From the NCBI GenBank assembly GCA_022496805.1, contig CM040100.1, positions 21,605,009 through 21,669,008 on the forward strand: a stretch of DNA of 64,000 nucleotides, given 5' to 3'. Below, one piece after another: positions 1 to 64,000 of this stretch. The notes below the pieces were generated by a model. It worked only from the letters and a program-made list of their open reading frames with translations, was not told where the DNA came from and did not search any database. Each line of letters starts with the position of its first letter. The stretch's first letter is position 1. The translations under genes were made by a program, and so were the position numbers. The stretch comes from Pohlia nutans. Its lineage: Eukaryota > Streptophyta > Bryopsida > Bryales > Mniaceae.

Positions 1-2756
1 GATAAAGATAAAAGATAAAAGATAAAGATGAAATACAAAATAAATAAAAATTTGTTTTTTTACACCGTAAGGGATTGTAGAAAGACAAAAATGGCTGTTT
101 TTTAGAGAATTTTTCAAACATTTTTTTTTAATGCGCTTAAGGGCCAAGTGCATGATTATATTGCCAAGTGCAAAATTAGCGAATTGGGTGTTTTGCCCGG
201 AATTATAAAACCACTTAAGTTAAAATATAGGGTACTATTTATTCTTTGTAAATAAAAATTATAAAAATCATATTTTTAACATAACCTCATTTTATTAGAT
301 GAAACCTTAGTATAAGTAATATCATACAATTTAATGCCTAGTATTATTATTTTTAGATATAGTATATGGTACATAGAGTCGATCCTATGAATTATGGATG
401 AAATCTAGTAGATGACATTTGCACTTGGGCGACGAGGTCACCGGTGGATGGAAAAACAACTTAAACTTAGCAGATTAGGTTGTGGCTCGGGTTTCATTGT
501 TGCTAATGTTTTCATGTTGCATTAGATATGTAGCACTTCCGCTTAATCTTTCATTTGCATTCAAATCACTTCACTATGTTTGTGACGCCCAACTTTCTAT
601 TGTCGCTCCGACCAATTCCTGGTTGAGTTTCTTTTTGTAATCTATGAAAAATTTGGGGGTGTTTGAGAGACTCTCCATTACGATTGCGGGTTTTAGGATT
701 TTGTGCATGTGCCGCAGTAAATGATCCATTTTGTATTAAATTTTTCCCTTCTAAACTTTGTGCGATAACGTCATTGCAATCTCTGATTATTGTTTGTTTT
801 TCAACAACCTTCAATCCAATACTTTGTGTGTGTGTACCGGTAGTAATGATTTTGTAATCATGTTCCTCAACACGCATATGATGTGGCTGAAATTATTGTG
901 TGATGCAAGGACCATGGGCTTGGTGTTCCTCTTCTTAACTTGTTCTTTTTGTATGTGAATTACGATATGTATGTTTAGCACACACTATGAATTGTAAAAG
1001 CCAAGCTCTAATAGAAACAAACGAACCTTAATTTCACCATACCCCAACAAGAAGTGAGTATAAACAAAGAAAGAGAGGGGAAAAATGAAAAAACAACCAA
1101 AAAAAAAATACTAAACAATAATTATAAGTAACATAGGATCCTATAAAGGATCTACAAAAAAACTCTAACTAATTGAACCCCTCTCTAAAATCCTAAGTAT
1201 TAGAGAATTATATAATTCAACGGTGCTTATAAAACACTATAGCCATCGTAATTACCATCCCCCTTCCCCCCCTTAACCTTTTAACGCACATGGTTCATTT
1301 TTGTTTGTGAGAGTGTCCTACCCGAGAACACATTGTGGCTCAAAGTTGTGTGGTTCAAGTTGCTTCTACTACTTATAACTACACACAATGGCTCAAAATT
1401 GTATGGTATGAGCTGCCTTTATATTTTTGACTGCGTTATTTTCCCAAAAGTGTATGGAAAAGGTTGAGAACTCCAAAAGATGATGTAGAATGTATGGTAG
1501 AGTTTGGGAACTCTTCAAGATGGTGTGAGGCGTATCTTCAAGATGATGTGAGGCGTATGTCCAAAACAATGCTAATCAATCACATTGAGCAATTCTTTCT
1601 ATTATTAAATAACACAATCTTTTTTAAACTTCATAAATGATTTCCAATTGAATATGATAAATTTTTAAAACATTTATCATCCACTATATAGGGCTTTTAG
1701 AGATTAAATCATAAAACATAAAATAATAAATTTTAAAATTCATTTTCACATCTTAAGTTGAAATCTAAAACAATCCATTGTCAAGTCACATTGATTTGTT
1801 TTAATTTTTCAAGAAGTGATTATGTGTATTATTCCCATAATGCTTTCGAAGATATTTATATACCATTCATGCCTTTGGACTATGCTTTCATCCATTTGGA
1901 AAGTTCTCTAAAATTACATATCATATGTCTATAATTATAATTAAGTTGGTTTTGCATTTGTACCATTAGAAACTCTACTACATATTTTTTCAAGCAATAA
2001 AAATCATCATCCACATGTATGTCAACAACTAATTTACTATAAACAGAAAAAACTACAATTTAGAACACATTAAACAATGAATTTAGTAAATTCATTTACT
2101 AGAAAATTTTCAAATTAATTTTTGTTGATTTCTATAGTTAAAAGGTTCAATATTGATTTGAAAAAAATCTATGATGTGATTTTAAAATTTAGTTCTATAA
2201 ATAATTTGAGATCATCATGCTTAACATCTCTTCTTTTAACATTTACTTCTAAAATGTTGCAAAAGTCATGTATGATAACATATTTAAATTTTTGCAGACC
2301 TTTAAGCATTTATCAATTAACCAGGACTAAAGAAATCATTTTTATTTTTTTATTTTTTTTAATTAAAACATAATTAATGAGGAGAACAATACATACTGCC
2401 CAGGTCCCAAAGCAAGGAAAGCGGGAATAAAATAATTATGGAAGCAAGCTACTACTTTGATTTAAAAAATCACCAAGACACAAGATACTATTTGTATACC
2501 ACATTCTAGCAAAGTCTGCAACAATGGAAATTTAACATTCCTCACAATTTTTCAAGAAGTTCGACCAAATCTGACAGTGTCTCGTTATTTTAGCATGCAT
2601 TGTTTCTTTCCATGCTAGATGACATACTTAGAGCACCTTCCAAAGGATCATGGTAAAAAACAAGGCAATAGATCCACCCTTAATATGTGCAAATTTGCAA
2701 AAGAACAAGCAACACGGTGTTATGTTTGGGTGGGCTTTACTCTTCTAAATAATACC
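1..2756. other. AT-rich intergenic DNA, no gene seen
   Basis: No convincing coding exon on either strand. The window opens with a short GATAAA-type simple repeat (1-30), followed by AT-rich unique sequence. The few open frames here are short, lack recognisable motifs and have no splice or start context worth reporting. Confidence 0.6.
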
Positions 2757-3045
2757 CATTAGGAGAAAGGTGGGGTCTCCAAAAGGCCTTTGGTTTTTTC
2801 ACCTGCAGTGAAATTTCAGTGGCGCCCGCACGTTTTCCCCGCTAGCACCAATGGTGCCACGACGCTGCCAGCAGTGCAGTTCTGTGGGTCGAACCAATCG
2901 ACGCTGCCAACACTAACAGCACTGCAGCTTCCGACACTGTCAGTGGGCAGCGACCTTCACCAATGGGAGGGGTGTTTGGGCAGCTTATTCACCTAACCCG
3001 GGCTGCCTTAGAAGGCCTTTTAGGGACCCCACATTTCCCGTAATG
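2757..3045. mobile_element. MITE-like element with long imperfect terminal inverted repeats
   Basis: The left end (CATTAGGAGAAAGGTGGGGT) matches the reverse complement of the right end (CATTACGGGAAATGTGGGGT), and the match continues inward through AAAAGGCCTT, giving arms of about 35 bp. The interior is GC-rich compared with the flanks and encodes nothing recognisable. I could not define a target site duplication, so the superfamily is open (hAT or Mutator-like MITEs are possibilities). Confidence 0.6.
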
Positions 3046-3501
3046 TCTCATACTCTTTCTCTTCGAGCAGGTTCATTGTCCTCGTGCCTTGGATTGAACT
3101 TGTACTTTCTTCTTTGTATTGGAATTGATATGATCCTCTTTTCAAAGTAAAAAAGACAAACCTCCAGTCGAAGTCTCAATCAATCGGCATTTATAACATT
3201 GATAATCATTGGGTGCTTCACCATAGAAATTAGTGCTTTTTTTTTTGAATAGTTGAGCTTCCAATTCTATATACTTGGTACTTGTTAAAAAGAACATTAG
3301 AGAAAATATGGCTGAAATTTGCCAAAAATAAAAAAAACACTAACCTACTCAGTTGGCTCTAGTGAATTTTTTCCATAATCTTACTTAATTTTGGAAGTGG
3401 CTACTTTTACACTAGGAAAATTGGACAATAAAGTGGATGAAAATGCCAAAGTCCTCAAAAAAATTCTATAATCGCCAATATTTGAATGAAAGTAACTTGG
3501 A

Positions 3502-3648
<147 letters not shown>

Positions 3649-3649
3649 G

Positions 3650-6331
3650 GACGATTCTATCCAAAAAAAATTCCATACATGGTTACATTCCAGGGTGTGT
3701 TCGCTCTACCAACGGAAAAACTAAATAAATAAATTTAAAAATTAAAATTAAAATTAAAAAGAAGGCTTTCGCAAGCTCCATAGCAGGTGGGTGACTTTTG
3801 CTTTTGCAATTAACATATCAAATTTATGAATGATAACAAAAATAATATCTCAAACTCTCAAGCGATTTTCTATTACTGTACTACTACTCAACCCAGTCCA
3901 CAATTGATGATGAATGTTAATATTACAGTAAAATTTCTCTATTGTTGTCTCTCTTTGCACATGGAACTGGCACCTGGCCCCTTTCCCTGATCTAGATCAC
4001 ACCTAAATAATATCTCACTATAGTATCAAACGTTGAATGACATGGCTCCTCCTCTGACACCATTTCAAATCCCAGCCTAACCCATAAGCTTAAAGTTTCC
4101 TCTGAACCATCTTAATTTTCTTTTCACTCACGGGCAGCCATGAAGCTGCCCGTGAAGGATGAAAAAAAACGAATGTACCTAGTGGCGACAGGAGTCGGCA
4201 AGGACAGCCAGTACTTACCACAGTTTCTGTCATACCCAGTGTGGTCCTTCATAATGAACAGAGGCATGGGTTATCGACTGTCCTAACCCCACTATTACTG
4301 ACCTCATTACCACCCATGTTTAAAAACCAAAACGCCAGTTGTAAAAAAGAATGTGTCCATTTTCCTTTGAAAATAAAAAGTCACCAGTAAAAAAAGTAAA
4401 AAAAAGTAATCTCCACCTCCTTCCTTTAATCGTGCCTGCCTATTGCAGACAAGTGGAGCGCCTCTCATCACTCACTTGTCCTAACCCCACTATTATTACT
4501 AACCTCATAACTACTACCCAGCCATGTAAGAATGAAATGTAGAAAAAATGCAAATAAAAAAAAAGTTTCCACCTCCTTCAATCGTGCCTGTCAATGCAGA
4601 CAGCGCCTCTCACTCACTTGTCCTTACCTCATAACCACCATGTTAAAAAAAGAAAGTAAAAATGGAAGTGAAAAAAGGAAGTGAAAAAGTTTCCACCTTC
4701 TATGCAAGTTGGGGAGAGCTTCTGCTTTGTCCTGTTAAAAATACTAGTTGTAAAAAGGGGTTAATTTTTTTCCAGTAAAAAACATTTTAATTTGTGCTAA
4801 GTTTAGAGCATATGTTTATATGGGTATTATTGTGGAACAGACAATTTTTTTCTATTGCAGAAGTGAGTAGAGAACTCCGATATTTTGCCTTTTTTTTCTT
4901 CTTTTTTTGCAGTTCCCAGTTTTGTGTGGAGCTAGACCGAAATGCAGCCAGTGACTAGGGAAGCGACGGCCTGTTTTGGACAAGGCCAGAATGGATCCAA
5001 ATGTGGCAGACATTTTTAACTAACCCGGCGGCCACGAGATGCTCCAGCTCCACATGGACGCCAAAGATTACGGACCTGGAAAATCAAGTGCCCAGTTGTC
5101 AACTTTTCAGGTGCTGAAAGGGTCACCGCAACTAAGCTTGATTTCGGAGCACCAAACAGTTTACTAATGCAATGGCGCATCAGCAAGAAAAAAAATTGAA
5201 AAAAAAACAGCTTCAGCTACAGTAGACTGATGTGAGTTTCATTTTGGAGTTCAGATTTTCACAACAGGAGAAAACTCCATGAAACTTCATTCATAGTTTC
5301 CTTGACAGAAACGTCAAACAAACGGATATGGAAGCTGTCGCTGTTACTGTGTTGTAAAGCAGAAAAACATGTCCCCACTGACTGAACACTTCCTACAGAA
5401 AATAGTGTTGAAAATAGAATCCATATTGTGTATCATTGAGCCAACCCCACCTCCTGGTAGAAGTAAAAATATCTCACTGCCTAATGGAACCTGCATGAAA
5501 GTAAGTAACGTTATGGACCGAAACGCAAAAGAAAGCTCAGCCTCAACCATTGCAATTACTGAGTTGTACCTAAGAGTTCAGACAGGAAACAGACACAAAA
5601 TGATATCACAACTTAAGCAACGATATCAAACAGACAAGACTACAAATCAGCATTTCCTATGAGCTCTCTTCTGTTTGACAAAGTCCTTCTGATAACAAAA
5701 CATGTTACGAAAGTAGTGGCAAAAGCAAATCACAAGCAACATGAAAGATCAATGCAAACATACCATGGAAGAAGTGACAGAAACGGTGACAGTAATGGTC
5801 ACGTACTTCATGGATATCCGGAAAAACAAAATTAACACTTGCTGCAGTTCGCGCAAAATATCGTACAGGCACGAATAATCCTACCACTCACTCACTTTGT
5901 AGAGACAGAAAGCTAAAACACTATCCGTACTCACTACTACATACCGCAATAATAATACTACTACTACTAATAGAAATGCAACTATCTCTCTCAATGTATA
6001 AAAACTCTATCAAAATGCGCTATAAAAAAACTACTCGTGCCCTACAACAGGGCAGTTACACATGGGCACCGACTCCGCTACAAAATTTGGTGGTGCTCCT
6101 CAATTAAAAATCAGTAATTGTAAAATGGGATATATGGGCCAACAAATGCAGTCCCTGTAGTTCTCATATATGGTACCTCGCATCCCCCGAGCTTGGAGGA
6201 CAATCTTCAGCATTACCGTGGCTATGAATATCATCACTTGAAACAGTGGTGTCTTTCATAGCTTGTCACAAAATGAAAAAGAAACGAAACTGAAAAAAAA
6301 AACTATACGAAAGAAAAACAAAAAAATCTTC
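3650..6331. other. Intergenic DNA with a local tandem duplication
   Basis: Between about 4236 and 4680 a block of roughly 100-150 bp is present in two to three diverged copies. Shared words are TCCTAACCCCACTATTA, CTCCACCTCCTT and AATCGTGCCTG. An open frame at 5369-5662 (+) and one at 5705-5887 (-) have no recognisable domain and are not called. The last part (about 5900-6331) lies 3' of the CRF gene and probably includes its 3' UTR. Confidence 0.55.
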
Positions 6332-7549
6332 TCATGTCATGAGAGCTCCTGCGTCGTTGAACCAATCCACAGTTTCAGTCTCACCACCAAAGCCCAAGTC
6401 TCCGAAATCAAAAGCACTCGCGTCGAAGTCCAAAACGTCGTCAACATTGCCATCGACAGGAAAGTCGAAGAAGATGTCGTCAGGAAGAAAAACTTCTTCA
6501 AGCTCACACAAGTCGTTGGTGATTGCCAAGTCTTCCTCATCCTCTGAGTCTTCTTCCACGTACTCCTCCACGAAACTGGCAGACTCAGGAGTTGAAGACT
6601 GGCTATGGACTTCAACGCTCGACGATGAAGCCTCCAAACTCTCCTCGGAAGCCTCAAGCGTGTCAAGATCTTCCTCCATATTCTCACAAGCACCAAGGAT
6701 TTCAGTCGCTACGTCCAAGCAGCTTTCGTCCTCAGAAATTTTCTCAACTTCGACAGGACAGAGAGGTTGTGAAGGAGATGATACCGACTCTTTCTTCGTT
6801 ACTACCAATTCGGTCTTCTTTTTCGTTGCAGGAGTTTTGGCTATGGCGGAAGCAGCAGGAGGCAAAGCTTCATTCTCCGTTGAAAAATTTGTGTGCGCAA
6901 GCGGCCCACGAATCTCACGGGCTGCTTTGTCATAAGCTTGCGCAGCTTGCTCCGCGGTGTCATAAGTCCCCAGCCATAGCCGAACTCCCTTTGACGGGTC
7001 ACGAATCTCAGCAGCCCATTTCCCCCACGGCCGTTGCCTGACGCCTCTGTATTTCTGCGGCTTACTCGCAGTCTCCTTCGGTTTCGCCATAGCCGGGGGT
7101 TTAGCGTTGCTACTACTACTTTTACCCGACTTCACAATTTTCTTTTCGACGGGTTTCTTTTTCGCTTGCCACGAAGAAGGGGGTTTATCGTAAAAGCTGG
7201 CGCTCTCTACCGGACACGCCGAGTTCAGAGAACACGGCATTGTCTTGGCAGTGAAGACGCTGTGGTAGCTCGGAACTTCCGCCTCAACTTCACTCTCGCT
7301 CTCGCTCACCATCTCTATCTCCTGCACCAACAACTTATTCGTTCTCAACACGACGTGGCTCGACCGGAAGCTACCTTCTTCGTCGCTGGACGAGTCGGTC
7401 GCATCAGGGTCTGTACAAATCACTCTCACTCTCTTGGGCAACGAAGAAAACGAAACGGGTTGTTCCTCGTCCTCAGAGGAGGACACGTACTCCCGCTTCA
7501 TCGTTGCACCTTTCACGACCACCTCTCGGTCTTGACGTATGCCCACCAT
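6332..7549 (-). CDS. AP2/ERF transcription factor, cytokinin response factor (CRF) type
   Basis: Single-exon gene of 405 codons for a DNA-binding transcription factor expected in the nucleus. The AP2 domain spans residues about 166-222, beginning [20 protein letters not shown] and including [19 protein letters not shown], with the WG, RLWLG and AA.AYD landmarks of an ERF domain. Upstream, residues about 38-58 ([20 protein letters not shown]) match the CRF signature that defines this ERF subgroup, in which members act in cytokinin and stress signalling. Serine-rich and basic stretches separate the two. The C-terminal third is strongly acidic with D/F-rich blocks, which suggests an activation region. 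Two in-frame starts exist: codon 1 and Met17 ([14 protein letters not shown]). The second also gives a normal CRF N-terminus. No frameshift or stop is seen. The long open frame on the opposite strand is its shadow. Confidence 0.95.
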
Positions 7550-8737
7550 CTCTCTCGCTTGCCTCTCACAAAATGTGCCTCGTTACACTGAAAAGCGCAA
7601 CAACTTAAAACTACTCCACAAAAAGCGACGTTCTCCACAACCTTGATGCGCATACAACGCGCGTAGCCTTTGCAACAGATGATACCTCATCCCGCGTGGG
7701 AAAAAGGACCCAAAACTACTACAGAAGGAGAAATGGTATTGAGATGAGCTTGGAGCGATGGCAGGAGCAAGAGGGAAAATGCGAGAAGGGGATGCAAATG
7801 TACTGAAGAGCAGAGCAAGTACGACTGATGAAGCAGAAGAGGCTGGCTGGCTGGCTGTGAGGGAGGAGAGAGGGGCCCTTTCTTCTTTTCTTGTCAACGA
7901 CGTTTCCTTTATTAGCCCCTCCTGTGTCCCGAGCCTCTAGCTTTTATTATCGCCCGGCGCCTGATTTCTTTTTCTTTCCGTTTCTTCTTTCTTTTTCTTT
8001 CCAATTGAGGCGAATTAGTGTGGGTGGGCCTCACGGCGGGGGAGGCACCGTCGTGAGGCGCCGTGCTTTTGCCTTTTTTGGGGGGGGGGCTTTTTGAGTT
8101 TCTTTAATGCAACTGCAGTTCTCGGTAGGTGTGGTTCTTTCTTTTTCTTGATGGCCACGGCATTAGTGTGATTTTTTTTTAGTGTTTTGGGTTATTTAGT
8201 GTGGAGGCGATGGCTTTGTGTTTTCTCTTGCCTTTTGGGGGGTAGGCTTTCCATTGGAGTTGAATTCAATTGATTGTAATTGGATAGGTGATTTTATTTT
8301 TCCTTGATTAGTGTTTTTGGGCAATCAATATTTTTGGAGGAAGAATAATAAAGGACATTGGTCTTATATAACATTCTTAAGCTAGTACTGTAACACACAT
8401 TTTTGTTTTTGCAAAGAATTAGCGTTTCGACAAGGAATTGGTGATGTGGAACATGTAAAAACTATTTGAAAAACATAAATTTCTTGAGTTACCAAGCCAT
8501 CTTAAACTAAAGATGGTTTTGATTATTTAAAAATTTACGATTCTTGCAACAATTATGATCTACAGTGTTGGTTCCCAAGAGTGAACAGTGGGGTTGCTTT
8601 AGAATGAAATGTATAAACGACATTTTTCACTTTGAAACAAGATATTATGTAACGATAACCATGACAGTGTTGAAGGTCATAAAAAGATGAGTGATTATTA
8701 ATTTTGAGAATGTACACACCCTTAACATTAGAATTGG
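7550..8737 (-). promoter_or_regulatory. Upstream region of the CRF gene, probably 5' UTR and promoter
   Basis: The first few hundred bases 5' of the CRF start are pyrimidine- and purine-tract rich and of higher GC than the flanks, as in plant 5' leaders. A 104-codon open frame (7583-7897, minus strand) lies upstream of the CRF start. If transcription starts beyond it, it would act as an upstream ORF. It has no recognisable domain. TATA position and transcription start cannot be fixed by eye. From about 8100 on there are T-rich tracts with nothing recognisable. Confidence 0.4.
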
Positions 8738-9245
8738 TGTAGAAATTGTCATGCTATCACATGGGATGGTGATAAAAATATTCTTGAATTGATTGAAAAG
8801 AGAAAAGGACCTTGCTTGGTTCGTAAAGTAATATAAAATGAAAACTATAATGTTTTCAAATGTTGAAAAAAATCTTCTAGCCGGTGCTTCATAGGAGAAA
8901 AATTGAATATACGTGAGGAGAGTTGAATTTGAATATTCCATGATTGTCATGCTGCAACGTTGGATGGTGACACCCAAATCAAAAACATATCTTCCACCTG
9001 ACAAAAATAGGAAAGGGACCTCAGTTAATCAGTTGAGGAATAGAAAATGACAACTATACTGACATTCTTAAAGGTTGAAAGAGGTTCTTTTAACCAATGC
9101 TTCATAGGAAAAAACTAAATTTTTTTAAATATGTACGAAGAGAGTTTAATTCAATATTTCAATGATTGTCATGCTGTGACATTGGATGGTGACACCCAAA
9201 TCACAGAATATCCTCAACCCAACTAAAAAGGAAAAAGGACCTCAA
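8738..9245. repeat. Tandem repeat of about 230 bp, two full copies and one partial
   Basis: Three successive blocks share TTGTCATGCT, GGATGGTGA, AAAAGGACCT, TGCTTCATAGGA and GAGAGTT in the same order: about 8738-8938, 8939-9163 and 9164-9245 (partial). Divergence between copies is clear, so the array is old. Unit length resembles plant satellite monomers, but the array is short. Confidence 0.75.
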
Positions 9246-10785
9246 TGTGTTGAAGAAAGTTACCTTTTAATCTTAAGACCAACATGAATGAAGAATCTAC
9301 TGGAGTAATTCTTCCAACCACGATATGTAGGGGCAAAAAGTGATTATTACCTTTCATGTTTCCTATTAGAATTAAATCTTATGATACAAACTCACACAAC
9401 ATAAGCAATATTATATTTTCACACAATTAGTGTAGGATTCATAGCTTGTATTTTCCTAATACAAGTGCACTTGGATCAATGTTTGACTTTAGTTAATCTA
9501 TTGAAGAATATAATGTCCAGCCTAAAGTTCAACTCGAATAAAGCTATGCAATGTAAGCACAAACAACCAATATTACTAATGGTGTTTCCTTTCATGACAT
9601 GGACTCATATAACATAACAATATTGTATTTTTGCACAATTAGTGTATTTTGTCAATTAGTATGGGCTTCACGGCTAGTTTTCCCTTGTGTTCATTCCCAC
9701 CATTTCTCTTTTTTCTTTCTACCCATTTCTCATACTTTTTTATGCATTCATTTTTTCTTCCATTCCAAAATTGAAATTTAAAAATAAAAATACAGTTGGG
9801 TCGGTGTTATATTGCTTGCGTGGCACTCAATTAGTGTGGAACTAGTGTCGGAGAGGCTATTGCTTGGGGTAGAAGGCATGTACCGGGTGGGTGGATGTGG
9901 ACTATTACCCATTGCCACGGTGGAATGAGGGGTTAGATTTTTGGGTTGGGCTCTGATTGGGTATTGACTTCCCCCAACGTTTGAAATTTTCTAAAAATGG
10001 TCCATGTGGCGAGTTGTTGGTGGCAGTCAAAAAGCCTCTCAAAAATAGTCGCTCACTAATCACCAAGTAATTAAATAAATGTTTTTTAATTAGCACCAAG
10101 TGGGGCACTGGTTAATTTTACAAAGCAAAAAGCTGCAATGGCCCCATGCCAGCCTGGAATTGGGTAGGAACGAGTCTCACCCCTCCAAATCAGCCATTAT
10201 TCATCCCCTTTGTTATTTCCATTGAAAATTCAACCCAGGTCTTCTTTTTTCCTTCTTTTTTTTCAATCCGATTATTAAAAAAAAATCGATTATTCGATTA
10301 TTATTCTGCACCAATCAACTGTTTCGTTTCGGTGGTTACTGGAACTTGGCTAATTATATAAATGCACAGTGGAGAGAAAGTCTTCTGGAATGCTTTCGGC
10401 GTTTAGTACTCAACTGCCACGTCGTTTCCTCATTACTGAACTTCCTCTTCCTTTGTTGTCTCTCTCTTTTTTTTTTTTAAATCGGTCAGGTAGAGAGAAA
10501 CTCCGGTGGGTTTTAACCCTAAACGCTTGAATGACCAAATTTGGTTTCATCCTTTCATCATCCATAATTTTCATCTATTTGAATTTTTTCATTCATCTTT
10601 CCTGTTGTTGGTAAATCGATCAAATGGTAAATGAAGAATTTCAAATTGAGATGATTATGAATTTTAGTGCCTCATGAAAGCCAAAATGGTCAATACAGTG
10701 TAGTGAATTCACAAATTCATCTTCTTTTGCAATTGAAATACAATTTTGACTATGAAAATGATATTTTTTTTGAATTTGAGCATAA
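9246..10785. other. Intergenic DNA, possible orphan promoter near 10350
   Basis: Nothing coding is recognisable. At about 10352 a TATATAAAT box is followed by a CT-rich stretch (10430-10480) that resembles a plant core promoter and leader, but no matching ORF follows. I treat this as unassigned. Confidence 0.35.
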
Positions 10786-11701
10786 CCCTTTAACGCTTTG
10801 GGTACTGTAGCTGGGTTCAACGGGCTTTTTCCACTATGTTTGATACCACCATAAATAGAATGGATTAAATCAGAAAGTAACCGTACAATTATATTCTCAA
10901 CTGGAGTGGAGACATTTTTCCAAAACTAGATAATCATTCGATGGTGGGATTGAAAGATCATAGTATGTCTTTGAACCGTATAATCACTAGTAGAAAAGGT
11001 GGCGCTCGCCAAGGACATGCCCAGGCAAAATCACTGTGCATGCGTGGAATTGGGCACTACTTGCTTGGACATCTCCCTTGGCGGTGCCACCTTTTCTACT
11101 AGTGAATGCACACTCAAAAATGAGATTTTGGAGGGTGTGCGACTTCAAAGTTAAATACAATTTGGGTTAAATTTTCTAAAATGAAAGTAAAGATGTTCAA
11201 CAATGACCTATGTCAACACCTCTCTATTGCAATCTTTCATGTTAAAAATGGACTCACACATGATTATTGTGAATTTAATAAGTGATAATGATTTATCCAT
11301 GTACAGTTTATGACAAAAATGTATACGTTAAAATATGAAAGGAATTGGTACATGGATCAAGATCAGAATACATGCACTAATGGAACATGAAGAAGAGAAC
11401 ACAATCCAAAAGATAAAACAAGATTATAAACTTCCAAACACAATAAATACCGCATAGTACATGTGTTGTATTTGTAAGTATTTATTGTATTTTCGAGTAT
11501 TTGCAGTATATTTGCGTTTTGTTCTTAGGTATTTTGATAGTTGCACAACTCCAAATTGAAATTTTCTTTTTCTAGAAGATGTGTATTATAAGTCTGAAAA
11601 TCTGAACTTCACAATTCAAAATCTGATTCTTCACGAATTTTCTATTATTCGCGTTTTTAACACATCAGAGACCACAAAGTGGTTACTTGAGCATTAAAGG
11701 G
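10786..11701. mobile_element. Decayed TTAA-type element with CCCTTTAA ends
   Basis: Left end CCCTTTAACGCTT preceded by ATAA (10782-10785). Right end, read on the other strand, CCCTTTAATGCTC followed outward by TTAA (11702-11705). It carries no coding sequence. A separate CACTA-type mini-element (10985-11104) is nested in it. The CCC start and TTAA-like flank follow the pattern of the other TTAA elements in this window, though this one is longer and more diverged. Confidence 0.6.
10985..11104. mobile_element. 120-bp CACTA-type foldback mini-element
   Basis: The ends are CACTAGTAGAAAAGGTGGCG and its near-perfect inverse, so most of the element can fold on itself. It is flanked by the 3-bp direct repeat AAT (10982-10984 and 11105-11107). 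CACTA-type termini with a 3-bp target duplication are diagnostic of the CMC/En-Spm superfamily. It is far too small to encode transposase and is non-autonomous. Confidence 0.88.
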
Positions 11702-11705
11702 TTAA

Positions 11706-13280
11706 ATAAAAATATATAGCTTACAAGGTCTAGTTTCCACTCCATTTTGAAAATTCAAAAAATTCCTAAAATTGAATGATTTATAGCAATTACAAGATCA
11801 AGTTCTATTACCATGGCTCTTCAATGGAATTCCACGGTTCTAGGTTTTTCCATTGTATTTCCAAATTTAGAAAAATTGAGCACTATAAAAAACCTGATGC
11901 TTTTCATTATGATGTACACATTTGGTAAAATTTTCATATTTTTTAAATATATTTTGTAACTAATATGAATTTTCTTTACTTTTGTTACTTCAAAAAAAAT
12001 CATAATAATTTCAATTTTGCATTAATAAAATTTTAAAAGCTACAGATTATAGTTGATATTTGGTGCCTATTTTTTAACGTAAACTCTATGAGACAAATCT
12101 AAACAATCTACAAGTAGTTGGCTATTAGTAATTGATGGGAGTATTAAAAATAAAATAATATATATATATATTATATATATATTATATATATTATATATAT
12201 CGGTTATTTTGTTCTTTTTAGAAAGCACTCTTTCTAATTGGAGAATGTTTGTGAAAAATAAAAAAGCTATAATTGTTGCATGATACAACAATACATGGGA
12301 GTTATAATAGGGTGGAAAGAAATCAATGAGTCGGGTGGTTTTTTGTAGGATTCTATTATTGAAACTATGATCGTGACATTAACAAAATCTGCCATGTTCC
12401 ATTATCAATAATTTTGTTAAATTTTGATTTATGTAGAATTGAAGTGATGAAATTGCACAATGAAATTTGTATGGAGAATGCAATATAGTTTGTCACTCCA
12501 CCCTTTGTTTTATGTGCCCAAAAAATAGAGATGAAGTTTGAAATTTAACAAGTTCGTTGTAAATACAGTGCTTTCATTGTGATTCTTGTCATTAATCAAT
12601 TCAACCAACGTTTTTAATTTTTTAGTTTTTTTAATTTAAAAAATAATAATAATAAATAAAATGGTTGCTATAAAGGTAACATTGGTCACTTCTCTTTATA
12701 CTACCGGTAACGTGTTGAAATACATTCAAATTTGTGGATTATTTTATGAAAGCCTTGTACTAAGTATATATAAACTTACAAATTAAAAATTGCATCTTTT
12801 ATTTGTATATGTACGTATGTGTGTATGTATAGAGATAAGAGTATTATCAACTATGTATGTGTATGTACCCAAAAAGGTGTCATGTGAATTTTTTTTGTAG
12901 ATTTGAGCTTCGAGTTCCCTTTAATTTCCAAATAGTTGACTATCTATATATGGAAAGTTACATGTAACAAGATTCACGGTCTATGTCACGAAGATTTTAT
13001 TTTTTAATTCCATTCACTATCTGCATCAACAAGATTTGGTCTTTGAGTTTCATTCAATTCCCAAATGTTGACTATTTTTGTATCAAAAGTTACACAAAAC
13101 ATAATTTAATGTATGTGACAACAAGATTTGGTCTTTCAATTCTATTCACTTTTCAGATAGTTGACCATCTATATATTAGAAAGTTATTCACTTACCAAAA
13201 TTTCACAGTGTTTGTTAACAAGATACTTTTGTCATGTAATACATCTTTTGTCATGCAAAATCAACGTTCTCTAAAGTTTG
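11706..13280. other. AT-rich intergenic DNA, no gene seen
   Basis: Contains TA-rich simple sequence around 12160-12200 and a few short open frames without motifs. Between about 12890 and 13160 three loosely similar blocks share words such as CAAGATT, GGTCT and TTGACTAT, suggesting an old local duplication. Confidence 0.5.
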
Positions 13281-13282
13281 TA

Positions 13283-14272
13283 CAGTGGGGTGACACCCAA
13301 ATTGGCACCTTGTGCAATTTCAGGGATAGTGCCCACACTGCTGCCAACTTTGACACCCTCCAGAGGGCTGAAAATTTGTTATTTTAACATGAAATTTTAG
13401 AAACAAAATCACTATTATGTTGGAAACATGCGTACCAAATAACAAGGCCAGAAGATTAATACAAGAAACGATATTCAAGATTTACTAACAAGGGGTAGCT
13501 GTAAGAAATGTTTCACTACTGCCAACTTTGACACCCTCCCAAGGATTGAAGAATTTTTTTTTCCAATGAAATTTTTGGAGTAGGAATATCTTTATGTTTT
13601 TTACACATATGAAAAGATTCAAGTCCAGAAGACCCACAAAAAAAATGATATTCCAAATCTACCAACAGGTGTAAATGTGAGAAATAAAGAGGAAAATTGT
13701 CTCACAACTTTGACTGCCTCTCTAGGGTTGGGAATTTGTTATTTTAAAATGGGATTTTTGGCACAAAATCACTTTTTAGTTGATAACACGTGAAAAAACT
13801 TTCATGTTGAAATAACAAATACTCAACTCTAGGGAGGCTGTCAAAGTTGTGAGACGATTTTCCTCTTTGTTTCTCACAACTACACCTGTTGGTAGATTTG
13901 GAATATCATTTTTTTTGTGGGTCTTTTGGACTTGAATCTTTCCATATGTGTAAAAAACATAAAGATATTTCTACTCCAAAAATTTCATTGGAAAAAAAAA
14001 ATTCTTCAATCCTTGGGAGGGTGTCAAAGTTGGCAGTAGTGAAACATTTCTTACAGCTACCCCTTGTTAGTAAATCTTGAATATCGTTTTTTGCATCAAT
14101 CTTCTGGCCTTAAAATTTGGTACACATGTTTTCAACATAATAGTGATTTTGTTTCTAAAATTTCATGTTAAAATAACAATTTTCCAGCCCTCGGGAGGGT
14201 GTCAAAGTTGGCAGCAGTGTGGGCACTATCCCTGGAATTGCACAAGGTGCCAATTTGGGTGTCACCGCACTG
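13283..14272. mobile_element. 990-bp foldback element, Tc1/mariner-like TA target site
   Basis: Almost the whole element is one inverted repeat: a left arm of about 475 bp (13283 to about 13757), a short loop (about 13757-13805) and a matching right arm. The termini are CAGTGGGGTGACACC and CAGTGCGGTGACACC, flanked on both sides by TA (13281-13282 and 14273-14274). Each arm holds three spaced copies of a CAACTTTGACACCCTCC-like word, possibly internal protein-binding sites. Arms are roughly 90-95 percent alike by eye. No transposase is encoded. Confidence 0.88.
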
Positions 14273-14561
14273 TACAATCGTGAATATACAGAATTGAGAA
14301 TCTTGGAGGCTAAATGATTGTGAGTTTTTATAATAATCCAAGTTTAGTTGTATATTTATCTATTGATTTATTTTTTACTTTTGAAAATATTTGAGAATTC
14401 TATTTATTTTTGTATTTACATTATTAGAATTGCATTCAATATTTTAAAGTATAAGACTACATAAAACCATACATTTTTACAAAGCTCAAAATTATCATGT
14501 TGCAAATCAGTAAAGACTTTGATATCTTTTAAGCATGTTGTAGAGAAACATAAGACCTCTA

Positions 14562-14628
<67 letters not shown>

Positions 14629-17600
14629 GTAGTTCACAAAAAATTCATATATCTTCTATTGATAAAAAACCAAAAATACAATGGAAATACATAAGATGAA
14701 TTTAGAAAAATATAAAGACATCATGACTAATAATTTTATAAAGATGAATTTATTTTAGATGTGTAAGTTGCATTCATCAATTCCAAAGCATTTACAGGTT
14801 GAAATAAAAACATAGAAAGGGGTCAAAAAGTCAACGTATAATTTATAATTGTTTAAATATTCATTAAATTGGTTAAAACTCAATATCTTCCATGTTCGAA
14901 GCCAATTTTTTTGAAGAAAATTATGGTGTATTTTTTTCTTCTCTCTTATGTTCTTATTAGTTTAAAGCAATGACACAAGGTGTCACAAATACGTAATGGT
15001 AGTTAAAGTTAAGGATGCTAGTCGGAAGGGTGGTAATAAAATATGGCATTCATTAGAATAGTTGCAAATAGGCAATCATTTGATCACCAATTTTATAGCT
15101 ACAGAGAAAAGAAATCAAATAAACAAATGTATTTCTAATGTGCAATTATAATATAATTTTATATTATATTTTAGTCATATGTGCTTTATTTTGAGATGTC
15201 AATTTGTTATTTATATGATATAAATACAAAATGTTGATTAATTTAAAACAATTTTATATCAAATCAAACAAGTAATCAATTAATCTTGTATAGTTTTTAA
15301 AAGGCTTTTCTAAACCTTGGCCATATCTTCTACTTTTTGATTATTTGTTACTGACTTGTAAAGTCTTGCATTTCATTTTGCAAAACTTCACTCATTTTGA
15401 ACTTCAATATTTAAGTCGTGTATGCCACTTCCACTTGCACTTTCTAGTTTTTAAGATTGAAAAGTAAAAAGAAATGATTAAAAATTGGGCTTGATGTTGT
15501 CATATTGAATGTAGGGTGAATGGAGTTTAAAAGCGTTTGATGCTAAGTTCAATTTACTAAATCTTAATTCAACTTTTATAGTTCAAGAGTTTCAAATAGA
15601 AATGAATGCTTCACCGACTAATCAAAATTCTAAGTTTCAATTTAAATAAAAATGTCTATGACAGTACCTTGGGTAGTTTGATACTTGGATGCCTAATATT
15701 TAGTTAATTCACTAAATTTAGGTTAGGCACTTGTCATATTTGGAAATTTATTTTTGTAGAATTTGAAAGAATCTCAAAAAACAATTTCTTGAGATTTTGG
15801 CACTTCAAAAACGAATCAATACGTGCCTAAATAGCCAAGATACTATTGTTACTATGGTATATGGCATCAAATTTTGATGTCAAAGATTAGGATTTTGGCC
15901 AAGAACTAGATTTTATAAGTGCAGAAATATAATTGAATTTTTAAATAATAATAATTTTGATACATTACAACGAGATAAGAACTTGCAAAATCAAGTCTTT
16001 ATATGAGATCATTTGAGAGTACAAGTTCATTTTCAAATTCAAACTAAATAAAATTAAAGATGAATCATTTGAATTTTTACCCATTTTTACCATAATATGT
16101 GTGAGTCCTTTTAAATGAAATAAAACAAGATTTGAACTCTAAAAGTGAGAGTTTGAACTTCACAATAGTAAGGTGTAAATTCCACTAGTAATGTGGCTTT
16201 TTAAGGTTTTTTTACAACTCAAAAAGGTTAGAATTTTAATCTGAATTGAATTGGAAATTGTTCAATTGAGACTTGGGACATAGTGAAAAGCATCTCTACA
16301 AACTACCGTAGAAAACAAAATACTGAGAAGATAAGCCAACTAAAGAAAAAAAATATCACTTTAGTGCATTTTTCTTGGGACCTTGTCCTAGCTTTTATGT
16401 ATGATTTGTTTGGCTCCAAACCATAGGAGAGGAGGCTTTGCACTGCCAAAACCTACACTTACGTTGAATATTAAAAAAAAGAAGTAATTTCTTACTTGGT
16501 AAGCAAGACAATTCAACAATGTATATGCTATAGGGACAAACCCTCAACCAACATAGTTGCCTGTTTTTTTTTTTTTTTTTATAATAAAAGAAACTATTCA
16601 TTTTTTCAAAACAAAAAGTAATAAAATACCACTTCTGTCAGCTCCCTTGTTATCAAAACCCTACCCATGTACATGCTAAATTATTGAGTAGCAAAGTTCA
16701 TAGACATTTAGAAAATTACTTGCCACAATACCCACACTAATAACAACAACTAGTATTATCGTTAAATTCATGAATTGAACTAATATGAGAACAAGAGTTT
16801 ACCGAAATCACCTATTAAATTTTTTCATACTCGAACTAAGACAAATTACTATGAAAAAATGAAAAAAATATATTAAATTAATAATATTTATGAAAAGATG
16901 AATACTAAGATAGTTATAAAGTTGAAATGTAATTATCTTAATGTTAATAAAATTTGACACTAGTCAAAACCTAACCCATAATTAGTATGAGAGTAAATCA
17001 AACTATCTAGTAATTTGAACAAGTGGTGTAAAATTATTATCACGATAAAATTATAAAATCTTGACTTGGTAATAAGTAATAGAAACTCGGTTGGTTCAAT
17101 GTGTACTCTATTTTCTCTGCAATGGAATCTTGGTACCATTTGTTAAAAAATAGAAAAAAAAGTAATTAAAAATTAAAAAATAGATCCTAAAATGAAAAGT
17201 GTTGAGAGTAGTATGCAAGTAACAACTAACGACCGAGTCTAACATTTGGGAAAAACAGCAACAAAAACACAACTGTCAACACGCTACAGTTGAATAAAAG
17301 CTCACTACAGTTACTTTTTAACTTTTTTATGAAACAAAAAGACTCTCACTACAGTTTGAGGGGAAACAATCACATAATAAAAATAATAAAATAAAAATAA
17401 ATAAAAATAATAATATACCATGAAATGTGAAAGATTTCCAAGAGAGCATTTTAAGTGCGTGTCCATTTGAAATCAGAGACGTAAAGGTACAGAACTCATT
17501 ATTCAAGGTGAATGAGTGAATGGGAAGGAAGGAATTGGGGTGAGCGATTTAGCGAGAGTGTCGGTATATGAGCTCATTGGCGTAGTAGTAGTAGGTCGGG

Positions 17601-18420
17601 GAATAAGTATGACTTGGACCAAATTACCCATAGCATATCAGCATCATCCAGCCCATTTTGATAATTCTTTTTTAATTCTTTTGAAACGGTATCCACCCAT
17701 TTTAATAATACTTTTGAGATGTATCCAGCCATTGTTTTTTATAATAATTTTTGAAACAAATGGATGCTTTATTTCCATTCATGATTCCCATATATGTGAG
17801 TTGCGATGACATGGGACCACACGGGACCCGATGAAAAGAACCAACAGTTAAGTTACATGGGATTGAAGGAGATTTTGAAAAGTTCTGTAGGAGGACGCCT
17901 CCGTGTCACTCATTGGGAGCCTGGGGCTTCTTTTCGGCACTGTTTCCGACAAGCATGTTGCATGTTCTGGTCTCCCAACGAATACGGGTTCATGAAAACG
18001 GGGCACCATGTCTGTCCTCTGCGTGTTTTACAACTGGCATTATCGTGTAGATACTCTCCTTTCAATTTTCTACCATTATTCTTTTGCAAATATACCGCGA
18101 GAGTTAGCGACGGAACGGGGGCGGTAGGTAAGAGGCACCCGGTCCCTTGTCCTCACATGTAAATAGATGTCGGGTTCACTGTGAGATCTCCTGTAATAAA
18201 AGTGCAAGTGGGTCCCATGGAAAACACTGACTACAGCATGAGGAAGCTACAACCAGTTAAATACCCGTTCTCTAATTCAAAACAAGTGAACACGGGGTGG
18301 AGCCCAGCTCTTGTGCCAGCTTTGGTTTTGTGGGGCGGCTCATGGGGTGGTACTCTAAGAGCTTATCTAAACGTCTTCGTAACAAAACCAAAGCTTGTTC
18401 CATTATTCCCATATGTCCAC
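14273..18420. other. AT-rich intergenic DNA
   Basis: No confident gene. A (TG)n-(TA)n microsatellite lies at about 14562-14624. A more GC-balanced stretch at 17480-18420 contains open frames (17516-17809, 17806-18162, 18181-18441, plus strand) without recognisable domains. This could be a promoter or remnant exon region, but I see no splice-consistent protein. Confidence 0.5.
14562..14624. repeat. Microsatellite (TG)n-(TA)n
   Basis: Short TG run followed by about 45 bp of uninterrupted TA. Confidence 0.95.
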
Positions 18421-18424
18421 TATG

Positions 18425-18757
18425 CTAATATTGTGATTTAGTGTTCAACAAGAATTGATGTCTTTTACCACAATTTGTTCAAAGGTGAGGAGAAATATTG
18501 TCCCTACATTACATAGGAGTTTGCCACGTGCCATTCCCACTTCTACTGAGAATGCTATGTTCGAGAGTGACATGAGCTGACATGACATGTTTATTATAAA
18601 CTTGCCATTCATTACATCCAAAAGGTTTACTCAAAGTCTAAATTATCATTTAAAAATTTACAGGAAAAAGTTTTTACTGATCTCCAAAAAGTCGAATACG
18701 ATAGTATGTCCACGTTGAGAAACAGTGTCCTAGACACTAAATCACAATTTTAGTGTA
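18425..18757. mobile_element. MITE-like element, family with ACTAAATTGTGATTTAG ends, copy 1
   Basis: Left end CTAATATTGTGATTTAGTGT and right end, read inversely, CTACACTAAAATTGTGATTT form terminal inverted repeats. A second copy at 22402-22782 shares the interior, including AATTGATGTCTTTTACCACA and the region around TCCAAAAAGTC. Exact borders and target duplication are uncertain. Confidence 0.65.
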
Positions 18758-18981
18758 GTATGAATCCATGTGGGCAGAAATAGAAAGTTGTGTTCGTTTT
18801 AACCCAATTTATGTTAGTTTTAATACAGATTCAATACGTAAAATATTATGGACCGTGGGTGATTTTCTTCCACCATCGCATTATAATGTGTAATGATATT
18901 CTCGTTCTAAATGGGCATTCATGGCATTTAATGCTAAAACGGCTAAACACGTTTATGAACATAGTGCCAAGCCTACCGTAA

Positions 18982-19377
18982 GAGCACCTCCACTGCTGGA
19001 GGGCCCGCAGGCCCTGGGAACCATGTCAGAGCGGGCCCAAAATAAGAACAAGGGCCCTGGCAAAAAGCTTTGCCCCACCGGCTGCAGAATACCCGACCCT
19101 CTCAAACTGACATTGGTCAAACTGCAAGCCTGATTTGCATGATTCGCCTGCGTGGCACTTTGACTTTGGCACAATGCAAAACTCTTTACTCCAGAATTGA
19201 TGGCGAGAGGGCCCTGGCAAAAATGAAAGGAAACGCTGTCGTGAAGAGCCCTGAAGCAAGAAGCCAGTGGCCGTGAGCTACGGGCTCCAAGAAACGTTGC
19301 CGCTGGGTCGGCCACCCTGGCCAGGGCCCTTCACAAGTGCTTACGGGCCCTGAAAAGCCACTGCGGTGGAGGTGCTC
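18982..19377. mobile_element. 396-bp MITE with TAA target site duplication (PIF/Harbinger-like)
   Basis: Termini GAGCACCTCCACTGC and the inverse of GCGGTGGAGGTGCTC, flanked by TAA on both sides (18979-18981 and 19378-19380). A 3-bp TAA duplication with GC-rich short inverted repeats fits Tourist-like MITEs of the PIF/Harbinger superfamily. The interior is GC-rich with several GGGCCCT-type words. The open frames inside on both strands show no transposase motif. Confidence 0.8.
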
Positions 19378-19380
19378 TAA

Positions 19381-20761
19381 TAGTGCAATGCATGTTTTTT
19401 TTTACATTGCTGAGGTAGTGCAATACACAATCCCTGATGTCACAGCCACGCTTGGCGCAGTCCCCCACACCCACGAAGCTCACTTGATCCATCCAAACTC
19501 CAAACATCTATTGGTCTCCTTGGTGGTGTTTTGACTCTTATTTTATTGTTTTTATTTTGTCGTTTTTGTTTTTGGAACACGTCGAACTTTACAAAAGAAA
19601 GAGCAAAAGGACACCCTTGGAAATGACGCCCGATGGAGGGTGTTTTGACTATTTGATTTTTGGAGGAGGCATAAAAAGTTAATAATCTATGCAAATAACA
19701 TGACGTTCATTTAGTAGCCTTCATGCCCAGTGCCTTTCCTTCATATACTTTGTTCATCACCTTTACTCTCCATCTGTCCACTTAGCTACTGATGAAGTAC
19801 TGTTGGGTGTGGAATATTCCACACCATCGACTTTAGAGCCAAGGCAGGGATAATGCATGCTACTGAATGTTATAAAAATGAGTAAAAACGGAAGATTATG
19901 TGCATTTGGTACCTCGGTCTAAAGGTGCATTTCAGACCAAGAAATAGAGGAATGAAATTCCCACATTGTGGGTTAAAAAAATTCCAAATGTTTGGGACAA
20001 GTTGATGGGGATCTGAGGAGGTGCATTTGTGCATTCTTTGGGGGTGAAATTTCAACCTCGTGCAGTTTGAAGGCTGGGCCACACAGGGCAGAAAATGGCG
20101 CTCAACAACCGAAGCATGTAAAAAAAACAACAAAAAAAACAAGTGTCGGTTTTTTCTTGTTTTGTTCGAGAATCGTGACGTTGCATTTTTACAATAATTT
20201 TTTTGTTCCATTTCAAACTAGAGGTTCTTGGTGTTCACAAACTGGCGTCTACAAATTCCATTCATTAACTGATGGAAAAAATTACCATACCCGGCTGTCA
20301 GAGTTGGCAAAAATTAAATATAGATTGAAGAGAAGCCCAAATCTTTAGGGAAATTATTTTTTCAAAAAAAAATCTATTTTGCATGGTGAAAAAAGAGAAT
20401 CTTGAAGAATATCCACATAATTCAACATTTGTTGAAAAGCAATTTTTCAAAAAAATCAATTATTCGACATGACTTGCCAACCATGATGGCCGGATACAAT
20501 ATGTTTAGCCAAGTACTATGTGTAGCTTTGAGCTCATTTTCTTGTCCCCTAGTTTACAAAAATATGTTTTGCTTCCTTTGTTTTAGATTGGCTGCTTCAT
20601 GTTTTGTGTGGTCTTGGCATGAGTGGGTTGAAAATATGACTTTGGGGATGGACACTTCTTCGTTGAGTGCACAAACATTTATTTGCATTGAAGGTTAACT
20701 GTAGAGCGCTTCAAGTTGTTGGATACTTCCTACTTGGAATATGACATTAAGGCCTGCTTAA
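19381..20761. other. Intergenic DNA, no gene seen
   Basis: An 18-bp perfect palindrome GTGTGGAATATTCCACAC lies at 19807-19824, preceded by TAGCTACTGATG. The same arrangement recurs near 29634. Open frames 19870-20211 (-) and 19992-20348 (+) overlap each other and carry no recognisable motif. Confidence 0.5.
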
Positions 20762-21318
20762 CCCCGAAAGGACTAAGGTTGATTTTCCAAGTTCGGTCAA
20801 TTTAGTATGGAATGAGTATTGATCCTCAATTATTGAGATTTTTTGTGGTGATTCTACTCTTTGTAACGAAGATAGGATGGCAATTTGCGTACGTAGATGA
20901 TGTATAGATCAAAAGATACAACCATGCAAAGGTGAAAACCTAATTGCGGGCAATTCCTGAAAATTTTCATACAATGAGCTATGCATCTGAATTTTTGTAC
21001 ACAATGAGCTAACGCCCCCATATACACAATTCATTTTAGCAAAGCTGAGACTAAAATTTGCATTTTGGGCATTCTCAGAAAGTTTCAAACTTGGGCAACA
21101 AGCTAGAAAAAAAGTGCAACCAACTTTGAAGCTTATAATCTTACCATTGAAGAACCTTGAACGGTTGAAATTTTTTAGGTTGTAATAAATTCAAGTTGGT
21201 TGAAATATCCTACGGTTGAATCGGTCAAATATGTTTTAGATCAAAAACTATTTGTCTTTTTATGAGAAGGGGTATTTTGGAGTGTTTGGAGAGAAACATA
21301 GTTGTGGTCCTTTAGGGG
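20762..21318. mobile_element. TTAA-type element (557 bp)
   Basis: Starts CCCCGAAAGGACTAAGG after TTAA (20758-20761) and ends GGTCCTTTAGGGG before TTAA (21319-21322). The ends are inverted repeats of the CCCCTAAAGGACC type found throughout the window. No coding capacity. TTAA target plus CCC start is the pattern of piggyBac-like elements. Confidence 0.82.
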
Positions 21319-21591
21319 TTAAATGTCTCAAAAGCCCTCTTTGTACATTTTTTTGGGTACAAACATATGATTGCTGACATATTTTACTATACCAACATGT
21401 TTATATAGACCATTGTATTTGAGTAGACAATGTATTTGAATACATCGCCACATTTTAATACATGAGACATACTATATGAGGAAATATATAGTGATATACA
21501 TATGGAGTCTTGGAAACTTTTAGAGATTAACATCTACAATGATGTGAAAAAGAGTGCAAAACATTCATATTGGTTCAATCTTAACCTTTAA

Positions 21592-22022
21592 CTCCCCAAG
21601 TGTTCATTTTTTTGGACAATTTACATAATGACAAGTTATTTTTTATTTATCATGTACTTTTGGCAGTGTGGAGAATTTTAATATAGATTTTATGGGATGT
21701 TAGCTTCATGCATGTGTGAACCAATTAGAAACGGGATGGTTTGTGAAAATTTTATACTTCATTTCATATTGCAGTGATTCACCAAAAAAATTCTAAGATC
21801 TTAGTTCAAAAAGTATCAAGTTTGAATTGTGAATTTTAAGTTTCAAATTTTATACAAAATATTGGTGATTGCAATCATAGGTCTTACTGTATGGATAGAA
21901 TCTGAAATTCATAGTGTACAACTTTTATTCATACATCAAGTTCAAAATATCCCTCTTAGTTGCATTTTATAATGCATCTTTACAATTCTCCAAATTTGTA
22001 GAGGGCTTTGAGCATTTAGGGG
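21592..22022. mobile_element. TTAA-type element, diverged left end (431 bp)
   Basis: Left end CTCCCCAAGTGTTC after TTAA (21588-21591). Right end reads CCCCTAAATGCTC on the other strand and is followed by TTAA (22023-22026). A related copy begins at 63673 and shares GTTCATTTTTTGGACAAT and adjoining sequence, so both belong to one subfamily. Confidence 0.65.
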
Positions 22023-22401
22023 TTAAAAAAAGTAAAAAAAGTAAAAAATCGATATTTAGTTGAATTAGCATAAATAAGAGTTTGCTTGTTTGAGGTCCTA
22101 TACTAAGATTCTATAGGAAAATGGAGAACATACAAAACATGTTTTTTTTAGGAATCTTTTGATTTGAATTTCATTATTCATTATAAATATTGATAAAATG
22201 TTATAGTCAACTACTTTAACAAATTACATTGAATATTAAGTTACATGAGCAAAATTTTAATTTAAAATACATTAAAAGTTAGTATTTTTTGAAATTAATC
22301 ATTTTTTGCAAATAGATATAGTAAAATTAGAGTGATAAAAATGTAAAATGGAACATAAGCCACTCCATCTCATGGTCCTAAAATCCGCATATAGTTGAAA
22401 C

Positions 22402-22782
22402 TACACTAAATTGTGATTTACCGTCCCACGAGAATTGATGTCTTTTACCACAATTTGTTCAAAGGTGAGGAGAAATAGTGTCCCTACAATACATAGGAAG
22501 TTTCCCAATTGTCATTCCTACTTCCATTGAGAGTGCCATGTTCCTCCCAGGTGACGAAATTTCTTCTAGGTGCCATGTTCCTTCTGAGTGAGTTGTCATG
22601 CTAGGTTTATCATAAAGGTGCCAATCATCATTGGAACTTTACATCCAAAAGGTTTTCTTGAAGTTTTTTATCATTTTAGTAAAAAGTTATTTACAAGGAC
22701 ATTATTGATCTCCAAAAAGTCAAAATAGTGTCCGTGTTGAGAAATAGTGTTTCAGACACTAAAATCACAATTTTAGTACAGT
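22402..22782. mobile_element. MITE-like element, family with ACTAAATTGTGATTTAG ends, copy 2
   Basis: Direct-oriented second copy of the element at 18425-18757, with the same ends and much of the same interior, but carrying extra sequence in the middle (about 22540-22600). Its right end is near ATCACAATTTTAGTACAG. Confidence 0.65.
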
Positions 22783-22910
22783 ATAAACTTGAGGTGCTAA
22801 ATTCTTCAATTCATTACATAGGATAAGCCACTCCATCTCGTGGTCCCACCAACTGAAACTCAAACTTATGCCCTCGTTCATTTGTAAAGTCGCTCAATGA
22901 ATTGGAAGCA

Positions 22911-23090
22911 ACTTACCCAGGCAGCTCACACAAAAGTGTCCTTCCAAATGGATAACTCCAACACAGCACTCAAAGTGTAGATTCGAGATACCCACATACA
23001 CTGGACAAGGCTTTTGCGAATCTCCGCATGGCCAGTACTGAAAATCAGATAGGACCCCGTGCCCAAAGCTCAAACACAAACAGACAATGA
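22911..23090 (-). other. Candidate exon, cysteine-rich, unassigned
   Basis: On the minus strand a good acceptor (CCATGCAG) is followed by an open stretch and then a donor (CTGG then GTAAGT). One frame reads through without stops and is Cys- and Trp-containing (LSDFQYWPCGDSQKPC and on to CVGVIHLEGHFCVSCLG). It lies just 3' of the kinase-like candidate exon at 23204-23345 and could belong to the same gene. I do not recognise the segment. Confidence 0.3.
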
Positions 23091-23203
23091 AGGCCTACCT
23101 GCATGGACGGTTCAGTGAAGAGGATCTAACACAAATTATACGTATTCAGTGAACATGTGAACTAAAATGACTCAAAAGAGCGAAAGAAAAAAAGAAAGAT
23201 ATA

Positions 23204-23345
23204 CCCCCATCGGCCTTTGCATGCTATCCAGTCAGGATCTAGGGCAGGAATTCTCCCCCATTGAGGTCGCGTTTCGTCTGAGGCGATGAAGTTTGCCACG
23301 TGTATATCTCTGCATGCCACGCCAGCATAATGAATGGTCCTCAAG
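23204..23345 (-). other. Candidate exon with a kinase catalytic-loop-like motif
   Basis: On the minus strand an acceptor (CCCTTTACAG) precedes an open exon that ends at a GGTATAT donor. The translation contains IHYAGVACRDIHVANFI, which resembles the subdomain VIb loop of protein kinases (H..GV.HRD...N). The canonical HRD histidine is Cys here (ACRD) and no DFG is seen in the exon (ALDPDW follows). It could be one exon of a divergent kinase-like gene or a decayed fragment. I could not assemble neighbouring exons. Region 23690-23825 (-) may contain another. Confidence 0.35.
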
Positions 23346-23349
23346 CTGT

Positions 23350-24177
23350 AAAGGGCGCAGAAAAATAAAAAAGGGGGCTGGACATGCAGCAAACCCGGCC
23401 TACTGTCAGCCTGGACTTTTGTTCCCAGTCTCCATAAAAATTTGGAAAGACATGCCCCCCAAAAAATACCCTAATAACTTCATTCACTCTTGGTATAATA
23501 ATGTTAAAAAAAAACTGCCACATGTCATCTTGTGATTGGTTTCGAGTCACATGTACCTCTCAAAATCTGACATGGAAATTCAATTTCATATGGTACCTGC
23601 GATGGTAAATACTGTACCACAGATGCATTCAATATTCCAATTTCAGTAAAAGAAAAGTGAATTATAAAAAAGAAAATAAAGAACTTTGGCTTGCATTTGA
23701 GAGCTTGTCAATTCTGCAGCAACCATTTGGTTGCTGACTGCCATGCCTACTGAGTGAGAACTTCCCGTGCTCTGTGAAGAATGACAGTGGACGGAATTGC
23801 CTCCCCAGGAAAAATTTCCTGACATGTCATAGGTCCTTATTCATGTGCAGCAATGATAAAAAAAAGAGAACAGTAATATAGATTTCATTTGATACAAATT
23901 GACATGATCTGGTGACTGAACAGTTTTGGTATATTTCATCGTCTAAAAATACGAGAACAGGTTACCCATGTTGCTCAGACAACAAGTCTGCATGTCATGA
24001 ACCTCATGACCTGGAGATATTCTCTGTGGACATATTCTTTGAAAGGAAACACGTAAAAACTGTGCCGGGAAAAACATTTTAAACAGTATTTTGGTGTGGC
24101 ATCCAAGCAAGTGTACTACTATAGGAACTAATTCAAATTTTAAATGCCAATTTATTAAACTGTTTTTTAAACTAGTA
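23350..24177. other. Unassigned region, possible exon remnants
   Basis: The minus strand at about 23690-23825 is open in two frames after an AG acceptor, but neither gives a recognisable protein. The remainder shows nothing. Confidence 0.3.
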
Positions 24178-24181
24178 TTAA

Positions 24182-24414
24182 CCCCTAAAGGACCAAGAAA
24201 GGACCAAGAAGTCCAAATTGGACCTCATGTTTTTTTAGCATGTTTGAGCAAGTCCTATGTGGTCTTCCTTTAGTTCAAATTTATTAATGTTTTGACCAAT
24301 ACATACGATGTTCTTTATTGATAAAAATCTGAACCCTTACTTGAATTCTATTTTTAACAATACAATCAATTGAGTTTGTCATTTTGAAACCATGAATCCT
24401 CAGTCCTTTAGGGG
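24182..24414. mobile_element. TTAA-type element (233 bp), CCCCTAAAGGACC family
   Basis: Left end CCCCTAAAGGACCAAG after TTAA (24178-24181). Right end, inversely, CCCCTAAAGGACTGAG, followed by TTTA (an eroded TTAA). It is an intact reference copy for the related, right-truncated copies at 33806 and 36247, with which it shares interior sequence in the opposite orientation. Confidence 0.8.
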
Positions 24415-27285
24415 TTTAGTAAGGAAATCCTAATACTTAAAAAAAAAAAAAAAAACAATTCCAAATTTTATAAATGCAAGACTTGAATAATCGAATACTT
24501 TGATCATAGTACTTTGTAAAACATTGATAAATACAAAAAAATGATTTAACATTGCGAAAAAACATCCATGAACATTTCTATAATACATGCAAATATATAC
24601 ATTTTGATGGATGTCAATATTCCCAAGTAGTCTCAAGTTCGTAAATATTTAATTATGATTTTAATTTTTAGAAGTATGGAGTTATTTTTCCCCAATCTGG
24701 CTATGATTCACAAACTATGGTACCATCAAAATGACCTTACAAAAGAAATGATCTAACTTCAGGTACAAAAATTCCACACCTTGAAGCAAGAGGATTTCCA
24801 CACCTTGTGAGTGGACGACACGTAGTTGGTCTTCTCCTCCATAACATCACTTTCAAATGGCAGGTATGGGTGCCACTTCTCCACCAAGCCTATTTGGACG
24901 CTTCACAATTGTGTAAGCTACACCCTATCTTTTTTCAAACAAAAAGCCAAAAACTCAAACAAAAGGCCATTTGTTAATGCATTACAAAAGGATAACATCA
25001 AAAAAGGTCAGCATGAAAAGGAGCGATATATAGCATGCCAGAAAATTCACACAAAGATATATGCAATAAAAAAAGCTTTGAATGCAACCTGGGGCTAATA
25101 AACCAGGTGGGTCACAAGCATATAAAAACCCATAAAGTTTGGGGGGGAGTTGACTGGAAATGAATTTGAACACGTCCAACAAGATCCCACCAAGATGGTA
25201 TAAAAAATTCGGAGTCTGACTGGACTAGTAAATCATATGATTCCTGTGCACTCACTAAAAGGACTCGGAGAGGAAACCGAAGCTCATGCCAAAACGAACA
25301 GATTTTTCAAAGATAGAGACCTGCTATTGAGGGGTCCATTCATTGGGATTGCTTGTGATCATCCATGACACATGCCAATGGTCTCTGACTGGATGATGTC
25401 ATGCTTATACTCATGTTCCTGCAACCAAACTTGACAATGTCGGACTCTCCTCCCAGTTCCCCAGGCTTTTATTTATTTATTTATTTTTCCTTCCATCAAT
25501 CAGTCGAATGGAATTCAGCTGCATTCACTGGAACAGTAGCCACATTAGAATTCCGTGTAGAATCAGTGTTTTGATTTGGATTTCTTGCCACCCCACATAC
25601 CTTATTCGCCCCAAAAAAAAAAAAAAACTATTCCCCATGCACCATTCCCACCACCTCACTAGTAAGGTCCTGGCAACTGGCATGACTGAATTCAATCATG
25701 GCAGCTTGTGCGTTCAGGAGTCCCATCCAAGGTCACATGAGTGATCAGGTCAATACAAACCCATGAATATCAGGACCCACTCCCTGCCTTCAATGTACTC
25801 CGTCCCATACAATTTGGCCTCTCGCTACTCCAGCTATATATATAGGGAGTAATTAACCTAAAGACTATATACATGTCATTTATTAGCTAGGTTCATGCAT
25901 GCGTACTTAACTTACAAGATGTACTTCACACCAATTAATTAAGACAACACTTAACAATTTTAATCTTCTTTGCAGTACTTTTGGATTTCTGTCAGCGGGT
26001 TACCTACCAATATTCATCAAGGTTGTGCAAAGAACATTTTCTTGTGATTACAGATTTCTTCCTTTTGCATGTTCTTCTAACCTTCTGCTGATAAGAACAC
26101 AATCTGATAAAGAAAAATTGCAGAGAACGCAATTGATACCACCAAGAACAAAGCTCAATTATTTTTGAGAATAAAATATTTGCATTTTTGGGAACCACAA
26201 CTGTTCTCAAACCCTCTCTAATGACACTGCCTTGGGGACTTCTAAATGCGATGTGGAAATTGAAAGTGCAATTACAGATGTGTGTCATTAGAGAGGGTTG
26301 ACAATTTATAAAGAGTATCTTCGTTGCTGCATGGAAGACTGAAATATCTGCAAAGCATGCCCCACATAGATACAAGGGAGATCTGTACCTTAGTTTTTGT
26401 TGCTGAAGGAGGAACATCATGAAAGACGGAAAATATCTGCAAGGAGAATCAATCGCTACGCAATATATCATAACAAAACACAATCAAAGCTTGAAAAAAC
26501 ATTCAATCCAAAGATAGATGGCTAAACTGCAATGGCTATGGACATGAAACGGAAAGAATCCTCAAACCAGCTGCAAAGGAAAAAGCTCGTGAAAGACATA
26601 GAACTAGTCCACAATAGCACACTCTTTCAAACGGAAGATTAATCAATCGATTAAGGTAGAAACAGAGCACACTCACTGTTGCTATCAAATGCGGAGAATG
26701 CATTCCAATCGTCCTCACACGAATACCTGCACAGAAATTCAAGAAAAAGTTGCACCAGCTTGCAAAGCTCTTCGAGTTTTACGCTCTGATGTAACAATGG
26801 CAGTGGGATTACACAGACAGATAGGAAAGCGCCTACAAACGGGGATGGTGCAATCTAAACCCTAAACGGTAACTGCAATAACCTAAATCCTGTGGTCGAT
26901 GCATAAAACTCCATTCAGAGCACAGCAATGCAGTAGTATCCGAGGTTCCGAACACATGGTCATCGTGAAAAGTTCGAGTCAAAGAACGCCGTCTAAAGGG
27001 GTTCACCAAAACCTAATAATGAACTGTGAGCGGTGTGCACACGATTGATTGATTCACCGTGGAAAATGTCGATGCGCAGGAGCATGTACCCCGGGAGTAC
27101 ATTCCTTAAACCCTAAGCCCTAATCTTGGGCGCATGCATTTTAAAAGATCGGAATTCCAATCGCATTTGCAATAAGGTTTTGGCCGTGAGTGATGGCTGT
27201 AGCCGATTAGGGTTTAGGAGTTGATTGTGATGAGGACAAATCCTTGAAGCACTTGTCGAATTCAACGGAGCAGGCGGAGCTCATG
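24415..27285. other. Non-coding or unassigned DNA
   Basis: No gene is supported. Open frames at 24826-25098 (+), 25508-25744 (+) and 26004-26483 (-) have no recognisable domain. A short palindromic pair (TCTAATGACAC and GTGTCATTAGA, about 26217-26290) is present. This may be intronic sequence of an unrecognised minus-strand gene. Confidence 0.4.
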
Positions 27286-27360
27286 GGATTCTGGGTACGA
27301 GTGGCCGGTCCTCATCCCTGTATCAATTCCTAAACCCTAAACCCTAAACCCTAAAACCTG
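27286..27360. promoter_or_regulatory. Interstitial telomere-motif block (telo box)
   Basis: Around 27328-27356 there are about four tandem CCTAAAC units of the plant telomere type, and single CCCTAA motifs recur at 26870, 27110 and 27215. Such telo boxes are common in 5' regions of plant growth and translation genes. On the minus strand an ATG at about 27286 opens a short frame (MSSACSVEFDKCFKDLSSS), possibly a first exon, but I cannot connect it to a gene. Confidence 0.5.
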
Positions 27361-28660
27361 CTTTGTCTGAAAACATACTGTCATTGGCATTTCACAATGC
27401 GTTTCTGTACCAACATTAGTGAGTTTCAGAGCATTTTAGATCTTGAGGAGGCAAAAATGTTCAACGTTGAAGAATAAGAGCGCAAGTTTTGTCCAAACAT
27501 AAGAGTGCTGTGTGTTTTTTTCCGAGCGGCCTCATTTGCTTTGTGTCCCCCAAATCAAATGAAGTTCAAGATTAACAAGACTGTGAAATAATGATAGCCT
27601 TTCGAGTGTCTGAACATAGCTTTTCCTTTGCGAGGGTTTATAACACGATTATTTTCTCTCTTTGCACTAATCAAATCGGGTTCTCTCTTGCACTAATTAA
27701 TCAAACCCTTCGTAACTGGGTTTCAGTGATCGACGGTGAAGGCTTTTAATGCTGAATGGAGGAGTGGACATTGAAGACTTACGTTCCCATTTTCCCGCTT
27801 GGGTAATGGCACCGTACTGAATTGATTGTTGCTTGTTTCATGGCTATTCCTGTTGTTAATCACCTCTGTTAGTGTGATTGAGTTGGCAACCTGTTTCTCT
27901 TTTCTGAAACTCACTCTTGCCGGCCATTCACAGGAATTCTGTATCCATCATATGATGGTTGCAGTATCGGAAATTCAATGACATGGTACTGGTAACGGCA
28001 CGACTTTTTCTTGAGCAAAAAAAAGACGGTGGATGTGACAGACAGACTGACTGAATAATCGTAGTGTTGAAGGCTTCAACGAAACGTGGACACCCTCTCT
28101 TTTTTCCTTCAGGCTTCTTTTGCATGAATGTCTGCATTGACTGACTTCGGTCCTTGGAACTCCCGTACAGTACGATATTTGGATGTTACTTTGAAGAATC
28201 AATTGGTGTGTGTGTATGTGTGTGTTCAGGAATCAGGGTTCATTGTTGAGTCACATGAGTGGATTAATTCCATACGAGTTTTTAATGAAACAGTCTCTCA
28301 TCCATTAACTTGACTTTGATTATTAATGGTACTCGTGTTACAGAGCTGGACTTGAAAGACTGTAAGTCATTCATTAGCCCACGCTATTTCCTGCAATGTG
28401 CTTGATTACAGGAAGTGAGTAGTACGTCCCAGCCATTGTGGTTAGTGGAAACTTAAGTAACATAACCTCACTTTTGTTTTGGTTTCACACTGTTCCTGCA
28501 GGGTATTGAATGCAACCAAGTTCTAGTGTATTTACAAAAATCAAAGGTCAATGCGATCAATTCCTTTTTTTCATAAACGTTTGATTGGACAATCTGCTCT
28601 GTTAAGATTTGTGATTTATGAGGGTCTTCAACACAGGGCACCTTGACACATTCACCAGGT
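27361..28660. other. Unassigned region
   Basis: Mostly mixed-composition DNA with no recognisable protein. A plausible acceptor (TTCCTGCAG) lies near 28500 on the plus strand, but no exon could be confirmed. Confidence 0.35.
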
Positions 28661-28775
28661 AGTAAATGGTACAAAAATGATGGTGAATTCGTGGTGAACA
28701 CTTGCTAAATTGAAGTGGTTGCTCAATTTAGCAAGTGTTCACCACGAATTCACCATCATTTTTGTACCATTTACT
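28661..28775. repeat. Perfect 53-bp-arm palindrome with 9-bp loop
   Basis: The arm 28661-28713 is exactly the reverse complement of 28723-28775, and the loop is AGTGGTTGC. Weaker matching continues outward for about 40-50 bp on each side (for example AGGGCACCTTGACACATTCAC against AGGGAACCTTGACTGATTCAC). The inner arms are perfect while the outer arms have diverged. On either arm one frame reads SKWYKNDGEFVVNTC then stop, so a short coding-like segment may have been duplicated in inverted form. Confidence 0.95.
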
Positions 28776-30750
28776 TGGCAGTGAATCAGTCAAGGTTCCC
28801 TTTGCAAAGCGTGGAGAAACCTTATAGTACGTTGGGTTTTCTGCTCCATGTAGCCATGTTTGGTGATTTGAGTTTTCTGTTTTTGACGAGTAGTTGTTGT
28901 CCTTGTGGCCAGGTCTGACAGAGGTCACTCTGCAGCGGCCTCTCTTACAACCGGAGACATCGACAGTTTGCAGAGGGACCGGTTTGCATGGCAAAGACAG
29001 GAGTCTGGATGGTGGAATGATGTGTTCCTTTCGTCATCAGTACTCTTGAGAAAGGGAGAGAGAAAGAATTTTGTGTTCTTTTTCCTCAAATGCAAATATC
29101 GCAGGCTTTTGCTCACTCACCCATGCGTTCCACAGTGATTGCCATGCTTTTGAAAATAAAACTATTTGGTATGTTGATGCACTCTACGGTCATTGTGATC
29201 TCAGGCTTTCGAAACAAGGCTTTGGCACATTGAAGCACGTTGCTTGTTTTTTTTAGAAGCGACCTATTCAAACTTTCTCAGGTAACTTTTGTCAATACAA
29301 GGCCTCCTCTCCTTCCTTTGCTCCATAGCCAATGAAATATTTTGGTATGGTGAACAGTGGGTAGGGTACAACCTTCCCACGACTCTTTGAATGTGATGCA
29401 CATCCTTTGCTAAGTTTTGTAGTCATCTTGTGTCACTCTTGTTGTCCAAAGGGTAGAGATGTGGGACCTTGCATAACATTCAGTAGCCTTCGAGAAGGTT
29501 GCCTTTTAGTTTCATCCACCTTTATAGATGGTGTGACCAATGATTTGTAATTGAATGGGCTATTGAATCAAATAAACAATTAAAGGACATTGTCGAATTG
29601 CTTACTGTCACCTACCCCATAGCTACTGATGTGATGTGGAATATTCCACATATCATGTTGGGGGGAAGGCAACAGTCATAGGAGTGTTTCTTTTTCTGGT
29701 GAATTTTAGCTTTTGGCAACTGCTTCTAAGTAGCTGCCAAAAGTTAAAAATCGCCGGAAAAAAAAAGCACCGAGTCACAGAGGCTACTGAAAGTTATGTG
29801 AATGAACAAACATTTGATGTACGTTGGCACGTAAATAAAGTGTTGAAGTTGGTTCCCTCTGCAGTCATTGCTCAAATCCGGAATAATTTCTTCATGGCTA
29901 CTGCAACACTCGAAATCAAAATCAATCAAAATATATTGCATTGAAATGCAGGAAATATCAAACAGACAAAGGTAAATTTGCTTTGCTTTGATCTGTTCCC
30001 ATACATAGGCTACAAATAAATTTGAATTTGAGTAAATATACAACAGCCCAAATTAACATCTTTTGGGGAATTTGTCAACAAAACTTCAAAAAATTATCAC
30101 TTATTTCATAATAATAATAATAATAGCAATCATGCTCATCAGCTGAAAGGCATGGGAATAGGGAAAAGGGAAACTAAGTTACATCTCAAAGGATTGTGAA
30201 TGCGAAATAATTCCAGAATGCTATTCCCTAATGAAACCTTTCAGGTCACCGTCTGATTTGTGGGGTATGGCAAGCATGAAACAAACAAGACGTTACACTG
30301 TTTGCTTTTGAGAAACGCACGGTCCTTGTTGCAGACACTGAAAAATAAGTGCAGTGAATGACATGTCATGGTGACTCACTCTACTGCAAAAAAAATAAGT
30401 GCACTGAGCAACTTGTCATGGCGACGGTTTCAACTTTTTCAACAAATTTCTGGATGATCTAAAGTATGTAAAAAATGCCCAAAATGCAACCCCTACATTT
30501 GCATCTAAAATCAACCCTCAAAACTACATAATTATTGATTACACAAGATGTACACAATCAAAGAGCCTATCAGAACCTAGGGTCTCATTGTTCAAATGTA
30601 TGGTTGTGATTCATACAATAAGGTAACTATACCTAATTGCAACCCTTATTCAAAAGCGATTCTTATAGATTCTTATGGTTTGAATGTAAGAGTCTAGGTT
30701 TGATTTTGGAAAACTTACAATCAACACCTTAAAAATTCATAATTATTTAA
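28776..30750. other. Unassigned region
   Basis: No confident gene. The segment 28905-29100 is open on the plus strand but not recognisable. An 18-bp perfect palindrome ATGTGGAATATTCCACAT lies at 29634-29651. A simple AAT repeat lies near 30110-30122. Confidence 0.4.
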
Positions 30751-31329
30751 CCCCTAAACGTACCAGGGTGTCCCTAGAATTGACAATTTGAGAAAAATCA
30801 TCATAAAGTACTATTTAGAAGAATATTTTGGAATTGATAAAGGAATGAAAGTTCTAGATTGTGAATTTTAGATTCCATCTGTACGATTCGATTCACTAAT
30901 ACTATCACCAATATTTAATTATAAAATTTGAAAGTTAAAATTGAAAATTCCTTCTAAATTCAATTACAAACAAAGTTTTAATTTTTTTGAGTAAAATTTG
31001 TTGGAATGAATGTGAAATGAGATACTCTTAAACGTGGTGATTCTTCGAAATTTTTGTGTTTCTTAAATCTATGACCTCATTTTTGCAAGGCCACTTTTGA
31101 ACTACAGTCAATGCAATTTTGGCTTGGTCAACGACTTGACATACTCCTACATTTGTAATTTTAGAAAAATATGTAATCAAGTATGACTAAATCCAACCGT
31201 TAGATAAGAGAACAACTTGGTGAAGAATCTCCAAAAAATTGGATGACTTTCATCCAAACATTGATGAGAACGTGAAAAGGGTTTGAATCTATTAGTCATC
31301 CACTTTCTGGACGCTCTGACGTTTAGGGG
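30751..31329. mobile_element. TTAA-type element (579 bp)
   Basis: Begins CCCCTAAACGTACC after TTAA (30747-30750) and ends GACGTTTAGGGG before TTAA (31330-31333). Perfect TTAA on both sides, short inverted ends, no coding capacity. Confidence 0.85.
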
Positions 31330-31333
31330 TTAA

Positions 31334-32875
31334 AAGGTGTTCAACTTTGGAATCCTTTTTTCATTGCAAATTAGATCTAACAACTCATGGCATTTGTACA
31401 CCTTATAATGCATTTCAAGTATACAAGTGTCCAAACAAGGACACTCAACCTTCTCTAATTGCACACTATAATTGCATATTCCTTGTACTTCTTTTGTCCC
31501 ATAATTTCCACTATTTTGGAAGAGAAATATCAAGGTGGCATCAAAGAATTTTACTTGCATAGCAAGTTGGAAACTCTCTATACGTTGTCTACATTTACAA
31601 CATGGCTTCATATATATAGTATTATGAACACCAAACAAGTTGTAGCACTTAAAAATTAGTATTGCTTGAGGTTCAAGCATCACAGGCAACGCAAGTTGAA
31701 CAATCACTGAAGAATAGTGAGTTGTAGAAGAATAGTGCAGAAGTAGCCAAACAATTTAAGAAACCATGAAATTAGATGGTTACAACATATATGAAGATGC
31801 ACACATGAGCCAGGACACCTTATAAAATAACTATGAATCTTTGAGCAATAAAGGCACCCCATGGTGTGTTGGAATTTGTGAAACCATAGTTTCAAATTCA
31901 ATAAATGTTTGCTTTCATCTAATTTGGTACAGATTTCTAGTTATACCCAAACCTGTGCAATCTGAAATTGGGCTTCAGTTACCAGGAAACCTGTTCAATT
32001 CCAACATGTAAGGCAAAAGCATGAAAAGATCAACATGTTTCTTTTCCCTGTTACAAAATCATGATATCAGCTAAAACCACGATGTCAAATCTCATTATTT
32101 CCCTAATTCTCGAAACAATTAGGACCAAGAGATGAATTCATATAGACGGTAAATTTTCAATTTGTACAACTCTGATTTTCTCATTTCTCTGTCGAACAAA
32201 GTGACTAAGCGGAACTTCTATGGCGGTCAACCAGTCATTGGCAGAGAGCGTTTTTGCGCAAGTTTTGTTGTTGCTAAACTGATTGTTTTTGCCTACTTCA
32301 GAATTCAGAAGCAACAAAGTCCAGTACCGTATGTATGAAAGAATAAAATACCGGTAATACTCTGACAATTCCGGCTTAGAAAATGCTATTTACACACTTA
32401 AAAATGGGTGGGTTGAAGTTATTTACCTCCACTAAGAACTACACAATCATATCCAGGGGCTGCGCAACACAATACCTCCCTGCAGTCAACATGAAAACAC
32501 GAGCATCCCAGTTTAAAACAATTAGCATATGAAGTCTTGGGATTGCAGTGTGACTAGCTCTGGTTCTCCTTCATGTAAGGTAGAGGATACTAAAACCGTT
32601 AAGAACCTATTCCTGTTTCCAATCAAATCTGGTGCATAAATAGGTACAAAATGCATACCCCTTGTAGATCACGGAAATAAGTGGTTTACAGTTCTCAATT
32701 TTGACAAATTCATAAAATATTCTAGGAATGTCCAAAAATTGTGTTCACTTTTAAGTTTGAAATACAAACCTTCTTTACTATCACCCTCATATTTTCTTAG
32801 AAGTACAAACCACCTTTTGTTTCACCCTGATGTTTTCTTAGAAGTACATCAAACCTGCATGTATGAGCAATTGCT
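31334..32875. other. Non-coding DNA downstream of the OS-9 gene
   Basis: No recognisable gene. Open frames at 31330-31707 (-) and 32138-32368 (-) carry no motif. This may hold polyadenylation signals for the minus-strand OS-9 gene, but none can be assigned with confidence. Confidence 0.4.
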
Positions 32876-32879
32876 TTAA

Positions 32880-33121
32880 CCCCTAAGCGTCTAAAACGCC
32901 CAATATGGCCATCTGCATCACTGAACTTTACAACGGTAGCATTTTCTCGTTTTACCTTGGTTTTCTGATTTGCAATACATCATTTTAAAGCTCTTGTTCT
33001 ATACTACAAGATCGACAGTGTCGATCGTGTCAAACTGAAGTCATTTCACACAAACAGATGATTTGCAGCAGGGGGTCCAATTTTCCTACACTACAGAAAA
33101 TACAAAGTGGACACTTAGGGG
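32880..33121 (+). mobile_element. TTAA-type element (242 bp), CCCCTAAGCGTC subfamily, copy 1
   Basis: Starts CCCCTAAGCGTCTAAAACGC after TTAA (32876-32879) and ends ACACTTAGGGG before TTAA (33122-33125). It lies about 70 bp beyond the OS-9 stop codon, so it may form part of that gene's 3' UTR. Two other copies, at 36404 and (inverted) 59634, are highly similar along their whole length. Confidence 0.9.
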
Positions 33122-33191
33122 TTAAAGTGACGGGAAAAGTATCGTCTACCTTGATACCACCCAAGGAGTTGCCGAAAAAATCACCACAAAA

Positions 33192-36100
33192 TCATGCTGT
33201 GGGATGCTCTCCTCTTTGGTGTCCTGTAAGTGCAGGCTCCTCACCACCTTTCTCTTTACCTTCCGTTGGTTCTACTTTTCCTTCACCTTCTGAGCTTGTG
33301 GCGGTTTCGCTCACTTCAGACGGCTCAGTGACCTCTTTAATGATCTTGGTCTCTTCTGAGGACCCTACAGGCACTTCCATCTCACTGTCAGACTTTGTGG
33401 AGGCCTCAGATATTGGAATATGATGGTCTTGTGGTGGAGAAATTAGCGGGGCCTTGTTCTCGCTCTCAGGCAGAGCTGATGCTTCATGGGCGTGTGTTTC
33501 AGCTTCTTCGTGTACTGTTTCCACTACAGGCTCAATTATGGTCGTGTCTTCTTTCACTAGGACCTCGTCTGCAGGAATGGCATTGCAATCGATAACCACC
33601 CATGGTTGACGCTCCTCTTGGAAAGCCCTGTATAAATCACAGATCAAATTCTCTTTCAAGTGTACAAAGGAAATGTAAACTATGTAGATGTCTATCATTT
33701 GTAAGGGAAATCGTGACTGGGATAATATATGCTGCTTGATTACTTCATCCATTTTCACATCTCTTAAGAACTGACAATATTGACCAAAGAGCTGTAGTCC
33801 ATTAACCCCTAAAGGACCAAGATTTCCTGGTTTTAAAGTGACAAATTTGATTGATCATATCGTAAAAAATATAATTTGGACGGAGCCAAACATTGACAGT
33901 GACGAACATTGCATGTGTTGCTCAAAATATAATAATAATTGGACAAAAAAAACGTCTCCATATGACCCACTCAAAAGGGCTAAGAAAACCATGAAGCCCA
34001 ATTTGGGCCTCTTGGTTGAATGTGAACTTACGGGTGCTTGCACAACATGGGTGCATGAAACACAAGAGTGTACTTGCAGGTAGGTGCCTCCTTGATGGAA
34101 TTAATTAATGCTCGGCCAGTTTCTGAGCACACAAACCTCACCTGCTCCAACGAGTAACAATCTCAGGGTCAAATTGAGTTTAATCTCCTATTATCTGAAT
34201 TCTCAAACGAGAGGTCATTAATGTTGCCAACATAAAGCGTTACAGGACCAGAAAATCTGAACGGTACCATTAAGTAGAAAGAAGATCAGTGATGTGGTGA
34301 CACCTCCATATGGCAAAAGAAGCTCATCTAAGAGAGCTCCACAAAAAATGACAAGGATATTGACACACATTTTGTGAAGAAATTCGTCAAACCAGGCCAC
34401 TGTCAAATACATGAACAAGCGCCTTCTCCAAAAAACATACCTCTGTCTCACGTGGTTGATTTGTAAGGTCGCAAATAGTACCGTTTGTATAAACGTGAGC
34501 ATGATACCTGTGAAGGTTTTAGGTTAGTATTGTTGTAAAAGGGTAGATATGGCAAATGAATAAATTTTGTGGGGAAGGGAGGTAAATAGGCAGGAGAACT
34601 AACCTCTGTGCTGCACTCTGAGAACGAGGGTCCTTCTGAAGAGTAACATTGGGAGAGTTCTCGTGTAGTGCGGCTGTAGCCTCTGCATCAAATGCGCCCA
34701 ACACAAATTCTTGCACTATCTGCTTAAAAACGGCACAAAACATTTCATGGGAAACTTAGAACCATGTCAACAGAGTAGCAAACATCTCTTTCAGTTGCTA
34801 TGGTAATAACAAAACATACTTTTTCAAGGACAGTGCAATTAACAATTAGTCAAGTTTGTTGAAAAAACAATAACATCATACAAAAACTAGTACGCAAGCT
34901 TACTGCACAAATTGGTCAGTCATGATTTTCAGCACATAAGATCAACGAAATAAACATGAGCACTCAACCAACAGACGATCTTTTCATATCTGGATCCCAA
35001 GGTAAATTTATAGGCTTCAGAAACTCCGACTGACAAAGGCAACAGTTGGTAAATATTTCTTTGACCTAAGGTAATCGACCCCTGAAATGAATCACTCTGT
35101 TCATTTCAAGGGTCGATTTTAGAGCATTCTACCTTAGGAACTACTGGGGTGGACAATAGAACCTAAGTGAATGACAGTTGAACTCAGTAGATAAAATCAT
35201 AGCAGGTTCAATATGATGAATTCTCAACTTCAATAAAATATGGTATTGCAACCATGCGAAGACTATAATGCCATTTTGAGCAGTGCGTGTATATAGCAAT
35301 GCTACATGCACGGCAGCAAAAATTGACACAAGAGTGAAGAATAGAGTATACCATCTTTCTATGAGTCCGAGGGTCATGTGGTGTCATGCTGGAAGGTTGC
35401 TTCACAAGGGTAAAAAAGTATACTACTGATCCGTGCTGCATGTCAGGTCCATACGTGTTGATTGGAGCCTGACACAATCCCAGGTCAGCAGAAACTGACC
35501 AATGGAATACAGGTTACTCCCAACCTAACTAATGTAGATTCAGCATGTCTTACTCAAAAGAAAAGCTTGGACTGTCAAATCCAAACACTCATTTGTCTGG
35601 GGTCAACGTGTCAGGAAGAACTGCTAATTTACATAACTACTCAGTGTCATCTCATGAACACCTGCCTCTCGTATTCGAGACCAACACAAACCTAAGCACC
35701 TGTAACCACAAAACTGATCCAGGTCTGTGAGTTGCTGGTAACTTTTATCTGACTTGAAGTCTGATCCAGATCTGATTTAACACAGATGGAATATAAATAA
35801 CTCTACTCAATTACATTTGGAGAAATGGCCTAACTGAGAACATTGAGCATGTGTGAGTCAAGGTAATGCCACGGTTGAAGGCCAAACGACAACTAACAGT
35901 ACCACTGCCCATGGTTGCATTAAAATTAGACCAACTTTATATCGAAAAGTGTGTATCTCAAGAGAACCTATGGTCAAGAGAAAAACATCCAGTTTGTCAC
36001 CACCTAAGAGACATCACTTTTTCTGAGCTAACAACTTGTTGAAAAATAAAATCTTACCTTCTTGTCATGAAGATGGAACTGGCGCAAATGGCCCTTGTAG

Positions 36101-37915
36101 CAAAGCTCGTAAATCCACCATCCCTCGTACTGCACGACATGGGGAACAAATTCAAAATTATCACCTGAAAAAAACTTAATTAACTCTGTATAATGACCAC
36201 CCCCGACTCGCTCAACATTCCTAAATAGCAGAGAGTCATATACTAACCCCTAAAGGACCCAGAAATCGTGGTTTTGAATTGATCATATTGTAAAAAATTA
36301 ATTTAGATGAGGCCAAATTTTACATCACCAGAATCAGTGAAGAGCATTGCACATGTTGGTCGAAAAACACATGCATCTTAAACGTCTAAGCGTCTAAGGT
36401 TAACCCCTAAGCATCTAAAACGCCCAATATGGCCATCTGCATCACTGAACTTTGCAACAGTGGCATTCTCTCATTTTACCTCAGTTTTCTGATTGCAATA
36501 CATCATTTTAAAGCTCTTGTTCTATGCAACAAGATCAACAGTGTCCATCGTGTCAACCTGAAGTCATTTTCACACAAACTGATGATTTGCAGCAAGGGGT
36601 CCAATTATCCTATACTACAGAAAATACACAGTGGACGCTTAGGGTTCAAGCATGCTGAAAGTGGATTTTCTGTACCCAAGTGCTTTCAATTTGACAGGAC
36701 GGAGACCAAATGTACTCACCCTGCGAAAACACTTGTCTTTGAGGACATCAAGGAGATCTTCAGGAGTTTTGCGAGACGATCGCTCATCTGCCACCAAGCT
36801 GGTACTAGTACCATTTTGTTGAACCTCATCTTTATTCGGCATTTTCACACCTTCTGGCACCGGTAGATTACACCGAAACTTCTTCCCATCTCTGTCTGTC
36901 ATTACAATAGTCTCTTGGTCCAAAGTCTGCAGAAAAATTAACATCTCAATCGAAATTTCCATTAACCATAACAACAGAACCTTGAACCTCAAGTATAACA
37001 TTCTAGAGCACCATACAGATGGCACCCTTAGTACAAAAAGAATCTGGAGCACTAGAATATTGAAGAACTAGCCCACTTTTGAAGCAGTTTATTCCATTTC
37101 CAGGCATGCAAACACTATCAGATCAGCCCACATACAAGCAAGTCGATTAAAGAATGGATGAATAGGAAATAAATGAGAGACATACAAGCCTTTGCAAACA
37201 TGAGCTGAAGATTGTGCATATAAAAGAATCTGAATTCCTTTTCTTGGATTACTGTTCATTGATTCCAAGCAGCTCCTCAAGAATTTTATGACTAATATCT
37301 CAGCCAAAAGAATTTTATTTTCTTTAATTTAAAATATTAATCAAATTAGATCACTAATTTGTCATCAGAGATCCAGTAGGCCTGTAGACGACTCCCGATC
37401 TCAATCCAATTCGAGAATCATCCTGTCATGGTTTAGGGTTTTTCCTTATGCAATCACGGACAGCCTTCTGCATCGTGAGAGTGCAAATTGCTCATCCATA
37501 CCAAACCCTAATCAATTCAAACTGGGAAGATGATAAGCAAGCACACAAATTGAACGTACGGGAAGAACGGGAGACTCGGAAGGATGGAAGTCGATCTTGT
37601 ACTTCGGGTCTTGCAAGCTGCTCGCAACATCTGCAAAACATCAAGAGGTTTAGAATGCAAACTAGGGTTTCCAGAAATAGGGTTTTCGATCATCCAAAAC
37701 TTATGAATTCATTAATGCGCACCCCGTTTTCTATCATACAAAGAGAGGTACGGAAATCTAAAATTTAACCCAAAGAATGTTACGAATCTATCGCCATCCT
37801 CAAGGAGGGAGTTGAAATGCTCACCCGATTGCGAGGGACGCATCCTGTCAGCATGAACTGGCAATAAGAAGGCCATGAAAAGAAGAAACAGAAACCCTAA
37901 TCCCTGCTTCGCCAT
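33192..37915 (-). CDS. OS9: Protein OS-9 homologue (ER lectin of ERAD), eight exons
   Basis: Complete spliced gene encoding about 389 residues. Exons (minus strand, high to low): 37915-37825, 37630-37560, 36926-36720, 36129-36058, 34719-34604, 34507-34441, 34141-34032, 33627-33192. All junctions are GT-AG and phases agree throughout. Exon 1 encodes a signal peptide (MAKQGLGFLFLLFMAFLLPV). An in-frame upstream Met at 37936 is possible. The MRH lectin domain follows: CFRRYEGWWIYELCYKGHLR, then RQFH, YTNGTICDLTN, QPRETEVRFVC and CKYTLVF, including the WW, Gln, Arg, Glu and Tyr positions that bind mannose. OS-9 proteins recognise trimmed N-glycans on misfolded proteins and hand them to the HRD1-SEL1L/HRD3 ubiquitin ligase. 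The last exon adds an acidic, Glu/Ser/Thr-rich tail of about 140 residues with no clear ER-retention signal. TTAA-type elements sit in introns 3 and 7 and just past the stop. Confidence 0.94.
33806..34018 (+). mobile_element. TTAA-type element in OS-9 intron 7, right end lost
   Basis: Starts CCCCTAAAGGACCAAG after TTAA (33802-33805). Interior matches the copies at 24182 (inverted), 36247 and 60885. By comparison with 24182 the right terminal repeat should follow GGGCCTCTTGG, but it is missing. The copy ends within about 15 bp of the exon 7 donor at 34031. Confidence 0.65.
36247..36399 (+). mobile_element. TTAA-type element in OS-9 intron 3, truncated, abutting another copy
   Basis: Starts CCCCTAAAGGACCCAG after CTAA (36243-36246). 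The family interior (TTGATCATATTGTAAAAAAT and following) is present, then the match stops and the 36404 element begins. A short ACGTCTAAGCGTCTAAGG stretch just before 36400 may be remains of another element end. Confidence 0.55.
36404..36644 (+). mobile_element. TTAA-type element, CCCCTAAGCGTC subfamily, copy 2, in OS-9 intron 3
   Basis: Starts CCCCTAAGCATCTAAAACGC after TTAA (36400-36403). The right end is GCTTAGGG followed by TTCA, an eroded TTAA. It is nearly collinear with 32880-33121, so the two copies share recent ancestry. It lies about 75 bp from the exon 3 donor. Confidence 0.85.
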
Positions 37916-37936
37916 CGCTTCAAATCCCGCAAGCAT

Positions 37937-39069
37937 GAACAGAAAGCCTCAGAAATTTTGAGCGAGCGAGTGGAGAAGAAGTGATCGAGGCTCAAGCATG
38001 GTGCCTGCAAATCTGAAGGGCTGCACAACAGGGGTATGTTCTCGTGTATGCGTACATATACGGTATTATACATTCGGTATGCATAAAATACTATATATAC
38101 GGTGTACCTGGCTTGCCAAATGATAAGATATACTGTGGGTGGATAATTGTTGTGGGTACATTCATCCATTTGAACAAATCCTCATATGTTTGAGCAATAT
38201 TTCATCCATTTGAACAAATTTTCATCAAAATTGGATGAAGTTTACAAACAGTATTTAAGAAAAACAATTATTAGTGTGGCCATTCAAAAATACCCTGGCT
38301 CACAATATATGGTGATTTCAATGTAGTAAGAGCCAAGTTCTGTAGGTTTGAGAAGTTGCCCATGAAAGTAGGCAAGAGGAGGGGAAAAGTGGAACTTGAG
38401 TTTGTTTCATACCCGAGCATGAAGTTGTGCACATTCTATAGATTTGCATAAGCGACGTTTTGATTGATTAACCACTAAAGGACCAAGCAAGGGGAGGGAG
38501 AGATTTGCACTAAAATTTCAAGGTGTTAAAATAATTTTTGGTGAGCGCTTAGATGTGATTTTCATGATTGCAACCGTAGGATTCTCAAAGAATTAGGATA
38601 GTTGTTGCCCTCAAAAAAATTCACATCAATCCACCAGTAATGTCAATCGCTTTGGAAAATCTTACCATTGTACTACATCGCAATACATTATGTTATGCTA
38701 TTATTTAAGGTGGTGGGTATCGGCTTCAAGTACGCCGCTTTATATATTTATCTACAGCAAACGACACCAATTATCTTAAATGTGACGACTGAGCACATTA
38801 TTCTTCACATCCAAGAGATTCTTCCATCTAGTATATTATTATTAAAAGGACGTGATGGACGGAGTAGGAAGGACCACACGCAGAGCTGTGCATCGTGTCA
38901 TCTGCCAAACATCGATGACAAAATTGACACTAGTAGCTCTTATATTTCAATTGGGCTGAAATGTATGTTGTGTGGTAGCCATGAACACACTGCCACCATG
39001 ATTTTGTGCAATGTGTGTTCTACATGGTGGTATATGGAATGTTTGAGTTCACTATTAGAAGCAATTCCA
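37937..39069. other. OS-9 upstream region and intergenic DNA
   Basis: The first few hundred bases upstream of 37936 are the likely promoter and leader of OS-9 (minus strand); no TATA box can be assigned confidently. At 38468-38471 TTAA is followed by CCACTAAAGGACCAAGC, a single recognisable end of a TTAA-type element whose other end I could not find. Confidence 0.45.
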
Positions 39070-39141
39070 GATGATCATCATCAAGAATTTTGGACCCCAC
39101 TGATTTTGAACAATTTCAGTGCGTTTATCGTTAAACACTGA
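38668..39141 (+). pseudogene. PHD-finger-like protein fragment
   Basis: Open frame of 157 codons whose C-terminal third resembles a degenerate PHD finger: CMLCGSHEHTATMILCNVCS, then TWWYMECLSSLLEAIP and FWTPL. Cys-Cys, Cys-Cys and ECL landmarks are present, but the expected zinc-ligand His before ECL is Tyr (WWYMEC). The final 60 bp (39078-39137) recur in inverted orientation at about 57998-58060, so this is probably a repeat-borne remnant rather than a host gene. The start is arbitrary. Confidence 0.45.
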
Positions 39142-39297
39142 TTCCACACGTCATACGTGGATTTTGAAGTGTCATTATGATACGGAAGTGACATGCAATA
39201 CTAGGATGTCGATGTAGTGTCTTTACAATGATTATGAAAAAATGTTGTTTCCGCACGAAAGTCGTGCTTGATGGAATCCGTGCGTTAATTGTGTATT

Positions 39298-39301
<4 letters not shown>

Positions 39302-39329
<28 letters not shown>

Positions 39330-39330
39330 A
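39302..39330. repeat. Microsatellite (GATA)n
   Basis: About seven units of GATA/TAGA. It lies downstream of the minus-strand retroelement-like ORF, where a simple-repeat tail of a non-LTR element could sit, but this link is only suggestive. Confidence 0.9.
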
Positions 39331-39566
39331 ACTCCGACCCTATTTTGGGACCGGCATGAATAAAGTGTCCGTTCGTAATGTCAATGACCCGGTGCCCACC
39401 GGACAAGGGGACATTGGGACAATACTACTCTCCCCTTTCGAGGATGGACACTACAGTAACAGTAACAAAAACAGTAACAGTAACACAATAAAGTAACAAA
39501 GTACCGATGGTTGGATTCTAGTTTGAATAAAAGTATGTTTTGAGTTAAGTATTAACACCAAGTCAT

Positions 39567-39795
39567 GAGTTCTTTGGTTGGTTGGTGAAGGGCGTTGTAT
39601 CACATTTATGTGGTCCGGGTTCGATTCTTATTGGGCTCGTTTGAGCAGTGGTGTAATACACATGGCTTGGTGCTGCTAGTGAGTTATCATGGCAGGAAAG
39701 TTGTACCAACCAACCTGCCCTACCTATCCCCTGAGACAAGTGTTTGTGTTGAGCTAGTGTTTGAAAAGAGTGGCTAGCAGCGGTTTTCAACACTA
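39567..39795 (+). mobile_element. tRNA-related SINE-like sequence
   Basis: A TTGGTTGGTGAAGGG segment resembling a Pol III box A is followed about 40 bp later by GGGTTCGATTCTT, a near-consensus box B. The following sequence is not tRNA-like. This order is typical of tRNA-derived SINEs. Length and 3' end are not defined. Confidence 0.45.
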
Positions 39796-39817
39796 CCTTC
39801 CCTCTTTTAATGTACTA

Positions 39818-40349
39818 TTATGTTGGTATTGGTTGATTATTTTCTATACGTCTTTTGTGTAAAAGGATTGATCCAGCATATTGTATGGCAATGGTGTTTA
39901 TTGCTTTGAATGTGTGCTTTATGGAGGTTTCGCAGATGTTAAATTTTGTTTCTAGTTGTTTCATTGAGGGGGCGTGTGTGGTTCCTCTGGCTCCAACTGT
40001 GATGACTATGATTGGATCTACTTTCCAACCTTGTTGTATGATATTATTAATTAGAGGTTGGTATTTTAGAATTTTTTTGCCAATTGTTTCTGGTGAAAAT
40101 CTGTCGTTTGTGTATGTGAATTCTATGAATTGTATGGTTAGGTTATCATCGGGATTTAGTGGAGGTGGACTTTGGTATGGGAGGCCTTTAATGCATAGTA
40201 TATCTGGTTTGAATCTGGCATTACATTGACATCTTTGTTGACCACAAGTACATGGTAATAGCCATGGAGGAACTGTGTTTTTTTGTGGGTTATTATTAAA
40301 TGTGCCCGCATTCATGAGAGTGTAGCATCTTGATTTATTCGAGGATAGT
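39818..40349 (-). pseudogene. Retroelement-like ORF, C-terminal part: PD-(D/E)XK endonuclease domain
   Basis: This is the downstream half of an ORF whose upstream half is 54407-55455. Visible motifs: a Cys-rich segment (LPCTCGQQRCQCNARF), then KPDIL (Asp) and about 25 residues later FIEFTYTND (Glu) with nearby Lys (GKKILKY), the order of a PD-(D/E)XK nuclease, followed by DPIIVITVGARGTTH. Such restriction-like endonuclease domains occur at the C-terminus of some non-LTR retroelement proteins. The open frame extends to a Met at 40459, but its first 37 codons come from the end of the inserted 14-kb transposon. Once that is removed the reading frame joins EIRKLI to LSSNKSRCYTLMNAG without a break. 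No stop or frameshift occurs in this half. Confidence 0.75.
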
Positions 40350-40392
40350 AACACTTGTTTCGTTAAAAGTGCACATAGCCATGTGCACTTTT
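40350..40392 (+). repeat. Left terminal inverted repeat and adjoining hairpin
   Basis: Within and just inside the repeat, AAAAGTGCACAT (40365-40376) and ATGTGCACTTTT (40381-40392) form a perfect 12-bp-arm hairpin with a 4-base loop. At the right end the same AAAAGTGCAC word instead appears twice in direct orientation. Confidence 0.9.
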
Positions 40393-41385
40393 TTTTAGGG
40401 TTAATTGTACCATTGCCTCCATATGAAGTCAAAAAAGAGCCTGTATTGTATATTTTCATATGCTAATTTATTTTTTAAATTATGCTTCAAATATAAGAGA
40501 ATCCAATGCAAACATGCGTACATATTGAAGTAGTTGGTAAATTTAACTTTCACTATCCTTATTGTAAAATTTAGCTACAAATTGATTATTTTATCTTACC
40601 TTTCTGAGTAATAATGTAGATCCATACAATAATTCCATAGTAAAAATCAACATTAATTATAACTGGTGAAGTAGAAGTACATACACAATGAAAAAAAAGC
40701 TTAAATCATTAATAGTTCTAATCTAGAATTAATGTATTAAACGGTGTCAATCTTGATAATGAAAAAGTATGTAACATACAATTTCAATCCTATGAGTTTC
40801 TATTTTGAAATGAATGTGGAAATGTGATTCAATTTAAAAAACAGGACTCTTCATAACTTTTGTATTGCTTATCCAAATATAATGAATATAACCTTCCCGT
40901 GTGTATGAATTCATAACCTATAGGAAATAATCGCTTCTAATTTTTATAAAAAGATTACATTTCATATTTGATATTAAAAAAGATAAACTATAATTGAAAT
41001 GCCAACATTCACCTTCAGTTTGTCTTTTGATTCCATCCGCTCATTCCTTTAAAAGTAATAATACCAGACACATTGTACGTGTTATGCCAAAATCTTATTA
41101 GTGTTTCATACATGCATCTTGCATTAATGCTTTACATTGAATTTTACAAGAAATCACAATATCATAACCAAATTCATTTGTTCCTAATTACTTTGATTTG
41201 CACAATACACATTTGATGACACGAAATTAAATGAAGAGAACATAATAATATATGAAATTTATTTCCTATAAGGGGCACACATACAACATAAGCAAAATCA
41301 TGATAATCTCTCTAACCTTCTATATGTCAATAATACTATATCCATGTCTTAGAACATACTACAATTACTAACAAATTATCCTCTC
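40393..41385. other. Non-coding subterminal region of the 14-kb transposon
   Basis: AT-rich sequence with no open frame or repeat of note between the left terminal repeat and the 3' end of the minus-strand gene. Confidence 0.5.
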
Positions 41386-44300
41386 TCATTCTCCAGACCC
41401 AGAAAGACCCAACCCTAGACTAAAAGGGTCATGAATAGATGGATGCACTAATGCATTCTCAGCAAAATCTGTAGCTATAGTCACACTTGCATTTAATTCG
41501 TTCATCTCCGCTATTGTCAAATAGTTCCCATCCGTTGTCTTTTGTGGTACTGCCCGTTGAAGTTCCCGAATATTTGAAGCAATATATTTGTATGTAGATT
41601 TTCCACCTATAATATCACTCGTAACTTCCTCTCGAGTATACCATTCCATACCATCATTCCAACGATCCAAGATGACATCATAATAATAGCCATCTTCGTT
41701 CAATTGTAATATTTTTTGCTTGGGCGGAACATGAAAGGATTCAGGAGTTGAAAAACCTATGGGCTCATTGTCTTCATCATCTCTTTCTTCACTCAAAAGC
41801 ATCCTAACCTTTTCTTTATCCTTAGATAATGGACTCTGCAAGCGCATTCTCTTTCGGGGACCGCTACGGCCATCATCTGCATGTCCATAACCCTGAAAAT
41901 CTCCAGTAGACTGAGAATGGTCATCGCCATCATCAAATTCGGTCGATTCTCCCATAGGATTTGTCGGAGGATTCTCCCATAGTGGTTCCTCACCATCTTC
42001 ACCAACCAATCCATCAACTGTTATTTCTTTCCACCTTCAAAGCCATATCACCATATTCTCATCATGCTCAAATAGTATGAGTTCCTTTGTTTGGCCACAC
42101 AATCCATGTGTCATATGTGTAAACCCAATGACCACAATCATCCAATTCTGAGGACGGAAGTAAGATGTGATAATTTCATCCACTACCCCTGGGCATCGTG
42201 CATCGTAATATTTCGTACACAAGTCCCAACCAATTGTGGGCTCAATGAATATTGAATCACAAATCTTCACACGCTCTGCAAAATTCTCCGTCACATTAGC
42301 CGTACGTGGATATCGCATTATAATAATGATAGGTCCCACCGGTGTATAAGTTGCCACAATTTTACCTCCTCCCTTTACCACTTGACCCTTTGCGCCCGAT
42401 TGTGGAGCAAACACATATATACCCTTGATGACGGTCCACCCTGGTTCTACAGGAACATCCTGCAAACGGAGCACAACCTCCGCAATCTCCCCAGCTGGCA
42501 ACATAAATATGGCATTCTAACGTTCTGTATCACTCATCCAAGCTTCAATCTTCTGTAATATACCTTTATAATCCACCTCAGACCAAAAACCTCCACTAGG
42601 CCCGTTTCTACAATCAAACATCCATAACGCAGGCCGGGCAAATTTACCTTGTACCGCTTGAGATAGGCATCCTCCCACTTTCACTTTCGTTTCTACTCCA
42701 AGTCCTTTCTGTCCAGCATACTGAAACTCAAAATTCCACAACCCCTCATTCTCTTGGAAAATTTCTGTGCCATCTGCAAACAATCTCAATTTTCCTTCCA
42801 CAATTAATTTGAAATGATTGAAGACCTTTGATGGGATAAATGTTTTGTTCTTCATCATAGTATCAAACCCGGTCATAGCTTTCACTGATACCCAACTTTT
42901 CCGAAATTCATTCTACCAAGAAAATCAAGTGTTCGATTGTCTCCAAATTTCTCAACATTCCTCAATAGCCAATTTTTCTTATCAATAAAGTCGCCTGCAG
43001 CCTCTGCATCCAACCACTTTATAGCATTGTGAACCCCCAAACGTATTTTAGTTTTTTCTACCCATGTTTGCAATGAATTTGTTGAAGAAGAAAGAAAAAA
43101 TATTTTTTGATCTTTGTTCCTCGTGTCTACAGTTGCAGCTTCGCACAAAAGAACAAAGTCCATTGGACTAGTTCCCTTTAGTGCTTTTAACCAAGCAATT
43201 GACATCCGTTTACGTTCATGTGTACTAGACTTCTTTCCGCTCTCATTCAACTCTTTTTTTTTGTCTTTCTCTGAAAAGAAAGTGAATCCTTGGTTATAAG
43301 CATCACACATTGCCTTCACTGCCAACCATTGTGTCTCTGAAACAGTAGCAATAGACAACCAATCTCGGTATGTCAAATTCATTTTCTTCATTGACATGAT
43401 ATTGTTATCTTTGGTGTCTGGTTTCATTCCAGTAACACTAGATAGACATTGTAGAAATTGCCGTCTTCTCTCTATGTCTTCATCTTTGAAAGGGCTTGGA
43501 CATTGAAATTTGGTCCAAACATTTCGAATTTTCTTCAATGTCTTCCCAACTGTGCTATGATACTTTCGTGTAGTGGACTCTTCATTTCGTTTACTAGAAA
43601 TCACGAGATATTTGAAATCTTCGTCATAAACCACCACTTGTGCCGGATGTCTAACAAAGAGTTTGTTATAATTCTCCTCAGAGAGAATCCCACACGTACG
43701 GTCCATTGGGGCCAATTCTTGACAAGCATATAAACTATGTTGTCCGTCTACTGGCTCCCAAGTAATGAGTGGAAGAATGGCGTCATTTTTTTGCGCAAAC
43801 GTATCACCTGACATTTCATCAATGCATTTGAGAAAATCTTTGCAGCTTTTAAAAACATAAGGCTGCACATTGTCTCCATTGGCGTTTCTTGGCGCTACAT
43901 ACTCTATGGGCCGTAAAGTCAACATATGCATCTCCAAAACGTGAAGAGATTTCATTCTCTGGTACACGTTCTCTGCATTTTGAGTATTCAAAACCCGTTG
44001 ATTTGTAAAAAGATCGGAGGGTGGTCTTACCTTTTCCAATTTCCACCGTAAATCGATAGTCCTTTCCAAATATGAATCCCATTTCAACTTCATCGGCAGT
44101 TGGTAGAGGAATCAAATCATTCTTCGACGTTGTAGGCAAAGATTGGCTTGCAGAAACAAGTCGATTGTTTCGTGATCGTACGTGAGTAGACGGTTCCGTA
44201 CGTTCATGAAAATCATACAACGTCAATGCAAGATCCGTTGTTTGTGATGTGTTGACGCGTTGAGTGGTGGAGGATCATGAACCCTTATTTCTCTGTGTTG

Positions 44301-44901
44301 AAGCTGTAATTGTAGAAGCTGGAATATGAAATTGTTCAACATCTCGTTCTTCATATTTAGAAATGAGCACCAAGGAATGCCCGTATTTTACAATTTCAGG
44401 CAAATCTTTTGGTGCATTTCCAACTCCATTCAAGTAGCGTTCATATTGAGTCATGTAAATTTGCAAACTTTCAAGTTGAGCTTGATCAAGCAACGAAACA
44501 TTGATACATAAATTCTCGCGAAGACTTTGGTGAGCAACGTTCAAATTCGCCCACCACTTCAGGAATTTTGGTAAACCCGTGCACTTTATAGGAACCAAGT
44601 CCACAGACCTCATAATATTGCATTGCTTCAGAAGATAACTCACTAAAGGATTCGGTTTTGTGGCTCGCATGATAACTTCACATAGCCCAACTTCAGAGAA
44701 TGATTGTACTTCCACTATCTTTGTCACAGTTCCAACAATGTGAGAAATTTCACACCAAACTCCATTTGGTTTCCATGGAAAATCCGAAATGCATAAAACC
44801 ACATGTTTATCAGTTTTTGATAACCACCACCCATACTCCAAAAAACTATCCATGTTTCCAGGCTCTCCAATACACCAAAGGAAAAAATAATCACATCTCA
44901 C
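41386..44901 (-). pseudogene. Decayed transposon gene with ParB/DGQHR-like motif
   Basis: One long former gene read right to left. A plausible acceptor (TTATTGGCAG) precedes 44901, so an upstream exon may exist. The frame then runs with in-frame stops TGA (44275-44277), TAG (42517-42519) and TGA (42037-42039) and frameshifts near 44030 and 42885. Joined, it would exceed 1,100 residues. Segments in order: an unrecognised N-terminal part (YGWWLSK, FPWKPNGVWCE); a central part with ILPLITWEPVDGQHSLYACQ and about 35 residues later PAQVVVYDED, the strand-DGQHR-helix-strand order of ParB-like folds, with the usual Arg replaced by Ser; a later part with hydrophobic strands and CDSIFIEPTIGWDL then YFRPQNWMIVVIGFTH, which could be a degenerate methyltransferase DPPW-type motif (speculative); and an acidic, basic-cluster tail ending with a WYTREEV segment. 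Family otherwise unknown to me. Confidence 0.7.
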
Positions 44902-45092
44902 CTGCCAATAACAAATACCACATAAAACTTTAGTACACACAAATTTCATCCATATCTATCTATTGATAATGAAATAAAAAAGAGGGGAAACACCATAAAA
45001 TTATCTAAGTACCCAAAAAGAGACTACTAAAACAAAATTGATGAAGGGTAGTAAGAATGTACAGCAACTCTCAAACTTAGAGAACAAATAAA

Positions 45093-46225
45093 TTGATGGA
45101 GGGGGTGGGCACATTCCCACCCCCTCTAACTCCTTGAAAAAAATAGAAATTGATAGAAGGGGTGGCCACATTCCCACCCCTCTAACTCTTTAAAAAAAAT
45201 TCAAATTGATAGAAGGGGTGGGCACATTCCCACCCCCTCTAACTCCTTGAAAAAAAATAGAAATTGATAGAAGCGGTGGGCACATTCCCACCCCCTCTAA
45301 CTCCTTGAAAAAAATTAGAAATTGATGGAGGAGGTGGGCACATTTCCACCCCCTCTAACTCCCTGAAAAAAATTAGAAATTGATGGAGGGGGTGGGCACA
45401 TTCCCACCCCCTTTAACTCCCTGAAAAAAATTAGAAATTGATGGAGGGGGTGGGCACATTCCCACCCCCTCCAACTCCTTGAAAAAAAATTCAAATTGAT
45501 AGAAGGGGTGGACACATTCCCACCCCCTCTAACTCCTTGAAAAAAAATAAAAATTGATAGAAGGGGTGGGCACATGCCCACCCCCTCTAACTCCTTGAAA
45601 AAAAAAATAGAAATTGATAGAAGGGGTGGGCACATTCCCACCCCCTCTAACTCCTTGAAAAAAATAGAAATTGATAGAAGGGGTGGGCACATTCCCACCC
45701 CCTCTAACTCCTTGAAAAAAAATAGAAATTGATAGAAGGGGTGGGCACATTCCCACCCCCTCTAACTCCTTGAAAAAAATAGAAATTGATAGAAGGGGTG
45801 GGCACATTCCCACCCCCTCTAACTCCTTGAAAAAAAATAGAAATTGATAGAAGGAGTGGGCATATTTCCACCCCTCTAACTCCTTGAAAAAAAATTCAAA
45901 TTGATAGAAGGGGTAGGCACATTCCCACCCCCTCTAACTCCTTGAAAAAAATTCAAATTGATAGAAGGGGTGGGCACATTCCCACGCTTCTAACTCCTTG
46001 AAAAAAAATAGATATTGATAGAAGGGGTGGGCACATTCCCACCCCCTTTAACTCCCTGAAAAAAATTAGAAATTAATGGAGGGGGTGGGCACATTCTCAC
46101 CCCCTCTAACTCCTTGAAAAAATAGAACTTAGTAAAGGGATAGACATGTAATCCCCACCTTCTCAAACTTGAAGGACAAAATAATTTGATGGAAGGGGTG
46201 GGTCCATTCCCACCACCTTCCAGGC
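45093..46225 (+). repeat. Tandem array of about 18 units of 58 bp with GC-rich palindrome
   Basis: Each unit is GGGTGGGCACATTCCCACCC (a near-perfect palindrome) plus an A-rich spacer (about CTCTAACTCCTTGAAAAAAA and TAGAAATTGATAGAAG). About eighteen good copies run to roughly 46125, and two degenerate ones follow to 46225. Unit length varies only by the poly-A run. The array sits immediately 5' of the minus-strand gene. Open frames across it are repeat artefacts. Confidence 0.95.
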
Positions 46226-47280
46226 TAAGAGGAAAAATAAACTGATAAGATGGAATACTAGTAGAATACTGGTAGAATTTGATGAGTGGGGGTAGGTTTC
46301 AACCCACCTCATATAATTGGAAACTGCATAGAGGGAAGGCGGGAGGATTTGGATAACTTTAGCATATATGCTTTATTGCATCTGATCTTTATGATCAATT
46401 TCACATGGCAGATATTCAATGTGGTAATTATTGTCATCTTTGACTTGATGAAAAGTTACTAAATAGGTGAAGATGTCAAACCTTGGGTTATTTTATTGTC
46501 TTGGAAATTGAATAATCCATGAAGATAAATATAGCTTGTAGAAGTCTTCAAACTTGGATGATATGATTTGTTGGATAGGTGAAATGGCCTTCTAATATAA
46601 TAAGCTCAAAAACACCAAGTTGTACCATGGGAAAGAGTCGTTGTAAACAAATACACGTGATCGATATGCTGCCTAAGAGGCCTTGCCAATGCATAAGTCT
46701 GGAGTCATGCAATGGAAGAACCTCAACACATTAAGTTCATTAAATTCCTAAGTTAAAATATGTCCTAAACTATGCTCACGAAATGAAGATGTAATTAATT
46801 GACTATTGTTGTGCCGGCAATAGAAGTGTGTTCATTTGTCATTCCTTCCTTCATCTTCAAAGACTTCATGTATGCATTGGCGGTTTGAACTGCAAAACAT
46901 ACAAATATACATGTTTGTCAAACCACAGAGGCCACTGAAACCAAACACAAAGGAGCATCATAATTGAATAATACTATGGAAGCAAAGATCCCGTTTGAAA
47001 GGATAGAATTATTTATACAAAATGTGTTTGATGGATCATTCACCTCTATGAAAGCTGCAAACATCTCACAAGACCTGGCAGTTCTGGACCACAACCTCAA
47101 TGATGCTCAAACAGTGACCTTGGCAAGCCTGATCTTGGGAAATCACAAATTCCACCACCACCCTTGGCAACTCTAACCCTAGCTTCTCATTGAGCTCCTG
47201 CACACGCACAAACATCCATGAAATTGGCAATCTACACTAATTATATCTACACAAAATCATACAAATCAGACAAGGTGTAG
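46226..47280. other. Central spacer of the 14-kb transposon, left part
   Basis: No gene recognised. A frame at 46964-47176 (+) lacks known motifs; it lies just before the aldo-keto reductase-like exon and could be captured host sequence, but I cannot match it. Confidence 0.4.
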
Positions 47281-47451
47281 CTAGCTACGAAGTTCGCCAA
47301 CTGCATTGATGAGCAGGGCAAATTCAGTGTGAGAGGCGATCCTGAGTATGTGCGAGCTGTGTGTGAAGCCAGCTTGAAGAGGTTGGACGTGGACTACATT
47401 GATCTCTACTATCAGCACTGGGTGGACATCAAAGTCCCTATCGAAATCACT
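47281..47451 (+). pseudogene. Captured aldo-keto reductase exon
   Basis: After an AG (GTGTAG) the plus strand reads LATKFANC, then [40 protein letters not shown] and VPIEIT, and then meets a GTAAGA donor. This is the central exon of an NADPH-dependent aldo-keto reductase: the catalytic Lys (LATKF) and His (YYQH) are both present, while the usual QHRVD is QHWVD. No flanking exons (N-terminal barrel or C-terminal NADP-binding part) are visible. It lies inside the 14-kb transposon and is best read as a transduplicated gene fragment. Confidence 0.85.
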
Positions 47452-47896
47452 GTAAGAAAACTTCAACGTCACTTCCACACCCGCCATCTCATTCATGACC
47501 TAATTGCAGTCTTCGCTACGTAACGCGAAAACATGACAAATCACTAAAAGGAAACTGGTCGCTTCTCACTGCTTTTTTGAGCCATTTCATATATCTACAC
47601 AAAATCATACAAAGCATGGACAACGTGTGACTGTTTCACCACAGTGCTCTGGTAGTGCCATCGAAATCTCAGACAAAGAAAATGCACTTTGAATACTGGT
47701 TTAGGGTTTAGGGTGATAGACCTGATCGTTCACAGTGCCCAGCAACAGCTGTCTGGCGGTGATCAGCGGTGCACAGCGACGAGCAGACACAACAAGAAAT
47801 GCGAGCCGAGTGCCAGGGACAGAGCGAGATGTCGGAGTGAGCGGGAGCGAGGTGGCAGAGCAGAACCTGGAGTGACCAGGAGCGGAGCAGTCGCAG
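47452..47896. other. Spacer, GC-richer, with telomere-like motif
   Basis: Includes TTTAGGGTTTAGGG at about 47700-47714 and then a GC-richer stretch leading into the minisatellite. Possibly further captured promoter or leader sequence. No protein recognised. Confidence 0.4.
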
Positions 47897-48115
47897 GAGC
47901 ACTCACAGGAGGTAAGCATGCAAGCAGACAGCGAGAGTGCTGAGCACTCACAGGAGGCAAGCATGCAAGCAGACAGCGAGAGTGCTGAGCACTCATAGGA
48001 GGCAAGCAGACAGCGAGAGTGACATAGGCAAGCAGACAGTGAGAGTGATGAGCACTCACTGGAGGCAAGCAGACAGCGAGAGTGACAGAGGCAAGCAGAC
48101 AACGAGAGTGATGAG
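47897..48115 (+). repeat. Minisatellite, units of about 45 bp shortening to about 30 bp
   Basis: Repeats built from GAGCACTCACAGGAGGCAAG and GCAAGCAGACAGCGAGAGTG words, about five to six copies with internal deletions. Overlapping open frames on both strands reflect the repeat. Confidence 0.85.
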
Positions 48116-48802
48116 CGAGGAGAAGAAACAAGTGTGAGGAGAAGTGGCATGGCGGGGTCTTAAGAGCCAGGCCCAACGGTGCCTACCTCGTGGCTGCATC
48201 CTCCAGCTCATTTTCCTGCTCATCGCCAATAATAACGAGCCAGGCAAAATAGATTAAAATATCACCAAAAAAAGACGAAACCATGTGTGCATGGATGGCT
48301 CCCTTGCTCGCTGGTTGTTCATCCAATGTATATTTTCAAACATTAGGGTTTACAGTAAACCTAATAGAGTGGCGGCTACCAACTAAAAGGAGCCTATCCC
48401 AGCTCGATAGAATTGCACCTGATATTCTTATATAAAGGTAAGCTCTCATTCCGCTCCTTCTTCTCTTCTAATGTGGAGTGACGTTTTTGACAACGATGTA
48501 GCGAGCTAGGTGTTATTACATTAAACTGTAAAAGGTCTCACACAAACACTACAAAAGACATTCAAAGGTTAGCCATACATTCAATCTCCATAATTTTCAT
48601 AATTACAGTTCAATTGCATAGGAGTGGGAATATGATGTACAAAGCAAAGTTGTAAATGTCAACGTGTAGATCACATCTGTATGGTTGGATTTATCAATTT
48701 TATCATTAATATTTTGTAATTACATTTTCAAGGTTTTATTTTGAAATTCAATTAAAAATCCCAAATTAACACAAAGTTTGCACTAAATTTCTTTTAGTTT
48801 GA
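48116..48802. other. Central spacer of the 14-kb transposon, right part
   Basis: Nothing recognisable. AT-rich towards the second array. Confidence 0.5.
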
Positions 48803-49290
48803 AGGGGGGTGGGAACATGCCCACCCCCCTCCAAAATTTTCATTTAATTTCTTTTAGTTTAAAAGGAGGGGGGGGAGGGGGGTGGGAACATGCCCACCCC
48901 CTTCCAAATTTTTCATTTAATTTCTTTTAGTTTAAAAGGGGGGGGGGGGGGGAGGGGGGTGGGAACATGCCCACCCCCCTCCAAAATTTTCATTTAATTT
49001 CTTTTAGTTTGAAGGGGGGTGGGAACATGCCCACCCCCCTCCAAAATTTTCATTTAATTTCTTTTAGTTCGAAGGGGGGTGGGAACATGCCCACCCCCCT
49101 CCAAAATTTGCACCTAATTTCTTTTAGTTGTAAGGAGGGTGGGAACATGCCCACCCCCCTCCAAATTTTTCATTTAATTTCTTTTAGTTTGAAGGGGGGT
49201 GGGAACATGCCCACCCCCTTCCAAATTTTTTTTGCTAATTTCTTTTAGTTGTAAGGGGGGGTGGGAACATGCCCACCCCCCTCCAAAACT
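48803..49290 (-). repeat. Tandem array of eight units of about 60 bp with GC-rich palindrome
   Basis: Units carry GGGTGGGAACATGCCCACCC with spacer words such as CATTTAATTTCTTTTAGTTT. Read on the minus strand the palindrome becomes GGGTGGGCATGTTCCCACCC, matching the first array except at the centre, and the A-rich spacer then follows on the same side. The two arrays are thus in opposite orientation. Two units carry expanded poly-G runs (about 48865 and 48940). It lies just 5' of the plus-strand gene. Confidence 0.95.
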
Positions 49291-49750
49291 TGCACTTAGT
49301 TTCTTTTAGTTTCTAAACACTGGACTAGTTTTGTTGGGGGGTGGGGGGGAGAGGGGGTGGGGATACGTTAAAAGAGTGGAGCGGGGGTGGAGAGGCAAGT
49401 GTCAACCCCTTTAAAATTGGTTTGTTGCAAGAGAGCGTGGGCATTTACTTCTTGGGTGCAATGTTGTTTTAATCTATTATGGGTGGATAGCAGGATTCCG
49501 GATGCAATTCATCAAATATGGGTACTTGAATATGGAACGGTACAAGGCCCGCTTTAGGCAATTGTGGAGGGATGCCAAATCAAAAAGAAAGTGTCATTCC
49601 ATCCTTATCCTTTGGGATTAATAGGAACAAATCCATGGAAGTGGCTCTTCTTAATATTGATGGGATTGTCGTCGCTACAGGGGTGGTAAAAAAAATGTCT
49701 GTGGGATGCATAATTGGAGGTCGACCTTTGAGAGCAACTGGTGAAGTAGT

Positions 49751-51286
49751 CACTACTAGAGAGTGCGTAAAAACCAAGACAAAACCAACACACATCTGTT
49801 GAAACCAACAGAGAATGAGTTTAACGTAGCAAACATTTAGTCATCTGCACAGAACCAACAAGTTTTCTCTTGGAACCAACAAGTTCCTGTTGATTTTCCT
49901 CTTGGAACCAACAAGTTTTCTCTTAAAACAGTAAATAAGAACAGTAATTAAAAAACAGTAAATAAAAACAGTAAATAAAAACACTAATTAAAAATAGTGA
50001 TTAAAAAACAGTAAATAAAAACAGTAATTAAAATAGTAATAAAAAACAGTAAATAAAAAATAGTAATTAAAAACAGTAATTTAAAACATTAATTTAAAAC
50101 ATTAATTAAAATAAAGTAAATGAAAACAGTAATTAAAAAACAGTAAATAAAAACAGTAAATAAAAATAGTAATTAAAAACAGTAAATAAAAACAGTAAAT
50201 AAAAATAGTAATTAAAAAACAGTAAATAAAAACAGTAAATAAAAACACTAACTAAAAATAGTGATTAAAAAAGTATATAAAAATAGTAAATAAAAACAGT
50301 AATTAAAAATAGTAATTAAAATAGTAAATAAAAACAGTAAATAAAAAACAGTAAATAAAAAATAGTAATTAAAAACAGTAATTGAAAACATTAATTAAAC
50401 TAAAGTAAATGAAAACAGTAATTAAAAACAGTAATTAAAAAACAGTAAATAAAAACAGTAATTAAAAAACAGTAAATAAAAACAGTAAATAAAAAAACAG
50501 TAATTAAAACAGTAATTAAAACAGTAATTAAAAAACAGTAATTAAAAAACAGTAAATAAAAATAGTAATTAAAAATAGTAATAAAAAAACAGTAAATAAA
50601 AACAATAAATAGTATGTAGTAGATAGAAGACAGTAAACGATACATAGTAAATATTATACCGTATATAGTAGATATTATATAGTATACAGTAAATAGAAAT
50701 TAGAGAGTAACTTGGGGCCTCTATATACAAAACTTTTAAATACTCCTCCTACATCATGTGTGGAGTGGTGGCTTAGTGGCTAAGGCCTCCATGCGGGAGC
50801 TAAGAGGTTCAAGGATCAAACCCCTTGGCCCCCGACCTTGGCTTAGCCTAGCTTGGTAGGTAGGTGGCTAAGTCCTTGAGCCTAGGCTAGGCTAGGTGGT
50901 CCGCCTTTAGTATTTACTGTTTTTAATTACTATTTACTGTTTTTATTTACTGTTTTTTAATTACTGTTTTTAATTACTATTTACTGTTTTTATTTACTGT
51001 TTTTTAATTACTATTTTTAATTACTATTTACTGTTTTTAATTACTGTTTTTTAATTACTGTTTTTAATTACTATTTACTGTTTTATTTACTGTTTTTTAA
51101 TTACTGTTTTTAATTACTATTTACTGTTTTTATTTACTGTTTTTATTTACTATTTTTATTGAACCAACACCGAACCAAGATAATTCTCTTGATTGTGATC
51201 CGGAATCAACTGTTCCTAACCCGCATAGAACCAACAGAATTTCTGTTGATTTTGTGCGGGTTAGGAACCCCATTTCTCTAGTAGTG
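49751..51286. mobile_element. 1,536-bp CACTA-type foldback element with satellite arms
   Basis: Ends CACTACTAGAGA and TCTCTAGTAGTG, flanked by the 3-bp duplication AGT (49748-49750 and 51287-51289). Insertion splits a coding frame that is restored by precise removal. The left arm (about 49925-50640) is an array of ACAGTAAATAAAA and ACAGTAATTAAAA words. The right arm (about 50905-51165) is the same array inverted, so the element can fold into a giant hairpin. Subterminal AACCAACAGA words recur. No transposase is encoded; CMC/En-Spm superfamily, non-autonomous. Confidence 0.92.
50755..50905 (+). mobile_element. tRNA-derived SINE-like sequence in the CACTA loop
   Basis: TGGCTTAGTGG is a perfect match to a Pol III box A, and about 35 bp on, GGATCAAACCC matches box B with one difference. 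The tail holds TAGCCTAGCTTGG and AGGCTAGGCTAGG repeats. It sits in the single-copy loop between the inverted satellite arms. Confidence 0.6.
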
Positions 51287-54072
51287 AGTTCATGTACAAA
51301 GTGTTGAAGACGAAAATGCACATGTGTATGAATAATACATGTGTAAAATGGGAGAGTGTTTGGACAAAATCATTTGTTGGCCTCGGAATAATATTCAAAA
51401 ATTGACGCATAGTGATTCACATGTGCCTATGGGAAATTCAACACAATCGCCTCTTTCATCCCAAAGATCTCCGGGAAGTATAAGTGAAGTTGGAAGCAAT
51501 AGCACCCCACGAAGTTCACAGTTAATTCATACAACAGATGGTTTGCCTGCATCTCCTCCAAGGCATTCATATATACATAAGGTTCGTAATCGGAAACCAC
51601 CTAGAAGTCCTCGGGTCCTTGGAATGAGAAGAAAGGATAATGTTACCTTGACAACAGTTATGGATGCAAAAAATAAAAAAGTTTGTTCCAAGTGTTGTTT
51701 ACAAACAATCAATGCATTTGATTTGTTATCCTTGAGGTATGAAGCTTGGAGGAGCAAAGATTACAAACATCGGGCTTCTTGGTTGGTGACTACATTACGG
51801 GCATTTATGGTCGCAAAGGAAAATATGCAAGACAAATGCAAATTTGAGACCAAGATTTGTGGACACCTTGTTTGCAACGCTTGTTTTACTTTGGCAATTG
51901 GTTATTCTCTAAGGAGATTGAATACAATCATCTCTGAGATTCGGGAGAAAGATTTGTACAATCCCGTTCATGGTAATACAGGCAATCGGAGGGAATCACC
52001 GCATATATCAATGGCAAGAGCTAAATTTGAATCGTATATAAAATCTTTGGGAGAGACTCAACCGCATCGACAAGTCCGTCGCATGTGCGATGGAGCAATT
52101 GTTCCAGTGATTTGTTTACCAATGAGTGTACGTCGTCGCGAAGTCTGGACGGTTGTGAACTCCTCGCTCTCAAGGATGGGAGAGAATCAAATTGGGTTTT
52201 CTACATTTTCAAAGATGTGGCGAAGCGAATTTACAAATGTGCATGTTCCATCAGAATCTAGATTTTCCAAATGTCAACATTGTTGGGAGTACAAGGAAAC
52301 AAGGAAATCTATGCCCAATGAAGCAATGAAGAATGCCGTAGACGCAGCGTATCGTCTACACTTGGATTTGAGTGTGGAGGAGCGAAAGGATTATAGTCGA
52401 GCACGAGAAGCTGCAATTGAAACTCCCGATGATTGCATGAGTATTATTATAGACGGTATGGACCAAAACACAACTTACGTGCCCAAAATAAAGCAGAGTG
52501 TGAAAGGAATAGAGTCTCGATATGTAAAGACTCATCTATGTGGAGTTCTAGTACACGGGATTGGACTATATTGCCATGTTTGGATTGATGCACATCACAA
52601 ACATGACAGCAACCAGTTGTTACGTCAATTGTGAAGGTGTTGTAAGATGTGAAACGACGAAAAGGAAAATTGGCTCCTATCCTTCGCATTCAAGCACATA
52701 ATTGTGGGAGAGAGAACAAGAATGTATATGTACTCGGACTATGTGCAACATTGGTGGCATTGGGATTTTTCAAAGAAATCCAATTGTCATTTTTGATTGT
52801 GGGTCACACGCACGAAGACATTGATCAACGATTCAGTTTCATCTCCTCGGCATTGAAACGTGAAGATATTGATTCCCTTCCAGAGCTCTTGGAAAAAATT
52901 CGTGAGCGTCCAACACATACCGAACCTTTTGTTCATGTCGAACATTTGGAACACATTCGGGATTGGAAGAAGTTCATAACACCATATTTGAGAACGGATG
53001 CATTTGTCGGCATTAGCCAACCGCATCACTTCCGTTTCTAATGAATAATAATAAGCCTCACGTTCAATATAAACCGTACTCGAGGTCTCCAGCTTGGAAG
53101 CCAGAGCATGGACATGAATGTCTTCAAAGAATTCCTAGTATTAATTCTCAAGTAGATTTAGCAAGCGTTGCAGAACCAGATCGAAGGGAATTGCGAGCGT
53201 TGGAGGATTTCATTTTACTGAAGGAGAGGCATATTGTGCGACACATGAAAATAGAAAAGAGTTTGAAGGCGGTTGCAGAAACTTCAAAACTTATAGCATA
53301 TATGCATGAGTTTCCGTTGAAAGATAGGACCGAGGAGAGGAATTTGCCATTTTGGCCACAAGTACATGATGACATTCATCCGAATGATGTTCAATCTTCC
53401 AAAAGAAATGGGCCTGATTCTGCAATCTGCAATGTTCTTCAATCCCTCCCTCCAGTTTTGGTTTCAGATTATTTTGGACCGCGATCCCAGATGCCAAAGA
53501 ATCATAGAGTGCAGAAAGTGAGCCATACTTGTGAACGAAGGAGGGAACATCGTCAAAACCAAACCAATGCGATGAGGGCACATCCTATAACTAGTGTTGC
53601 AAATCCAATTGCAATGTTGGATTTCCATAAGGAGGTTGAGATTGGGATGTTTGTTGCAATGGAGACCAGCAATGAAGATATGGATAATGGTATTCCCTTT
53701 TTTATAGGGAAAGTATTGAAAACAGTTGCACAAAAAACTTCTGATGGTGAGGCTCAAGTTTTGTGGTACCAACCAAAAATGCCTATAGGATTAAAGGACG
53801 ATATTGGAAAATTCTTCAAACGGTATCAGAATTGCATAGAGCGGATGTGGGAGCCTTCAAGGGAATGTAATGATTTTGTGCCAATCAAGTCAATCTTTAG
53901 TGCTTGGAAGAATACTGTGGGGACAAGGAATGTAACAAGTGTATTAGGAATACGCATAGAAAAGGAGATGAAGATCCCAGATGACCAAAAAAATTCAATG
54001 TATCACCATTTGGAGGCTATAGAGTGGCAACACGTAGGATGTCTCGATATAGTTATGACAAATGTTGCTTGA

Positions 54073-54379
54073 CCTTCCAATAAATGATGTTGCTATCGAA
54101 TTATTGTAATAAAAGCTACAAAATGTTGTAATTTATATTTTACCAATCTTCCAATGAAGTTGTGTGTTATTTGTTTCATTGAATGCATGCCAATTGGAGT
54201 GTATGCATATGAATGTGAAATTGAATGGTTCGTTTCACTGCGGACATGCATATATTAAAAACATTCATTGAATGTTTGTAAAATTTATGTACATTCAATT
54301 TTGGCACTTTATAGGTAAATTATGACTATACTTTCTTCAAAGGTACAAAATTTCAGCATGTGCACTTTTTATATGGCAG
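54073..54379. other. Right subterminal region of the 14-kb transposon
   Basis: Short AT-rich region, no coding. Contains several GAATG and CATTCA words that make imperfect inverted repeats near 54175-54300. Confidence 0.5.
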
Positions 54380-54404
54380 GTGCACTTTTAACGAAACAAG
54401 TGTT

Positions 54405-55455
54405 GTATTAGTTTTCTTATTTCCCAAACTGCTTTGTTGTGTCTTTTAGTTCTTAGTGCGTGTATATGGTGTTGTTTGTAGAGTAAGAGTACATGTAGCC
54501 ATGTGTCTGCATCTTGTGAGTTGCAAATGGGACATGTTTTTGAGGGGAATCTTTGTATACCGAAGATTAGTTGTTTTCTGGCGTTTCCCATGTATTGGCG
54601 GGTTTTTAATTTTAGTATGCTTGTTTTCTGTGAATCTGTTATTTCTGGGTTATTCCAAAAATCATTGGATATTTCGTTATCTATGATGGGGTTCATGGTC
54701 CATTTGTTGATGTTGGGGAAGTCTTTTGCCAATATTTCTAGATTATTTTCTTGGTCATATTTCTTTATGTATTCATCCAGACATCTAACTGGTCCTTTGT
54801 CAAGTCTTTTGTTACGACCGGGCCATGTGTCTTTTTGGAAGTAATAGGGTGTAGTGTGTGCGAATTCATGTAGGTTGGCAGCAAATTGGTAGTCTCTTTT
54901 TGTGGTACCATTTTTTGCTAGTTGGTCTGCTTGTTCGTTTCCTTCAATTTTAGTGTGTGCTTTAACTTTGTATATTGTGGTGGGTTGTGTACGTTTTTGT
55001 AGCATTTCTACCATTTCTTTTAATATGATTTTATCAGCGTGGTTGTTCTGTTGGGTTGGGTGTTTTAGTTGTGTGTTTAGTACGTGTATGCAGTTGAGAC
55101 AATCTGTAAAGATATGTGCAGGTTCATTTATATATTTGGTGGTGATCAGTGAAAGTGTTTCATGTATGACCATTAGTTCTGCTCTGAAACATGTTTGTAA
55201 TCCAGGTAATCTTTTAGATATTTGAGCTTCTGGTTTAGTTGGGTTATAGATCCCGTATCCTGCTTTTTCTTTTTTCCAATGTCCATTGTTATCTTCTTTT
55301 GGTGGTACAAAGGATCCATATGTGTAATAGCTGTATTGAGGTGGGAATTTTAATGTAGTGTTTATTTCGTAGTTTGGTAGTGGTATTATTTCTATGTTTT
55401 GGGGGTTGATATATGGTGGGTATATTAGTTTGTTCCATTTGTGCTTTTCGTGTAT
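54405..55455 (-). pseudogene. Retroelement-like ORF, N-terminal part: RNase H domain and zinc site
   Basis: Open from 55455 down to the 14-kb insertion. The RNase H fold is clear: YTYGSFVPP (the first catalytic Asp of YTDGS is Tyr here), CFRAELMVIHETLSLI (Glu kept), HIFTDCLNCIHVLN (Asp kept) and KVKAHTKIEGNEQADQLAKN (Asp kept). A zinc-binding segment follows, CPICNSQDADTWLHVLL, in which a later expected Cys appears to be Tyr. The frame continues to EIRKLI and, across the transposon, into the endonuclease half at 40349-39818. No reverse transcriptase is found upstream of 55458, where an in-frame stop occurs, so the element is 5'-truncated or represents an RNase H/endonuclease ORF only. Confidence 0.78.
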
Positions 55456-55459
55456 TTAC

Positions 55460-56720
55460 ATTACATAGCTAATAAGACACGGATAACATGCGATTGCCTT
55501 TAATGCGGATCTAGTATCGTATACGTATCATATCAACACCTTTTATTATATCCATGCGATTTCAGCATCTATCATAATGTAAATTATTGTCGTACAGCGT
55601 CCGTGTATTATTGTCGTACGACATCCGTACAAAATCAGCTGAGAATTAGTTCAAGTTTTTAATTTGAGGATGAGTTACTTATATTTCTCCACGTCACTCG
55701 CGTTCAAGGGTGTTTTCGCACTACAGTAGGATGTCATACTTATCAACATAAAAAGTTTGTAATGTTCTAAAACTATTGATTTATTGATAAAATATAATAA
55801 ATAGAGAAAATACCCAAAAAAATTAATATTTTATTTTGGAATCTTTTGGAATCTTTCAAAATAGTTTATATTATTTTGGAATATTTGAAATATTCCTAGA
55901 ATCTTCTCAAAAATATCCTTACAGTCTAATTTCCCAAAATATTTTTGATCTTCATTTATAGAATTTAGAAGCAATTAACATTAAAAATTCAATGAAATTA
56001 CATTTTATATTTTTAGAATTCAAAATTTGGTATTATTGGTTATAATTGTACTTTCATCATAGGAGCAAAAATAAGAAGATGTACAAAAAAGAACAACATT
56101 ATTTTCCAAAATAGTAAAGTTTGTAACACGAGACAATGTAGAGGTGTTGTTTTTTTGAAAGTTCCCCTAGGTGGAGTTTAACTTGGATTGGCATGATTGA
56201 AATTGGGTTTGAAAGCATACTTGATTTCCTATTAGGAAACAATTATAATTTAAACAATTTTTTAATATTTTAGTCTCGGGCAGCTCGTAAAAGGGGGCAT
56301 CAACCAAAACATGATCTCTCGAAGCATTGCGAGTTTAAAATCAGACTTTCTTTGAACTCAATTTGAGCAACTTTTCAAAACATAAAATTGCAAAAGCTTT
56401 TAATTGCTTGCTAGAATATTTTGACCATTTGAATTTTTTTTCACCAATCCCAAAGTTATGCACGTTACAATTTAGGTTTTTACTTTCATTCTATATACCT
56501 CTCTTTCATTACTTCATTTCAAGGTGAATATCCAAGGATTTATTTTATTTTATTTTTTAATTAGACCTACAACTCATTTCCCTAACATACAATCAAAAAA
56601 TTTAAATTGAAACAGAAAGGCATATATGTTGAAATGTCATAAAGAGGTAAAAAAGTTGCAAAAACATACAAAAACTTACAATGAAAAGAATGATTTTTGG
56701 TTGATTCAAACATAAAATGA
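55460..56720. other. AT-rich intergenic DNA
   Basis: The first 180 bp (about 55460-55640) are rich in CG words and near-repeats such as TTATTGTCGTACG, unlike the AT-rich rest. No gene. Confidence 0.45.
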
Positions 56721-56724
56721 AAAA

Positions 56725-57470
56725 AAAAAATGGGAAAAAATGTTTCTCCAACATAAAATAAGAAAAAACTACAAAGAAATGTTTTTAACATTGCTAAAAA
56801 TATGCAAATTGAAAAAAAAAAAACTCTCAAACATCATGATTTCATCAAAAAACAAATTCAATTTTTTTTGAAGATTTTATTTAGGTATAGAAAAAAGCCT
56901 GTATAATGTAGTGCTAAAAAAATTTGGTAAAAAAAGATTTTTTTACATTGCTAAAAACATCTAAAATCCACTGGAAAAAAACAAAAAAAAGAAGCTCACA
57001 ACCTTTAAGATTTTAGCAAAAAAAAAATCAAAAATAAAAAAATTGTGAAATTTTTTCTAGATATAGAAAAATTCTTGCATGATCTTGTGCAAAAAAAAAA
57101 TTTGGAAAAAAAGTTTTTTTTACATCGCAAAAAAACATCCAGAGTTTGCTTTAAAAAAAAAAACAGCTTACAACCACCACAATTTTGGCAAAAAACAAAT
57201 AAATTCATAATATTCTGAAAAAAATCCTAGATATAGAAAAAAAATCCTGCATGATCTAGTGCAAAGAAAAATTTGGAATTTTTTTTTACACCGCTAAAAA
57301 CATTCGAAGTCCGCCAAAAAAAAAAACAGCTCAAAGCCATCACTATTTTGGCCCAAAAAAAATAAAAAATAAAAATATTCTGAAAAAAATTCTAGATATA
57401 GAAAAAGACCTGTGTGATGTAGTGCAAAAAAAATTTGAAAAAAGAATTAAATATACATGGCAAAAAAATT
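56725..57470. repeat. Tandem repeat with period about 170 bp, four to five diverged copies
   Basis: The phrase TAGATATAGAAAAA (or a close variant) recurs at about 56883, 57057, 57229 and 57393, each followed by CTGTRTGATSTAGTGCAAA-like sequence and then by a poly-A/T block and ACATCGCTAAAAACAT-like sequence. The final partial copy seems to continue at 57738 beyond the SINE at 57523. Confidence 0.75.
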
Positions 57471-57522
57471 GCCAATGGCTACATTCCTTTATAATTATAA
57501 AAAAAATACAATTGCTTGCATC

Positions 57523-57722
57523 AAGAGTTCTAGGTGGTTTAGTGATATAGAGTATGGTTTGTAGATGGGAGGTCTCGAGTTCAATTCCGGCCACCGGCGA
57601 TAGAGCCCGGGAAACCGTGGTGGGCCTCATTGTGGTCCGGGTAGCCCGAGTAGTTGGACCGGGCAGCCCGAAATAAAATTCGGACATGGCAGAAATTTTT
57701 TTTATTTTTTTTAATAAAATTA
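57523..57722 (+). mobile_element. tRNA-derived SINE-like element
   Basis: GGTGGTTTAGTGATA (box A-like), then GAGTTCAATTCCGGCC (box B), then a GC-rich body with repeated GGGCAGCCCGA and GGGTAGCCCGA words, ending in a T-rich tract. Composition contrasts sharply with the surrounding AT-rich satellite, into which it seems inserted. Confidence 0.65.
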
Positions 57723-58320
57723 TTTTGACCAAATCTATATATAGAAAAAATTAGATATAGAAAAGATGATGTCGCACGAAAAACACACTGAATCAGTGTG
57801 GGTTTAAAGACGATTAAGACACGACATTTGACAACTATACAGAGTGAAGAATTCACACGTCTTCAATATATCCATCAATCGTGTCGAATTAGTATTATAT
57901 CCGCTTATACGAGCATGATGTCATATCAATGCAATTGTGATGAATGACGCAAGGATGCGGAATCAGTGCAAAAAATATATGCACGCATGAAATATCGGAT
58001 TTCGCACTGAAATCGTTCAAAATTAGTGGGGTCCAGAATTCCTGATGATTCGTCATGTCCTTGGTGTATCAAGAAATGTTGAGCGTTTATCACATGTATG
58101 AAGGATTTTCACTTGGTTTTCTCATCATGTCCTTTTAGAGGGTGTTTGGGGTATTCACTAGTATGAAAGGGGCTTCGACACCGACGAAGGGGGCAAGTAA
58201 GGTAAGTGGTACAGTTGCCATTTCATGTAAGTTGAAATGTTTACATTTAAGCATTTCAACCTACATGGAGCGCTCATTTTCAATGATAAAAAATTGCAGC
58301 TCATAAAACTTTGGGTTTAA
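57723..58320. other. Intergenic DNA with inverted copy of the PHD-like segment
   Basis: At about 57998-58060 the minus strand repeats the 39078-39137 segment (GGAATTCTGGACCCCACTAA, then TTTTGAACGATTTCAGTGCG). The rest is CG-word-rich unique sequence like that at 39140-39290 and 55460-55640. Confidence 0.55.
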
Positions 58321-58856
58321 CCCCTAAAGGTCCTCACCTCTTTTGCAAAAGTCAAAGCACTATAATTTGCATACTTTAAATATCACATTGAATGATTTAT
58401 AAATTTTCATAGATAATCATCGACATTATGAAGGTATGACAAAATTTTCAACATGATTGGAAGATATTTTGAATATTTACAAATTTTATGATGTAAACAA
58501 GGTAAAAATTCAAAATAAATATGTTTTTGTCAAATTTAATATCAAAAATTATATTTAAGGTAGATAAAAGTTATATTTACATGGAGTAAAAAATTGAAGG
58601 TGAAGAAATTAAAAGAGACTTATGATTGAAGCATCTTTAGAAAGCCCTTTGTATTTTGGACACTCAAAATTCAAAGTTCTCAACGGTGGAAAAGCTTCAA
58701 ATGAAGTTTATTCTCCAATCCCAACGGTCAAAAGATGTATCATAACTTAACTTAAACATCTAATGAAAACACCAATTACAATAAAGCTAAGACACTTGAT
58801 TTTTGAGGCCTTTGACCAAAAATCAAGCATAATTGGGTTGATTGGTCCTTTAGGGG
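58321..58856. mobile_element. TTAA-type element (536 bp)
   Basis: Starts CCCCTAAAGGTCCTC after TTAA (58317-58320), ends TTGGTCCTTTAGGGG before TTAA (58857-58860). Perfect target duplication, short inverted ends, no ORF. Confidence 0.88.
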
Positions 58857-59228
58857 TTAATAACCAAGCTCAAATTTTAATTAATTTTTTCACAATGTAT
58901 GATTTTGTTATAAATTTTCAAACTTAATATGCATAGACCACTATTGATGTTAGTAGGTGTACCAATGACTGTCTTTCATTTGTAGTCCAATCAAATTGCT
59001 AACTTGGTATTCACAATTAATGCTTGTGATAACTTGGTATTCCTAACCCATTTACTATACTGGTAACCCCGGAGTTCGGTGGGTTCGTACCCCTGTGAGC
59101 GCGGGACGTATAACCGCGGGATCACTGTACTACAGGATTGCGAATGGATTGCAGTTTCTGGTCCTGGTGCTTTAGAATTTCGAAGCTTGTTTTGTTCTGT
59201 TTTGTTTTCGAGAGGGATTTCGGCAGCT

Positions 59229-62200
59229 ATGGCCTCCCTTGCACCGCACCCGTGCTGGCTTTGCAATGCCCCCGATGGTGCTTTGAATCATTCATGGAAG
59301 AACAAGAGGATCGTGTGCCAATTGCAAACCGGAACATCATCATCAACAACAGCATTATTCAACAACAACAACAGCGCCGGGGGAGCTTCTGCATTAGCCG
59401 TGCGGATGCAACATCGTCGTCCTTGCATGGTGGCTGCTGCATCTGGTGATTTCTTCTTTTTCTATTTCTGCTCATTATTGTTTACGAGGTAGTCTGTTTA
59501 CGAGCTTTCTCCTCAATTTTAAGTTCGGCCGAGTTTTTCGAGTTTTAGGGTTTTGGGTGAGTCACAAATGGGATGGCTTACAGAATGCTAAAATAGGATT
59601 TTCCGTAACCACAGGCTTGTCAGTGAATTTTAACCCGTAAGCGTCCACTGTGTATTTTTTGTAGTGTAGGAAAATTGGACCCCCTGCTGCAAATCATCTG
59701 TTTGTGTGAAAATGACTTCAGTTTGACACTGTTGATCTTGTAGTACAGAACAAGAGCTTTAAAATAATGTATTGCAAATAGAAAACCGAGGCAAAATGAG
59801 AAAATGCCACGGTTGCAAAGTTCAGTGATGCAGATGGCCATATTGGGTGTTGTAGACGCTCAGGGGCTAATATCAATTATTTGGAGATGGTGATGGCAAT
59901 TAAGTACGTCAGTCATGTCGAGACATCCCATTTACTTTATTGAAATTGTTGGAAGTCTGTGAACTAATCGTTTTAGAAAGTGATACACCGGTGATCATAT
60001 GGACGTCTCTGAATGAATTGCATCATGATTGATCTGCCTACGGTGTTGTCAAAAGGATATTGAATTAATCTGCTTTCTCTAAAAACATGGTTTTAAGCTA
60101 CACCAAGAGGAATCGGCTGATGGCTATGAGTTCGAGTTGAAAACCATTTCAGAATTTGTTAAAAATCTGGGATTTTTTTACAGTGGCTGTTTTGTTTTGG
60201 CTGTTCTCATCATTGGCAGGCTTATTACACCAGTTTCTTCCACATGAATGTAAACACACTGCATGGAGTTGTTAAAGAGCATTGTTTATTTTATTTTTTT
60301 CTCAAGTGAAAAGCAATTTGTGGGAAGGCAGGGAGCAATGGCGAGAGTTCGGAGTCGGACACGATGCTTGCGGAGTTCATGCAGCATGTGGATGCTACAC
60401 AACAGCTATGGCCGTTGGAGGGACGCAAGCCCACAGCTCTCATGCCCCCAACCACTGTGGTTAGGGTTCAGGTAACCCTGGTTGATGAATTTCACGTTTC
60501 CTTGCTTGATCAAGTTTGTCTTACTACTTCATCTCATGCACATCTTGAAGGGCCTGGGTCTATCATTTCAGAAGTGAAACATTTACACTGGATTCAGAAC
60601 TATGATGTCATAGGCTCAGAAACGTGAAGATGTGTTTTATTGCAACGTCTCAAATCAAATTGTTGAAATAGCACTGTGCGATATTTCCAATTGTGATGAC
60701 GTGGTAGGGAGCCCATTCCCGTGACTTTGAGTGGTTTCCATTATTAGAATGGATTTTTATTTGTTTTTGATCTCGTTCACGTTTTCAGGAGGATTCTAAC
60801 AGTCTTTGACCCACTTGCATTGTAAATGGGTGACTTTTCAACCCACAGGAAACGGAAACCCACGCAAATGGGTTCCCTACCTAATCCCCTAAAGGACGAA
60901 GGATTCATGATAATAAAATGACAAATTCAACTGATCATATTGTGAAAAATATAATTCATATGGTATCAAATTTTATATCACCGGAATCAATGAAGAACAT
61001 TGCATGTGCTAGTCAAAAAAGAGAATTAATTTGAACAAAAAGAAGTCCACATAGGACCCACTCAGAACTGCTAAAAAAGGGCATTAGGCTCAAGTCGGGC
61101 TTGTGTCTTTTAAAAGTTATCTTGGTTGTAGAGGGGGGGTTTATTAGTTGCAATAGCTTTCTCTTAGTGATAATCCTTGCTGTGTTTAGATGGATGCATT
61201 GATGCGCAACGATTGGCCTGAGGAAGACAGTGGCATCAAAACAGCTTTTGCTTTTGCAATGCCCGCCAGGGTGGAGGAGATTCTTGCTGGCAAGGTAAAC
61301 TTTTGCCTAAACTTTTGTCCATTCAAAGGCTTACAAAGTAAACTGGTATTCCCACCTTTGCGTTAGCAGTAGGCAAATATAAAGAGGTATGTTCTTAAGC
61401 TTGACGGCCTTTTCAATCATCCAGTGAATTTTGATTTTTTTGGGTATTATGAATCCTGTCCATAATATTGTTCATAGTCTGAACCCGATTACATTAAAAC
61501 CCTTGGCATTCAGGTAAGAGGGCCAGTGAATGCTGCCAGAGCTTGGGATGCGGCTGAAAGATACTTGACTTTGGAGGAGTTCGGAAAGACTGTCCGTGAT
61601 TCCATGTATTCACCTCTTCTGAACTTCTCAGAGTGGGAGGTATGATTGTGTCTTCACTTTCCATTTATAAAATGATTTGTACAGTACCCTACAATAAGTA
61701 TCCGTCATTTTTGTGAACTGCTGGGGCTGCAAGAGAAAGGGCAGTGACTTCAGTGGAAGCTTACATGCACATGAGAAGAGCAATCAACGTGAAATTTCGT
61801 ACCATGAAAATAGACTCTATTATCTATCCAATAGACTTGACGATTCCTGAATTGAAGGTTTTTTGAGTACACAATGCCATTTCGAAATTCTCCTTTCTGT
61901 CAATCATTTTGGGAATGAACGGATACTTATTGGAGTATATTGTACAATCTTGGTTTCAATATATCCATATCCGTTCATCATCGCTTGAGTCCAGTTCATG
62001 TTGACCTCACAGAAGATCACCGACAGTTCTTGTGCAGTTCTGAGGTTGTTCTCATGCACTTGCAGATGGTATCACCGATGGTGTTTCATGGACCAGGAGA
62101 TAAACGAGGTCTACAAGCAGTGAAGGTGGTTTTCTACTCAGAAGATGGGGAAGAAGTGAAGAGGGTCTTCACTTTTTGTTTAGAGAAGGTACGTCAGTCT

Positions 62201-62855
62201 GCCTCTAAAGCACTTGCATAGGACATCGTTATCTACGTCCATGTAGCCTAACTAAGAGAATTATCTTAACAAACTCTTCATTCATGCTGGTCTTAAGACC
62301 AGAGTTATTCTTCTTCACGTGCATATTCTGCAAATGAGTCTTACCTCAAGTGGATACGGGATTGAGGGTGACGTTAGATTGCACAAGCTTAAAAAGTTGA
62401 ACCAATGTCATGTGCAACTAGGGGTGAGATAACAAGCTTAAAACAATCCATTTCATTTATGACAAATAGTTTTAGAATGTCATATAGGAACCATGTAAGT
62501 GCCACCTCTGCATGCTCATTCTTGTTACTTGGACTAACGTTAAGTTGACACTATCCAAAACGAGGTAAAATGATCGAAAAAATGATCTTTGCACCAATTA
62601 AGGTGTAGGATTTCTTGTTATCTCAAACATTTTTCCACTCAAGTGATCCTCAAAACTTGTGGATTGAAATTTGCAAAGGATTTGAAACTTGTGGTTTTGA
62701 AACTTCATTGCAAACGTCTGAGATAGGGATGTGACAGAAGAGAACCTTGGTTTACTGATTAATGTCAACCTTGTGGAATGCAGGTACTAAGTGGCGCTTT
62801 CAAAGATTGCTGGATGGTTGTAGGTTTGCGGATAGGTGATTATGCCAACGTTTAG
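59229..62855 (+). CDS. DUF4864-like protein with transit-peptide-like N-terminus, six exons
   Basis: Complete spliced gene of about 260 residues. Exons: 59229-59445, 60332-60471, 61190-61294, 61514-61639, 62066-62188, 62784-62855; all junctions are GT-AG and phases agree. Residues 1-72 are Ala/Ser/Thr/Asn-rich, basic and poor in acidic residues, as in chloroplast or mitochondrial targeting peptides. The conserved body begins at VVRVQMDALMRNDWPEEDSG and continues with IKTAFAFAMPARVEEI, GPVNAARAWDAAERYLTLEE, MVSPMVFHGPG, AVKVVFYSEDGEEVKRVFTF and CWMVVGLRIGDYANV before the stop. This order resembles DUF4864, whose function is not established. The first exon and its donor are the least certain part; an in-frame Met lies upstream at 59079. 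TTAA-type elements occupy introns 1 and 2. Confidence 0.88.
59634..59866 (-). mobile_element. TTAA-type element, CCCCTAAGCGTC subfamily, copy 3 (inverted), in intron 1
   Basis: The plus-strand left end is CCCGTAAGCGTCCAC after TTAA (59630-59633). The right end is GACGCTCAGGGG followed by CTAA. Along its length it matches the reverse complement of 32880-33121 and 36404-36644. Confidence 0.85.
60885..61112 (+). mobile_element. TTAA-type element, right end degraded, in intron 2
   Basis: Starts TCCCCTAAAGGACGAAGG after CTAA and carries the family interior (TGATCATATTGTGAAAAATA, GAACATTGCATGTGCT). It ends in a region (GGGCTTGTGTCTTTTAAAAG) where the terminal repeat is no longer recognisable. The end is about 77 bp from the exon 3 acceptor. 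Confidence 0.6.
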
Positions 62856-63475
62856 GTCTGTTTTTTTTTTTTCTGTATCGTTTCTTGGACAAGGCATCCC
62901 TTTTAGAAATAGATTTCTGAGGGTATGCTTGTAACATCAATTTTGACTAAGATTGAGAGTAGCAAAGAAGGATGTAGCGCATAGTTTTATTGTGATGGAG
63001 TCCAATCTTGAATTGCTAGGAGTACTTGTTTTTAGAAAACGTAGGTCTCGAAGTGTTAGAATCTGATGAGGGGAGTTGGTATTCCATAGAAAAACAAGGA
63101 CAGTATAACCGCAAGGCTCTTGTCCCAATCTTCTTTATATTTGCTGTAATTTTTTAATAAGTTTTAAAAATAATTTTTATCGTTGGAGTGTTATAAACAT
63201 GTAGATGATATATATTACTAAGAGAATAGGATAATATAAGATAGTACATTGTTCGCAAAATTAGATTTTTCTTAACATAGTTAGCATTGTGTGAAAAGGT
63301 ATATTTTGAATCATTCTTAAGTGGGCGATGTGAAAAGGGTGTTCATTAGGAAGTGGACTCTCAAAGAGTGGAAATTGTCGAGTAGTCTTTGTCCCCGGGA
63401 CAGAGCCAAAAAACACTTTGAGCAATGATGTTCAGCTTATGAGTCATACCAAGACTTGTTTAACCCGTTGTTTAA
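62856..63475. other. 3' flank of the DUF4864-like gene
   Basis: Probable 3' UTR for the first few hundred bases. No second gene is seen. Confidence 0.45.
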
Positions 63476-63661
63476 CCCCTAAATGTCCCATGGAGAAAGT
63501 ATATGTGCTATCGTATGATTGGCATTTGCTACCAACAAGAAGCTCTAAATTGGAATCTCAATAGCTCACTAGAACCACATTAAAGGTGTGGATCCATTCC
63601 AAATACAACCAAAATACACCATATTCTACTAGCTACAAAGGCATGTTTAGACGTTTAGGGA
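63476..63661. mobile_element. TTAA-type element (186 bp)
   Basis: Starts CCCCTAAATGTCC after TTAA (63472-63475); its other end reads CCCTAAACGTC on the opposite strand, followed by TTAG (eroded). Confidence 0.65.
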
Positions 63662-63672
63662 TTAGCCCTTAA

Positions 63673-64000
63673 CTGCTCAAGCGTTCATTTTTTGGACAAT
63701 GTACAGAATCAAACTCCGTCTTCTCATCCGTCATGCACTTTTTGCAATGTGGATTTTTACTATAGATTTTATTGTAAGTTAGTTTCATGCATGTGTGAAC
63801 CGATTAGAAAGGGGATGATTTGTGAAATTTTTATATTTCATGTTGCAGTGATTCACCAAAAATTACTAAGTGCTTAGTTCAAAAGTGGTCTTGAAAAAAT
63901 CAACTTTTCAAATTAAGCAATCAAAATATCTCCAAAAATCATTGCACTTAGAGTATTACATTTCAACACATTTCAACAAATTTCATTCACAGATTGTCAA
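63673..64000 (+). mobile_element. TTAA-type element related to 21592-22022, cut by window end
   Basis: TTAA (63669-63672) followed by CTGCTCAAGCGTTCATTTTT, then extended similarity to 21592 onwards (TTTGGACAAT, GTGTGAACCRATTAGAAA, CAGTGATTCACCAAAAA). The right end lies outside the window. Confidence 0.6.

Follow-up and report, generated by a model that had tools for sequence, protein, structure and literature searches.

Sola transposons are DNA elements with D-D-D transposases, 4-bp target site duplications and inverted repeats of 11-1124 bp; most are 2-9 kb long, and some exceed 15 kb (PMC10741241). The portions of the surveys available to us report them from the moss Physcomitrella and describe them as seemingly uncommon in flowering plants (PMC10741241, PMC9033089), and a table in the second paper also names Capsicum (PMC9033089). 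SOLA elements also occur in Azolla (PMC6786969), and Sola2 elements of Dictyostelium fasciculatum show AT-rich 4-bp duplications and can carry an extra gene, Fanzor1 (PMC3627910). In the available part of a study on Ectocarpus, a Sola1 element of 21.5 kb (Sola1-1_Ec32) encodes, opposite to its transposase, a protein of 1104 aa combining a ParB-like and an amino-methyltransferase part, and such ParB-methyltransferases of algal transposons are suggested to bind the element that encodes them and to mark it (PMC12477816).

The window, i.e. the whole stretch of 64,000 nucleotides of Pohlia nutans DNA analysed here, contains at 40350-54404 (14,055 bp) a broken copy of a giant two-gene DNA transposon, of which closely similar copies and open frames exist elsewhere in the genome. 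It is organized as follows:

40348..40349, no strand: GT left of the element, together with 54405-54406 the remnant of the duplicated target site (4 bp as a rule in the family)
40350..40374, plus strand: left terminal inverted repeat, 25 bp, perfect
41386..44955, minus strand: second gene (WEPVDGQH motif; predicted C-terminal amino-methyltransferase fold), broken, limits approximate
45075..46218, no strand: left palindromic array, ~58-bp units, core GGTGGGCACATTCCCACC
48743..49325, no strand: right palindromic array, ~60-bp units, core GGTGGGAACATGCCCACC
49491..54072, plus strand: transposase gene (PF25273/DUF7869), broken, three frames
49752..51287, no strand: later insertion (~1.5 kb) in the transposase gene, with an array of 13-14-bp repeats, absent from the C1, C2 and C5 copies
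54380..54404, minus strand: right terminal inverted repeat, 25 bp, perfect
54388..55455, minus strand: reading frame of the host retroelement, containing RNase H (PF00075, E 9e-15) and interrupted by the element, other part at 39818-40349
54405..54406, no strand: GT right of the element, partner of the GT at 40348..40349

The borders and the perfect 25-bp inverted repeats proposed in a first-pass annotation of this DNA are correct. AACACTTGTTTCG occurs once per strand, starting at 40350 on the plus strand and ending at 54404 on the minus strand, and AACACTTGTTTCGTTAAAAGTGCAC is common to both ends over 25 bp with no mismatch. The flanks read GGATAGT on the left and GTATTAG on the right, with a literal GT on either side. 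For the empty site we used a query of 240 bases in which the two flanks were joined with a single GT; among 40 places scored of 1940 candidates, coverage is complete in 39 and 239 bases long in one, with identities of 95-98%. All eight retroelement paralogues fetched from those 40 show GAGGATAGTATTAG uninterrupted over the junction. The host frame thus rejoins there as the annotation had claimed, and its proposed check of retroelement homologues confirms the GT junction for the window copy.

A search for further copies with the same ends, also suggested earlier, found many. The 13-mer end occurs 228 and 238 times in the 698-Mb genome, compared to 13 and 9 times for a reversed control; with this approximately 20-fold excess and the many relatives, the reading as a real 14-kb DNA transposon holds. 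Both ends lie 388-418 bp apart at 32 places, and at none for the control. Full-length relatives of 13,618 bp (C1:5228059) and 12,853 bp (C2:46126081) share ~95-97% identity with the window copy over ends and genes, which gives copy sizes of 12.9, 13.6 and 14.1 kb. Among the short copies, 33 were fetched and one (L017) was left out because its flanks repeat those of L016. Exact 4-bp duplications flank 29 of the 32 copies with distinct flanks and 2-bp duplications none, whereas shuffled flanks yielded a mean of 1.24 and a maximum of 5 exact 4-bp duplications. The three exceptions comprise one substitution (L086) and extra bases beside an end (L016, L077); the window copy likewise has no exact 4-bp duplication. 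In the two full-length copies that are flanked by a duplication, it measures 4 bp, and the duplicated sequences vary among copies. The 2-bp target site is therefore refuted as a family feature: the GT duplication exists at the window copy and fits the empty sites, but it is not the target-site rule of the family. At the window copy, either TAGT or GTAT would account for the site if 2 bp had been lost beside one end.

The identification of a DUF7869-like transposase was borne out by a match to PF25273 (E 1.4e-41). In the window copy the gene lies in pieces at 49491-49751, 51288-52631, 52616-53038 and 53035-54069. The check for open frames elsewhere was positive for both genes: the transposase frame is open over 1014 codons in three other copies, and the second gene is open over up to 1192 codons. 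The predicted fold of the transposase is an integrase/Mos1-like RNase H fold, on which D475, D557 and D599 would form the D-D-D triad, judging from conservation. Where the open C1 copy has D557, the alignment shows H in the window copy. The window copy is dead. Lower-ranked Foldseek matches of the transposase model are largely Argonaute/PIWI chains, since the RNase H fold is common to both. In the same search, this model (of L024:3500-6541) also matched BAH-domain chains (EBS-H3K27me3, TNRC18, DNMT1, polybromo) with weak E-values of 0.06-0.13; a beta domain of the transposase, either N-terminal (~46-125) or C-terminal (~870-980), may be BAH-like and chromatin-reading. PDB sequence searches with the transposase or the second protein gave nothing meaningful, plasmids searched with the transposase core gave no match, and none of 30 stretches of viral contigs that fit a pattern encodes a transposase relative. 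The insertion at 49752-51287 consists mostly of 13-14-bp repeats in both orientations that are able to fold back on one another, and is probably another, younger element.

In the window copy the second gene is spread over pieces at 44850-44035, 44054-42912 and 42912-42031, in two frames. The genome holds 65 matches to it, and it is 35-60% identical among diverged families. For the pairing count, five second pieces of listed loci were excluded and the remaining 60 places were compared with 150 listed transposase matches. A transposase lies within 30 kb of 48 of the 60 places, divergently oriented in 48/48, against a chance expectation of ~1.3% per place by a crude estimate; since one of these (C12:24483399) is a further fragment of a locus already on the list and one pair on C7 resembles a local duplication, independent pairs number somewhat fewer than 48. 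The other 12 places have no listed partner; as the list rests on 150 scored transposase candidates out of 1478, its incompleteness may explain some of them. In comparisons between families (two for each gene), the transposase has a dN/dS of 0.12-0.17 and the second gene one of 0.21-0.34, both being rough values at a near-saturated dS of 2.0-3.0; in three further comparisons dS was saturated. Within families the transposase shows 0.44-0.73 (three comparisons, few changes), so that recent constraint is weak or the changes are too few to tell.

The motif WEPVDGQH is exact in 15 of the 21 alignment rows covering its position, and we take it to resemble ParB/DGQHR proteins. Modelling of the second protein gave low overall confidence (mean pLDDT 46.3); within this limit, all 50 listed fold matches of its C-terminal part are N4/N6-type methyltransferases, and no ParB chain is among them, the model being poor in the ParB-like region. 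Pfam, PHROGs and NCBIfam returned nothing meaningful at E up to 1, and phages searched with this protein gave no match. The ParB-like gene of the first-pass annotation thus stands at the level of the motif, with no ParB match from the model or the domain databases. The catalytic motif IV of amino-methyltransferases is of the DPPY type. At the expected position, placed by sequence and strand order, DCRxG is found in all six covering rows (four families), and in a partial seventh row (P0077) a gap follows DCF. We could not recognise the motif I glycine loop in the alignment. Judging from these residues, the methyltransferase domain is apparently dead.

Both tandem arrays sit between the second gene and the transposase gene. 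The core GGTGGG(4-8 nt)CCCACC is present 20 times in the window element, 20 times in the C1 copy and 16 times in the C2 copy, and a looser core, GTGGG(4-8 nt)CCCAC, 21, 23 and 17 times, with none in the window outside the element. The palindrome arrays described earlier are thereby confirmed; the 13-14-bp repeats at 49885-51163 belong to the later insertion and lie outside the transposon proper. Family 4 (L067) likewise has two arrays between its genes, built of different palindromes. Eight repeat units were tested: in four, those of the window-type and L067 arrays, the palindromic arm was reached by 0 of 200 shuffles, and in the family-3 unit of L066 it was matched by 15 of 200. By the same shuffle test, palindromy was not found in the family-2 unit (L064), a 33-mer (L063) and a 23-mer (L067). 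All 33 short copies match the right array of C1 over 100 nt or more (E <= 1e-10), and none of the 33 has a match of at least 60 nt to the gene regions. Exact palindromes occur in 32 of them (three in 24 copies, two in six, one in two; none in L012). Since the short copies are similar to one another (mean pairwise identity 0.917, minimum 0.563) and may all descend from a single deletion event, the retention of the arrays is suggestive and no proof that they are needed.

The first-pass annotation had found no match to any plant superfamily and had proposed an undescribed system. Based on our comparison, the element is most likely a Sola1-like giant transposon and hence no undescribed superfamily. 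Like Sola, it shows 4-bp duplications (29 of 32 short and two full-length copies; GT only at the window copy) and a transposase with conserved D residues on a predicted RNase H fold, and its 25-bp inverted repeats and its size are within the published ranges; occurrence in a non-flowering plant is also alike (PMC10741241, PMC9033089, PMC6786969). The available descriptions of Physcomitrella Sola1 and Azolla SOLA mention neither a second gene nor palindromic arrays or miniatures. Sola1-1_Ec32 shares the giant size and the opposite-strand gene with a predicted amino-methyltransferase fold, arranged here in the same way in all 48 pairs, and its 1104-aa product compares with open frames of up to 1192 codons (PMC12477816). 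It differs in its host, Ectocarpus versus a land plant, in the DCRxG found here where DPPY is expected, and in the arrays of palindromes that lie between the two genes here and recur in the miniatures, which the available text does not mention for it (PMC12477816); the likeness is drawn from its published description. Membership in Sola rests on anatomy, as the comparison with named Sola transposases was made through published descriptions instead of alignment. Homologous domains (27-40% identity over the aligned part) occur in DUF7869 (PF25273) proteins of Branchiostoma, Strongylocentrotus, Saccoglossus and Mytilus, which carry no transposon name.

Three other groups were ruled out. The KDZ group duplicates 8 bp, and the duplications here are 4 bp. 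For a Dileera of that group an 8-bp duplication is reported (PMC12730594). Tc1/mariner inserts at a 2-bp TA (PMC10741241), unlike the 4-bp duplications of many sequences found here. The CMCT group (EnSpm/CACTA, Mirage, Chapaev, Transib, Lanisha and others) combines catalytic-triad transposases with 2-5-bp duplications (PMC12730594); Lanisha and the remaining members were ruled out on motifs. Residues 558-598 of the open C1 copy transposase contain two histidines one residue apart (593, 595) and no CxxC.

We consider it probable that this is a large cut-and-paste Sola (Sola1-like) transposon with an array-binding second protein and miniatures moved in trans. The DUF7869 transposase would cut at the 25-bp inverted repeats with its putative RNase H D-D-D site and insert with a 4-bp stagger. 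The divergently transcribed second protein, with its ParB-like region and a predicted amino-methyltransferase fold that lacks DPPY, would bind the palindromic arrays and act from the DNA as a cofactor, be it a clamp, a synapsis factor or an anti-silencing factor, presumably without methylating DNA, and the miniatures, consisting of the ends and about three palindromic units, may be mobilised in trans. A more specific proposal, possible yet doubtful, is a two-protein machine in which the D-D-D transposase acts with a ParB-like clamp/dead methyltransferase that reads parS-like arrays required in cis; if the arrays are needed for mobility beyond the inverted repeats, the 390-bp miniatures would keep their approximately three units for this reason.

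Other readings have to be weighed against the Sola1-like one. DUF7869 elements could form a superfamily of their own that arrived at the 4-bp duplication and the D-D-D site by convergence. Here the tie to named Sola transposases runs through descriptions and not through sequence, PF25273 is not named after a transposon, and DUF7869 is not mentioned in the literature searched; nevertheless, we regard a separate superfamily as quite unlikely, because duplication length, triad and size range fit Sola as published and the opposite-strand methyltransferase-fold gene fits the Ectocarpus element as far as it is described. Far less probable still is a true 2-bp stagger at the window copy. The GT duplication fits the empty sites exactly, but neither the short copies nor the two full-length copies with duplications offer a 2-bp case, and TAGT or GTAT minus 2 bp explains the site, L016 and L077 showing similar small changes next to an end.

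For the second gene, a role as passive cargo, without part in the movement of the element, would agree with its absence from all 33 miniatures and with the 12 of 60 places lacking a listed transposase partner. Its maintenance at 35-60% identity across diverged families, the constant divergent orientation, the long open frames and the similar genes published, as far as seen, in algal transposons (PMC12477816) make this unlikely. The predicted fold would suit an active DNA methyltransferase whose role is to mark the element, the reading put forward for the Ectocarpus protein (PMC12477816). We think an active enzyme rather improbable here, since six rows have DCRxG in place of DPPY and the partial P0077 has DCF, with the motif placed by sequence and strand order, and the motif I glycine loop is not recognisable.

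In the literature searched, which was mostly non-subscription and partly available in excerpt, we found no Sola element with a degenerate methyltransferase motif, with palindromic arrays or with arrays retained in miniatures. This ParB-methyltransferase-type module occurs here in dozens of copies, with several open frames among them and with miniatures of little more than ends plus palindromic units, so that the binding target of the ParB-like protein and methylation by it can be put to a direct test. Should the palindromes prove to be a required site, they would represent a parS-like element in a eukaryotic transposon; a dead methyltransferase would mean that the marking hypothesis has to be revised for this lineage. 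The conserved second gene and the arrays hint at a two-protein way of moving DNA.

Several minor observations concern further copies. Two large end pairs on C1 (C1:9032187 and C1:43004411; L025-L026 and L027-L028), 13,667 and 12,029 bp long, have no target site duplication; they enclose a Copia-like polyprotein or a LINE and look like composite or chance pairs. Element positions 3626-4555 of L027-L028 hold a retroelement frame with the motif GDIETNPGP, presumably resembling a 2A-type peptide. The miniature copies L016 and L017 (C2:14565843-14566836 and C2:14575898-14576891) have identical flanks, lie ~10 kb apart and probably reflect a local duplication of host DNA. In a second DUF7869 family (L064, L065, L068), the right end, read inwards, is AACACCCATTTCGTTAAAAGTGCAC in L065 and L068, and L064 has the identical two-gene layout.
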